Shown: positions 1-37,992 of the stretch, piece after piece | How the letters are laid out: each line of letters opens with the position of its first letter | Position numbering within the stretch: position 1 is the stretch's first letter | From: Desulfobacca sp. | GTDB taxonomy: Bacteria; Desulfobacterota; Desulfobaccia; Desulfobaccales; Desulfobaccaceae | Direction: 5' to 3' | Length of the DNA: 37,992 nucleotides | Assembly (NCBI GenBank): GCA_028695935.1 | Contig: JAQVHY010000009.1 | Location: forward strand, 1 to 37,992 | Translations under genes and position numbers: made by a program | Notes under the pieces: model-generated | Databases searched by the model: none | Told to the model about the DNA's origin: nothing | What the model saw: the letters and a program-made list of their open reading frames with translations, nothing else

Positions 1-49
1 GATGGCGTTACAAGGCGAGATTCCTGGAGTGGTTAAATCGAGCTGGTAA
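1..49 (+). CDS. rpsN: 30S ribosomal protein S14 (zinc type), C-terminal end only
   Basis: Reading from base 2, the last fifteen codons before TAA (47-49) give MALQGEIPGVVKSSW. This matches the usual ending of short zinc-type S14 (a G-x-I-P-G-V-x-K-x-S-W tail). The gene starts outside the window, so its zinc-binding cysteines cannot be seen. It directly precedes rpsH, the standard spc-operon order, which supports the call despite the short fragment. S14 binds the 3' major domain of 16S rRNA in the head of the small subunit. Confidence 0.75.
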   Translation, partial: MALQGEIPGVVKSSW

Positions 50-131
50 ACCCAGACCCGGAGATTGGGTACCGTATCAGGAATAACCGCCCCGGCCGAA
101 GCCAGTAATAAGTAAACAGGAGCAAGTATAG

Positions 132-530
132 ATGAGTCTCACCGATCCCCTGGCGGATATGCTAACTCGCATCCGGAATGCGGGGGGGGCCAGATTTGAT
201 AAAGTGGATATCCCGGCCTCGCAGCTCAAGACCAGTGTCGCCCGGATTTTAGAGGAAGAAGGCTATATTAAAAGATGTAAGCTGATCAAGGACAAGCGGC
301 AGGGTATTCTGCGGATTTATCTGCGTTACGATGAACACGGCAAACCCTTGATCCAGGGCCTGAAGCGGGTCAGTAAACTAAGTCGCCGCATTTACACTCC
401 CAAAGACGAGATTCCCTATATTCTGGGAGGGCTGGGAGTGGCGATCATCTCCACTTCTAAAGGGGTGATGACCGATCGCCGGGCCCGCCAACAAGGCATC
501 GGCGGCGAAATCCTGTGCTCGGTGTGGTAA
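132..530 (+). CDS. rpsH: 30S ribosomal protein S8
   Basis: A 132-residue protein of normal S8 length. It begins MSLTDPLADMLTRIRNA and ends in the conserved S8 block with STSKGVMTDR and GGEILCSVW. S8 binds the central domain of 16S rRNA and, in bacteria where this was studied, represses the spc operon by binding its own mRNA. It lies 82 bases after rpsN and 29 before rplF on the same strand, so it is co-transcribed with the other spc genes. The ribosome binding site AGGAGCAAG is just upstream of the ATG. Confidence 0.98.
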   Translation: MSLTDPLADMLTRIRNAGGARFDKVDIPASQLKTSVARILEEEGYIKRCKLIKDKRQGILRIYLRYDEHGKPLIQGLKRVSKLSRRIYTPKDEIPYILGGLGVAIISTSKGVMTDRRARQQGIGGEILCSVW

Positions 531-559
531 ACCGGGTGGCGAAATAAAAGAGGCTAACA

Positions 560-1099
560 ATGTCACGCATAGGAAAGCAGCCGATCCCCCTGCCGAAGGG
601 GGTCAAGGCAAGTTTCGAGGATGGGATTCTGACCGTTACCGGCAGTGGCGGGACCCTGAAACGGGCTATTCACCCGCGGGTCCGGTTGGAACTGAACCCC
701 CAAGAGATTCGGGTTTACCCTCGAGATGATAGCCGGGCGAATCGACCTTTCTGGGGCTTAACCGGCGCCTTGGTGGCCAACATGGTCACCGGCGTGAGCG
801 AGGGGTTTACCCGGAAGTTGGAGATTGAAGGCAAGGGTTATAAAGTCGAGGCCAAGGAGGGTCGATTGGTGTTCAGTCTGGGCTTTTCCCACCCGGTGGA
901 ATATTCACTGCCGGCGGGAATCAAGGCCGAGGTGGAAAAGGCCAATCGCTTGACCCTGCATGGCGCGGATAAAGAAACCCTGGGGCAGGTCGCGGCTAAT
1001 ATTCGTCGCTTACGGCCCGCCGAACCCTATAAGGGGAAAGGCATCAAATATGCCGGAGAAGTCCTGCACCGCAAAGTGGGTAAGGCCGGGAGCCGGTAA
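560..1099 (+). CDS. rplF: 50S ribosomal protein L6
   Basis: A 179-residue protein with the two-domain L6 layout. The N-terminus is MSRIGKQPIPLPKGV and the C-terminal rRNA-binding signature is around EPYKGKGIKYAGE near residue 155. L6 binds helix 97 of 23S rRNA near the factor-binding site and helps late 50S assembly. The gene sits between rpsH and rplR as in most bacterial spc operons. AGAGGC precedes the ATG. Nothing unusual is seen. Confidence 0.98.
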   Translation: MSRIGKQPIPLPKGVKASFEDGILTVTGSGGTLKRAIHPRVRLELNPQEIRVYPRDDSRANRPFWGLTGALVANMVTGVSEGFTRKLEIEGKGYKVEAKEGRLVFSLGFSHPVEYSLPAGIKAEVEKANRLTLHGADKETLGQVAANIRRLRPAEPYKGKGIKYAGEVLHRKVGKAGSR

Positions 1100-1120
1100 T
1101 TCTAGATTTAGGTTAAAAAC

Positions 1121-1489
1121 ATGGCAAAGCTAGATCGGAAACAAGCAGCGCGCTTGAAACGTAAAAAACGGGTTCGAAAGAAGATCTTCGGTTCCGAGAA
1201 CCGCCCCCGGCTCACCGTTTTTAAGAGCGCCAGGCATATATATGCCCAGATCATCGATGATCTGCACGGTAAGACCCTGGTTGCGGCGTCGACCTTAAGC
1301 CCGGAACTGCGGGACAAGACGGCCAATCTGAAAGGCATCGACAAGGCGCGGCAGGTCGGGGTGCTGGTGGCCCAAAAGGCCCAACAGGCCGGCATCCAAC
1401 AGGTGGCCTTTGATCGCAACGGCTTTCTTTATCATGGCCGGATTAAAGGCCTAGCCGATAGTTGTCGGGAACAAGGACTGGAATTTTAA
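1121..1489 (+). CDS. rplR: 50S ribosomal protein L18
   Basis: A 122-residue protein of typical L18 length with a very basic N-terminal tail (KRKKRVRKKIFG), the core RPRLTVFKSARHIYAQIID and the C-terminal DRNGFLYHGRIKGLAD motif. L18 binds 5S rRNA and anchors it in the central protuberance. It lies 21 bases after rplF and is followed closely by rpsE, the standard order. Confidence 0.98.
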   Translation: MAKLDRKQAARLKRKKRVRKKIFGSENRPRLTVFKSARHIYAQIIDDLHGKTLVAASTLSPELRDKTANLKGIDKARQVGVLVAQKAQQAGIQQVAFDRNGFLYHGRIKGLADSCREQGLEF

Positions 1490-1504
1490 GCGGAGGATTG
1501 CCAA

Positions 1505-1543
1505 ATGGGAATTAACCTGGGATGTGTGCCAGTACGGAGGTAG
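1505..1543 (+). other. Possible 12-residue leader ORF in front of rpsE
   Basis: An ATG at 1505 has a strong GGAGG (1492-1496) eight bases upstream and opens a frame of twelve codons, [12 protein letters not shown], ending in TAG at 1541-1543. That stop directly abuts the GGAGG (1536-1540) that serves the probable TTG start of rpsE at 1546. The arrangement would allow termination-reinitiation coupling. It may instead be chance, or the remnant of a former rpsE start lost by a frameshift. No function is known to me. Confidence 0.3.
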
Positions 1544-1545
1544 CA

Positions 1546-2046
1546 TTGTTCGAGAGCGAAGCAACGGAACCACAATTTACTGATAAGGTAGTCCATATCA
1601 GTCGGGTGGCCAAGGTGGTGAAGGGTGGTCGGCGATTCAGCTTCAATGCCCTGGTAGTCGTAGGTGATGGCCAGGGTCAGGTGGGGGCTGGATTAGGCAA
1701 GGCCAACGAGGTCCCGGAGGCGATTCGTAAAGCCTTGGAGCGGGCTAAGAAAAGCCTGATTAAGATACCCATTCTTAACAACACCATCCCCTATACGGTG
1801 TTGGGACGTTTTGGTTCCGGTAGGGTTTTGCTCAAACCTGCATCCCAGGGGACCGGGGTGATTGCTGGAGGGGCAGTCCGCGCCGTGGTCGAAGTAGCGG
1901 GCATCCAGAATGTGTTGACCAAGTGTCTGGGGTCGCACAATCCCCATAATGCGGTCAAGGCCACCATGGAGGCCTTGAAGCAATTGGCCAGTCCGGAAGA
2001 TATCGCGGCGCGCCGGAATCGTGCTTTAAGCGAAATCCGGGCTTGA
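1546..2046 (+). CDS. rpsE: 30S ribosomal protein S5
   Basis: S5 with the N-terminal double-stranded-RNA-binding-like part ([19 protein letters not shown]) and the C-terminal domain with [19 protein letters not shown]5 sits at the mRNA entry side and takes part in decoding accuracy. I place the start at TTG 1546 because GGAGG at 1536-1540 is correctly spaced from it. An in-frame ATG at 1522 would add eight residues (MCASTEVA) but has no ribosome binding site. From TTG the protein is 166 residues, close to the family's usual length. A strong ribosome binding site and ATG at 1505 lie in another frame that stops at 1543. Confidence 0.95.
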
Positions 2047-2067
2047 GGTTTTTAGAAAGAGAAGAAA

Positions 2068-2274
2068 GTGACGGAACCAGTCTTAGCCATAACTTTGAAA
2101 CGGAGCCCGATCGGCAGACCCCAAAGGCATCGTCAGACCTTAAAGACCTTGGGTCTGAACCGATTACAGCAGACTGTGCGACACAAAGATAACCCGGCGA
2201 TACGCGGCATGATTCGCCAGGTCTGTCATCTGGTAGAGGTTCAGGAACTGAAATCAGCCAGAGATGTCGTTTAA
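2068..2274 (+). CDS. rpmD: 50S ribosomal protein L30
   Basis: A 68-residue protein from a GTG start, slightly longer than the roughly 60 residues usual for bacterial L30. It carries the L30 core [20 protein letters not shown] and [22 protein letters not shown]. It binds 23S rRNA as a peripheral 50S protein. Its position between rpsE and rplO is the normal spc order. The GAAAGAGAAGAAA ahead of the GTG is a weak ribosome binding site, so the exact start is a little uncertain. Confidence 0.95.
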
Positions 2275-2300
2275 GGTCAGCGGAGAAAGGGTACACAATT

Positions 2301-2741
2301 ATGCGGTTGGATGAACTTAAACCCTGTCCGGGAGCCAAACATAAGCCCAAGCGGGTGGGCCGCGGGCCAGGTTCGGGCGCGGGTAAAACCGCGGGTCGGG
2401 GGTCCAAAGGGCAAAGATCCCGCTCCGGTCAGAAACCCAAACCGGGATTTGAAGGAGGCCAGATGCCGCTGGTGCGGCGGCTTCCCAAACGGGGTTTCAC
2501 TAATATCTTTAAAAAGTCCTGGACCATTATTAACCTTAGGGATTTGGAGCGCTTTGAGGCTAACGCCGTGGTCGATGCGGAGAGTCTGACCGCGGCCGGC
2601 CTGATCAAAAAACGCCATCAAGGTATCAAACTGCTGGCCCAAGGTGAGGTGAAGGTTCCCCTGACCGTTCGGGTCAATGCGGTCAGTGCGCCAGCCCGGG
2701 CCCAGATCGAGGCTCAGGGTGGTCGGGTTGAGGTAGTTTAA
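2301..2741 (+). CDS. rplO: 50S ribosomal protein L15
   Basis: A 146-residue L15 of normal length with the Gly/Arg/Lys-rich N-terminal extension ([20 protein letters not shown]) that threads into 23S rRNA and a C-terminal globular domain ending [13 protein letters not shown]. It acts as an assembly protein of the 50S subunit. Its TAA (2739-2741) is immediately followed by the GTG of secY without a spacer, so the two are probably translationally coupled. Confidence 0.98.
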
Positions 2742-4103
2742 GTGCTGACCGGGTTTCAAAATATTGCCAAAATTCCCGAGCTCAAACGGCGCATTCTGTT
2801 CACCCTGATGATGCTGGCGGTTTACCGGGTGGGGTGTCATATTCCCACGCCAGGGATTGATGCCGACGCCTTGATGGCCTTTTTTGCTCGCCATCGGGGC
2901 ACCATCTTTGGCTTATTTGACATGTTCTCCGGCGGGGCGCTGGAACGATTAAGCGTCTTTGCCCTGGGGATCATGCCTTACATCAGCGCCGCGATCATCA
3001 TTGAATTGCTTAAAGTAGTATTCCCGGCCATTGAAAAATTATATAAAGAGGGCGAGGCCGGCCACAAAAAGATCAAACAATATACCCGCTACGGCACGGT
3101 ATTATTATGTATTATCCAGGGCCTGGGCATTAGCATCGGCCTGGAAGGCATGGGCATGGAAAGTGGTGGCCGACCGGTAGTCCTCGATCCGGGCTGGAGC
3201 TTCCGGCTGATGACCGTGTTGACCCTGACCGCAGGCACCACCTTTATCATGTGGCTGGGGGAACAGATCACCGAACGGGGAATCGGCAACGGCATTTCCT
3301 TAATTATCTTTGCGGGCATTGTGGCCCGGCTGCCCTCGGCGATTATCGGGACCTTTAGCCTGATGAAAACCGGCGAAATCGCCCCGATCATCATGATAAT
3401 ATTATTAGGTGTGATGATCGTCGTGGTCGGCGTCATCGTCTTTATGGAACGAGGGCAACGGCGCATTCAGGTGCAATACGCCCGGCGCGTGGTAGGACGC
3501 CGGGTTTACGGTGGGCAGAGCACCCATCTGCCTTTGAAGGTCAACACGGCTGGGGTTATCCCGCCGATCTTCGCGTCGTCGATCTTAATGTTTCCGGCGA
3601 CCATTACCAGTTTCATCGGCACCGAGGGCCAATCCGGGTCCGGCTGGCTGAATTACCTGTGGTCTTGGGTAATGTGGGTGACCGCGGCCATGACCCCCGG
3701 CCATATCGCGCATGAGCTGGTCTATGTGGCATTAATTATCTTTTTCTGTTATTTTTATACTGCAGTGACCTATAATCCGGTGGACGTCGCCGACAATATG
3801 AAAAAGTACGGCGGCTATATCCCGGGTTTGCGGCCGGGCAAGCGCACCGCGGAATTTATCGACCGAGTGTTGACCCGCATTACCCTGTGGGGAGCACTAT
3901 ATGTGTCGGCGGTCTGTGTGCTGCCGACCATTCTGGTGCAGAAGTTTAACGTCCCCTTCTACTTTGGCGGCACGGCGTTGTTGATTGTCGTCGGGGTGGC
4001 TATGGATACCGTGGCTCAGATTGAGTCTCATATTGTTATGCGTCATTATGAGGGCTTTGAAGGTATTATTGGTAAAAAACGCATGGGCCGGATACGGCGA
4101 TAA
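2742..4103 (+). CDS. secY: Protein translocase subunit SecY
   Basis: A 453-residue polytopic membrane protein, the central pore of the Sec translocon with SecE and SecG. It shows the SecY N-terminus (LKRRILFTLMMLAVYRVGCHIPTPGID), the plug-side segment FSGGALERLSVFALGIMPYISA, the MERGQRRIQVQYARR loop and the late cytosolic loop with NPVDVADNMKKYGGYIPG and RPGKRTAEFID. About ten hydrophobic segments are visible, as expected. The start is GTG at 2742, directly after the rplO stop. The sequence GAGGT at the end of rplO can serve as ribosome binding site. Confidence 0.98.
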   Translation: MLTGFQNIAKIPELKRRILFTLMMLAVYRVGCHIPTPGIDADALMAFFARHRGTIFGLFDMFSGGALERLSVFALGIMPYISAAIIIELLKVVFPAIEKLYKEGEAGHKKIKQYTRYGTVLLCIIQGLGISIGLEGMGMESGGRPVVLDPGWSFRLMTVLTLTAGTTFIMWLGEQITERGIGNGISLIIFAGIVARLPSAIIGTFSLMKTGEIAPIIMIILLGVMIVVVGVIVFMERGQRRIQVQYARRVVGRRVYGGQSTHLPLKVNTAGVIPPIFASSILMFPATITSFIGTEGQSGSGWLNYLWSWVMWVTAAMTPGHIAHELVYVALIIFFCYFYTAVTYNPVDVADNMKKYGGYIPGLRPGKRTAEFIDRVLTRITLWGALYVSAVCVLPTILVQKFNVPFYFGGTALLIVVGVAMDTVAQIESHIVMRHYEGFEGIIGKKRMGRIRR

Positions 4104-4161
4104 TTTCATCTTGTTATGTTATGGTTAAATTAGAGCTGGTAGCGCGCAAAAGGAGGCAGTT

Positions 4162-4803
4162 ATGAATCTGATTCTGTTAGGGGGTCCAGGAGCAGGCAAG
4201 GGGACCCAGGCCAAAATGATGATCGAGAAGTACCAGATTCCCCAGATCTCGACGGGCGATATTCTGCGAGCCGCGGTCAAAGAGGGAACGGAATTGGGCA
4301 AACAGGCCAAGGCCTGTATGGATGCCGGTAAATTGGTGCCCGATGAGGTGGTGATCGGCATTATTGAGGATCGTCTCAAACAAGCGGACTGCCAGAAAGG
4401 ATTTATCCTGGATGGTTTTCCGCGTACGGTACCCCAGGCCGAGGCGTTGGATAAGACCCTCCAAAAGATGGGTTCCAAAATTGACCATGTTCTGAGCATC
4501 GATGTCGATGAAGAAGAGCTGGTGAAACGGCTTACCGGCCGGCGTACCTGTAAGCAATGTGGCCAGATGTATCACGTCATGTTTAATCCCCCGAAAAAAG
4601 AGGGCGTCTGTGATAAATGTGGCGGCGAACTCTACCAGCGGGATGATGACAACGAAGCTACGGTGCGTTCCCGCTTGGCCACTTATAACCAGCAGACCAA
4701 ACCCCTGATCGATTATTACAGCAAACAGGGTCTAGTACGTCAAATTAAGGGTGTCGGAAGTATTTCTGATATCTTCCAGAAGATTGTTGACACCTTAAAA
4801 TAA
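4162..4803 (+). CDS. adk: Adenylate kinase, zinc-lid type
   Basis: Interconverts ATP + AMP and 2 ADP in the cytoplasm. It is 213 residues long, with the P-loop GGPGAGKGT at 7-15, the AMP-binding segment STGDILRAA (30-38), [16 protein letters not shown] (81-96), and a long-form LID. The LID carries four cysteines (C130, C133, C150, C153), the pattern that binds structural zinc in many Gram-positive and some deltaproteobacterial enzymes, unlike E. coli adk. The ribosome binding site AAAGGAGG is ideal. The gene follows secY by 58 bases, as in many spc operons. Confidence 0.98.
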
Positions 4804-4814
4804 ACCGCCAGGGT

Positions 4815-4939
4815 TCAGTGGTCAGTTATCGGTGATCAGTAAACTGCGCAAAGATTACAGGTTATCCAAAAGACCGTGATCTGGCAATTATAGCTATTTC
4901 TTCAATAACTAATTATTTTAACTGACAACTGGCCACTGA
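4815..4939 (+). repeat. Palindromic intergenic repeat (MITE-like) between adk and map
   Basis: The arm TCAGTGGTCAGTTATC (4815-4830) is matched by the reverse complement of GACAACTGGCCACTGA (4924-4939), 14 of 16 bases. The interior of roughly 90 bases is AT-rich and codes for nothing visible. Such TCAGTGG-CAGTT inverted elements look like non-autonomous mobile repeats, but no target duplication is obvious. The rest of the 206-base adk-map spacer holds only the hairpin described separately. Confidence 0.55.
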
Positions 4940-4970
4940 CATTTGAAAACTTACCATAAAAAGGACCACT

Positions 4971-4996
4971 GGCGAGGATCAGGGCTAGCCCTCGCC
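4971..4996 (+). promoter_or_regulatory. GC-rich hairpin just upstream of map start
   Basis: GGCGAGG (4971-4977) can pair with CCTCGCC (4990-4996), and the interior contains the palindrome GGGCTAGCCC (4982-4991). The hairpin ends about 14 bases before the map ATG, next to the weak AGGA ribosome binding site. It could limit read-through or modulate map translation, or be part of a repeat. No T-run follows, so it is not a classical terminator. Confidence 0.3.
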
Positions 4997-5009
4997 GGGG
5001 TTAGGAATC

Positions 5010-5756
5010 ATGATTAATCTGAAGTCGCAGCAAGAAATCGCCAAGATGGAGGTCGCCAACCGCATTGTCGCCGAGGTCCTGCAAGAGGTTAAAAAACATA
5101 TCCAGGCGGGAATCGAGACCCTAGAACTAGATAATCTGGCAGAGGAGATCTGCCGTAAACATAAAGTGAAACCAGCATTTAAGGGTTACCGGGGTTACCC
5201 CAAGTCCCTCTGTGTGTCGATCAATGACGAGATTGTCCACGGCATCCCTTCACATCGCCGTTTGCAAAACGGGGACCTGGTGAGCATGGATTTCGGGGTG
5301 TGCTATGATGGCTATTATGGTGACTCGGCCATCACGGTGCCGGTGGGAACTATAAGCCCCGAAGCTGAGAAGTTACTTAAGGTCACCGAAGAATCGTTAT
5401 ATGCCGGGATTGCCCAGGCCAGGGTCGGGAATCGCTTAACGGACATTTCCCACGCGGTGCAGACCGTGGCTGAAGACAACGGCTTCTCGGTAATCCGGGA
5501 TTTTGTGGGCCATGGTATCGGTCGCAATCTGCATGAAGATCCGCAAATTCCAAATTACGGGCCTCCCGGACAAGGACCCAAGCTGCAAGCGGGCATGACT
5601 ATCGCTATCGAGCCCATGGTCAGTGCCGGGGGTTGGGAGGTAAAGCTCTTAGACGACGGCTGGACCGCCGTAACCAAAGATGGCAGCTTGTCAGCCCATT
5701 TTGAACACACCATTGCGGTCACCGACAAGGGTGCCTTGATTTTAAGTCGGATTTGA
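5010..5756 (+). CDS. map: Methionine aminopeptidase, type I
   Basis: Removes the initiator methionine from nascent proteins. It is 248 residues long, the short type Ia form without an N-terminal zinc-finger extension. The metal ligands are all visible: D94 (SMDFG), D105 (GDSAIT), H168 (VGHGIG), E201 (AIEPM) and E232 (HFEHT), and the substrate-side histidine H77 is in VHGIP. It lies between adk and infA, a common arrangement in spc-alpha regions. The ribosome binding site is weak (TTAGGA four bases before the ATG). Confidence 0.97.
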   Translation: MINLKSQQEIAKMEVANRIVAEVLQEVKKHIQAGIETLELDNLAEEICRKHKVKPAFKGYRGYPKSLCVSINDEIVHGIPSHRRLQNGDLVSMDFGVCYDGYYGDSAITVPVGTISPEAEKLLKVTEESLYAGIAQARVGNRLTDISHAVQTVAEDNGFSVIRDFVGHGIGRNLHEDPQIPNYGPPGQGPKLQAGMTIAIEPMVSAGGWEVKLLDDGWTAVTKDGSLSAHFEHTIAVTDKGALILSRI

Positions 5757-5805
5757 GAGATATTAATAATATCGGATTTAAATATCCCTTAGATTAGCAA
5801 TACTA

Positions 5806-5868
5806 GGCCTGACCCTGAGGTTGGAGAGGATGGCTTAAGCAAAATGCGGTGTTTTCCCTCAGTAGGCC
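5806..5868 (+). promoter_or_regulatory. Imperfect hairpin in the infA leader
   Basis: In the 138-base gap between map and infA, CTGAGG (5815-5820) pairs with CCTCAG (5857-5862), and GGCCT (5806-5810) with AGGCC (5864-5868), giving a two-part stem around a 36-base loop. A small palindrome GATATTAATAATATC follows the map stop. There is no T-tract, so a leader structure or processing site is more likely than a terminator. Its role is unknown. Confidence 0.3.
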
Positions 5869-5894
5869 GGAATTAAATCGGAGAGTAAAATTAC

Positions 5895-6113
5895 ATGGCC
5901 AAAGAAGAAGCCATTGAGGTGGAAGGCACCGTAGTTGAGCCCTTACCCAACGCCATGTTTCGGGTAGAATTGAGTAACGGTCATCGGGTCCTAGCCCATA
6001 TTTCCGGCAAGATGCGGATGCATTACATTAAGATTTTGCCGGGCGACAAAGTAACCGTGCAACTGTCCCCCTATGATTTAAGCCGGGGGCGCATTACCTA
6101 CCGGGCCAAATAA
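5895..6113 (+). CDS. infA: Translation initiation factor IF-1
   Basis: A 72-residue S1/OB-fold protein, the exact usual length of IF-1. It starts [26 protein letters not shown] and ends [17 protein letters not shown]-1 occupies the A site of the 30S subunit during initiation and supports IF-2 and IF-3. It lies 40 bases before rpmJ, which is the standard infA-rpmJ-rpsM order. Confidence 0.98.
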
Positions 6114-6153
6114 TCGTTAATCACAACCACTCTGAGGCGGATAGGAATAGAGG

Positions 6154-6267
6154 ATGAAAGTCAGGGCATCGGTAAAGCGGATCTGTAAAAAATGCAAAAT
6201 CATCAAACGCAAAGGCGTGGTACGGGTAATCTGTACCAACCCCAAACATAAACAGCGCCAGGGATAG
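6154..6267 (+). CDS. rpmJ: 50S ribosomal protein L36
   Basis: A 37-residue protein, [20 protein letters not shown] and onward to KHKQRQG, ending in TAG at 6265-6267. C11, C14, C27 and H32 form the zinc-ribbon pattern of the zinc-binding L36 paralogue. It is a small 23S rRNA-binding protein near the peptidyl-transferase side of the 50S subunit. The ribosome binding site is AGAGG. It lies between infA and rpsM as usual. Confidence 0.97.
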
Positions 6268-6282
6268 GAAGGGGACAAGAGT

Positions 6283-6657
6283 TTGGCCAGAATAGCAGGA
6301 GTTGATTTGCCCCGAAATAAGCGGATGGAAATTGCGCTGACCAGTATCTACGGTATCGGTCGTACCATGGCGCAGCGGATTCTGCAGGAGTCGGGGGTAG
6401 CGGGCAGTATTAAATCAGATGATCTAACTGACGCTGACCTGACCCGCATCCGGGCTGTCATTGATAATACCTGTAAAGTAGAAGGGGATCTCCGACGGGA
6501 GATTTCCACCAATATCAAGCGGCTGATGGATATCGGGTGCTACCGCGGCTTGCGACATCGTAAGTCCTTGCCAGTGCGAGGGCAACGGACCCATACCAAT
6601 GCTCGCACTCGAAAAGGCCCCCGACGCTCGGTCGTGGGCAAACGCAAGAAGTCTTAA
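6283..6657 (+). CDS. rpsM: 30S ribosomal protein S13
   Basis: A 124-residue S13 read from TTG at 6283, the only start giving the conserved N-terminus [20 protein letters not shown]. It contains [13 protein letters not shown] and the basic C-terminal tail [15 protein letters not shown] that contacts tRNAs. S13 forms the B1 bridges with the 50S subunit. A GGGG-rich ribosome binding site lies 8-12 bases upstream. First gene of the classical rpsM-rpsK-rpsD-rpoA-rplQ set. Confidence 0.97.
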
Positions 6658-6666
6658 GGAGGAAGG

Positions 6667-7062
6667 ATGGCCAAAGCAGGACGCGGGGGAGCAAAACGGA
6701 AGAAGGAAAAGAAAAATATTCCGGTGGGCATTGCCCATATCCAATCTTCCTTTAATAATACGATTGTCACCATTACGGACCCGGCGGGTAACGTGGTGTC
6801 CTGGTCTTCTTCAGGGGTGCAAGGTTTTAAAGGCTCCCGCAAAGGCACGCCGTTTGCGGCCCAATTAGCCGCGGCCGACGCCGCCAAGAAGGCCATGGAA
6901 AATGGCATGCGCACCATTGATGTCTATGTTAAAGGCCCGGGTTCGGGTCGGGAGGCCGCGCTGCGGGCTCTGCAGGTGGCTGGGTTTACCATTAACCTAA
7001 TCCGGGATGTCACCCCCATCCCCCATAATGGCTGTCGGCCACCCAAACGCCGCCGGGTTTAA
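6667..7062 (+). CDS. rpsK: 30S ribosomal protein S11
   Basis: A 131-residue S11 with a basic N-terminal tail, the core [28 protein letters not shown] split over residues 19-46, the [13 protein letters not shown] loop and the C-terminal [16 protein letters not shown]. It forms part of the 30S platform near the E site. The ATG follows AAGGAGGAAGG, a near-perfect ribosome binding site. Confidence 0.98.
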
Positions 7063-7081
7063 CCTTGTTGAGGAGGTGATT

Positions 7082-7708
7082 TTGGCCAGGTATCTTGAAT
7101 CAAGCTGTCGGCTCTGCCGGCGGGAAAGAATGAAGCTGTTTCTTAAGGGTGATCGCTGTTATACGGACAAATGCGCGTTTGAACGGCGTGGTTACCCGCC
7201 CGGACAACATGGCCGGGCACGGGCCAAGTTTTCCGATTATGGCATCCAGTTGCGTGAAAAACAAAAAGTTAAACGCATGTATGGACTGCTGGAAAAACAG
7301 TTCCGTAATTACTTTGAAGCCGCGGAGCGGCAAAAAGGCATCACCGGCACCAACCTGTTGATGCTGTTGGAAAGGCGGTTGGATAATATTGTCTATCGGA
7401 TGGGTTTTGCTAACTCCCGAACCCAGGAGCGGCAGTTGGTGCGGCATAACCATTTCCTCGTTAATGGGCAGAAGGTGAATATTCCCTCTTATCTGGTGAA
7501 GATCGGGGAAACCGTGCAGCTCAAGGAAAAAAGCCGTCAGAACCGGCATATCCAGGAGGCTATGGAGGCCGTCGCCCGTCGGGGCATTCCGGAATGGCTG
7601 GAAGTTGATCAGGAAAAATTCCAAGGCTCCGTCCGGATGTTACCCACGCGGGAAGATTTAACCATGCCTATCCAGGAGCATCTGATTGTTGAATTGTACT
7701 CTAAATAA
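7082..7708 (+). CDS. rpsD: 30S ribosomal protein S4, zinc-finger type
   Basis: A 208-residue S4, a primary 16S rRNA binder that nucleates the 5' domain and in many bacteria represses the alpha operon. The start is TTG at 7082, five bases or so after the perfect anti-16S site AGGAGGTGAT (7071-7080); this gives the conserved start [15 protein letters not shown]. An upstream in-frame ATG at 7007 lies inside rpsK and is rejected. Four cysteines near the N-terminus (C-x2-C, then C-x4-C) mark the zinc-containing S4 class. The S4 RNA-binding domain is at about 97-160 with [16 protein letters not shown]. Confidence 0.96.
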
Positions 7709-7737
7709 CAGATTGGTTTTTGTGCCAAGGAGAGCTG

Positions 7738-8748
7738 ATGCACAAGAACTGGAGTGAGTTGATCAGGCCCAAGAAATTGGAAATCGATCCCGAGACCCAT
7801 ACCAGGTTTTATGGGAAATTTATTTGTGAACCTCTGGAGCGAGGATTTGGGACCACCCTGGGAAATTCACTGCGTAGAGTTTTACTGTCCTCTCTGCGGG
7901 GAGCGGCTATCACCGCGGTCAAGATCAAAGATGTCCACCATGAATTCTCTACGCTGCCCGGGGTGCGCGAGGACATCTCAGAAATTATTCTCAACCTCAA
8001 AAATGTTCGTCTCAGAATGCATGCTGACGGCGTTAAAACCCTCAGTTTAGAGGCTCGGGGTGAGGGAGAGATCAAGGCTGGTGATTTCCAGACCGATGGG
8101 ACAGTGGAAATTCTCAATCCTGACTTACATATCGCCACTCTATCCCGGGATGGCGAGTTGAGCATGGAACTAGTTGTCAAGACTGGCAAAGGTTATGTCC
8201 CGGCCGAAGGTAATAAAGAGGAAGGTCAAGCGATTGGGAACATCCCGATTGATGCGGTCTTTTCCCCGATCCGCAAGGTAAATCACGTCGTCACCCAGGC
8301 CCGGGTCGGACAACAGACCGATTACGACAAATTAACCCTCGAAGTGTGGACTGATGGCAGTGTATCGCCAGAGGACGCGGTCGCCTATGCGGCCAAGATC
8401 CTAAAAGACCAATTAACCATTTTTATTAATTTTGAAGAGACTCTGGAACCGACCGAAGAGAGACCGAGCGAGGAAAGCGATAGCCTGAATGAAAATCTCT
8501 TCCGCACTGTTAATGAATTGGAACTATCCGTGCGCTCCGCCAATTGTTTGAAGAATGCCAATATTCGTTTAATTGGGGAATTGGTCCAGAAATCCGAAGC
8601 CGAAATGCTCAAAACCAAGAATTTTGGCCGCAAATCTCTTAATGAAATCAAAGAAATTCTGGCGGATATGGGACTTAGTCTGGGCATGAAGCTGGACAAC
8701 TTTCCGCCGCAAGAAGCCTTGTCGTTAGGAAAGGAAGGATTGTCATGA
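7738..8748 (+). CDS. rpoA: DNA-directed RNA polymerase, alpha subunit
   Basis: The alpha subunit dimerises to scaffold beta and beta-prime assembly. It is 336 residues from ATG 7738, chosen because AAGGAGAGCTG precedes it; a TTG 18 bases earlier would put the ribosome binding site inside the gene. The N-terminal domain shows [17 protein letters not shown] and the C-terminal domain shows [16 protein letters not shown] and [15 protein letters not shown], which bind UP-element DNA and activators. The stop overlaps the rplQ start (ATGA). Confidence 0.98.
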
Positions 8749-9149
8749 GGCATCGCAAAGCCGGGTGCCACTTATCTCGAACCACCGAACACCGTCAGGC
8801 CATGATGCGCAATCTGGTCACCTCCTTACTGGAACATGAACGTCTGGAAACCACGCGGGCCAAGGCCAAGTTATTGCGGCAATTGTCGGATAAGATGATT
8901 AGCCTGGCCAAACGGGGCGATCTCCATGCCCGGCGGCAAAGTTTGGCAGTGGTGCGTTCGAAACAGGTGGTTGCCAAGCTGTTTGGAGAACTGCGGGAAC
9001 GCTACCTGGAACGGCCGGGCGGGTACACCCGGATTATCCCCAAGGGTATCAGACGGGGGGATGCCGCGCCCATCGCCATTGTGGAGTTGGTCGGACGCCC
9101 CGAGGCCTTGCCTAAGTCCAAAAAATCCAAGACCGCGGCGAGCGAATAA
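8745..9149 (+). CDS. rplQ: 50S ribosomal protein L17
   Basis: A 134-residue L17 starting [20 protein letters not shown], with [18 protein letters not shown] and [19 protein letters not shown]. It binds 23S rRNA near the exit-tunnel side. The ATG overlaps the rpoA TGA by four bases, so the two are translationally coupled. It is the last gene of the alpha operon and is followed after about 20 bases by a strong terminator. Confidence 0.98.
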
Positions 9150-9170
9150 AGATCAAATTAGCAAACGGGT

Positions 9171-9200
9171 GAGGAGTGCGCCGGCACTCCTCTTTTTTTT
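9171..9200 (+). terminator. Intrinsic terminator of the alpha operon
   Basis: A perfect 9-bp stem, GAGGAGTGC (9171-9179) and GCACTCCTC (9184-9192), with a GCCG loop, is followed by eight T (9193-9200). This is a textbook rho-independent terminator placed 21 bases after the rplQ stop. Confidence 0.95.
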
Positions 9201-9224
9201 GTTTATTCTTAAAGTTGGCTGGAT

Positions 9225-9653
9225 ATGCTCATGGCCGGGCACCGGTTTGCCTATCGAATTCCGCTGTATGAGACCGACATGGGACAGGCCGTTTACCATG
9301 GCAACTATTTCCATTTTTTTGAACTGGCCCGGGAAGCCTGTTTGCGCGAGATCGGCTTTCCCTACCCGCGGCTGGTGGCCCAGAAATTACATCTGGCGAT
9401 TGTTGAAGCCCATTGCCGTTATCGCCAATCTTTGACTTATAACGAAGAGATTGAAATCATTTCTACCATTCCCCAGATCAAGAGCCGTAGCCTCAAATTC
9501 CACCAGCAACTAGTTAAATCCGCTACCGGGCAACTGGCTACCGACATCCATCTGACTATGGTGTGTATCAACGCCGACGGCAAACCAGTAGCCCTACCGC
9601 CGGAGTTTCGTACCCAGGTAGAGGCGTGGCAGGGTCAGGCCGAACTACTCTAG
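9225..9653 (+). CDS. YbgC-like hotdog-fold acyl-CoA thioesterase
   Basis: A 142-residue single hotdog domain of the 4-hydroxybenzoyl-CoA thioesterase/YbgC family. The signature RIPLYETDMGQAVYHGNYF followed by FELAREACLREIG contains the catalytic Asp (D18 counted from ATG 9225). It probably hydrolyses a short acyl-CoA; YbgC relatives are linked to Tol-Pal and phospholipid metabolism, but no tol gene is nearby, so the substrate is open. An ATG two codons downstream (9231) is an equally plausible start because no clear ribosome binding site is visible. It lies between the alpha-operon terminator and the promoter of the next gene. Confidence 0.85.
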   Translation: MLMAGHRFAYRIPLYETDMGQAVYHGNYFHFFELAREACLREIGFPYPRLVAQKLHLAIVEAHCRYRQSLTYNEEIEIISTIPQIKSRSLKFHQQLVKSATGQLATDIHLTMVCINADGKPVALPPEFRTQVEAWQGQAELL

Positions 9654-9782
9654 TCCAATAAAAGCCTAAGGTTAGACATCACGGACTAAAATCATAGTAT
9701 TATTAACTAGATTGCCGATTCTAGAAACCGGCTCGGGTAGAGCAAATCCCCTTTTTTTTTCGGTCTCAACTCGGAAAAGTCC

Positions 9783-9811
9783 TTGACTTGGGCGCGGGAA
9801 AAGATTATATC
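9783..9811 (+). promoter_or_regulatory. Sigma-70-type promoter of the XRE-cupin regulator
   Basis: TTGACT (9783-9788) and TATATC (9806-9811) are separated by 17 bases, ahead of the GTG at 9865. A second -10-like TATACT begins at 9821. Operator-like repeats lie immediately downstream. The rest of the 9654-9864 spacer shows no gene. Confidence 0.65.
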
Positions 9812-9825
9812 ATTAACTCTTATAC

Positions 9826-9852
9826 TAAACATTTTGTTTATTTATAGTAAAC
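9826..9852 (+). promoter_or_regulatory. Operator-like alternating half-sites upstream of the XRE-cupin gene
   Basis: Three half-sites alternate: TAAAC (9826-9830), GTTTA (9836-9840) and TAAAC (9848-9852), forming two overlapping inverted repeats with spacers of 5 and 7 bases. They lie between the promoter and the GTG start of the regulator. HTH regulators of this type often repress their own gene, so autoregulation is the simplest reading. Inference from position and symmetry only. Confidence 0.45.
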
Positions 9853-9864
9853 TCGGAACGATCC

Positions 9865-10407
9865 GTGAAAATCGGCGAAAAACTTAAACGTTTGCGTCAG
9901 GCCAATTCTTTGACCCAGGAAGAGCTGGCTAATCGAGCCTATCTGACCAAGGGCTTTATCTCGCAACTGGAACGCGATCTGACTTCGCCGTCGATTGCCA
10001 CCCTAACTGATATCCTGGATGTCTTAGGCGTGTCGTTAGCTGATTTTTTTCGGGATTTAGCGGAAGAGCGGGTAGTTTATCCCCGGAGCGCCCGGATAAC
10101 GACCTCGAGATCGACTCCGGCCTGCAAAATTGAGGTCTTAGTGCCCGACGCCCAGAAGCGGATGATGGACCCGGTGCTGGTAACCATGGGACTGGGTGGC
10201 CAGATTGAGACGCAACGCCCCCATGAGGGGGAGGAGTTCGGGTTGGTCCTCAAGGGCACGATCAGCCTCAAATTGGATAATTTGGCATACAAGATCAGGC
10301 AACACGAGTGTTTCTATTTTCGCTCCGATCGGGAACACACCGTGGTTAACTTGGGCAAGAAAGAGGCCCAGATCTTGTGGATAGTGACCCCCCCGATTTT
10401 TGACTAA
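9865..10407 (+). CDS. XRE-family regulator with C-terminal cupin domain
   Basis: A 180-residue transcription factor from a GTG start. The N-terminal HTH_3 domain (about residues 4-60) reads IGEKLKRLRQANSLTQEELA and KGFISQLERDLTSPSIATL. The C-terminal small cupin domain (about 105-175) contains HEGEEFGLVLKGTISLKL and a second motif ending DREHTVVNLG. PuuR and similar XRE-cupin proteins sense small ligands such as polyamines. Here the next gene is speH of spermidine synthesis, so polyamine-responsive control of speH is an attractive inference. It has its own promoter and a possible operator upstream; it may be co-transcribed with speH. Confidence 0.88.
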   Translation: MKIGEKLKRLRQANSLTQEELANRAYLTKGFISQLERDLTSPSIATLTDILDVLGVSLADFFRDLAEERVVYPRSARITTSRSTPACKIEVLVPDAQKRMMDPVLVTMGLGGQIETQRPHEGEEFGLVLKGTISLKLDNLAYKIRQHECFYFRSDREHTVVNLGKKEAQILWIVTPPIFD

Positions 10408-10415
10408 GGAGGTTT

Positions 10416-10442
10416 ATGCTACCCCGCGACGTTAAGCAGTAA
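10416..10442 (+). other. Eight-residue leader ORF upstream of speH
   Basis: The ATG at 10416 follows a perfect AAGGAGG (10406-10412, overlapping the stop of the regulator) and encodes MLPRDVKQ before TAA at 10440-10442. The segment CCTCC (10450-10454) just after it can pair either with this GGAGG or with the GGAGG (10490-10494) of speH, suggesting alternative structures. A translated regulatory leader is possible; chance cannot be ruled out. Confidence 0.4.
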
Positions 10443-10503
10443 GGTTGCCCCTCCGGGTGGTGACCATCAAGCACAAATGGCAGGATGAGGGAGGAAAAGA
10501 ACT

Positions 10504-10941
10504 GTGAAAAAACCTGTAGTGGGCTTTGGACAGCACCTGATGGTCGATGGCTATGGCTGCGGCAATGATCGATTGATCGATCTGGACGGGATTTACGAAT
10601 TTTTGAATAAATGTCCGGACCTGATCAAGATGACTAAGATCATGCCGCCCTATGTATTTAAATATACGGGTAAATATCCCCAGGATTGGGGCCTTTCGGG
10701 GTTCGTGCTGATTGCCGAAAGTCACATCAGCGTCCATACCTTCCCCGAGAAGTCTTACCTGAGCCTGGATGTTTTTTCCTGCAAAAACTTTGATTATCGA
10801 GTCGCTCTGGAATATGCCACCGAGCACTTTCAGATTGGCAACTATGAGGTTAAGTTTTTGGACCGCGGTCTGGAATTTCCGCGCGAGATTCAGGCCGTGA
10901 GCCATTATTTACGGGATGAACGCAAACAGATGAGGATTTAA
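10504..10941 (+). CDS. speH: S-adenosylmethionine decarboxylase proenzyme (SpeH)
   Basis: Makes decarboxylated AdoMet, the aminopropyl donor for spermidine. It is 145 residues and belongs to the small bacterial/archaeal SpeH type. Self-cleavage is expected between E72 and S73 in the AESHISVHTFPE motif, S73 becoming the pyruvoyl group; H78 and C93 (DVFSCKNFD) are the conserved processing and catalytic residues. The start is GTG 10504 after GGGAGGAAAAG. No speE (spermidine synthase) is nearby. It is followed after one base by the CorC-like gene. Confidence 0.95.
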   Translation: MKKPVVGFGQHLMVDGYGCGNDRLIDLDGIYEFLNKCPDLIKMTKIMPPYVFKYTGKYPQDWGLSGFVLIAESHISVHTFPEKSYLSLDVFSCKNFDYRVALEYATEHFQIGNYEVKFLDRGLEFPREIQAVSHYLRDERKQMRI

Positions 10942-10942
10942 T

Positions 10943-11821
10943 ATGGATGACCCGGACAGTCCCCGGTCAGGATTATTGAAGCGTTTATGGCATCATTGGA
11001 CACGAAGAAGGAGTGTTGAGCAACCTGCTGATATAGAAAAAGAAATTCAAACCATTATTGACCAGGGCGAGGAGCGGGGCTTTATCACCCGTCAGGAAGG
11101 GCAGATGATCGAGAGTATCTTTAAATTTAGAGATACTCTGGTCAGAGAGATCATGGTGCCCCGGGTAGATATGACCTGTGTGGCTCAGGATACTGCCATA
11201 AAAGAGATTACCAGTCTGGTTTTAGCTCGGGGCCATTCCCGTCTGCCAGTATTTCAGGGTGATATTGACCATATCGTCGGCATCTTGCTGGCTAAGGACC
11301 TGTTGGTATTTTGGAATTTGCCGGAATCGGAACAGGATTTAGCGCGGGTCTTGCGAGCCCCCTTTTTTATTCCGGAAAGTAAAAAAATCAGTGACCTGCT
11401 GCGGGATTTTGTGGAAAAAAAGATTCAAATCGCCATTGTCATTGATGAGTATGGCGGCACCTCGGGCCTGATCACCATCGAAGATATTTTGGAAGAGATC
11501 GTCGGGGAAATCTATGATGAATATGACTTTGAAGAACCCCGGCTGATCGCCCAAGAGGATCACTCGGTCATTGTTGACGCCCGACTGGATATTGAAGAAT
11601 TAGCGTCCTATTTCAATATTCCCTGCCCGGAAGGAGAATTTGAGTCCGTAGGTGGCTTGTTAATCCAGCATTTAGGCCGGGTCCCCAAAGTTAATGACCA
11701 GGTTAGGGTCAATAATCTGGATTTTATAGTGGTCGCCGCCGATGACCGTCGGGTCAAAAAAATCCGCGTACAGCCCATCACCTCACCTGCATCAGATGAC
11801 CTATCTTCCCAGACTGCTTAG
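10943..11821 (+). CDS. CorC/HlyC-family CBS-domain protein
   Basis: A 292-residue soluble protein without the N-terminal DUF21 membrane domain, like E. coli CorC (YbeX). After a short N-terminal helix (IQTIIDQGEERGFITRQEGQMIESIF) come two CBS motifs (DTLVREIMVPRVDMTCV; VEKKIQIAIVIDEYGGTSGL) and TIEDILEEIVGEIYDEYD. A C-terminal CorC_HlyC transporter-associated domain covers about 205-280. The family is tied to Mg/Co efflux and adenine-nucleotide sensing. In many Gram-negatives corC stands directly before lnt; here 3.6 kb of accessory DNA separates the two. Confidence 0.9.
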   Translation: MDDPDSPRSGLLKRLWHHWTRRRSVEQPADIEKEIQTIIDQGEERGFITRQEGQMIESIFKFRDTLVREIMVPRVDMTCVAQDTAIKEITSLVLARGHSRLPVFQGDIDHIVGILLAKDLLVFWNLPESEQDLARVLRAPFFIPESKKISDLLRDFVEKKIQIAIVIDEYGGTSGLITIEDILEEIVGEIYDEYDFEEPRLIAQEDHSVIVDARLDIEELASYFNIPCPEGEFESVGGLLIQHLGRVPKVNDQVRVNNLDFIVVAADDRRVKKIRVQPITSPASDDLSSQTA

Positions 11822-12313
11822 TATTTAACCCATCTAATGTTACCTAAATTGTAATGCTTCAAGCCTGACCAGGCAACCTCGGCATCAAAGCATAATATCT
11901 TCGGACAAATGACTATCTTGAAGAGCTCCGGTCAAAAGGTTAAGTGCTCTAGTCAGATCATAGCTCTTCAGTCTTGGCAAGATATAATCTATCCCATGTG
12001 GCTTATTTGTTAAGATATATTTCTTGAGTGTATGCAATGGATTTAAATTTTTTCTCCATGTTGACACTGCCGTTATGAACCATTTGTTTAAGAGGAATAT
12101 CACGCCTGATGGTCCTATCCAGGCTTACTGCCCCCTGTTTCAGGTAAGGGCCCTTAACCTGAGATAAAAGAATTACCCGGTGACCCAACGCGATAGACAA
12201 CTTTTTGGCATACGCCCAAAACCTGGTCCGATATCGGATCCGGATGCAGTTATAATGCACCCAGCCTATTTATAGTTTTCCGCTTTTGGCAACTGACTTA
12301 AGACACCGTAGAA
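11822..12313. other. Gene-poor, AT-rich stretch with broken coding fragments on the minus strand
   Basis: No intact gene is recognisable in these 492 bases. On the - strand two overlapping open stretches (12260-12003 and 12103-11885) in different frames read as one sentence if a frameshift near 12005-12060 is allowed. They join a segment containing AKKLSIALGHRVILLSQVKG to one containing GIDYILPRLKSYDLTRALN. This looks like a decayed gene of unknown family. There is no clear terminator after the CorC-like gene. Confidence 0.35.
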
Positions 12314-12562
12314 TCATTGTCCGCCTTTGTGAGAACGGGGGTCCGGACCAGTCCTGCCGGTAATCAGGATGCTCTTTGCAGGGCCAATAGGGAGGTTCTT
12401 CTGGCAGCGGCTGCAGAGGTAATCCTTTCCCTTGATGTCCTGTAATGATATGGTATCAAGGAAACCCCGCATCAGATTAATGTGCTCCCCGACGTTCAGG
12501 CAATCCAAGCAAACGGTCTCTTCATCGAATAGGACTCCCACCACTGATTTCTTGGCTTCCAT
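12314..12562 (-). CDS. Small protein with two CxxC pairs (zinc-ribbon-like), unknown function
   Basis: Unrecognised 82-residue protein. It has two CxxC pairs, C18-x2-C21 and C50-x2-C53, spaced 28 residues apart, as in small zinc-ribbon or redox proteins. The basic tail ends RTGPDPRSHKGGQ. AGGAAG lies a few bases before the ATG at 12562, a plausible ribosome binding site. It is 168 bases downstream of the selenoprotein cluster on the same strand and might be its last member. The spacer contains hairpins (CTCCAT with ATGGAG; GGGGTT with AACCCC) that may separate transcription. Confidence 0.5.
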   Translation of the reverse strand: MEAKKSVVGVLFDEETVCLDCLNVGEHINLMRGFLDTISLQDIKGKDYLCSRCQKNLPIGPAKSILITGRTGPDPRSHKGGQ

Positions 12563-12730
12563 TTGTTAATCTTCCTGGTTCATGAGTTGGTTAGCCTCTA
12601 TAAATCTGGTTATGAATAACCCCCGATTAGGAGCACCTTCCCTGAGCCTCCTTTCTGATATTGAGCAAAGGGGTTAATTCTCCATGATAAAATGGAGTAT
12701 TTTAAATCTTCAAACCCCGACGGGAACCTG

Positions 12731-13042
12731 CTAGAAAGTTATCACCTTATTAGCCTCGGCCATCAATTCATACAAATCGTCCATCCAACCTATGGGGCAG
12801 CTGCTTGATCCCTCCAGACCGTGGGATTTCATGCAAACCCCTCAGACAAAAAAATCTCCCTCGAACTGATTGATTTGCCCCATAACATCAAAATGCTCGT
12901 TTCCTGCCTGTTCAAATAGAACGCCCTTTCCGAGCATAAAGACGCTGACCTCATCTCCTTTTTTGACACCGACGTTTGCCAGTCGCATGGCATTGAAGAT
13001 GGTTTCGCCGTCGTCTGTGGTAATGATAAACAAGACTTTCAT
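12731..13042 (-). CDS. DsrE-family selenoprotein (in-frame TGA read as Sec67)
   Basis: The full 103-residue frame runs from ATG 13042 to TAG 12731 with one internal TGA at 12844-12842. The N-terminal part is a typical DsrE/DsrF-like fold (MKVLFIITTDDGETIFNAMR; VSVFMLGKGV). The TGA falls where this family has its reactive cysteine, giving V-U-G-V-C-M-K, a U-x-x-C motif (U67, C70). The frame continues normally to the C-terminus (WMDDLYELMAEANKVITF), which argues against simple decay. DsrE-like proteins relay sulfur in persulfide form and are a previously reported bacterial selenoprotein family. It lies 13 bases after the thioredoxin-like selenoprotein gene and is probably in the same operon. 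Confidence 0.82.
12794..12841 (-). promoter_or_regulatory. SECIS-like hairpin of the DsrE-like selenoprotein
   Basis: Directly after the TGA (12844-12842), ATCCC pairs with GGGAT (plus-strand 12808-12827), enclosing a loop with GGTCT. An alternative inner pairing is CCA with TGG around CGGTC. An outer GGGG/CCCC pair (12838-12841 with 12794-12797) may extend it. The GGT falls at +25 to +27 from the T of TGA, the same register as in the two neighbouring genes. Bacterial SECIS elements sit just 3' of the Sec codon, and the E. coli fdhF loop likewise contains GGUCU. Confidence 0.6.
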
Positions 13043-13055
13043 TTTTTTGACCCCA

Positions 13056-13310
13056 TTACAGTTTCTGAGACAAAAAGCTCTCCATTTTGCTCTTATCCGT
13101 TGCTACATCAAGGGGCACCCAATCGTTTTGAAAAAGGACGTTGGTCGAACTCTTAAACGTGTAACCTTTCGCCTCTTCCGAATCCAAGGTATAAATCTTT
13201 ACGTCCAGCTTATCTCCGAATTTTTCCTTCATGTCATGGGCTACACCTATAGCCTTTCTGCATGACATTCAGCCAGGATTGCCACTGTGAAAAACGATCA
13301 GTTCGGGCAT
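13056..13310 (-). CDS. Thioredoxin-fold selenoprotein with UMSC motif (in-frame TGA read as Sec14)
   Basis: The 84-residue frame from ATG 13310, behind an excellent GAGGAGGAA ribosome binding site, runs to TAA 13056 with a TGA at codon 14. It reads MPELIVFHSGNPG-U-MSC-RKAIG, that is a first beta strand, then U-x-x-C at the head of helix 1, exactly where thioredoxin- and glutaredoxin-like proteins have CxxC. After it come VAHDMKEKFGDKLDVKIYTLDS and a C-terminal half ending MESFLSQKL. The good ribosome binding site lies only upstream of the TGA, so the shorter frame from the ATG at 13268 is unlikely to be the gene. It is probably a selenium-dependent thiol oxidoreductase. The next gene, 13 bases on, is the DsrE-like selenoprotein, a possible partner. 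Confidence 0.85.
13231..13268 (-). promoter_or_regulatory. SECIS hairpin of the thioredoxin-like selenoprotein
   Basis: Beginning at the base after the TGA (13271-13269), ATGTCATG pairs perfectly with CATGACAT (8 bp; plus-strand 13261-13268 and 13231-13238). Inside, after a CAGAAA bulge, GGCTA pairs with TAGCC (5 bp) around the apical loop TAGGTG. The GGT lies at +25 to +27 from the TGA. This is the clearest of the three SECIS candidates. Confidence 0.8.
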
Positions 13311-13394
13311 GTTAGATTCCTCCTCACAGCCATAGGGGTTAATGTTTATCCTCAATACACATTGTTCCTTGCATGGTTGCCATTTCCGGTGGCT

Positions 13395-13895
13395 CTAGTA
13401 ATTTTCTTGCCGCGGTGATTTCTTGATATCTATTAATCCTTGAGCGGATAGCTTTCCTTCCCTTCCCAGCTTGGAAAGCAGAAAAGTCGCGCCTCGGCAG
13501 GATAGGCCGAGACTCTCAGCCAGCGCCTTGTCATCCAACGGGCCGCGTGCCTTCAAAAGCTCAAGCACCTCTGCTTCCAGTTCTTCCAACCAATCCTCAA
13601 ACAGCGCCAGCAGGTCGGGGTCTGTGATTGCCGAGAGTTGCTCGGATTGGGCCACCTTGGCCACTAAGCCTCGGCACATCTGCGTTGGGTCGACACCTTC
13701 GCCCATGCACTCAGCCAGTCACAAATGCACTAAACTGGATACCTTATCGCCTTCGGACTGTCCGATCAGATTCATCAGAAAGCGCTCGCGCGCTTCGTTA
13801 TCAAGGTCCGTCAGAAGTCTTGCCAGGACCGTGGTGATTTTCGATAGGGCCTCCTCTGGGGCCATGCGGAAAACGATTTCAAAAAAATCATCCAT
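13395..13895 (-). CDS. Putative new selenoprotein, winged-helix-like (in-frame TGA read as Sec59)
   Basis: The frame runs from ATG 13895 to TAA 13395, 166 residues, with one internal TGA at 13721-13719. I do not recognise the family. The first 58 residues (MDDFFEIVFRMAPEEALSKI, then TTVLARLLTDLDNEARERFL) look all-helical. They lead into SSLVHL-U-LAECMGEG, a U-x3-C motif (U59, C63), with another Cys at 74. The last 50 residues (LELLKARGPLDDKALAESLG, then LLSKLGREGKLSAQ) resemble a winged-helix domain. Coding character is the same on both sides of the TGA, and a SECIS-like hairpin follows in the shared register. A GGAGG lies about 12 bases before the ATG. The gene starts 24 bases after the ArsR gene ends. 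It could be a selenium/thiol-sensing regulator or adaptor of the neighbouring redox proteins; this is inference. A nonsense mutation is the alternative. Confidence 0.7.
13686..13705 (-). promoter_or_regulatory. SECIS-like hairpin of the third selenoprotein
   Basis: TGGGCGA (+17 to +23 from the TGA) pairs with TCG-A-CCCA (+29 to +36, one bulged A), a 7-bp stem with apical loop AGGTG. The GGT falls at +25 to +27, the same as in the two downstream genes. The stem is compact and continuous, as expected of a bacterial SECIS upper helix. Confidence 0.7.
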
Positions 13896-13918
13896 GGGGT
13901 AGGATTGCCTCCGTTGCC

Positions 13919-14323
13919 TTAAAAGGTCTTTCTCGCCGACAAGAGATCCGTGGCCACCCCGCTCAACGTTCGTATCACGTCCAATATTCTCGCATCTGAC
14001 AGTTCATAGTAAATAAATGGTCCCTGGCGCTCCACCTTGACCAACAGGGAACGCTTCAACTCCTTCAAATGATGTGACACCAGCGGTTGCGACAGCTCCA
14101 ATTCCTCGACGATGGCGGAAACCGATTTTTTCCCACCGCTGATGAATAGCAGTATTCTCAGGCGGTTGCTGTCTGACAGACTCTTGGCTAGAAAGGCGGT
14201 GCTGTGCAGACGATCATTATCCAGCCGGCATTGCACCATAAATCCATTGTTGCGCCCGACCGCATCCGGTAAAATCCGATTTTGCTCTTCCGGCGACACT
14301 TGCTTTTCGGTATTACCCACCAT
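13919..14323 (-). CDS. ArsR-family transcriptional regulator
   Basis: A 134-residue winged-helix repressor. After a non-conserved N-terminal tail of about 40 residues come AKSLSDSNRLRILLFISGGK, the recognition helix region ELELSQPLVSHHLKELKRSL and the wing VERQGPFIYYELSD. The metal-site motif ELCVCDL of ArsR proper is absent; only one cysteine (C32) is present, so classic arsenic sensing is unlikely. The sequence before ATG 14323 lacks a clear ribosome binding site, so translation may depend on the upstream trxB remnant ending at 14342. A 22-base palindrome in the cluster promoter is a good operator candidate. Confidence 0.9.
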   Translation of the reverse strand: MVGNTEKQVSPEEQNRILPDAVGRNNGFMVQCRLDNDRLHSTAFLAKSLSDSNRLRILLFISGGKKSVSAIVEELELSQPLVSHHLKELKRSLLVKVERQGPFIYYELSDARILDVIRTLSGVATDLLSARKTF

Positions 14324-14341
14324 TCGACACTTTGCGGAATT

Positions 14342-14910
14342 CTAGCTTTTTACCTTGACCGTGCCCCAGTCGACCACCTGGCCAGCCTGGCCGCCTTTCT
14401 GGGCCTCGACATAATGCGCCGCGGCTAAGGCCGCGGTGCACCCATCCGCCGCGGCGAGGACAATCTGGTTGGCATACTTTTGCCGAAGATCGCCCAAGTC
14501 GCACAGTAGGAAACTCCCATGCCGAAATTCTCATTCTCTCCGGGAATATTAAGCTTTCGGGCGGTGCCGCCGGTCGCCAGAATGATCGCCTGGGCTTTCA
14601 AAATGGTGCCGTCGGAGAAACGCACTGCATGGTATCCAATTCCAGGCTCGGTTGCGATGGCCTCTTGTTCTACAATTTCTAACTGATACCATTTGGCGTG
14701 CTGGAGGAACTTATCACCCAGATCCAGACCCCCGATCTTGATGAAGCCAGGGTAGTTCTCCACTTCCTTGGTAACCGCCACTTGGCCGCCGGGGAAGCCC
14801 TTTTCGATCAGCAGGGTCTTAAGCGCCGCTCGCATCGCGTAGATCCCCGCGGTCAAGCCCGCAGGTCCGCCGCCCACAATGATCAAATCGTAAACTTCGT
14901 TTCCGGACAC
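14342..14910 (-). pseudogene. trxB: Thioredoxin reductase-like gene with internal deletion and frameshift
   Basis: The N-terminal 130-odd residues are a good TrxB FAD domain: LIIVGGGPAGLTAGIYAMRA, PGGQVAVTKEVENYPGF, and AIILATGGTARKLNIPG up to GVSYCAT. The frame then switches. In another frame the TrxB C-terminus follows at once (DLRQKYANQIVLAAADGCTA, then HYVEAQ) and ends with TAG at 14342. The NADPH domain, about 130 residues, and the second Cys of the CATC active site are missing. The junction reads GCGACTTGGGC, and GCGACTTG would also be expected in the lost CATC codons, so a microhomology deletion is likely. An assembly collapse is the alternative. As it stands the open frame ends in an unrelated tail at 14425. 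Confidence 0.85.
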
Positions 14911-14986
14911 GCTATTCTCCGTTTAGTTCACTGGCCTAATGTTGTTTAGGGTTGGCGTCGAACTTTATACCACCAAGCTTAATAGC

Positions 14987-15026
14987 ATATATAAATCCAT
15001 TTATATATTAATATATTTTTTGTCAA
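14987..15026 (-). promoter_or_regulatory. Promoter and perfect 22-base palindromic operator of the ArsR/selenoprotein cluster
   Basis: On the - strand TTGACA (15026-15021) is followed after 15 to 17 bases by TATAAA or TAAATG. The proposed -10 lies inside a perfect inverted repeat: ATATATAAAT (14987-14996), CC, ATTTATATAT (14999-15008). AT-rich 10-2-10 palindromes overlapping the promoter are typical ArsR-family operators. The leader of about 75 bases runs to the trxB remnant at 14910. Confidence 0.6.
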
Positions 15027-15461
15027 CAGAATTTTTTCCGGGAGCCGGAAAATACTCTGAAAAGACCTCCAAGGGTTGTGATCATGAGTGTCAAACCCAA
15101 ATTCAGCCTGCAACCAGATACGCCTTTGCGGAAAAATGGACTAAAGCTATCATCTAACTAATCTATACCCAAGGTTTTTAGTTCTGGTCTTTATCTAATA
15201 CTTTATAATCACAAAAAATTATTTGATATGGGTGTCATAGCTGCATCCAAGATCATGACGACCTTTAATACTTTTGTTCCCAGTCTCAGGTCTTCTCTGA
15301 TTTGATGTTGATGATGGTCAACTCAAGTCTTGGTTATTACACCTAAATCGCTGTCCCCAGACATTCTCCATAGCTTTTCCAGATCAACATCGGTTATATT
15401 AAATTGCCATTTTGGCTAGCTGGCAATCCCTGGTAACTTAGGACAATCGGCAGGCTCTACT
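15009..15461. other. AT-rich spacer without a gene between the selenoprotein cluster promoter and lnt
   Basis: Apart from the -35 element at 15021-15026, I see no gene, tRNA or clear terminator in these 453 bases. A short open stretch starting at ATG 15084 (MSVKPKFSLQPDTPLRKNG) ends after about 25 codons and has no good ribosome binding site. Base composition differs from the GC-richer lnt that follows, in line with an insertion between corC and lnt. Confidence 0.4.
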
Positions 15462-17048
15462 ATGACTCCACGTCTTCCCGCGTCGCTGCCTTTAAAAGCG
15501 GTTCTGGCCGCGGTGTTTTCCGGATTGTTATTAACCGCGGCCTTCCCCAAATTTAACCAAACTTACCTGCTGTGGCTTGCCCTGGTGCCGCTGTTTTGGG
15601 GGCTTCAGGGTCTGAACGGCCGGAACGCCTTTTTGTTGGGTTTCATAAATGGCTTAAGCCATAACCTGACCTTATTGTATTGGATTGTTTATGTCACTCA
15701 TGTTTATGGCCATCTCCCCTTAATCCTGGGCCTGGCCATCCTGCTGTTGCTGGCCACGTACCTGAGTTTGTATCGCGGCCTCTGGGCCTGGGGGGTAAGC
15801 TGGGGCCAACGGCGGGGTTTAAATCAGCTCTGGTGGGCCCCGGCCCTGTGGGTGGCATTGGAATTTGGCCAGGCTTATATTTTCACCGGCTTCCCCTGGG
15901 AATTGCTGGGCTATGGGCTCTATAATGCTCGCCTCCTAGTGCAACTGGCGGATCTGACTGGGGTCTATGGTCTGTCCTTTCTGATCGTCTTCGTCAATCA
16001 GGCAATTTTCTGCTTATTGCTGACCTTCGGCGAAGCCGGTCGCCGGCAACGTCGCCGGGCCCTGGTGTTGCTGGTGATCGTCGTCGGTGCCACCCTGGTC
16101 TATGGCTATGTGCGAGTGCAGCAGGTCCAGCGTCAGAGCGCCCAGCGCCCGCAATTGCCGGTGGCGGTGGTGCAAGGCAATATTGAGCAGGGCCAGAAAT
16201 GGGACCCCCGTTTTCAGCAGACCACGTTGGATATTTACGCCGATCTGACCAGGAAGATAAGCCCGCCCCGGCCGCATCTGGTGATCTGGCCCGAGACCGC
16301 GGCGCCCTTTTTCTTTTTGCGCGAGCCGGTGATGTCCCGGCAGATGATGAATATTGCCCGAGAGGCCCAGGGCTATCTGCTCTTTGGCAGTCCCGCCTTT
16401 GAATTCCAGGAATCTGGAGAGCAGCAATTTTACAACCGGGCTTATCTGCTCTCGCCCCAGGGCCAGGTGGTCGGCAGCTATGATAAGGCTCACCTGGTGC
16501 CCTATGGCGAATATGTGCCCTTGCGGCGCTATTTCTTTTTTATCGGCAAGATGGTGCCCATGGTAGGTGATTTTGCCGCGGGTCCGCCGGGGGTGGTGTT
16601 ATCAACCCCGGCCGTGGATATTGGCACGCTGATCTGTTTTGAGTCGATTTTCCCGGAATTGAGCCGGGCCATGGCCCAGAATGGGGCAAACTTGCTGGTC
16701 AATATTACTAATGACGCCTGGTTCGGAACCACCAGTGCCCCGTATCAGCACCTGTCGATGGCCGTCTTGCGGGCCGTCGAAAACCGGCTTAGCCTGGCGC
16801 GGGCTGCTAATACCGGTTTTAGCGCCTTTATTAATCCCGACGGGGAGATCATCTGGCGCTCCGACCTCTTTGTCCCCACTGCTCAGGTGATGACCATACC
16901 CCTGGGCCCGGGCGGCAGTTTCTACACCCGGTTTGGCAACCTCTTTGCCTTCCTCTGTCTGGGACTGGTGGGGTTGGGCCTCTTTGCCGGAGGCCGTCAT
17001 CGGGTTGATCAGGATTTTTACTCCAAGGGCCGAAATGTCCGGCGATAA
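15462..17048 (+). CDS. lnt: Apolipoprotein N-acyltransferase
   Basis: Transfers the third acyl chain to the N-terminal cysteine of lipoproteins in the inner membrane. It is 528 residues long with about seven hydrophobic segments in the first 215 residues, a nitrilase-type periplasmic domain (about 230-485) and a final membrane helix. The catalytic triad is visible: E278 in IWPETAAPF, K342 in YDKAHLVPYGEYVP and C392 in LICFESIFPEL. The gene's end overlaps era by 14 bases. Its product feeds the LolCD pathway also encoded in this window. The ribosome binding site is weak (CAGGC). Confidence 0.97.
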   Translation: MTPRLPASLPLKAVLAAVFSGLLLTAAFPKFNQTYLLWLALVPLFWGLQGLNGRNAFLLGFINGLSHNLTLLYWIVYVTHVYGHLPLILGLAILLLLATYLSLYRGLWAWGVSWGQRRGLNQLWWAPALWVALEFGQAYIFTGFPWELLGYGLYNARLLVQLADLTGVYGLSFLIVFVNQAIFCLLLTFGEAGRRQRRRALVLLVIVVGATLVYGYVRVQQVQRQSAQRPQLPVAVVQGNIEQGQKWDPRFQQTTLDIYADLTRKISPPRPHLVIWPETAAPFFFLREPVMSRQMMNIAREAQGYLLFGSPAFEFQESGEQQFYNRAYLLSPQGQVVGSYDKAHLVPYGEYVPLRRYFFFIGKMVPMVGDFAAGPPGVVLSTPAVDIGTLICFESIFPELSRAMAQNGANLLVNITNDAWFGTTSAPYQHLSMAVLRAVENRLSLARAANTGFSAFINPDGEIIWRSDLFVPTAQVMTIPLGPGGSFYTRFGNLFAFLCLGLVGLGLFAGGRHRVDQDFYSKGRNVRR

Positions 17049-17931
17049 CTTCAAATGCGGTTACGTGGCCCTGATCGGTGCTCCCAATGTGGGTAAATCT
17101 ACTCTCTTGAACCGCCTGGTGGCCGAGAAGGTGGCCATTACCTCGCCTCGGCCCCAGACCACTCGCCACCGCTTGTGTGGCGTGGTGCAACGCCCGGAAG
17201 CCCAGCTGCTGTTCCTGGACACTCCCGGGATTATGGACCCGCGCGGGGCTTTAAATGAAAGTTTAGTCAGGGTGGCGCTGGGGGCTCTGGCGGAAGCCGA
17301 CGTGGTGGTCTGGCTGGTCACCCCCCAGGATGTCGCCACCGAAACTCAAATTATCTCCTCCAATCTGAAACGGTTTCCCAAACCGCTAGTAATTGCCATC
17401 AATAAAATTGATATTATTGCCAAACCGGAAATCCTGCCCTTAATTGCCACATATCACGAGATTTTTCCTGATGCCGCGGTAGTGCCGCTGTCCGCCCTTT
17501 ATGGAGATGGCCTGCCCGACCTGCTGGAAGAAATCATCGCCTTGCTGCCCGTCGCCCCGCCGCTTTATCCCTCTGAGCAACTGACCGACCGCAGTGAACG
17601 CTTTCTGGTTGCCGAACTGATCCGAGAACGAGTTTTTCATCACACCGCCCAGGAAATTCCCTATGCCGTGGCCGTGCAAATTGAGGACTTCGACGAGCGC
17701 CAGCGTCCCCAGCTAGTCCGCATCCGGGCGATAATTTATGTGGAGCGCGCCTCACAGAAGGGCATTATCATCGGCAAACGGGGCGGTCGGCTTAAAACCA
17801 TCGGCCAGGAGGCCCGGACCGCCGTCGAGGCCTTATTGTTATGCCCGGTGTATTTAGAACTATGGGTAAAAGTTTGGAAAAACTGGCGGAAAGACCCGCG
17901 CGCCTTGCGGGAGTTGGGATATTTAGAGTAA
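17035..17931 (+). CDS. era: GTPase Era
   Basis: A ribosome-assembly GTPase that binds the 3' end of 16S rRNA. It is 298 residues from ATG 17035, which gives the usual short N-terminus before GYVALIGAPNVGKSTLLN. G1 is GAPNVGKS (15-22), G2 is PQTTRHR, G3 is DTPG (62-65) and G4 is NKID; the C-terminal KH domain has VERASQKGIIIGKRGGRLK. The frame is open further upstream inside lnt, but the extra residues are not Era-like. It overlaps lnt by 14 bases, so co-expression is likely. Confidence 0.97.
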   Translation: MSGDNFKCGYVALIGAPNVGKSTLLNRLVAEKVAITSPRPQTTRHRLCGVVQRPEAQLLFLDTPGIMDPRGALNESLVRVALGALAEADVVVWLVTPQDVATETQIISSNLKRFPKPLVIAINKIDIIAKPEILPLIATYHEIFPDAAVVPLSALYGDGLPDLLEEIIALLPVAPPLYPSEQLTDRSERFLVAELIRERVFHHTAQEIPYAVAVQIEDFDERQRPQLVRIRAIIYVERASQKGIIIGKRGGRLKTIGQEARTAVEALLLCPVYLELWVKVWKNWRKDPRALRELGYLE

Positions 17932-18108
17932 AATGATTTTATTAATTGTGGTCGATCGCCGATAAAAATGGTGTAATTCGGAGTAGAAGGGAGGTAATTA
18001 AGAATCGGCGGTACCTGCCCCCATACCACCCAGAGTTAGACACGGGATAGATTAAGGGGGTAAGGGATCCGCAGAGTTTCAGGCAACCCTAAATTTTGGA
18101 ATATTTAG

Positions 18109-18564
18109 ATGGGCCGTCTTAATGGAAAAGTAGTCTTACAATTGCTGGGGTTGGTGCTTCTTTATGCGCACCCGGCTGGGGCTATTCAAGAACATGGGCC
18201 GCCGGAGGGACTCTATGTTCACCAAGCGGCCCATATCTGTTTTTTCCTGGCCATGCTGTATTTTGCTTTTAAGGTCGTGCGTAGCCCGGTGCTCACGAAT
18301 ACGGGGTTTCGTTATATGGCCTGGGCCGGGCTATTTTTTGCGCTCTGGAATCTTGATGCCTTTATCGGCCACTGGGTCGGTCTGTATCTCTCACCCGAAG
18401 ACTTCCTAGGCCAGCCCCAGGATTTTTCCCAGCGGCTGAAGGTGGACAATCTCACGGCTCTGTTCTACTATCTGCTCCGATTAGATCACCTGTGGTTATT
18501 ACCGGCCTTATTCCTTTTTTACCTGGGACTCAGAAAGGTTCGTCAGAGCCAGGAGCGAGGTTAG
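18109..18564 (+). CDS. Hypothetical membrane protein paired with a sensor-like kinase
   Basis: Unrecognised 151-residue protein. It has a likely signal peptide or membrane segment at 7-25 (ending HPAGA) and hydrophobic segments near 38-58, 69-92 and 116-142. A histidine-containing stretch (QEHGPPEGLYVHQAAH) lies just outside the first segment and could bind metal or haem. It ends three bases before the histidine-kinase-like gene, so they form a two-gene unit and this protein may be the sensor input. The 177-base gap upstream (17932-18108) holds a GGGAGGT and some short palindromes but no recognisable promoter or RNA. Confidence 0.75.
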   Translation: MGRLNGKVVLQLLGLVLLYAHPAGAIQEHGPPEGLYVHQAAHICFFLAMLYFAFKVVRSPVLTNTGFRYMAWAGLFFALWNLDAFIGHWVGLYLSPEDFLGQPQDFSQRLKVDNLTALFYYLLRLDHLWLLPALFLFYLGLRKVRQSQERG

Positions 18565-18567
18565 TTA

Positions 18568-19674
18568 ATGCTTACGCTGCCCATGTTATCGATTTGGATC
18601 GTTGATTTTTTCGGCTCCGCGGCGGCGATTATCCTGGCCGGATTGTGCCTGGCGGAAGCTCGCAAGCTGATGCAGGGCGAACCAGATAACCCGCTCTATG
18701 CCTTCTTTTTCTGGCTGACTGTGACTTTCTTGGCTTTCACCCTGTCCCGCTCCTTGGGCCATCTGGTCAAATATATCTTGGTTTTTTCGGGCGCCGCCAA
18801 TGTTTGGGAATTTCTTCGACCTTTCAGCGGCGGCTTCAATACCCTGGCCTTTATGACCGTCGCCGCGGTAACCATGTTTTTCCACCATATTCAGCGCATC
18901 TATCGCCGCATGGAGGCCAATCACGCCGAACTGGAGTCGGTCAGCCGGGAGATCCTAAACCTGAACCGCGACCTGGAAACCCTGGTCATGGAGCGCACCA
19001 TGGCGGAAATGGCCCTGGGGGTGGCCGACGGCATCCGCAACCCGATCTGCGTGATCGGTGGTTTCAGTCACTTACTGTTGCGGCGGTTGACCCCGGAAGA
19101 TCCCTCCCGGCAATGGCTCCGGGCGATTGCCCAAGAGGCCAAAAGAATGGAACAGATGGTGGAAAAGTTTGAAACCCTGGCCAAAGAGCGGGAGTATTTC
19201 TTTAGTCAGGAAGATCTGAATCTGATTGTCCAAGATGTGCTAAATATCCTGGCACCGGAGGCGGAGGCCAAAAATTTAAACCTGGAAGCCAAACTCTGGC
19301 CCCAGCCCCTGATCGGTAAATTGAGCAAACATCTCCTGCGCGTCGGACTGTCGCATCTGCTCCGCAATGCCATCGAGGCTACTCCGCCCGGCGGCTACAT
19401 AGAGGTTCTCACCAGTTTAGCGGGCGACCAGGCCCATCTAGAGATCAAGGATACCGGCAAAGGTATGTCGGCGGAAGTGGTGGAGAAGGTCTTTGTGCCG
19501 TTTTATACCACCAAAATCGGCGGCACCGGGTTGGGACTGGTATTTGTCCGCCAGATTGTCGAAGAGCATCGCGGTGAAATCAAGGTTACCAGTAAACCTG
19601 GGCGTGGGACCACCGTGTCCATCAACCTGCCGCAGCGTTTTACCGAAAGGGAAGCCAAGACCAAGACGGATTGA
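18568..19674 (+). CDS. Membrane sensor histidine-kinase-like protein with the H-box His replaced by Asp
   Basis: A 368-residue protein with three hydrophobic segments in the first 105 residues, a helical linker with heptad character (110-145), a HisKA-like region and a HATPase_c domain. The ATP-binding boxes are intact: N-box LLRNAIEAT (N267), G1 DTGKGM (295-300), F-box FVPFYTTK, G2 GGTGLGL (318-324). The H-box reads LGVADGIRNPICVIGG, with D154 where the phospho-accepting His of LGVAHEIRNP-type boxes should be. It either signals without autophosphorylation on this residue, or acts as a pseudokinase or phosphatase. No response regulator is adjacent. Confidence 0.85.
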   Translation: MLTLPMLSIWIVDFFGSAAAIILAGLCLAEARKLMQGEPDNPLYAFFFWLTVTFLAFTLSRSLGHLVKYILVFSGAANVWEFLRPFSGGFNTLAFMTVAAVTMFFHHIQRIYRRMEANHAELESVSREILNLNRDLETLVMERTMAEMALGVADGIRNPICVIGGFSHLLLRRLTPEDPSRQWLRAIAQEAKRMEQMVEKFETLAKEREYFFSQEDLNLIVQDVLNILAPEAEAKNLNLEAKLWPQPLIGKLSKHLLRVGLSHLLRNAIEATPPGGYIEVLTSLAGDQAHLEIKDTGKGMSAEVVEKVFVPFYTTKIGGTGLGLVFVRQIVEEHRGEIKVTSKPGRGTTVSINLPQRFTEREAKTKTD

Positions 19675-19700
19675 CAGGTCAAGTTAATTTGTGATAATGT
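19671..19700 (+). promoter_or_regulatory. Sigma-70-type promoter for the 63-residue protein
   Basis: TTGACA (19671-19676, overlapping the stop of the kinase-like gene) is followed after 16 bases by GATAAT (19693-19698) or after 18 by TAATGT. The start codon of the small gene lies about 50 bases downstream. Confidence 0.5.
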
Positions 19701-19747
19701 AACTTACCAACGGCCGAAGCACTGGGGTGAAGGAAAGGAGACCGCCC

Positions 19748-19939
19748 ATGATTTATAGCCTTTCCACCTTAGATGAGCAAAAGCTCAAGTACATCCAGGC
19801 CCTTGAACAGAAGTTGGGCAAACCGCTATTGGCCTTTAACTCCTACCCTTGCGATGCAGCAGAACTCCCGGCCAATGATTTAAACCAGATACAGCAATTG
19901 GAAAAAGATTTAGGGGTAGTCCTGGTAGCTTGTAGGTAA
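19748..19939 (+). CDS. Small conserved-looking protein of unknown function
   Basis: A 63-residue soluble protein starting MIYSLSTLDEQKLKYIQALE. It has two similar helix-type stretches, KLKYIQALEQKLGKPLLAF and DLNQIQQLEKDLGVVLVAC, which read as an internal duplication of a Q-x-L-E-x-x-L-G motif. ATG 19748 is preferred because AAAGGAGA precedes it at proper spacing; an in-frame GTG at 19727 would place that site inside the gene. It has its own promoter-like sequence. No function can be assigned. Confidence 0.7.
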   Translation: MIYSLSTLDEQKLKYIQALEQKLGKPLLAFNSYPCDAAELPANDLNQIQQLEKDLGVVLVACR

Positions 19940-19971
19940 TTTAATAAACATAATTTTTTAATCCGCCCCGC

Positions 19972-20080
19972 CGTTGGTTGGTTTCGAGAGTCGGGAAGTA
20001 ATAGGCAGGCCCCGCTACTGTGAGAAGGGAAAGACTGATAGTTTCCTTCGAGACAGACCTCGTTCCGGAACCGTCGGGCA
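19972..20080 (+). promoter_or_regulatory. Possible degenerate cobalamin-riboswitch-like leader
   Basis: The 306-base gap before the FabH-like gene contains GGCCCCGCTACTGTGA (20007-20022), close to the most conserved core of cobalamin riboswitches, preceded by GGGAA (19993-19997). It is followed by a hairpin GAAGGGAAAG/GTTTCCTTC (about 20023-20049) and AGACAGACC. The usual GGTGAAAATCC segment between GGGAA and the core is missing, so it would be a shortened or decayed copy. The downstream gene is not an obvious B12 gene. Treat as tentative. Confidence 0.3.
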
Positions 20081-20245
20081 ACTTCTTCGGGGAATGAGAG
20101 GTTGACCGGTCTTTACTGCCATTTGCGCTAACCGATGGAATTTGCACGATTATAACCCTCCCCATAATTCGCTTGCACATAAATAAATCTCTAAGTATAT
20201 TTACCCAATCCGCTCTCGGAGAAGCTTGAAGGATAGGAGAAAGAA

Positions 20246-21241
20246 GTGTCTGGTGAGTCGATCGGCATTTTGGGAACCGGGATCTATGTCCCGGAACAGG
20301 TGTTAACCAACTTTGATCTGGAAAAGATGGTGGACACTTCTGACCAATGGATTCGGGAACGCTCCGGGATTATCGAACGTCGCATCGCCGCTCCGGAGGA
20401 GAGCGTTGCCTCCATGGCCACCGCGGCGGCGCGGCAGGCCTTGGAAGCGGCCGGGATCGCCCCCACTGACCTGAAATATATTATTGTCGGCACCAACTCA
20501 CCGGATTATGTGTTCCCTTCTATTGCCATCAGGGTGCAACACGACTTAGGACTCAATGATCAGTTGGGTGCTTTTGACGTCTTGGCAGGCTGCTCCGGGT
20601 TTAACTATGGGCTTTATATTGCCGAACGGCTGGTCAAAGCTACCGGCGGCTATGCCCTGGTGATCGGCAGCGATGCCAATTCCCGGATGATCGATTGGAC
20701 GGATCGGTCCACCTGCGTGCTGTTCGGGGACGGCGCCGGCGCAGCGGTAGTAGGGCCGACTACCCAAAGCCGCCTGATCGGGTCGTTTATTGCCTCGCGC
20801 TACAATCCTAAGCTATCTTTGGCCACGGAATTCAATCACTTAAACAGCCCCTTCCTTCCTTCCGTTTCCAAGCCGAAAAACTATATGTACATGGATGGCC
20901 CGGAAATCTATAAATTTGCGATTAACGCGGTGCGGGACAGTATCAGGCGGGTACTGGAAGTGGCCCGGATGAGCCGCGAGGAGATCGATTTTCTGATCAT
21001 CCACCAGGGCAATTATCGCATCCTGGAGACCGGGGCCCGATTTGCCAAGGTGCCGATGGACAAGGTCTATGCCAATATTGACCGTTATGGCAACACCTCG
21101 GCGGCCTCGGTGCCGATTGCCTTCCATGAGGCCTTGCAGGAAGGCAAGATTCAGCCTGGCCATAAAGTGGTGATGATCAGCTTCGGGGCCGGGGTCACCT
21201 GGGCCGGCAACGTGGTGGAGTGGGGGACCGGATCCAGCTAA
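20246..21241 (+). CDS. Beta-ketoacyl-ACP synthase III family protein (FabH-like)
   Basis: A 331-residue condensing enzyme of the FabH type, which joins an acyl-CoA with malonyl-ACP to start fatty acid or related chains. The catalytic triad is present: C116 in LAGCSGFNYGL, His in IIHQGNYRI (family HQAN, here HQGN) and Asn in YGNTSAASVPIAF. The start is GTG 20246 after AGGAG. It stands alone, without fabD, fabG or acpP next to it, so it may be a specialised paralogue rather than the housekeeping FabH. A palindromic repeat follows the gene. Confidence 0.9.
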   Translation: MSGESIGILGTGIYVPEQVLTNFDLEKMVDTSDQWIRERSGIIERRIAAPEESVASMATAAARQALEAAGIAPTDLKYIIVGTNSPDYVFPSIAIRVQHDLGLNDQLGAFDVLAGCSGFNYGLYIAERLVKATGGYALVIGSDANSRMIDWTDRSTCVLFGDGAGAAVVGPTTQSRLIGSFIASRYNPKLSLATEFNHLNSPFLPSVSKPKNYMYMDGPEIYKFAINAVRDSIRRVLEVARMSREEIDFLIIHQGNYRILETGARFAKVPMDKVYANIDRYGNTSAASVPIAFHEALQEGKIQPGHKVVMISFGAGVTWAGNVVEWGTGSS

Positions 21242-21262
21242 TCTTTAGAATAGGGGCAATTA

Positions 21263-21384
21263 ATACCAAGTTGCTTTCAGAAAAATACCTTTAACCGTAG
21301 GGGCGTAATTCATTGCGCCCTAAAGGGCGTGGTAAATCACGCCCCTACGATCAGGATATTACTTTTTCGATAACAACTTGGTAT
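21263..21384. repeat. 122-base MITE-like palindromic element
   Basis: Terminal arms ATACCAAGTTG (21263-21273) and CAACTTGGTAT (21374-21384) are perfect inverted repeats; similarity extends inward through GAAAAA-type sequence. A second inner palindrome pairs CGTAGGGGCGT with ACGCCCCTACG around a GGGCG-rich tip. The whole element can fold into one long hairpin. It lies between the convergent ends of the FabH-like gene and the TVP38 gene and looks like a non-autonomous mobile repeat; it may also end transcription from both sides. Confidence 0.75.
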
Positions 21385-21432
21385 AAATAGTGGCACCGGC
21401 ATCTTGCTATTACATTAATAAAACCAATGCCA

Positions 21433-22173
21433 TTAATCTGGGGTGCGGCGCTGATCAGGGCGGTGCTCCGGGCCACTTAACTTCCGCAGCCAGCCATAAA
21501 TTTTTTCCCGATAGATAAACATCGGCAGGGCAAGGGCGATGATCAGGGCCAGGATAATGGCCAGGCCATAGTAATTGCCTTTAAAGACCTGCGCCCCTTG
21601 TAAGGACAGCATCAAGGTGCCGGGCATACGGCCAATGGTGACGATGATCAGGAAAACCTTGATCGGCATCTGGCTCAGACCCAGGATCAGGCACAGATAA
21701 TCCTTGGGAAAGCCGGGAAATAGAAAGAGCAGGAAGGCCACCAGGGTGCCCTGGCGTTCGATGAGGAAATCAAATTTCTCCAGAGTCTCGGGCCTAACGA
21801 TTTTTTCGACCACATGAATTTCCAGCCAACGGCCGATCAGAAAGGCCAGGGTCGAGCCCACGGTGAGGCCGATGGTGGAATATATAAAGCCCGGCAAGAC
21901 CCCGAACAGAAAGCCGCCCAGGAAGCCGGTGGCCTCGCCGGGAATCGGGGCGAACACCACCTGTAAGGTCTGGATGACCATAAAGACCACCGGGGCCAGG
22001 GAACCCCAGGCCGCGATATAGTCCCGGATCTTTTCCTTATCGGTCAGAAAATCATAGCCTGCATAGATATAAGGCGAGAGGGTGGGCCACCAGGCATAGG
22101 TCAGCGCCGCCAGGGCAAGTAGGAAAGCTAAGCCTATCAGGGCGATATTTATAGGACGCCAGATTTTATTCAC
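21433..22173 (-). CDS. TVP38/TMEM64 (VTT/DedA-superfamily) membrane protein
   Basis: A 246-residue inner membrane protein with about six hydrophobic segments. The family signatures are visible: QVVFAPIPGEATGFLGGFLF and LFPGFPKDYLCLILGLSQMP followed by TIGRMPGT. VTT-domain proteins are linked to lipid scrambling, including undecaprenyl phosphate or phospholipid flipping; which applies here is unknown. It starts with GTG at 22173 behind GGAACCGG. The basic C-terminal tail (GPEHRPDQRRTPD) is probably cytoplasmic. Confidence 0.88.
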   Translation of the reverse strand: MNKIWRPINIALIGLAFLLALAALTYAWWPTLSPYIYAGYDFLTDKEKIRDYIAAWGSLAPVVFMVIQTLQVVFAPIPGEATGFLGGFLFGVLPGFIYSTIGLTVGSTLAFLIGRWLEIHVVEKIVRPETLEKFDFLIERQGTLVAFLLFLFPGFPKDYLCLILGLSQMPIKVFLIIVTIGRMPGTLMLSLQGAQVFKGNYYGLAIILALIIALALPMFIYREKIYGWLRKLSGPEHRPDQRRTPD

Positions 22174-22244
22174 TCCGGTTCCTTCATGCGTGGGGGTGTC
22201 TCTATCGATCTGTTGCCAAAGCTCTAGGCCTAAGTTTTAATAAT

Positions 22245-22324
22245 CTCACGCCAAGACGCAAAGACGCTAAGACAGCAAGGATATTAGTTACCATAACTTG
22301 GCGTCCTTGGCGTCTTGGCGTGAG
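22245..22324. repeat. Palindromic repeat (CTCACGCCAAGACGC type)
   Basis: CTCACGCCAAGACGCAAAG (from 22245) is matched by CTTGGCGTCTTGGCGTGAG at the other end (to 22324), forming a long imperfect hairpin. It overlaps the last 41 bases of the radical SAM gene, so the repeat encodes the tail KAHAKTPRTPSYGN and supplies the stop codon. This type of short Lys/Arg/Thr-encoding palindrome recurs in many bacterial genomes. Confidence 0.75.
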
Positions 22325-23273
22325 CCTTTTTTGTTTGCTGCCAGAGCTTCCCCTGATAGCTTGGCCGGGACGCAAAGGTTTCCTTAATGGCTGCCAAAAC
22401 CCGCGCTTTATTTAGGCACCAGCTGGGGGCCACCAACTCCTCCGGGTGCGGGTCGCCGGTCAGGCGGTGGATGACCATATGGGGCGGCAGGCGTTCTAGG
22501 AAATCCACTACCAGGGCAACATACTCAGCTTCAGTCAGCGGCTGATACTCGCCAGCCCGATAGAGGCACTCCAGCCGCGTTCCCTGAATGACATAAAGCA
22601 GATGAATTTTCACCCCATCCAGGGGCCGGGCGGCCAGGTAGTCGGCGGTGGCCAGCATTTCGTTTCGGCCCTCGCCAGGGAGGCCCAGGATGACGTGGGC
22701 CAGGAGATGCAGCCCGCGGCCTTGAGTCTGCTCCACCGCCCAAGTAAAACAGGCGGCATCATGACCGCGGTTGATGCGCCGCAGGGTGGCGTCGTGCGCC
22801 GATTGCAGTCCCAGTTCCAGCCAGATCAGGTGGGTGCGGGCATAGTGGGCCAGCAACGCCAGGATCTCTTCCGATAGGCAATCGGGGCGGGTGCCGATAC
22901 TCAGGCCGATAATTTCCGGAAAGGCTAAGGCTTCATCATAGAGGGCTTTAAGCTGGCCTAGCGGTGCATAGGTATTGCAGAAACTCTGAAAGTAAGCGAT
23001 AAATTTTTTGGCCTTATAGCGTTTCCCGAGCCGCGCTATACCTTCCTGAAGCTGGACGGTGATACCCTTGCCTTTGGCCCAGGCCCCGGTGCCCGAACCC
23101 CGCGGGTTGCAGTAGATACAGCCGCCGGTGCCTACCCGGCCATCCCGGTTGGGACAGGTGAGCCCGGCATCGAGGGTGATCTTCTGGACCCGTTCGCCGA
23201 ACTGGGAGAACAGGTAGGAGTTCAGGTCGCGATAGGGTCGTGGTGAGCCGGGTAAATCAATCATCGGTTCCAT
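22284..23273 (-). CDS. Radical SAM protein, TIGR01212/YhcC family
   Basis: A 329-residue radical SAM enzyme. The iron-sulfur cysteines are in LTCPNRDGRVGTGGCIYCN, the wide-spaced first cysteine being typical of the YhcC group. Next come YFQSFCNTYAPL, GLSIGTRPDCL, LIWLELGLQS and HVILGLPGE, which are barrel motifs shared with Elp3-like enzymes. The reaction of this family is not established; tRNA modification is often suspected. The C-terminal fourteen residues come from an intergenic-type palindromic repeat, so the original stop was probably changed by its insertion. Confidence 0.9.
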   Translation of the reverse strand: MEPMIDLPGSPRPYRDLNSYLFSQFGERVQKITLDAGLTCPNRDGRVGTGGCIYCNPRGSGTGAWAKGKGITVQLQEGIARLGKRYKAKKFIAYFQSFCNTYAPLGQLKALYDEALAFPEIIGLSIGTRPDCLSEEILALLAHYARTHLIWLELGLQSAHDATLRRINRGHDAACFTWAVEQTQGRGLHLLAHVILGLPGEGRNEMLATADYLAARPLDGVKIHLLYVIQGTRLECLYRAGEYQPLTEAEYVALVVDFLERLPPHMVIHRLTGDPHPEELVAPSWCLNKARVLAAIKETFASRPSYQGKLWQQTKKAHAKTPRTPSYGN

Positions 23274-23295
23274 TTGAGCTAAGGTGTTTAGTTTT

Positions 23296-23316
23296 GCACA
23301 GGTTAAAAACCTGTGC
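23296..23316. repeat. Short perfect hairpin between rsmE and the radical SAM gene
   Basis: GCACAGGTT (23296-23304), loop AAA and AACCTGTGC (23308-23316) form a perfect 9-bp stem. On the - strand, along which both neighbours are read, no T-run follows, so it is not a classical terminator for them. It may be a short repeat unit or RNA-processing site. Confidence 0.5.
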
Positions 23317-23333
23317 CACTGACCTTTGAGGGA

Positions 23334-24116
23334 TCATTCAGCCAGATCCCCCCAGGCATATTGGATAAGGGCCAGGGCGGCCAGGGCCGCGGTCTCCACT
23401 TTAAGCCGCCGCGGTCCCAACCCTAGCAGCTCAAAGCCCGCGGCCTGAGCCTGGGCCGCTTCGGCCGCGGTAAAGCCCCCCTCGGGGCCGATCAAGACCC
23501 GGACCGATTCCGGGGCGGGGGTCAAATTGAGCAGCTCTTTAGGGCTTTCTCGCCGTTTTTCCTCCCAGAACATGATTTTCAGCGCTTCCCGGCCGTGCAG
23601 CACTTCGCCAAAGCTCTGGGGCGGGCTGATTTCCGGGAGGCGGGAGCGTTGGCAAGATTTTAGGGTCTCCAGGGCCAACCGCTGCCAGCGCGGCTGGCGT
23701 GATGCCTGGGCACCAGCCGGTTTAACCAGGGAGCGCTCGCAGTAAAACGGAATCAGTCGGCTAACCCCCATCTCGGTAGCCTGCCGGACTACCAGGTCAA
23801 AGGTTTCGGCGCGGGCCAGGGCCAACCCTAGAGTCAGGGCCAAGGAGGAATCAGCCCGGTCCGGTAATTTGCGGATGATTTGCAGGCGGGTCTGGCCGGA
23901 CTCCAGAGCCAGGACCTCAGCCTCATATTCCTGTCCCTGGCCATCAAAGACTTCCACCCGGGATCCGACCCCGAGGCGCAGGACCCGGGCCAGATGCCAA
24001 GACTCTGAGTTAGAAAGCTGGATTTCCGTACCAGTAATCTGTTCCGGAGCCGCAAAAAACCGCCGCCGCCCGGACGCGCCGCTGGTCACTGACGGTTGGT
24101 TTTTATCCGACACCAA
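23334..24116 (-). CDS. rsmE: 16S rRNA m3U1498 methyltransferase
   Basis: A SPOUT-class methyltransferase modifying U1498 in helix 44. The 260-residue protein has the N-terminal PUA-like part (RRFFAAPEQITG, SWHLARVLRLGVG) and the C-terminal trefoil-knot SAM-binding signature VRVLIGPEGGFTAAEA with LGLGPRRLKVETAALAAL. The start is unclear: TTG 24116 and GTG 24113 are the available starts before the conserved RRFF motif and both have only weak ribosome binding sites. The 287-base gap upstream to ftsH contains a CCCCTCCC/GGGGCGGGGGAG hairpin (about 24287-24324) and the ftsH promoter. Confidence 0.93.
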   Translation of the reverse strand: MVSDKNQPSVTSGASGRRRFFAAPEQITGTEIQLSNSESWHLARVLRLGVGSRVEVFDGQGQEYEAEVLALESGQTRLQIIRKLPDRADSSLALTLGLALARAETFDLVVRQATEMGVSRLIPFYCERSLVKPAGAQASRQPRWQRLALETLKSCQRSRLPEISPPQSFGEVLHGREALKIMFWEEKRRESPKELLNLTPAPESVRVLIGPEGGFTAAEAAQAQAAGFELLGLGPRRLKVETAALAALALIQYAWGDLAE

Positions 24117-24363
24117 GATTAATCAGGGTCCTTCCAAAAAAATCGGGTATGGGCTTGGAATTCAGCAATTTTTGTCTCTTTCTTTGTATGCTAGATCAGC
24201 CTGATTGTCAAAGGTGTGGAGATAGCCGGTAAGCATCATAACCGGCTCCCACGGGAGATGATCAAATACTTATTAAATTTATTCCCCCTCCCCCCAGCCC
24301 CCTCCCACTAAGGGGCGGGGGAGTTTCCGGATGAATACTAATTAACTGGCCTGACTTGAAAAA

Positions 24364-24394
24364 TGGACAAATTTGATTTATTGTTAAGTATAAT
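24364..24394 (+). promoter_or_regulatory. Possible promoter of ftsH
   Basis: A perfect -10 hexamer TATAAT lies at 24389-24394, 54 bases before the ftsH ATG. The best -35 candidate is TGGACA (24364-24369) at a long 19-base spacing. The region is AT-rich. Confidence 0.45.
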
Positions 24395-24448
24395 TCGATA
24401 TATTTGCCACGTCTGACGACAAGTCACTGGCAAACCGAGGTGTATCTA

Positions 24449-26317
24449 ATGACAAAACTGGCCCGCTTCTCTATCTGGTACTTCCTGGTGACGCTGTTGG
24501 TCTTCGTGATCCTACAGAATTATCTGATTGGCCGTCGGGTACAAACCGTAAGTTATAGTGAATTCCGTCAATTGGTGGATAACCAAGGCGTCAAGGACCT
24601 GGTGGTTTCCAGTGACACCATTGATGGCAGACTGACCCCGGCCGGGGTAGAATTTTTGGCCCAAGAGCGCCAGGACCCGGAATTGCTGGAGCGCATTAAG
24701 CAACTGGGTGAAACTGAGCCCGCCTTTTCCACCGTGCGCATGGAAGATGCCACTCTACTGGAACGCCTGGACAAACAGGGAGTGGAATATTCCGCCCGCT
24801 TGGAAAAAACCTGGTTAACCTCGCTGCTTTCCTGGCTCTTGCCGATGCTGTTGTTGATCGGCATCTGGGTATATTTCTTCCGGAAAATCGGTGCCGGCGC
24901 GGCCGGCGGCCTGATGACGGTGGGCAAGAGCAAGGCCAAGGTTTATGTGGAGGGAGAGACCAAGGTAACCTTTAAAGATGTGGCCGGGGTGGAAGAAGCC
25001 GAAGAAGAACTAAAGGAAATCATTGAATTTTTAAAGAATCCGGCCAAGTTTCAGGTCCTCGGCGGTAAAATTCCCAAAGGCGTGCTGTTAGTGGGCCCTC
25101 CCGGCACGGGCAAAACCCTGCTGGCCCGAGCCGTGGCCGGGGAAGCCAAGGTCCCGTTTCTGAGTCTGACCGGCTCGGATTTTGTCGAAATGTTTGTCGG
25201 GGTGGGCGCGGCGCGGGTGCGCGACCTTTTTGCCCAGGCCCAGGAAAAGGCCCCCTGTATCATCTTTATAGATGAACTGGACGCCCTGGGTAAGGCGCGG
25301 GGGCTTAGCCCCATCGGCGGCCACGAGGAACGGGAGAATACCCTGAACCAGTTGCTTTCCGAGATGGACGGCTTTGATACCCGCAAAGGGGTAATCATCA
25401 TGTCGGCCACCAATCGGCCGGAGATCTTGGATCCGGCCCTGATTCGCCCGGGCCGGTTTGATCGCCATGTGCTGGTTGATCGTCCCAGCCTCAAAGGGCG
25501 GGAAGCAATTCTGAAAGTTCATATCCGGGGAGTCAAAATGGCCCCGGAAGTGGACCTTTATAAGTTGGCGGCCCGGACTCCGGGGATGGTGGGAGCGGAT
25601 CTGGCCAATATTGTTAATGAAGCGGCGTTGTTGGCCGCCCGCCGTAACAAGGCCGCGATCGAGATGGTCGATTTCGAGGAGGCCATTGATCGGGTGGTAG
25701 CCGGGCTCGAAAAACGTAACCGGATGATGAACCCGCGGGAAAAGGAGATCGTCGCCTACCACGAGACCGGACATGCCCTGGTGGCTGAATCGCTGCCGAC
25801 TACCGACCGGGTTCATCGGGTGTCGATTATTCCGCGGGGGGTGGGGGCCTTGGGCTACACCATGCAACTGCCGACCGAGGACCGTTATTTAATGACCAAA
25901 TCCGAGCTGGAAGATCGCATGGCGGTGCTGCTGGGGGGCCGGGTCGCCGAGGAGCTGGTGTTCGACGAGGTTTCCACCGGGGCCAAAAGCGATCTTTACC
26001 GGGCTACGGACATCGCCCGCAGCATGGTCCGGGAATACGGCATGAGTGAGAAACTGGGACCGATGACCTTTGAGCGGGAGCGTCGGCCCTTGTTCCTGGA
26101 GACGGTCATGTCCCCGGCCTCCAAAGATTACAGCGAGGGGACCGCCCAGGAAATTGATCGGGAAGTCAGCGCCCTGATTGAAAATGCCCACCATCGGGCC
26201 CGGGACATCCTGGAATCGAAGCACGAGATTCTAGAAAAAGTGGCCCGGATTCTATTAGAGAAAGAGGTTCTGGAAGGCGACGATCTGAGGGCGTTGCTCA
26301 ACTCTAAGGCGGAATAA
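24449..26317 (+). CDS. ftsH: ATP-dependent zinc metalloprotease FtsH
   Basis: A membrane-anchored AAA+ protease that removes damaged membrane proteins and short-lived regulators such as LpxC. It is 622 residues from ATG 24449 (GAGGT eight bases upstream; an open frame 15 codons further up has no such site). A membrane helix at about 5-25 and another at 125-145 flank a periplasmic domain. The AAA module has GPPGTGKT (216-223), IDELD (274-278) and [20 protein letters not shown]. The protease site is HETGH (438-442) with a third zinc ligand in TGAKSDL. LpxC control links it to the lipid A genes downstream, though those are on the other strand. Confidence 0.97.
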
Positions 26318-26321
26318 TATT

Positions 26322-26380
26322 TATAGGGTGCGTCCTACGCACCGGAGACCTAAACATTGGTGCGCAGGGCGCACCCTATA
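26322..26380. repeat. Palindromic repeat (GGGTGCG type) downstream of ftsH
   Basis: TATAGGGTGCGTCCTACGCA (from 26322) pairs with the mirrored GGTGCGCAGGGCGCACCC and TATA (to 26380) around a 15-base loop, with about two mismatches. A partial second copy (GGGTGCGTCGCG, CCGCACC) lies at 26420-26444. The element separates the convergent ftsH and lpxI genes and could act as a bidirectional transcription stop. Confidence 0.7.
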
Positions 26381-26450
26381 GTAAGAAGATTGTGGGTAGG
26401 CCAGAATAAGTTTTTATTGGGTGCGTCGCGTCCTCCGCACCACCAAGCGA

Positions 26451-27275
26451 TCAAGAATCAGCGGCCTGATCTAATACTCCCATGACTACCAACCGGGCCT
26501 GGTTGGCGGCGGCCAGCATGGCTTCCCGGTCGAAGATCAAGGTCTTGCCGGCTTCCACCGCCAGGACCGTGGCCCTGACTTCAATCATGACTTTGATGGT
26601 GTCCAGGCCGACCGCCGGCACATCGAAGCGCAGATCTTGGCCGGGTTTGCTAACTTTAACTACCACTGCCTGTTCTCGGGCCAGGCGGCCGCCCCGACGG
26701 ATAGTTTCATCGGTGCCTTCGATGGCTTCCAGGGCCAATACTGCTTGGCGGCGGACCACCACACATTGGCCGATATCTAGTCTGCCAATTTCTTTAGCAA
26801 TCTTAAAGCCATAGTCGATATCCCGCAGTTCCTCCGGACTGGGCTGACGGCGGCTGAGGACCCCGGCCGGGGCCAGGAGTTCGTCGAGAAATAGGGTAGA
26901 AGGCACGATGGTAATCCCGGCGTTTTCCATTTCGTCAGCCACGGCCCGGAGAATGCCGTCATCTCGGGCCCGTCCGACCCGACGGATCAGCCTGAGCGCC
27001 CGCCAGTCGGGTCTGAGCTGGGTAAACAGACGGCCCTTGCGGATGCCACCGGCCAGTACCGCCTGGCGGACGCCGGCATTCTTAAAGCAGCGAATGATCC
27101 GCCCCAGTTGGCCCACATAAACCCATTCCAGGCGGTGGACCAGGTGCGCCAGGGCAGGATCGGTTTCCCCATGGTGGGCCACCGCGACCACCTCTAGCCC
27201 TTTTTGCCGCGCGGCCTGGGCAAAGAGCAGGGGGAATTGACTCCTACCCGCGATGAGACCGATTTTCTCGGACAT
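26451..27275 (-). CDS. lpxI: UDP-2,3-diacylglucosamine pyrophosphatase LpxI
   Basis: Hydrolyses UDP-2,3-diacylglucosamine to lipid X in lipid A synthesis, replacing LpxH in many non-gamma lineages. The 274-residue protein has the LpxI N-terminus ([20 protein letters not shown]) and the C-terminal catalytic part ([39 protein letters not shown]). Its start lies inside the end of lpxA (overlap 32 bases), so translation is probably coupled. Last gene of the envelope operon in this window. Confidence 0.95.
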
Positions 27276-28053
27276 CTACTGGGGCTAAACCTCGCTCCGA
27301 GGTTTCGATAAAGCGAAGTAGATTTTGGATCTGGGGCAAATCCGGCAGCTCCTGCCGCACCCGCGCCATGGCCTCTTTCATGTTCAGTTCGGAGAGGAAC
27401 AACAGATTATAGGCTGATTTCAAGGTTTCCAGTGAGGCGCTGTCAAAGCCCGAACGTTTCAGACCGACCAGATTGAGGCCCACCAGTTTGGCCCGGTTAC
27501 CCACCGCCATGCAATAAGGGGGCACATCCCGGGCGACCGCCGAACAGCCACCGATAAAGGCATGCTCGCCAATCTTGCAGAACTGATGGACCGCGGACAA
27601 ACCGCCTAGAATGGCATGATCCTGAACGGTAATATGTCCGGCCAGCGTCGCGGCGTTGGACATGATGACGCCATTGCCGACTTGGCAATCGTGGGCCACG
27701 TGGGTATAGGCCATGAGCAGATTGCCGTTCCCGATCCGGGTGACCCCGCCACCGCCGGCGGTGCCGCGATGCAAGGTGGTAAACTCCCGGATGACGTTAT
27801 CGTCGCCGATCAACAGGGTGGATTCTTCCCCTCGAAACTTCAGATCCTGCGGTACTTCACCAATCGAGGCGAACTGATAAATCTGCACCCGAGCCCCAAT
27901 CGTGGTAAAATCTCTGATTACCACGTGGGGACCGATCTGGGTTTCGGCACCAATAGTCACCCGTCCCTCAATAATACTATAGGGACCGACAGAAACGCCC
28001 TCGGCCAGCTCGGCCCGGCTATCGACCAGTGCGGTAGGATGGATTAGCGGCAT
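27244..28053 (-). CDS. lpxA: UDP-N-acetylglucosamine acyltransferase LpxA
   Basis: First step of lipid A synthesis: transfers a hydroxyacyl chain from ACP to UDP-GlcNAc. It is 269 residues from ATG 28053, giving the normal start [16 protein letters not shown]; an open frame 15 codons upstream is not LpxA-like. Hexapeptide repeats form the left-handed beta helix, H121 in [12 protein letters not shown] is the catalytic base, and a helical C-terminal domain follows. It begins four bases after fabZ ends and overlaps lpxI. Confidence 0.97.
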
Positions 28054-28057
28054 CGGC

Positions 28058-28516
28058 TCAATTCCCCTCCGCCTGCCCCAGAGCAGCCATAAATTCACCT
28101 TCTGCCACTAGAACCTGGTCCACAAAGGCCTTACCCTGCATCTTCCAGATTCTTTTGCCGCCTCGCAGGGTATCGAGTTCCAATCTCAGTTGATCGCCAG
28201 GCACTACTGGCTTGCGAAACCGCACCTTGTCCATACCCATAAAATAGTAGAGCTGGTTATTGAGATGGGCCTGGGTGGACATATAAGCCAACACCCCGCC
28301 GACCTGGGCCATGGCCTCGACGATCAGCACGCCGGGCATGACCGGACGACCCGGAAAATGCCCCTGAAAAAAAGGCTCGTTAAGGGTGACATTTTTCAGG
28401 CCGACGATGCGTTTCCCCGGAATTATCGACAGAATACGATCCACCAATAAAAAAGGATAGCGGTGGGGCAAAAAATTCATGATTTCTTCAATGGCCATAG
28501 AATCGGGGACAGTCAT
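28058..28516 (-). CDS. fabZ: 3-hydroxyacyl-ACP dehydratase FabZ
   Basis: A hotdog dehydratase of fatty acid elongation that shares the hydroxyacyl-ACP pool with LpxA and LpxD, which explains its place here. It is 152 residues with catalytic H18 ([11 protein letters not shown]) and E67 ([12 protein letters not shown]), plus [12 protein letters not shown]. The ATG at 28516 overlaps the lpxD stop in an ATGA, pointing to coupling; a second ATG six codons in (28498) is a possible alternative start. Confidence 0.97.
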
Positions 28517-29556
28517 GAGCGGGACTCCTGGGGCACTGCGGCTTCCAAGGCCTTGATGTTTTTTTCTAAGTCTTTAACCGTCTTATAGAGCTGCGGGAGC
28601 TTGGATAGGACTCCCATAAGGCGCAGAAATTCGGCGTGGGGACGAGCGGGGGAGCCGGTTACCGTCTGCCCGGCCGGGATCGAATGGGTGACCCCGGATT
28701 GGGCCCCGATCCGCACTCGATCACCGATCTCAATATGTCCCACCAACCCCACCTGTCCGGCCAACTGCACGTTCTTGCCAATATGAGTCGAGCCGGAGAT
28801 GCCGACCTGCGCGACCACAATGCTATTGTCGCCAATTACTACATTATGAGCTATCTGGACGAGATTATCGATCTTAACCCCGCGACCGATGCGGGTCTCA
28901 CCCAGGGCACCGCGGTCGATAGTGCAATTAGCGCCGATTTCGACGTCATCTTCAATGATCACGGTGCCCAGTTGCGGGATTTTGACAAACTCCTCGCCGT
29001 CCGGGGCAAAGCCGAAGCCATCGGAGCCGATTACTGTGCCACTATGCACGATGACTCGCTGGCCCAGGCTACAGCCGTCGAGGATAGTGACATTGGGGTA
29101 GACTAGAGTATCGGCCCCGATGCTGACCCGGTCACCGACCACGGTGCCGGGCATCAGGGTAACCCGATCTCCCAGGCGGACCTGGTCCCCGATGCAGACC
29201 AGCGGGGCAATAGATACCTCTTGACCCAGAGTGATTGCTTTACCCAAAAAAGCTCGATTACTGATGCCGGGCCAGCGCGCTCGGGGAGGGGCAAATACCT
29301 GGGCAATCTTGGCATAAGCCAGATAAGGATCAGCCGTGATAATCAAGGGGCGTTGGAGATGACGCCACTGGGGGGCCACCACCAGGGCGCCGGCCTGACT
29401 CTGGTCTGCCCGGCGCCCATAGCGAGTCTGCGTGATGAAGGTGATCTCATCCGGACCGGCGCGCTCAAACGGGGCAATCCCTCGCAGGCGCAACTCTGGC
29501 GGCCCCTGACATTCACCCCCCACCAGTTGAGCCAATTCTCCCAGGGTTTTTGCCAT
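28513..29556 (-). CDS. lpxD: UDP-3-O-(hydroxyacyl)glucosamine N-acyltransferase LpxD
   Basis: Third step of lipid A synthesis. The 347-residue protein has the N-terminal uridine-binding domain ([33 protein letters not shown]), then many hexapeptide repeats with the catalytic His at H237 ([12 protein letters not shown]), and a C-terminal helix ([20 protein letters not shown]) that joins the trimer. It starts eight bases after skp and overlaps fabZ by four bases. Confidence 0.97.
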
Positions 29557-29564
29557 GGCTAAGT

Positions 29565-30077
29565 TTAGCGACCAAAGGCGCTACGCACTTTATCGGTAAT
29601 ATCGATAGCCGTATCGCAGAAGAGGACGCCGCCACGTTTGTCGATGATCAAACTATAGTTGTCTTCCCGAGCCACCTGATTGATCACCCGCTCGAACTTT
29701 TCAAACAACGGCTTTAGTTCCCGGTCGCGCACTTTAGCGAACTCTTGTTCCGAAGCCCCCCATTGCCGCTTGAATTCTTCACCTTTGCGGGATAGTTCCT
29801 CTTCCTTGCGGCGGCGGGATTCGTCTTTCATGATGGCTTTCTGTTTTTCATAATCCTCCAGCATCCGGCGGAGATCACCCTGGCGACGCTCCAGATCACG
29901 ACTCAACTCTTCGTTCTTGCGTTTCAGGGTTTCTTGAACCCGTCTGCCGTCCGCGGAGTTGAAGACCACCTCCCCGGAGTCCACCACCCCAATTTTTAAT
30001 TGGGCCGCCTCAGCCATTGACCCCAGCCATATTAAGGCCACCAGCGCCATTAATAGGCGTGTTACTTTAATAAACAT
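29565..30077 (-). CDS. skp: Periplasmic chaperone Skp/OmpH family
   Basis: Holds unfolded outer membrane proteins on the way to BamA. It is 170 residues with a signal peptide ([20 protein letters not shown], cut probably after AEA), the beta body start [20 protein letters not shown], a long charged coiled coil (about 45-120) and a C-terminal return strand [24 protein letters not shown] is the ribosome binding site. It follows bamA after 146 bases, a gap in which I see no gene; co-transcription with bamA is still likely. Confidence 0.93.
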
Positions 30078-30223
30078 TAATGCCCTCCTTTAAGAAACTG
30101 AACGATCTAATTTTTAGCAATCGATAATATTGGGTTATTATCAGTTATGCTCCAGCTAAGTTGGTGTGGTAGTTTAACCTACTATCCTTACCTTAGAAAA
30201 CCGGCCCAATTGCGGGGTTAGAA

Positions 30224-32878
30224 TTAGAATACTCCGCCCACCGAAAATTCCCAGTTGCTATGACTTTCCCAAGGTTTGGGTCTAAGATTATAGCCCCACT
30301 CGACCCGTAGCGGCCCCATGGGTGAGAACCACCGGATGCCGGTGCCGACGCTGGTCCGCATGCTGCTAAAGTATTCGACATTATTGGCATAAACATTACC
30401 GGCATCAAAAAATACGATGCCGAGTAAACCCAGCTTTTTGTACAACGGGAAGCGGTACTCGGTGTTGAATTGGACGAACTTTTCGCCGCCGATCCGTTCA
30501 TTAGTGACCGGATCTCGGGGACTGACTTCAGCATATTTGAAGCCCCGCAAGGTGTCAATGCCACCTAAATAAAACTTCTCATAACTGGGCAATTTACCCC
30601 AAGGGTTTTTTTGCAAATAGCCTACCCGGCCATGGAGTACTCCCACCGTGTTCCAGAACAGCGGAAAGTACCAGCCTGATTCTCCGACGTAGCGGGTATA
30701 AGCGACCTGCCCACCGAGTCCGGCCAGTTCTAAGGAAATGCTGTTATCCGACCCTCTAGTGGGGTTAAACTGGGCGTCACGGGAATCACGCCGGAAAGTC
30801 AAGGACATGGCACTGGTATTATGAATTGATGCAGCTTCTCGGAGTACCTGAGAGGCATAAGGATCTAAATCGCGCAGATTAACGTTTTCATAGCGATACC
30901 CCCCATACAGCCGGGTGTATTCCCAACGCATGGGATGACTCAGTTGGAGGTTCCCGCCTTTACTCTTGCGGGTGTATTCGTCATATTCCCGTTCCCAGTT
31001 ATAGGCGTCAATGCCCAAGCTCAAGGGCCGGTCAAAAAGATAAGGTTCTTCGAAACCTAGTCGAAAACGGTGAGAAATAGCACCCAGCAAGCCCTGGGCC
31101 TTAAGTTTTTGTCCGCGACCAAAAAGGTTGGCTTGCGATATTTCAATCATCCCGACCACCCGGTCCTGGGTGCTATAGCCCGCGCCTACCCCGAAGGTCC
31201 CGGTAGGCCGTTCCTTAATAGTGATCTTCAAATTCATCTTGTCTGAACTGCTGCCCGGTGTAGTACTAAAATTAACATCTTCAAAAAATTCCAGGCGACG
31301 TAAGTTCTGCACACTCCGTTTGATCGCTGTAGAGGAAAACAGTTCCTGCTCATAAACGCGTAATTCCCGGCGGACTACTTTATCTCTGGTCTTGGTATTA
31401 CCGGAAATTTCGATGCGTTCAAAGTAAATCTTTTCTCCTTTATGGATGTCAAACAGGATATCCACGGTAAGATCTAGATCGTTTTCCTTTAATAAAGGAG
31501 AAATATTGGCGTTAGCATAGCCAAAATCTGCATAAAAATCACCTAAAGTAGTCAGATCTTTTTGAATAACTTCGCGGCTGTAAATATCCTCTTTAGTAAT
31601 AGATAAAAATTGCTTTAATTTTTCAGGTGGCTCTAATAGATCACCTTGAAAATCTACCTTACCCACTTTATACTGGGGGCCTTCCTCAATGGGGAAAGTG
31701 ACGTATATATTCTTACGCCGAATATCAATTTTAGGTTCACCCACCCGGGCCTTAATATAGCCATGGTTGTAATAAAAAGCGGCAATTTTCTCCGCATCCC
31801 GCTCCAGGGTGTCTTTATTCAAAATTCCCGCCCCGGTGATAAAGGTAAGCAAACTCTTTTCCTTGGTCTCCAAGACCTTTTTAAGCTCTTTGTCTTTAAA
31901 AGCCCGATTGCCTTCGAAGTTGAGATCCTTGATATATAATTTGGGCCCTTCTTCAATTTCTAAGACCAGATTGACTTCTTCTTTGCTGATGGGTTCCAAA
32001 CGATAGTTGACGGTAGCCTCATAATAACCTTTCTCTCGATATACGCCCTTGACTTTATTGATGTTTTCTATAATGGCGGCATCAGACGCCACCGAATAGA
32101 GTTTGATGTCCAGGGCTTCTAAAATTTTTTTATCTTTGATCTTACGATTACCTTCAATCACAATGTCGCGAATGGCGGGCTTCTCATCGACCACAAAGGT
32201 AAGGATGCGGCCCTCAGGGCTATCAGAAACATCGATTTTGACGTCGGTAAAGTATCCTAATTTATACACTGCCTTGAGATCGTCGCGCAATTTGGCCGGA
32301 GCAATTAGATCACCCTCGCGCGATTGAATGATCGCTAAAATGGCGTCTTTTTCAACCCGTCGGTTACCTTTTACTTCGATACGAAAGATGCGCTCTTGCC
32401 CCAGAATCTTATAACTGGCTTCCTGGGCCAGTTTATTACTTAGTTGATCCAGAGCTCCTAACCCGGCCCCCTCGGCCGCCAAGGTAGTAGGCGCGATCTT
32501 GCCGGTAAGATCTGTAAGTTGAGCCTTAAGGGCCAGCGTGGGACCGATCTTGATCATGGAGCCGGTAATCACGATATCGGCCCCTAAATTTCTCCCGAGT
32601 TCCACTGCCTGGGTATTAGTCGGTGGTTCTTTTAGCTTGGCCAATTCCCGGTTTAGATCGTCGGCGGCTACCAGCTCAAAGCCCTCTTTAAGCAGGTAAT
32701 CCTGGATATTAATTTGAATTTTACCGCCTAAGTGTTCCAGGGGTTCTCTGCTCATCACGCTAAAAGGGAAAACTGCTACTTTTTTGAAGACCAGTTCCTG
32801 GGCGGCGCTGGTCCCTGCCAGGCAGACCAACCCTAAGAGCAACAGGATCGTTGACCAGAATCTGTTTCCCATCCTCAA
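30224..32878 (-). CDS. bamA: Outer membrane protein assembly factor BamA with extra N-terminal domain
   Basis: The central Omp85 insertase. It is 884 residues, longer than the roughly 800 usual. After a signal peptide (1-26) comes an added domain at about 28-160 (KKVAVFPFSV; FELVAADDLNRELAK; LGRNLGADIVITGSM) that resembles the CsgG/TolB-N alpha-beta fold. The five POTRA repeats begin at about 163 (IFRIEVKGNRRVEKDAI), and the C-terminal barrel has the LRGF loop motif (TLRGFKYAEV), GTGIRWFSPMGPLRVEWG and a terminal Phe (SVGGVF) as BamA-recognition signal. It stands between lolD and skp, so lipoprotein export, chaperone and insertase genes are linked. Confidence 0.97.
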   Translation of the reverse strand: MRMGNRFWSTILLLLGLVCLAGTSAAQELVFKKVAVFPFSVMSREPLEHLGGKIQINIQDYLLKEGFELVAADDLNRELAKLKEPPTNTQAVELGRNLGADIVITGSMIKIGPTLALKAQLTDLTGKIAPTTLAAEGAGLGALDQLSNKLAQEASYKILGQERIFRIEVKGNRRVEKDAILAIIQSREGDLIAPAKLRDDLKAVYKLGYFTDVKIDVSDSPEGRILTFVVDEKPAIRDIVIEGNRKIKDKKILEALDIKLYSVASDAAIIENINKVKGVYREKGYYEATVNYRLEPISKEEVNLVLEIEEGPKLYIKDLNFEGNRAFKDKELKKVLETKEKSLLTFITGAGILNKDTLERDAEKIAAFYYNHGYIKARVGEPKIDIRRKNIYVTFPIEEGPQYKVGKVDFQGDLLEPPEKLKQFLSITKEDIYSREVIQKDLTTLGDFYADFGYANANISPLLKENDLDLTVDILFDIHKGEKIYFERIEISGNTKTRDKVVRRELRVYEQELFSSTAIKRSVQNLRRLEFFEDVNFSTTPGSSSDKMNLKITIKERPTGTFGVGAGYSTQDRVVGMIEISQANLFGRGQKLKAQGLLGAISHRFRLGFEEPYLFDRPLSLGIDAYNWEREYDEYTRKSKGGNLQLSHPMRWEYTRLYGGYRYENVNLRDLDPYASQVLREAASIHNTSAMSLTFRRDSRDAQFNPTRGSDNSISLELAGLGGQVAYTRYVGESGWYFPLFWNTVGVLHGRVGYLQKNPWGKLPSYEKFYLGGIDTLRGFKYAEVSPRDPVTNERIGGEKFVQFNTEYRFPLYKKLGLLGIVFFDAGNVYANNVEYFSSMRTSVGTGIRWFSPMGPLRVEWGYNLRPKPWESHSNWEFSVGGVF

Positions 32879-32895
32879 TCTCCTTCGCTCCCAGG

Positions 32896-33567
32896 CTAGT
32901 GCAGGAACACGGCTTTACCATCCATCAGGGTAATTTGCCGATCCAGACGCTTAGCCAGTTCCAGATTATGAGTTACGATTACCGTGGTTACCCCTTTTTC
33001 CCGATTCAAAGACAACAATAATTCGTGGACCTGTTCGCCGGTACGCGGATCAAGGTTGCCGGTCGGTTCATCGGCCAGCAGCACTGCCGGTTCCAGGACC
33101 AGGGCTCGGGCCACCGCGACCCGTTGTTGTTCACCCCCGGAAAGGGCCCCGATCCGATGATACAACCGTTCTTGGAGCCCTACCTGCGACAGTATGGCTG
33201 CGGCCCGGTCCTGGGCTTCGGATCGAGGACGACGGGCAATTAATGCCGGTAACATAACGTTTTCCAACGCATTGAATTCAGACAACAAATGATGGAATTG
33301 GAACACAAAACCCACTTTTTGGTTGCGGAATTCAGCTAGTCGCTGATCATCCAAACTAAAAATTTCCTGGCCGTCCCACAGCACCTGTCCGGAGGTCGGA
33401 CGATCTAAGGTTCCTAAAATATGGAGCAGGGTTGACTTACCTACTCCCGAGGTCCCGACAATGGCCAGGCTGTCGCCTCGCTCAATAACCAGATCGACCC
33501 CCCGCAACACCTCCACCCGATTGCTGTTGGCCATGAAGGTCTTGACCAACTCGCGTACCTGAATCAT
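32896..33567 (-). CDS. lolD: Lipoprotein-releasing system ATPase LolD
   Basis: ABC ATPase that powers release of outer-membrane lipoproteins from the inner membrane. The 223-residue protein has Walker [10 protein letters not shown] (38-46), Q-loop [21 protein letters not shown] split around residues 90-110, signature [15 protein letters not shown] and Walker [13 protein letters not shown]. The FQFHHLL-type Q-loop is typical of LolD. It lies 24 bases after lolC and 17 before bamA. Confidence 0.96.
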
Positions 33568-33591
33568 CGAACCGCCTTCCAGCCCTGGGAG

Positions 33592-34821
33592 TCACTCATA
33601 CCGGATGGCTTCCACCGGATCCAGGCGGGAGGCTTGCCAGGAGGGGTACAGGGTAGCGATAAAACTGATCAGCAAAGCCGCCCCAGTAATCCAGGCTATA
33701 TCCCAACCTTGCAATTTAACCGGCAGCGTCGAAATATAATAAACATCGCTGGGCAGCTTGATGAATTCATAACGCCGCAGCAGGGCACAGAGACCAAACC
33801 CCAGGATTAGCCCCAGCACCGTACCGACCACGCCGATAATCAGGCCTTCCAGCATGAAAATGCGCATAATGCTTTGCCGCGTGGCCCCCATAGATTTAAG
33901 GATAGCAATATCCTTGGTCTTCTCCATGACGATCATGATCAGGGTGCTGGCGATGTTGAAGGCCGCCACCAGGACAATCAGGGTGAGAATAATAAACATG
34001 GCGATCTTTTCGAGCTTCAGCGCCGAAAACAGACTGCGATTGGTCTGCATCCAATCCCGGGTAAAATAAGGCGCGCCCAACTTTTCCTGGATGATGGCGG
34101 CCAGCTTATTGGCGTGATAAATATCCTGGACCCGGATTTCGATGCCCGTCACCTGGTCAGTCATGCCCAAGAATTCCTGAACTTTAGGGATACTGGCGTA
34201 GGCCAGAGTGGAATCGAACTCGAACATGCCGGAATGAAAAATCGCCGCGACCTGGAATCTCTTGGCCCGCGGCACCCGTCCCATGGGAGTTAAGGTCCCT
34301 AAGGGGGAGATAATTTTTATCGGGCTACCCACCCACACCCCTAAATTTTTGGCCAATTGATTGCCGATGGCGATGGCTGGCAAGTCGCCAGGGGCGGTGG
34401 TCGCCAGGGCCGGGAAACTACCTTCTTGCACCTCCAGGGCCGACGGCCCCCCTTGGCCGATAACCTTCAGGTCTAACCCGCGCAGGATGCCCCCGGAAAT
34501 GTTGCCCGGTCCGGAAAACATCACCTGAGTGTAAATAAACGGTTGGGCCGAGACCACTCCGGGGATAGACTGTACCTGGCTTGCGACCCGGTCATAATCA
34601 ATGATGCTGGAACCTTGCCGCAGGAGGATGATGTGCGGATTGACACTGAGGATTTTTTTCTTTAGATCATGGTCAAAGCCGGTCATCACTCCGATGACCA
34701 CAATCAGGGCCATGACCCCGACGGTCACCCCGGCAATGGATATAAAGGTGATCAGAGAAATAAAGGTCTGCTTGCGTTTCGCCTTCAAGTAGCGTAGAGC
34801 CACAAAGCGTTCAAAAAACAT
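33592..34821 (-). CDS. lolC: Lipoprotein-releasing system permease LolC/LolE
   Basis: A 409-residue FtsX/MacB-like permease. An N-terminal helix (ISLITFISIAGVTVGVMALI), a periplasmic domain of about 200 residues and three C-terminal helices are visible, with the coupling segment MEKTKDIAILKSMGATRQSI and the family ending TLYPSWQASRLDPVEAIRYE. Only one permease gene is present, so the transporter is probably a LolC2D2-type homodimer rather than LolCDE. It starts eight bases after lysS. Confidence 0.95.
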   Translation of the reverse strand: MFFERFVALRYLKAKRKQTFISLITFISIAGVTVGVMALIVVIGVMTGFDHDLKKKILSVNPHIILLRQGSSIIDYDRVASQVQSIPGVVSAQPFIYTQVMFSGPGNISGGILRGLDLKVIGQGGPSALEVQEGSFPALATTAPGDLPAIAIGNQLAKNLGVWVGSPIKIISPLGTLTPMGRVPRAKRFQVAAIFHSGMFEFDSTLAYASIPKVQEFLGMTDQVTGIEIRVQDIYHANKLAAIIQEKLGAPYFTRDWMQTNRSLFSALKLEKIAMFIILTLIVLVAAFNIASTLIMIVMEKTKDIAILKSMGATRQSIMRIFMLEGLIIGVVGTVLGLILGFGLCALLRRYEFIKLPSDVYYISTLPVKLQGWDIAWITGAALLISFIATLYPSWQASRLDPVEAIRYE

Positions 34822-34829
34822 TACTACGG

Positions 34830-36311
34830 TTACCCCTCGGGTCGGAGTAACGGGAAGAAAATTACCTCCCGGATTGAGGCCGCGTTGGTCAACAACATTA
34901 CCAATCGATCAATACCGACGCCTTCCCCGGCCGCGGGCGGCATGCCAAATTCCAGGGCCCGTAAAAAGTCCTCATCCATATAATGAGCTTCTTCGTTGCC
35001 CGCTTCCCGGGCCTCCACCTGTTTTAGGAACCGCGCCCGCTGGTCCTCCGGGTCATTAAGCTCGGAAAAGCCGTTGGCCATCTCCCGCCCGGCAATAAAC
35101 AGCTCAAAGCGATCGGCCACCTCCGGGTCCTTCTCGTTACGGCGAGAAAGTGGGGAAATTTCAACGGGATATCCCACAATAAAAGTGGGCTGGATAAGTC
35201 GGCTTTCCACCCTAAGATCAAAGAGTTTAGCCAGGGCGCGGCCATAACCCTCTCCGGGTCGCAGTACCACCCCCTGCTCCTGCGCCAGGGCTACCAGCGC
35301 CTGCCGGTCCTGGACCACATCCGCCGGAATGCCCCCGACCTGAGTCAGTGACTCCCGTAAATCCAGACGCCGCCAGGGAGGGGTGAGGTCAATCTGATCG
35401 CCCTGATAATCGAAGGTCAAGGTGCCCAATACCGCCTGGGCTACAGCCCCGATCATGGCCTCGGTCAGGCTCATCAAATCTTCATAGGTGGCGTAGGCCT
35501 GGTAAAATTCCAGCATGGTAAATTCTGGGTTATGCTGGGTGGAGATACCCTCATTGCGGAAATTGCGATTGATTTCATAGACCCGATCAACCCCGCCGAC
35601 CAGCAGGCGTTTAAGATAGAGTTCCGGGGCAATCCTTAAAAACAAGGGCAGGTCCAGGACGTTGTGGTAGGTCTCAAAGGGCCGGGCGGTAGCGCCCCCC
35701 GGAATGGGCTGCATCATCGGGGTTTCCACTTCCAGAAAACCCCGCATTTCCAGATACTCTCGCAATTGGCGGATAATGGCCGAGCGTTTGCGGAAGAGTT
35801 CCTTGACCGCCGGGTTAACGATCAGATCTACATAGCGCTGGCGATAACGCAGCTCCACATCCTCCAGACCATGATACTTTTCCGGCAAGGGTCGGATGGC
35901 CTTGGTAAGTAAGACAAATTTCTGAACCGAGAGAGTCAGCTCCTGGGTCCGGGTGCGGAACAGCCGTCCCTCAAATCCTATGATATCTCCCAAATCCAGG
36001 CGCTTAAACAGGGAGTGAGCCTCAGCTCCCACTACCTCCCGCTGTAAATAAGCCTGGAGACGACCACTATCATCCTGAAAATGGCAGAAGCTGGCCTTGC
36101 CGAATTGCCGCATCAGCATCAGACGGCCGGCCAGCCGAAAGCTCTGGTTCAGGCGGGCCAGCTCTTCATCCGTCTGGTCGCCATATTGAGAGATGATATC
36201 CAAGACCTGATGGGTTGGTTGGAACTGGTTGGCATATGGTTCTACCCCAGCGGCCCGTAATTCCGCCACCTTCTGACGCCGCTGCTGGATAAGTTTGGTT
36301 TCTTCCTTCAT
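34830..36311 (-). CDS. lysS: Lysine--tRNA ligase, class II
   Basis: Charges tRNA-Lys. It is 493 residues from ATG 36311: an N-terminal OB-fold anticodon domain ([18 protein letters not shown]) and the class II core with motif 2 [20 protein letters not shown] and motif 3 [14 protein letters not shown] 36311 gives the usual LysS N-terminus ([20 protein letters not shown]). A GTG at 36368 in frame has a better GGAG ribosome binding site and would add 19 residues, so the start is not settled. It leads the lol-bam-lpx operon. Confidence 0.96.
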
Positions 36312-36479
36312 TAATGGTCCCGGCCCCGCCGGGGAAGTCCTCCTCCACGCGATCTTTTCAAACCCCACCCCTACTCCTCATTAGGAAACCTGGCCTCGAG
36401 ACTTGTAAACCAACTTCCCGGCCGGGGTCTAGTGGGATCTAAGGGCCAGTTTAACCTTCTGATTGATTTTAACTTCACA

Positions 36480-36508
36480 AATTTAGAATATCATCACCTG
36501 ATAGTCAA
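36480..36508 (-). promoter_or_regulatory. Sigma-70-type promoter of the lysS-lol-bam-lpx operon
   Basis: On the - strand TTGACT (36508-36503) and TAAATT (36485-36480) are 17 bases apart, about 110-170 bases before the candidate lysS starts. The rest of the 36369-36580 spacer shows no gene. Confidence 0.5.
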
Positions 36509-36580
36509 GTGCAAAGTCTGATGCCCCCTTAAGATTTGTAGTGAACCGATGAGCCCCGGCTCCAACGCCGATAACATAAT

Positions 36581-37992
<1,412 letters not shown>

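Follow-up and report, generated by a model that had tools for sequence, protein, structure and literature searches.

ArsR proteins of the BigR type are regulators of sulfane sulfur. TsoR, the regulator of the locus considered here, has in common with them the ArsR fold, an AT-rich palindromic operator (a predicted one in this case) and sulfur-linked targets, but it is devoid of a conserved Cys pair and matches the BigR NCBIfam model with 41 bits, against a cut-off of 155. The name Tso stands for ‘three selenoprotein operon’ (Haft and Tolstoy 2025, mSystems 10:e0141724, as presented in the review PMC13188914 and through NCBIfam). The usual order of its genes is tsoR-tsoA-tsoB-tsoC, TsoB being a rhodanese/DsbD fusion. 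The same review (PMC13188914) describes the Sec-assisted organometallic (SAO) operon, also built from several selenoproteins with thioredoxin-like and DsrE-like members, and a DsrE-like selenoprotein (PF02635) with an active-site UxxC. The locus resembles the former in combining several selenoproteins, one of them thioredoxin-like and one DsrE-like, but the families differ (15.3 bits to SaoT, cut-off 65; 12.4 to SaoD, cut-off 169); with the latter its DsrE protein, which is also far below the YedF cut-off (19.7 of 110 bits), shares the DsrE fold family and the UxxC site, but it differs in being tied to a Tso operon.

The locus lies at 12,314-14,910 of the window, namely the 37,992-nucleotide stretch analysed (positions 1-37,992 of contig JAQVHY010000009.1, Desulfobacca sp., GCA_028695935.1). 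Judged by family membership, the operon is of a kind already known, because TsoA and TsoX belong to published Tso families and the ArsR protein is TsoR; all three pass the curated cut-offs (table 1), the selenoprotein genes are adjacent and the host is one of the Desulfobacterota. TsoB and TsoC are absent, however, a Sec-DsrE gene follows tsoX instead, the set is inserted at corC/lnt, and its trxB and J-domain genes are remnants. Three selenoprotein genes do stand in a row behind tsoR, as in the strict sense of the name, but the second and third (tsoX and dsrE) are different ones. We put at about evens the proposal that the set is a reduced, horizontally acquired, DsrE-type variant of the Tso operon, which would handle reactive sulfur through the TsoR/TsoX/DsrE scheme outlined below.

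Layout of the locus and its insertion

All the open reading frames (ORFs) listed in the preliminary description were found where it had placed them, on the minus strand, and the ORF check gives the order trxB remnant, tsoR, tsoA, tsoX, dsrE and double-CxxC ORF. From the trxB remnant to dsrE, the gaps between a stop and the next start are 18, 23, 84 and 13 nt; TsoR is over its cut-off and adjoins tsoA across the second of them. The double-CxxC ORF starts 168 nt past dsrE and matches no NCBIfam family and no Pfam family over cut-off; since no relative of it occurs in any of 80 Tso loci (nor was one found in viral contigs or plasmids), it is probably outside the system.

Table 1. Features of the Tso locus and its surroundings (window positions).
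Feature	Position	Strand	Basis
Inserted block between corC and lnt	11835..15381 (limits approximate)	.	gap comparison and GC
Double-CxxC ORF, 82 aa	12314..12562	-	no family match
dsrE-type selenoprotein gene, U67-x2-C70	12731..13042	-	PF02635, 38.3 bits (cut-off 22.7)
dsrE putative SECIS hairpin, AUCCC-ACGGUCUGGA-GGGAU	12808..12827	-	pairing; weak by energy alone
dsrE Sec UGA codon, residue 67 (FVUGVC)	12842..12844	-	ORF and alignment
tsoX, thioredoxin-like selenoprotein, U14-x2-C17	13056..13310	-	NF045809, 145.2 bits (cut-off 52)
tsoX SECIS hairpin, GGCUAU-AGGU-GUAGCC	13239..13254	-	pairing and energy
tsoX Sec UGA codon, residue 14	13269..13271	-	ORF and alignment
J-domain gene remnant, first ~25 codons	13362..13437	-	DNA alignment to L009, which keeps the gene intact there
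tsoA, selenoprotein (U59, C63, C74), winged-helix-like C-terminus	13395..13895	-	NF045695, 206.4 bits (cut-off 170)
tsoA SECIS hairpin, AGGUG loop	13686..13705	-	codon conservation and pairing
tsoA Sec UGA codon, residue 59	13719..13721	-	ORF and alignment
tsoR, ArsR/SmtB-type regulator	13919..14323	-	NF045707, 165.6 bits (cut-off 115)
trxB remnant (N-terminal piece 14910-14497; C-terminal piece 14497-14342, other frame)	14342..14910	-	DNA alignment
Predicted TsoR operator, TATATAAAT-GG-ATTTATATA	14988..15007	-	palindrome scan
TTGACA, -35-like, adjoining the operator	15021..15026	-	by eye; consensus scan lists no complete promoter

An inserted block separates corC from lnt, and the two genomes of the same genus have a short site: the gap is 3640 nt here versus 142 nt in G005 (corC and lnt 92% and 93% identical to those of the window's genome) and about 216 nt in G006. 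The GC content of the block is 0.478 versus 0.480-0.583 across 111 flanking stretches of equal length, and the Tso set has a foreign placement in the tree; the ends of the insertion were searched for repeats with no convincing result. A weak TsoA match in the same-family genome G002, considered as a possible remnant, was rejected, since it comes from a tsoA-tsoB-tsoC operon of the ordinary kind whose tsoA is truncated where the contig stops. No TsoA was found on plasmids.

The two pieces of trxB are joined across a 413-nt frameshifting internal deletion, with the loss of the second active-site Cys and of the NADPH domain, so that a full-length thioredoxin reductase with both Cys residues and that domain is not encoded here; versus TIGR01292 (cut-off 343), the pieces score 134 bits over positions 1-133 and 19.5 bits over 272-300 of 300. 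Remnants of trxB are also present in five relatives. An intact trxB is found elsewhere in the window's genome (at G000:C136) and directly upstream of tsoR in loci L012, L016, L017, L019 and L020, as well as in the class-mates L118 and L119. The J-domain protein of L009 matches PF00226 with 44.2 bits (cut-off 27.8).

Selenocysteine

On comparative grounds, the products of tsoA, tsoX and dsrE are genuine selenoproteins. That the three UGA codons are plain stops or sequencing errors, and the ORFs pseudogenes, as translation table 11 would have it by interrupting all three frames, has a negligible probability and is refuted by the comparison of the sequences: the UGA of tsoA holds its position in 80 of 81 loci (L039 has AGA), that of tsoX in 12 of 13 rows (the fragment L046 has TGC) and that of dsrE in all 14 rows covering the site, which two further fragments do not reach; the families of these proteins are curated as selenoproteins; and the hairpins show synonymous constraint and covariation. 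The motifs with Sec are also in place, as LULAEC (LULAxC) in TsoA and HSGNPGU (HSGNPxU) in TsoX. Distant DsrE homologues (L177, L182, L183) carry Cys at the Sec position.

The SECIS elements were judged by synonymous constraint and pairing because folding energy and hairpin counts discriminate poorly. Energy alone, tried as evidence, was useful for tsoX only (z of -3.8 in the window; the values there of 0.39 for tsoA and -0.35 for dsrE are unremarkable), and hairpins with a G occur in 56 of 80 tsoA sequences versus 297 of 559 control stretches, which is little difference. Each of the tsoA hairpin codons GGC GAA GGT GTC GAC is identical in 78-79 of 80 sequences, while codons nearby vary freely (e.g. 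Glu, GAA 40 and GAG 39); the hairpin behind the tsoX UGA keeps its pairing in all 12 sequences, one pair swapping U-A for C-G (6 and 6).

Since the genome has a tRNA-Sec (79.3 bits, cut-off 47) and SelB (384.8 bits, cut-off 242), Sec machinery exists, only outside the window. The suggestion of three adjacent selenoprotein genes is thereby borne out, together with the conserved UGA codons, hairpins and curated families; their alleged rarity without Sec machinery fell away, with the machinery elsewhere in the genome and the operon type already published.

Comparison across Tso loci

The gene order is a conserved unit, as had been anticipated: tsoR immediately precedes tsoA in 77 of 81 loci (three of the other four end at a contig edge there) and tsoR-tsoA-tsoX-dsrE recurs in three other genomes (L009, L158 and L169). 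The expectation of the same order in relatives with intact trxB held in part, in that trxB-tsoR recurs and L017 has trxB-tsoR-tsoA-dsrE with trxB intact; no Tso locus among those compared has all five genes in precisely this order and trxB intact.

In the window's genome, no protein exceeds the 805-bit cut-off of TsoB (best 74.4; 981 and 968.9 bits for the positive control L012, whose TsoB is a rhodanese-DsbD-thioredoxin fusion); there are likewise no matches to TsoC, the NEPxGxxU protein, with a model that found none in the control genomes either and gave 146 bits on L012. Of the 65 loci whose downstream sequence extends for 3.2 kb or more, 40 have TsoB only, 11 DsrE only, none both and 14 neither (Fisher p 5e-6, disregarding phylogeny), and in the set enlarged to 103 distinct loci with enough downstream DNA the counts are 64, 19, 0 and 20, respectively. 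Genome-wide, TsoB is over cut-off in none of 12 DsrE-type genomes (positive control 968.9 bits), one of which, G015, has a DsbD-like partial match of 541 bits, under the cut-off. DsrE is found at E<=1e-8 in none of 38 TsoB-type genomes, by a search that detected three of four positive controls and would miss a divergent DsrE because it failed on the fourth (G010). As only 6 independent pairs are available on well-supported branches of the tree, and 13 on all (sign test median p 0.125), the mutual exclusion of TsoB and DsrE is suggestive and, after correction for phylogeny, not significant. Genes for TauE and an SQR-like flavoprotein, both sulfur-linked families, flank TsoB-less loci.

The missing TsoB and TsoC, the trxB deletion and J-domain remnant, the 2-nt operator spacer (see below), the recent insertion and the stop within tsoX of L009 (an internal TAG in the nearest locus of the same build) would all suit a decaying transferred fragment, in which these genes have been lost, the operator spacing has been altered and the rest is on its way out. 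We regard such decay as unlikely, given that the four remaining genes are open save for UGA, each with a dN/dS of 0.03-0.17 to the nearest relatives (pairwise and partly saturated values, indicating purifying selection), that the SECIS pairs are kept, that the window has a terminal branch of ordinary length in the tree (0.15 versus a median of 0.16) and that L158 and L169, with the same four-gene order, are not near the window in the tree.

The tsoR-tsoA core

No Cys column is conserved among 76 TsoR sequences (the commonest, in 33 of 76, is Phe in the window), so that the lack of the arsenic-type metal-binding Cys motif, pointed out in the preliminary description, is confirmed; the sole invariant His pair (75 and 73 of 76) is within the recognition helix. 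A palindrome, CATATAAAT-N4-ATTTATATG, lies ahead of the operon, matching at least 15 of 18 letters, in 65 of 73 loci (0.8% of shuffles) and in 21 of 36 further loci (0.6% of shuffles), and always ahead of trxB in those loci that yielded a site and have trxB intact. The predicted operator of the window is the sole perfect match of ATATAAATNNATTTATAT in the genome; its spacer of 2 nt, versus 4 nt in 64 of 68 sites scoring at least 14, may weaken it. Sites with two mismatches are no commoner in the genome than those of a reversed control pattern, which gives no sign of a wider TsoR regulon. Of the ArsR control assumed earlier for the whole unit, the conserved palindrome before trxB or tsoR is a fitting sign. 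A scan for promoters and terminators yielded sites no more often than shuffled sequence does, and so speaks neither for nor against separate promoters or internal terminators.

Three chalcogen residues of TsoA (U59, C63 and C74) are retained in the alignment. Its predicted structure has a mean pLDDT of 69.7, and no claim is made on the geometry of the Sec site because the value there is about 50; Foldseek returned no match at E<=0.001 (best E 0.2). The C-terminus of this low-confidence model may resemble winged-helix domains (VIA Z up to 7.8 over 56 residues, rmsd 2.0), and distant TsoA-like proteins pass the Pfam cut-offs of HTH_24 (22.6, cut-off 21.9) and FeoC (21.5, cut-off 21), TsoA itself passing none. 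The U-C-C set and the winged-helix-like domain suggest a role in sensing or binding, not catalysis.

A soft-metal or metalloid operon (As, Hg, Cu or Se), with TsoR sensing the metal and TsoA binding it through the selenol and thiols, would agree with the three chalcogen residues of TsoA, with the metalloregulator name given to TsoR by NCBIfam and with the Met-rich, U-less distant TsoA-like proteins adjoining ArsR genes (L186-L190). It is nevertheless improbable: TsoR offers neither conserved Cys nor any invariant His outside the recognition helix, the conserved neighbours include no recognisable efflux pump, arsenate reductase or methyltransferase, and the families that accompany the core are linked to sulfur (rhodanese, DsrE, TauE, SQR-like). 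A more speculative and still less probable idea is that TsoA is itself a Sec-based sensor of reactive sulfur, Se or a soft metal via U59-C63-C74, acting through its winged-helix-like C-terminus with a ligand-less, DNA-reading TsoR; tsoR-tsoA would then be a split redox regulator with pluggable sulfur modules and, if so, the first regulator with selenocysteine as the sensing residue. The alternative modules would be TsoB-TsoC, TsoC with the SQR-like flavoprotein, and TsoX-DsrE.

A proposed role in reactive-sulfur chemistry

The job of the reduced Tso variant is pointed to as reactive-sulfur chemistry because a putative Sec sulfur carrier occupies the place of the usual membrane partner; substrate, inducer and electron path are here read from the protein families only. 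TsoR would repress the operon from the palindrome ahead of trxB/tsoR, and a rise in reactive sulfane sulfur, whether polysulfide or persulfide, or in a selenium or thiol-reactive species of like chemistry, would lift this repression. Chromosomal TrxB would then reduce TsoX, the selenol thioredoxin-like protein, which in turn would reduce or load the DsrE selenol, with sulfur carried on DsrE as a selenylsulfide. The circuit drawn earlier, from a reductase through a UxxC thioredoxin to DsrE, is retained as far as the genes form a conserved unit, but its local reductase is dead; as the deletion bars electron supply from that trxB, this task would have to fall to the intact copy mentioned above. 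In standard Tso operons, sulfur transfer would fall to TsoB, which combines a rhodanese with a DsbD electron conduit and likewise contains Sec; DsrE and TsoB would accordingly be alternative sulfur modules on one TsoR-TsoA core.

That a Sec rhodanese-DsbD is exchanged for a Sec-DsrE while this core stays constant points towards transfer of sulfane sulfur, and in the conserved palindrome there is a direct handle for finding the inducer. Furthermore, the locus indicates that a Tso operon is able to pass from one family to another and to be reduced in the process.

Composition of the operon

The block in the Desulfobacca window consists of a broken trxB, an ArsR gene and three ORFs (see the table). 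The ArsR gene product is named TsoR by NCBIfam (165.6 bits, curated cut-off 115), as are TsoA (206.4 bits, curated cut-off 170) and TsoX (145.2 bits, curated cut-off 52) among the UGA-containing products, and the final ORF encodes a DsrE-family protein (PF02635, 38.3 bits, cut-off 22.7). TsoA, TsoX and TsoR are members of the already published Tso system ('three selenoprotein operon'; Haft and Tolstoy 2025, as described in the review PMC13188914). A literature search that covered the Tso system through this review turned up no earlier account of the DsrE type, of the exclusion between TsoB and DsrE or of the operator, and no priority is claimed.

The order tsoR-tsoA-tsoX-dsrE recurs in three loci of relatives (L009, L158 and L169), with a J-domain gene between tsoA and tsoX in L009; tsoR-tsoA-dsrE without tsoX is found, for example, in L017, L028, L034, L040 and L165, and DsrE is the partner also in more distant TsoA loci (L177-L179, L182 and L183).

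Coordinates of the window block and of related features
Feature	Locus	Position	Strand
Broken trxB, ArsR gene and three ORFs, one in-frame UGA each	Window	14910-12731	minus
Orphan 82-aa double-CxxC ORF	Window	12314-12562	minus
Trp codon replaced by TAG within tsoX	L009	7021-7023	
TsoA-like protein of about 118 aa, in-frame UGA	L129	2883-3269	minus
TsoA-like protein of about 118 aa, in-frame UGA	L130	2803-3156	plus
TsoA-like protein of about 118 aa, in-frame UGA	L131	2237-2590	plus
SQR-like flavoprotein gene	L056, L057, L059, L069, L072, L073, L077, L078, L082, L086		

Selenocysteine sites

The UGA codons of the three ORFs are read as selenocysteine, and the genome (3.17 Mb, 201 contigs, completeness 99.3%, contamination 2.6%) encodes tRNA-Sec and SelB. 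A TsoA scan gave 80 loci, of 111 relatives; with the window, TGA occupies the Sec site in 80 of 81, the other (L039) having AGA, while a second copy in the same MAG (L036) keeps UGA. Each of five codons of the TsoA hairpin is identical in 78-79 of 80 sequences, and degenerate sites alongside vary; the TsoX hairpin is paired in 12 of 12, with a U-A to C-G exchange, and the CGGU/GGGU-looped hairpin of DsrE is largely preserved, each pair in 11-14 of 14. Distant DsrE homologues carry Cys at the Sec site. The locus most similar to the window, L009, has a stop codon within tsoX.

Apparent mutual exclusion of TsoB and DsrE

The usual Tso operon contains TsoB and TsoC, whereas that of the window lacks both and has DsrE. 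Standard loci, including those of the window's own class, Desulfobaccia, are ordered tsoR-tsoA-tsoB-tsoC; TsoB is present in 13 of 14 class-mate loci, the contig of the 14th (L116) stopping shortly past tsoA. In L012, TsoB (981 bits, cut-off 805) combines rhodanese, DsbD and thioredoxin, and TsoC reaches 146 bits (cut-off 45); neither exceeded its cut-off in a search of the window's genome.

TsoB and DsrE never occur together, either in the first set of 65 loci (40 TsoB only, 11 DsrE only, 14 neither) or in an enlarged set of 103 distinct loci obtained after dropping six duplicates (64, 19 and 20, respectively). Genome-wide searches found TsoB above cut-off in none of 12 DsrE-type genomes and close DsrE in none of 38 TsoB-type genomes, the latter search missing one of four positive controls. 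The states are interleaved on the tree, with 23 changes among TsoB, DsrE and neither. Well-supported branches, however, provide no more than 6 independent pairs (13 on all branches), so that a sign test is unable to reach 0.05: the exclusion is a strong pattern, not a proof.

Separately, an SQR-like flavoprotein gene lies downstream in 10 of 81 loci, every one without TsoB; against NF049943 (cut-off 525), the product scored 95-99 bits in two tested loci.

Predicted operator and the trxB gene

The palindrome CATATAAAT-N4-ATTTATATG, or a close form, is found upstream in 65 of the 73 loci from which the consensus itself was derived, at 15 or more of 18 letters (0.8% expected from local shuffles), and at the same threshold in 21 of 36 further loci (0.6% expected). 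The spacer is 4 nt in 64 of 68 sites scoring at least 14, and 2 nt in the window. TsoR is predicted from this motif to autoregulate, and it looks like a dedicated regulator, since the window's operator is the sole perfect copy in its genome.

The site lies 5′ of trxB where that gene is intact (L012, L016, L017 and L019; L118 and L119 at 14-15 letters) and 5′ of tsoR elsewhere, a placement that identifies trxB-tsoR-tsoA-... as a single unit. Among 73 loci with at least 900 nt upstream, intact trxB immediately precedes tsoR in five (L012, L016, L017, L019 and L020); the class-mates L118 and L119 also have trxB intact. Remnants occur in the window and in L009, L029, L032, L035 and L049, the matches in L032 and L035 being weak (E about 0.01 and 0.002). 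Relative to both L012 and L017, the window's trxB has lost exactly 413 nt, a frameshifting deletion that takes out the NADPH domain along with the second active-site Cys. Because relatives retain intact or remnant copies, and a second, intact trxB is encoded elsewhere in the window's genome (G000:C136, 383.6 bits, cut-off 343), trxB was probably an original member of the unit, dispensable with another reductase present.

Origin of the block

The distance between corC and lnt is 3640 nt in the window, 142 nt in one same-genus genome (G005) and about 216 nt in another (G006); therefore, some 3.5 kb have been inserted in the window. TsoR and TsoA of the window fall within a 24-locus set (support 96) that excludes loci of its class, the nearest being L009, titled Desulfobacteraceae. 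Mis-binning is unlikely, as the contig carries ribosomal protein genes and both flanks match a relative. The orphan double-CxxC ORF came with, or sits in, the inserted block.

Two passengers of the block, trxB and a J-domain gene, are broken, as might be expected of a decaying island; tsoR, tsoA, tsoX and dsrE show dN/dS of 0.03-0.17 against their nearest relatives, where computable, and such general decay is considered improbable.

Features of TsoR and TsoA

Across 76 TsoR sequences, no Cys position is conserved, and the single near-invariant His pair lies within the recognition helix; that this ArsR-type regulator governs metal or metalloid handling appears unlikely.

TsoA retains U59, C63 and C74. 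Its C-terminal part may adopt a winged-helix-like fold (VIA Z up to 7.8, flagged by the tool as a common level; Foldseek best E 0.2), and distant TsoA relatives pass the Pfam HTH_24 and FeoC thresholds. ArsR genes also precede distant, Sec-less TsoA-like proteins (L186-L190), several of which are Met-rich in their N-terminal part. With tsoR-tsoA a constant pair, and ArsR genes beside these Sec-less proteins, a joint sensing role of TsoR and TsoA is, as a bold reading, conceivable.

The TsoA-like proteins of about 118 aa (..VERUMQMCEQM..) in L129-L131, with an ArsR-like gene about 1 kb away, are possibly an undescribed selenoprotein family; those of L130 and L131 score 58-59 bits (TsoA cut-off 170), with a GGU-loop hairpin 3′ of the UGA.

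Proposed function

The preliminary description envisaged an ArsR-controlled redox circuit. In the form preferred here, TsoR would repress an operon encoding a selenol relay for sulfane sulfur, in which electrons would pass from TrxB to TsoX and on to DsrE, and DsrE may take the role that TsoB has in other Tso loci.

Follow-up and report, generated by a model that had tools for sequence, protein, structure and literature searches.

An 84-residue gene product from Desulfobacca sp. is very probably a selenoprotein whose in-frame TGA is read as selenocysteine (Sec), a reading to which we assign a probability of about 93%. Its gene, tsoX, occupies positions 13056-13310 of the minus strand in a 37,992-nucleotide stretch of contig JAQVHY010000009.1 (the window). 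The predicted protein matches the NCBIfam model NF045809, 'HSGNPxU motif (seleno)protein TsoX', at 145.2 bits (cut-off 52) over 81 of 82 positions, and it carries both the HSGNPxU motif and the UxxC pair, as HSGNPGUMSC. This family has already been described by Haft and Tolstoy (2025, mSystems), as listed in a review (PMC13188914), and in the original claims as conveyed by that review we found no tested function for it. The window gene is a well-supported new member of a catalogued but uncharacterised family. The present analysis adds the covariation of the SECIS element, the Sec-only pattern of the family, its lack of the thioredoxin cis-proline, and a gene order, TsoR-TsoA-TsoX-DsrE, that recurs. 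The selenoprotein assignment, as proposed by the initial annotation, is borne out by the match to NF045809, a TGA that is kept in 46 sequences, a covarying SECIS stem and the presence of the Sec machinery, from which we infer that Sec is inserted in the cell.

The frame that runs from 13310 to 13056 contains a single in-frame TGA at codon 14 (13271-13269). Its translation is MPELIVFHSGNPGUMSCRKAIGVAHDMKEKFGDKLDVKIYTLDSEEAKGYTFKSSTNVLFQNDWVPLDVATDKSKMESFLSQKL, with the segment across the TGA reading MPELIVFHSGNPG-U-MSC. A strong ribosome binding site (GAGGAGGA, also written GAGGAGGAATCTAACATG) lies at 13318-13325 on the minus strand, 7 nt 5' of ATG 13310. The initial annotation was correct in placing the ribosome binding site before ATG 13310, in locating the TGA 13 codons into the gene at the first place of a C-x-x-C-like motif, and in predicting that gene callers would cut the protein back to the next ATG. 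Indeed, ORF calling with the standard code gives 13056-13268, a product of 70 residues from ATG 13268, which has GGCTGA in front of it and no ribosome binding site.

That standard call is what speaks for taking TGA 13271 as a true stop, with the gene either beginning at ATG 13268 or being a pseudogene. However, besides the missing ribosome binding site, the residue at the position of ATG 13268 is not Met in many relatives, the genome encodes the Sec machinery, and the HSGNP segment 5' of the TGA is conserved as protein. Conserved protein sequence flanks the TGA on both sides across the relatives, and the codon differences between them 5' of the TGA are about half synonymous, with third positions varying most. 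This region therefore behaves as coding sequence. Because ATG 13268 lacks such a site, the sequence 5' of the TGA is conserved and the SECIS covaries (see below), we reject the true stop or pseudogene as very improbable and proceed with decoding of the TGA as Sec.

In bacterial selenoproteins, SelB carries Sec-tRNA to the UGA. Lack of this machinery had been named as grounds for abandoning the selenoprotein assignment, and all of it was found in the source genome, which is rated 99% complete: SelA (601.4 bits), SelB (384.8 bits), SelD (368.7 bits) and tRNA-Sec (79.3 bits, gathering score 47). The SelD gene (L010, G000:C21:7934-8851) has a TGA of its own at the active-site place, and SelD is itself a probable selenoprotein, with the motif GUASKV.

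Searches for TsoX yielded 20 genomes over the cut-off among 395 of the phylum and 27 among 389 of one class, and a scan of genome contigs added three further loci, all with Sec. The TGA falls at exactly codon 14 in 46 distinct sequences, including that of the window, and among the relatives above the cut-off only one lacks it. This exception (L038:158-397), with Leu in place of Sec within HSGNPDLTRC, has probably decayed or been repurposed. Neither the phylum and class samples nor the contig scan, which together cover several hundred Desulfobacterota genomes, yielded a Cys orthologue, and plasmids gave no match to TsoX. Cys does occupy the aligned position in distant thioredoxins that score far under the cut-off (L041-L044, L075 and L076). 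Thus, TsoX looks to be a Sec-only family. According to the review (PMC13188914), Cys homologues exist for almost every selenoprotein, and a selenoprotein with no Cys orthologue to anchor its active site is unusual, which counts against the assignment. The initial annotation had proposed an alignment with homologues that have Cys at residue 14 and made the assignment depend on them, an expectation that failed at the level of orthologues, where the only substitution is the single Leu. We consider the absence of a Cys homologue to be a poor refuter in this case, with conservation of the TGA and the SECIS being the stronger evidence. Several individual copies are also worth recording. One genome (G623) has a tandem pair of tsoX genes, both with the TGA (L056), and two copies appear to be broken (L063 and L074), one by an extra TAG and one by loss of the N-terminal active site.

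A hairpin is predicted 3' of the TGA at 13231-13268 on the minus strand, supported by folding and covariation. In the window gene, this structure has eight lower and six upper pairs, the sixth upper pair being U-G, closed by an AGGU loop. The RNA from the TGA onward folds with an energy of -15.5 kcal/mol, and none of 200 dinucleotide shuffles is as stable (z -3.4). When the null is instead built from synonymous codons for the window sequence alone, the fold energy yields z -1.6 and p 0.07. The single-sequence fold by itself is only suggestive; it is the family-wide covariation that makes the predicted SECIS convincing.

The conserved core is formed by the 6-bp upper stem, 13254-13249 with 13244-13239, and its AGGU loop at 13248-13245 on the minus strand. 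In the family alignment, with columns numbered from the U of UGA, 96.7% of the cells of the upper stem (18-23 with 28-33) are paired across the 46 sequences, and sliding the stem by one to three columns reduces this to 20-51%. Columns 21 and 30 fall at the third positions of an Ala codon and a Val codon; 34 sequences have U-A there and 10 have C-G, with no mixture of the two, and both changes are silent. All six upper pairs form in 39 of the 46 sequences. Random synonymous codons give a mean of 6.2 such sequences, and shuffling codons within columns gives 27.5, with a maximum of 33 in 1000 trials. The 46 sequences share ancestry, such that these shuffling numbers are not probabilities and the covariation p-value is too small. 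RNAalifold recovers exactly this upper stem and none other. Family-wide, only 57% of the lower-stem cells are paired, and the innermost pair of this stem forms in 7 of the 46 sequences. An 8-bp lower stem, as the initial annotation had described, does exist in the window, but we rejected it as part of the SECIS because it is not conserved and is nearly private to the window gene; the upper stem that had been given as 5 bp has 6 bp.

The limits that the review lists for bacterial SECIS elements (PMC13188914) are an apical loop of 3-9 nt, an upper stem of 4-16 bp, a G at loop position 1 or 2, a distance of 16-37 nt between UGA and loop, and an energy of at most -7.5 kcal/mol. With a loop of 4 nt located 20 nt 3' of the UGA, a stem of 6 bp, a G at loop position 2 and an energy of -15.5 kcal/mol, the tsoX hairpin lies inside every one of these ranges and is a typical bacterial SECIS. 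A scan of the window with Rfam gave no match at the gathering score.

The thioredoxin fold that had been suggested for the protein is upheld by two approaches. A profile of 34 TsoX sequences compared with solved structures retrieves thioredoxins (1nho, E 2e-5), and the AlphaFold model of TsoX (mean pLDDT 96.3) has the order strand-helix-strand-strand-strand-helix-helix, aligning with thioredoxins over 80 of its 84 residues at an rmsd of about 2 A and Z of 9.6-11. What TsoX shares with thioredoxin (E. coli TrxA, PDB 2trx; PDB 1nho) is the fold and an active-site pair, spaced by two residues, where the first helix begins. In contrast to thioredoxin, it has Sec for the first Cys, a shorter N-terminus, and Ser where the cis-proline should precede strand 3 (FKS-STNV versus IRGIPTQ), and its identity with 2trx is about 18%. 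Nearly all relatives have Ser or Ala at the cis-proline position, and two have Pro. Because Ser stands there in almost all members, TsoX is not a plain thioredoxin.

This substitution bears on two other accounts of what the protein does. TsoX might be an ordinary thioredoxin-like disulfide reductase that employs Sec for speed, as the initial annotation implies and as could be argued from its predicted fold and UxxC motif, from the profile matches to thioredoxins, and from the remnant of a thioredoxin reductase gene just upstream of tsoR. We judge this somewhat unlikely, given the near-universal replacement of the cis-proline, the HSGNP segment that is TsoX's own strongly conserved feature, and the broken state of the reductase gene in the window. 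Alternatively, the Sec/Cys pair might bind a metal, a metalloid or an Fe-S centre rather than serve in redox catalysis. Here the missing cis-proline counts in favour of a soft-metal ligand, a view that also leans on 2007 work as it is cited in PMC2757866, and an ArsR/SmtB-type regulator adjoins. However, there are few conserved candidate ligands beyond His8, Sec14 and Cys17, and we find a metal-binding role rather improbable.

The reductase gene itself (14910-14342, minus strand) retains its FAD half as far as GVSYCAT, has its C-terminal end (GDLRQKYANQIVLAAADG...) one frame off, and is missing the NADPH domain. An internal deletion, a pseudogene or a misassembly could each account for this arrangement.

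The genes described here around tsoX are all on the minus strand. Upstream are tsoR (13919-14323), encoding the ArsR/SmtB-type regulator (NF045707, 165.6 bits, cut-off 115), and tsoA (13395-13895), encoding a selenoprotein of the LULAXC motif (NF045695, 206 bits, cut-off 170) with its TGA at codon 59 (13721-13719) and the motif present here as LULAEC. Shuffled sequences fold as stably as the RNA just 3' of the tsoA TGA, where no SECIS is obvious. TsoR resembles the sulfur-sensing BigR, but scores far under the cut-off of the BigR family. Downstream, 13 bases separate the tsoX stop from a DsrE-family gene (12731-13042; Pfam DsrE, 38.3 bits, cut-off 22.7), absent from the initial annotation of tsoX, that has an in-frame TGA of its own (U67, codon 12844-12842, in FFVUGVC) and is shortened to 66 residues by ordinary ORF calling. 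No NCBIfam model matches this neighbour above its cut-off. It shares family and UxxC with a DsrE-like selenoprotein (Pfam PF02635) listed in the review (PMC13188914). Three adjacent genes, tsoA, tsoX and the DsrE gene, are each shortened or misread by standard calling owing to an in-frame TGA.

The order TsoA-TsoX-DsrE recurs in other genomes, and relatives of the DsrE gene with 81-86% identity, all with the TGA, lie directly behind tsoX in G184, G145 and G395. A TauE/SafE permease gene follows on the same strand in G184, as does a SLAC1-family permease gene in G145 and G357; within the window, no permease of the TauE or SLAC1 type adjoins these genes. A complete Tso operon was considered and rejected, given that TsoA (206 bits) and TsoR (166 bits) are present but TsoB (highest score 74 bits, cut-off 805) and TsoC (no match) are absent from a genome rated 99% complete. 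In sequence, HSGNPxU motif, UxxC, and the company of TsoA and TsoR, the window copy agrees with NF045809 and differs in nothing essential, although it has a DsrE selenoprotein beside it and its genome lacks TsoB and TsoC. SaoT (NF040730), the thioredoxin-like selenoprotein of the SAO system, is likewise a small protein with UxxC whose operon encodes several selenoproteins, but TsoX of the window scores only 15 bits against its cut-off of 65.

Within the window's own class, TsoX occurs in one of 29 genomes, and the rest of the genus and family represented there lack it. The sequences closest to it, with 82-83% identity, come from other lineages, of which one is named Desulfobacteraceae. The G+C content of tsoX is 0.44, versus 0.53 for the window. 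This spread, the affiliation of the closest relatives and the low G+C suggest that tsoX arrived horizontally, with composition being a weak support because G+C stays under the average in the adjoining DNA as far back as about 10.5 kb.

We propose that the ribosome would start at ATG 13310 and meet UGA 13271, where SelB with Sec-tRNA would insert Sec as the mRNA hairpin presents its recognised AGGU loop 20 nt downstream. The product would be a small thioredoxin-fold protein with Sec as the first active-site residue (U-M-S-C), presumably made together with TsoA and the DsrE-family selenoprotein from a shared transcript. The Sec14/Cys17 pair might then act on sulfane sulfur or selenium, either carrying or reducing it, as part of a relay that includes the DsrE protein and that TsoR would control. 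This redox relay is suggested by the neighbours, since it draws on a DsrE partner with UxxC, the sulfite-exporter-type permeases of the relatives, which have no counterpart beside the genes of the window, and an ArsR-type regulator with a weak resemblance to BigR, and we offer it as a tentative function that is less likely than not. The relay partner is not fixed, because TsoX also occurs with other neighbours, such as a methyltransferase gene (L047). More speculatively, and with considerable doubt, TsoR-TsoA-TsoX-DsrE could constitute a distinct operon of three selenoproteins that moves horizontally and lacks TsoB and TsoC. In it, TsoX, having neither a Cys form nor a cis-proline, would hand sulfane sulfur or selenium to the DsrE protein and its Sec, and in some genomes a permease of the TauE or SLAC1 family would serve for export. 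TsoX belongs to a family that is seemingly unable to do without selenium, and it would be a good case in which to learn what Sec does beyond Cys.

Follow-up and report, generated by a model that had tools for sequence, protein, structure and literature searches.

The window, that is, the whole stretch of 37,992 nucleotides of Desulfobacca sp. DNA that was analysed, carries the gene tsoA on its reverse strand together with several neighbors, some of which are broken. The features of the locus are the following:

14987-15008, palindrome: the perfect palindrome ATATATAAATGGATTTATATAT at the head of the trxB-tsoR-tsoA operon, by its motif score a candidate operator for the ArsR-type regulator TsoR.
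14342-14910, reverse strand: relic of trxB (thioredoxin reductase-like), with an intact homologue in locus L005.
13919-14323, reverse strand: tsoR, an ArsR/SmtB-type regulator (NCBIfam NF045707, 165.6 bits, cut-off 115).
13452-13895, reverse strand: tsoA proper, about 148 residues with U59-x3-C63, C74 and a predicted C-terminal winged helix (NCBIfam NF045695, 206.4 bits; AlphaFold model).
13719-13721, reverse strand: putative Sec codon of tsoA (residue 59), TGA in 79 of 80 homologues.
13686-13705, reverse strand: bacterial SECIS-like hairpin of 7 bp with an AGGTG loop and one bulged A, recognized by pairing above a synonymous-codon null and by compensatory changes.
13395-13451, reverse strand: read-through extension of the tsoA frame, comprising residues 149-166 and the stop, outside the family according to the family end and the coding pattern.
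13372-13434, reverse strand: remains of a DnaJ-type (J-domain) gene, of which L002 and L003 have intact copies.
13056-13310, reverse strand: tsoX, encoding a thioredoxin-like selenoprotein with HSGNPGUMSC, Sec codon at 13271-13269 (NCBIfam NF045809, 145 bits, cut-off 52).
12731-13042, reverse strand: gene of a DsrE/DsrF-like selenoprotein with FFVUGVC, Sec codon at 12844-12842 (Pfam PF02635, 38 bits, cut-off 22.7).

The tsoA frame (13395-13895, reverse strand; 501 bases, 166 codons) contains a single in-frame TGA at codon 59 (bases 13721-13719). Its ATG is situated 23 bases 3' of the stop codon of tsoR, the ArsR gene after which the earlier note had placed the start. The translation reads MDDFFEIV...VSSLVHLULAECMGEGVDPTQMC..., where LULAEC corresponds to residues 58-63. 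The frame does read through 166 codons with one TGA, as that note had described, but this length overstates the protein, because residues 149-166, on comparison of the window with its relatives, lack a coding pattern in the tsoA frame and are the relic of a J-domain gene read out of frame. In L002 and L003, a J-domain gene is found 3' of tsoA (the one at 6459-6773 of L002 matches Pfam DnaJ with 44 bits). The J-domain fragment of the window is out of frame with tsoA, whose own frame enters it for 18 codons. The natural end of TsoA is thus near residue 147-148. J-domain genes recur in tso operons, with hits in eight loci (6/57 in the operon survey described below).

The other broken gene is trxB. 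Its N-terminal part is intact as far as VSYCAT and is followed by an internal deletion and a frameshift, beyond which the C-terminal part (DLRQKYANQIVLAAADGCTAAL...) persists out of frame. The closest relative, L002, has a trxB that is broken in a different way and a tsoX with a TAG. With these two genes damaged, the operon of the window is partly eroded. In addition, neither TsoB nor TsoC was detected in the genome, which is 99% complete in 201 contigs. The best match to TsoB (NF045694) has 74 bits against a cut-off of 805, and a search for TsoC (NF045708), run without a positive control, gave no match. The breaks in trxB and the J-domain gene may represent real erosion in the lineage or, in part, errors of the draft assembly. 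The DsrE-like gene with its TGA is also present in L002 and L037. Downstream, at 12314-12562, there is an open reading frame of 82 residues with CxxC pairs (CLDC, CSRC), which ends in a TGA beyond which the frame continues; it has no family match, and no homologue was found in the tso loci.

The earlier note had proposed a new selenoprotein family. The selenoprotein appears to be real, but the family is not new, because residues 6-147 match the NCBIfam model NF045695, "LULAXC motif selenoprotein TsoA", above its cut-off of 170 bits, and because TsoA is listed in a review. The family, which received its name in 2025, is credited in NF045695 to Haft & Tolstoy 2025. The available text of the 2026 review (PMC13188914) lists TsoA, B, C, X and Y as known selenoprotein families with Haft & Tolstoy 2025 (mSystems 10:e0141724) as the source, mentions the TsoA motif LULAxC and the Tso (three-selenoprotein) operon, and gives no mechanism for TsoA. 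With the family already known, what is new here are the details of the tsoA operon, the RNA signal and the distant relatives. The original claim is of moderate to low interest, and the idea of a sensor and the unnamed sister branch described below are of higher interest. The case does confirm that true selenoproteins can be found by reading raw sequence.

To follow codon 59 through the family, about 85,000 species genomes were scanned with the protein. From the 111 relatives found, 80 loci were retained, and nearly all of these are labelled as deltaproteobacterial bacteria of the sulfate-reducer type. The aligned codon 59 is TGA in 79 of these 80 loci from other genomes, so that position 59 is not occupied by random residues. 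The remaining locus, L032, has AGA (Arg). This copy (2446-2898) keeps the hairpin, and a TGA copy (L029) with 81% DNA identity is present in the same bin; the AGA is either a natural variant or a sequencing error. All TsoA matches above the cut-off among 395 genomes of the phylum have one TGA each. In an alignment without the Arg59 copy, V56, U59, L60, A61, C63 and M64 are invariant and C74 is nearly so, in agreement with the U-x3-C arrangement that had been noticed from the window. Coding character was likewise said to be the same before and after the TGA. This holds for the natural TsoA part, where the differences between the window and eight relatives fall mainly at third codon positions both 5' and 3' of the TGA. 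A sequencing error or a pseudogene at the TGA is rejected because the TGA recurs in about 80 genomes.

The host possesses the machinery for selenocysteine insertion: selA (601 bits), selB (385 bits), selD (369 bits) and tRNA-Sec, the product of selC (79 bits), each score above the curated cut-off. The selD gene of the host (G000:C21:7934-8851) itself has one in-frame TGA, and its product is probably a selenoprotein; SelD is known to occur in this form.

The hairpin of 7 bp with an AGGTG loop, which the earlier note had seen just 3' of the TGA, is found at 13705-13686 and has the sequence TGGG-CGA / loop AGGTG / TCG-(A)-CCCA. Its conservation was compared with a null of 500 synonymous-codon swaps. 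The stem is paired in 94.7% of the cells of the alignment (68 distinct sequences); the null averages 91.3% and never exceeds 92.6%. Double changes in the stem number 21, against a null mean of 7.2 (maximum 13), and pairing drops below 45% when the 3' arm is shifted along. One stem pair links residue 65 with Asp69: Gly at residue 65 (GGC) occurs mostly with Asp69 encoded by GAC, and Asp at residue 65 (GAC) mostly with Asp69 encoded by GAT. This pair is G-C in 46 sequences, A-T in 16 and something else in 6 (Fisher p of about 5e-10, ignoring relatedness). The GG of the loop is retained across the relatives. Folding energy by itself gives no SECIS signal (mean z of -0.5 against the synonymous null), and the SECIS is visible in the pairing and covariation counts alone. 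The hairpin is conserved beyond what protein coding requires and is under selection.

By combining this information, it is possible to conclude that tsoA is very probably a genuine selenoprotein gene in a TsoR-controlled operon of the Tso type, with UGA59 decoded as selenocysteine. SelB and tRNA-Sec would decode the UGA under the direction of the hairpin, which begins 16 nt downstream of the U of the UGA. Another possibility is that the TGA is read as some other residue or suppressed, that is, read through without Sec, or that the gene is broken. The adjoining trxB and J-domain genes are broken, and decay is therefore occurring in the genome of the window. Nevertheless, the TGA and the hairpin have been kept in about 80 genomes, the changes on either side of the TGA being biased toward third codon positions, and the Sec machinery of the host is complete, which makes this explanation highly improbable. 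Less probable still is a pair of genes, namely a peptide of 58 residues that stops at the TGA and a protein of 103 residues that restarts at the ATG at 13706: a mechanical open reading frame does exist at 13395-13706, but the LAEC codons between the TGA and this ATG are invariant or nearly so, the restart would cut one family domain in two, and a true stop could freely become TAA or TAG, whereas the TGA is conserved.

The reading of UGA59 as Sec leaves the role of TsoA to be considered, and its most constant neighbor bears on this question. The operon survey comprised 57 loci, namely those with long downstream sequence and the window. TsoR adjoins TsoA in 57/57, partly by construction, as TsoR was used to judge the length. 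Overall, TsoR was found in 78/81 loci, the remaining ones being cut by contig ends. TsoR and TsoA are the invariant pair of the tso operon. The other genes are more variable: TsoC is present in 42 of the 57 loci, TsoB in 34, DsrE-like in 12, TrxB in 12, TsoX in 11 and the J-domain protein in 6. TsoB and the DsrE-like protein never occur together (Fisher p 2e-6, without correction for relatedness), and the latter may stand in for the former, as both are proteins of the sulfur-transfer type.

The palindrome of the window precedes trxB. About half of the regions upstream of tsoR contain a palindrome near ATATAAATnnATTTATAT, and sites with at least 13/16 agreement with ATATAAATNNATTTATAT are present in 55/112 upstream regions, compared with 1/112 after local shuffling. 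The palindrome is thus a candidate for, and probably is, the TsoR operator. The TsoR alignment has no conserved Cys, and its constant residues are the His pair of the recognition helix alone.

The AlphaFold model of TsoA is all-helical and, for the protein as a whole, weak (pLDDT 73, pTM 0.41). Residues 101-150 are confidently predicted as a winged helix with a pLDDT of about 90, and the N-terminal part is less certain, with a pLDDT of 52-85. The best Foldseek matches of the model are mostly winged helices, including those of the ArsR and Lrp types, none of them reaching E 0.001. A Pfam search with TsoA gave no significant match, none to an ArsR family (HTH_5/HTH_20) and MarR merely with E 0.13, and a search of solved structures with the TsoA sequence gave no match. 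The HTH_24 model does score above its cut-off in a distant relative. These predictions are consistent with the winged-helix-like C-terminus that had been suggested from the sequence of the window.

Weaker matches in the 395 phylum genomes are relatives that have the C-terminal part in common with TsoA. Three of them (L144-L146, about 119 residues each), which come from two genomes of a single genus, differ at the N-terminus (MEEKGCGPGMGMEMMKK...) and again carry U-x3-C in the motif MVERUMQMC, where an in-frame TGA is followed by a stable hairpin. Since their score against the TsoA model is just 59 bits and no other NCBIfam model gives a convincing match, they appear to form an unnamed, TsoA-related selenoprotein branch. 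The U of this short branch aligns ambiguously, either to U59, with a deletion of 12 residues, or to residue 70 of TsoA. Around L144-L146 there are genes for an arsenite methyltransferase/DUF2284 selenoprotein, for a membrane protein with a VTT domain and for an ArsR protein that resembles TsoR but scores below the TsoR cut-off. The loci of these three MVERUMQMC copies are L160, L161 and L162 (G278, G236). Other relatives (L140, L142, L147) have a Met-rich N-terminus, a Cys at or near the U column of L144-L146 and an adjoining ArsR gene, and in L141 both U59 and C63 are replaced by Met. The relatives that bear Cys or Met are mostly located beside ArsR genes. L163-L165 are likewise Met-rich relatives of TsoA with Cys for Sec and are paired with ArsR.

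These observations make it possible to outline how TsoA might work. Conservation of the TGA, selection on the hairpin, the host machinery, family membership and the pairing of TsoR with TsoA are computed steps of this mechanism. In the helical N-terminal domain, U59, C63 and C74 would form an exposed selenolate/thiol site that responds to a soft metal(loid) or to a redox signal. As TsoR has no conserved Cys, the Sec/Cys site of TsoA may supply the detection of the soft ligand or redox state. The C-terminal winged helix and the constant partner TsoR would then couple this site to expression of the operon, whose controlled products would be the redox and sulfur-transfer proteins TsoX and the DsrE-like protein or TsoB/TsoC. 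That the U59/C63/C74 site is coupled to operon expression in this way is put forward tentatively. The redox or selenium sensor envisaged earlier gains some ground from the ArsR link, as a regulatory or sensor role that TsoA may have.

Alternatively, TsoA might be a Sec-dependent redox enzyme or a metal(loid) chaperone in an arsenic, selenium or organometal pathway, its winged helix serving merely for protein-protein contact. This alternative, which concerns the sensor step and not the identity of the Sec, has a chance somewhat short of even. Most Sec residues are catalytic. The operon partners are of the redox and sulfur-transfer type (TsoX thioredoxin-like, TsoB rhodanese/DsbD, and the DsrE-like protein), the sister branch adjoins the arsenite methyltransferase/DUF2284 selenoprotein, and ArsM-like genes are found near 7/57 tso loci. 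On the other hand, the Sec motif is predicted to lie in a helical and not in a thioredoxin-like context, the most constant partner of TsoA is a regulator and no enzyme, and the distant relatives with a Cys near the Sec region are also paired with ArsR. TsoA is about as likely to be a redox enzyme or a chaperone as to be a sensor, and the Sec fits either equally.

The sensor role offers the testable idea that selenocysteine is used for sensing and not for catalysis. It is suggested by the invariant pairing with TsoR, the operator-like palindrome, the absence of a conserved Cys from TsoR and the location of the Cys and Met relatives by ArsR genes. A broader and more doubtful speculation is that TsoA heads a superfamily of ArsR-paired proteins, each responsible for sensing within a regulator of two proteins, in which TsoR, itself without a conserved ligand, binds the operator and the Sec of TsoA is the detector. 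Its members would combine an N-terminal Sec/Cys/Met-rich site for soft ligands with a C-terminal winged helix, and would include the unnamed U-x3-C branch beside the arsenite-methyltransferase selenoproteins.

The protein of the window resembles TsoA as defined by NF045695 in its LULAEC motif, in the Sec at the same codon and in the adjoining TsoR. It differs in that its frame extends 18 residues beyond the family end into the J-domain relic and in that its operon lacks TsoB and TsoC. Compared with the Tso operon (TsoA-TsoB-TsoC with TsoR and TsoX), the locus is likewise a selenoprotein cluster, and its tsoR-tsoA-tsoX order is that of L005. In contrast to that operon, it has a DsrE-like selenoprotein in place of TsoB/TsoC, neither of which was found in the genome, and its trxB and J-domain genes are broken. 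The ArsR/SmtB metalloregulators provide the third comparison. The predicted C-terminal winged helix of TsoA matches that of the As(III)-responsive ArsR 6j05, though not significantly; unlike these regulators, TsoA matches no ArsR family of Pfam and has the Sec in an additional helical domain.
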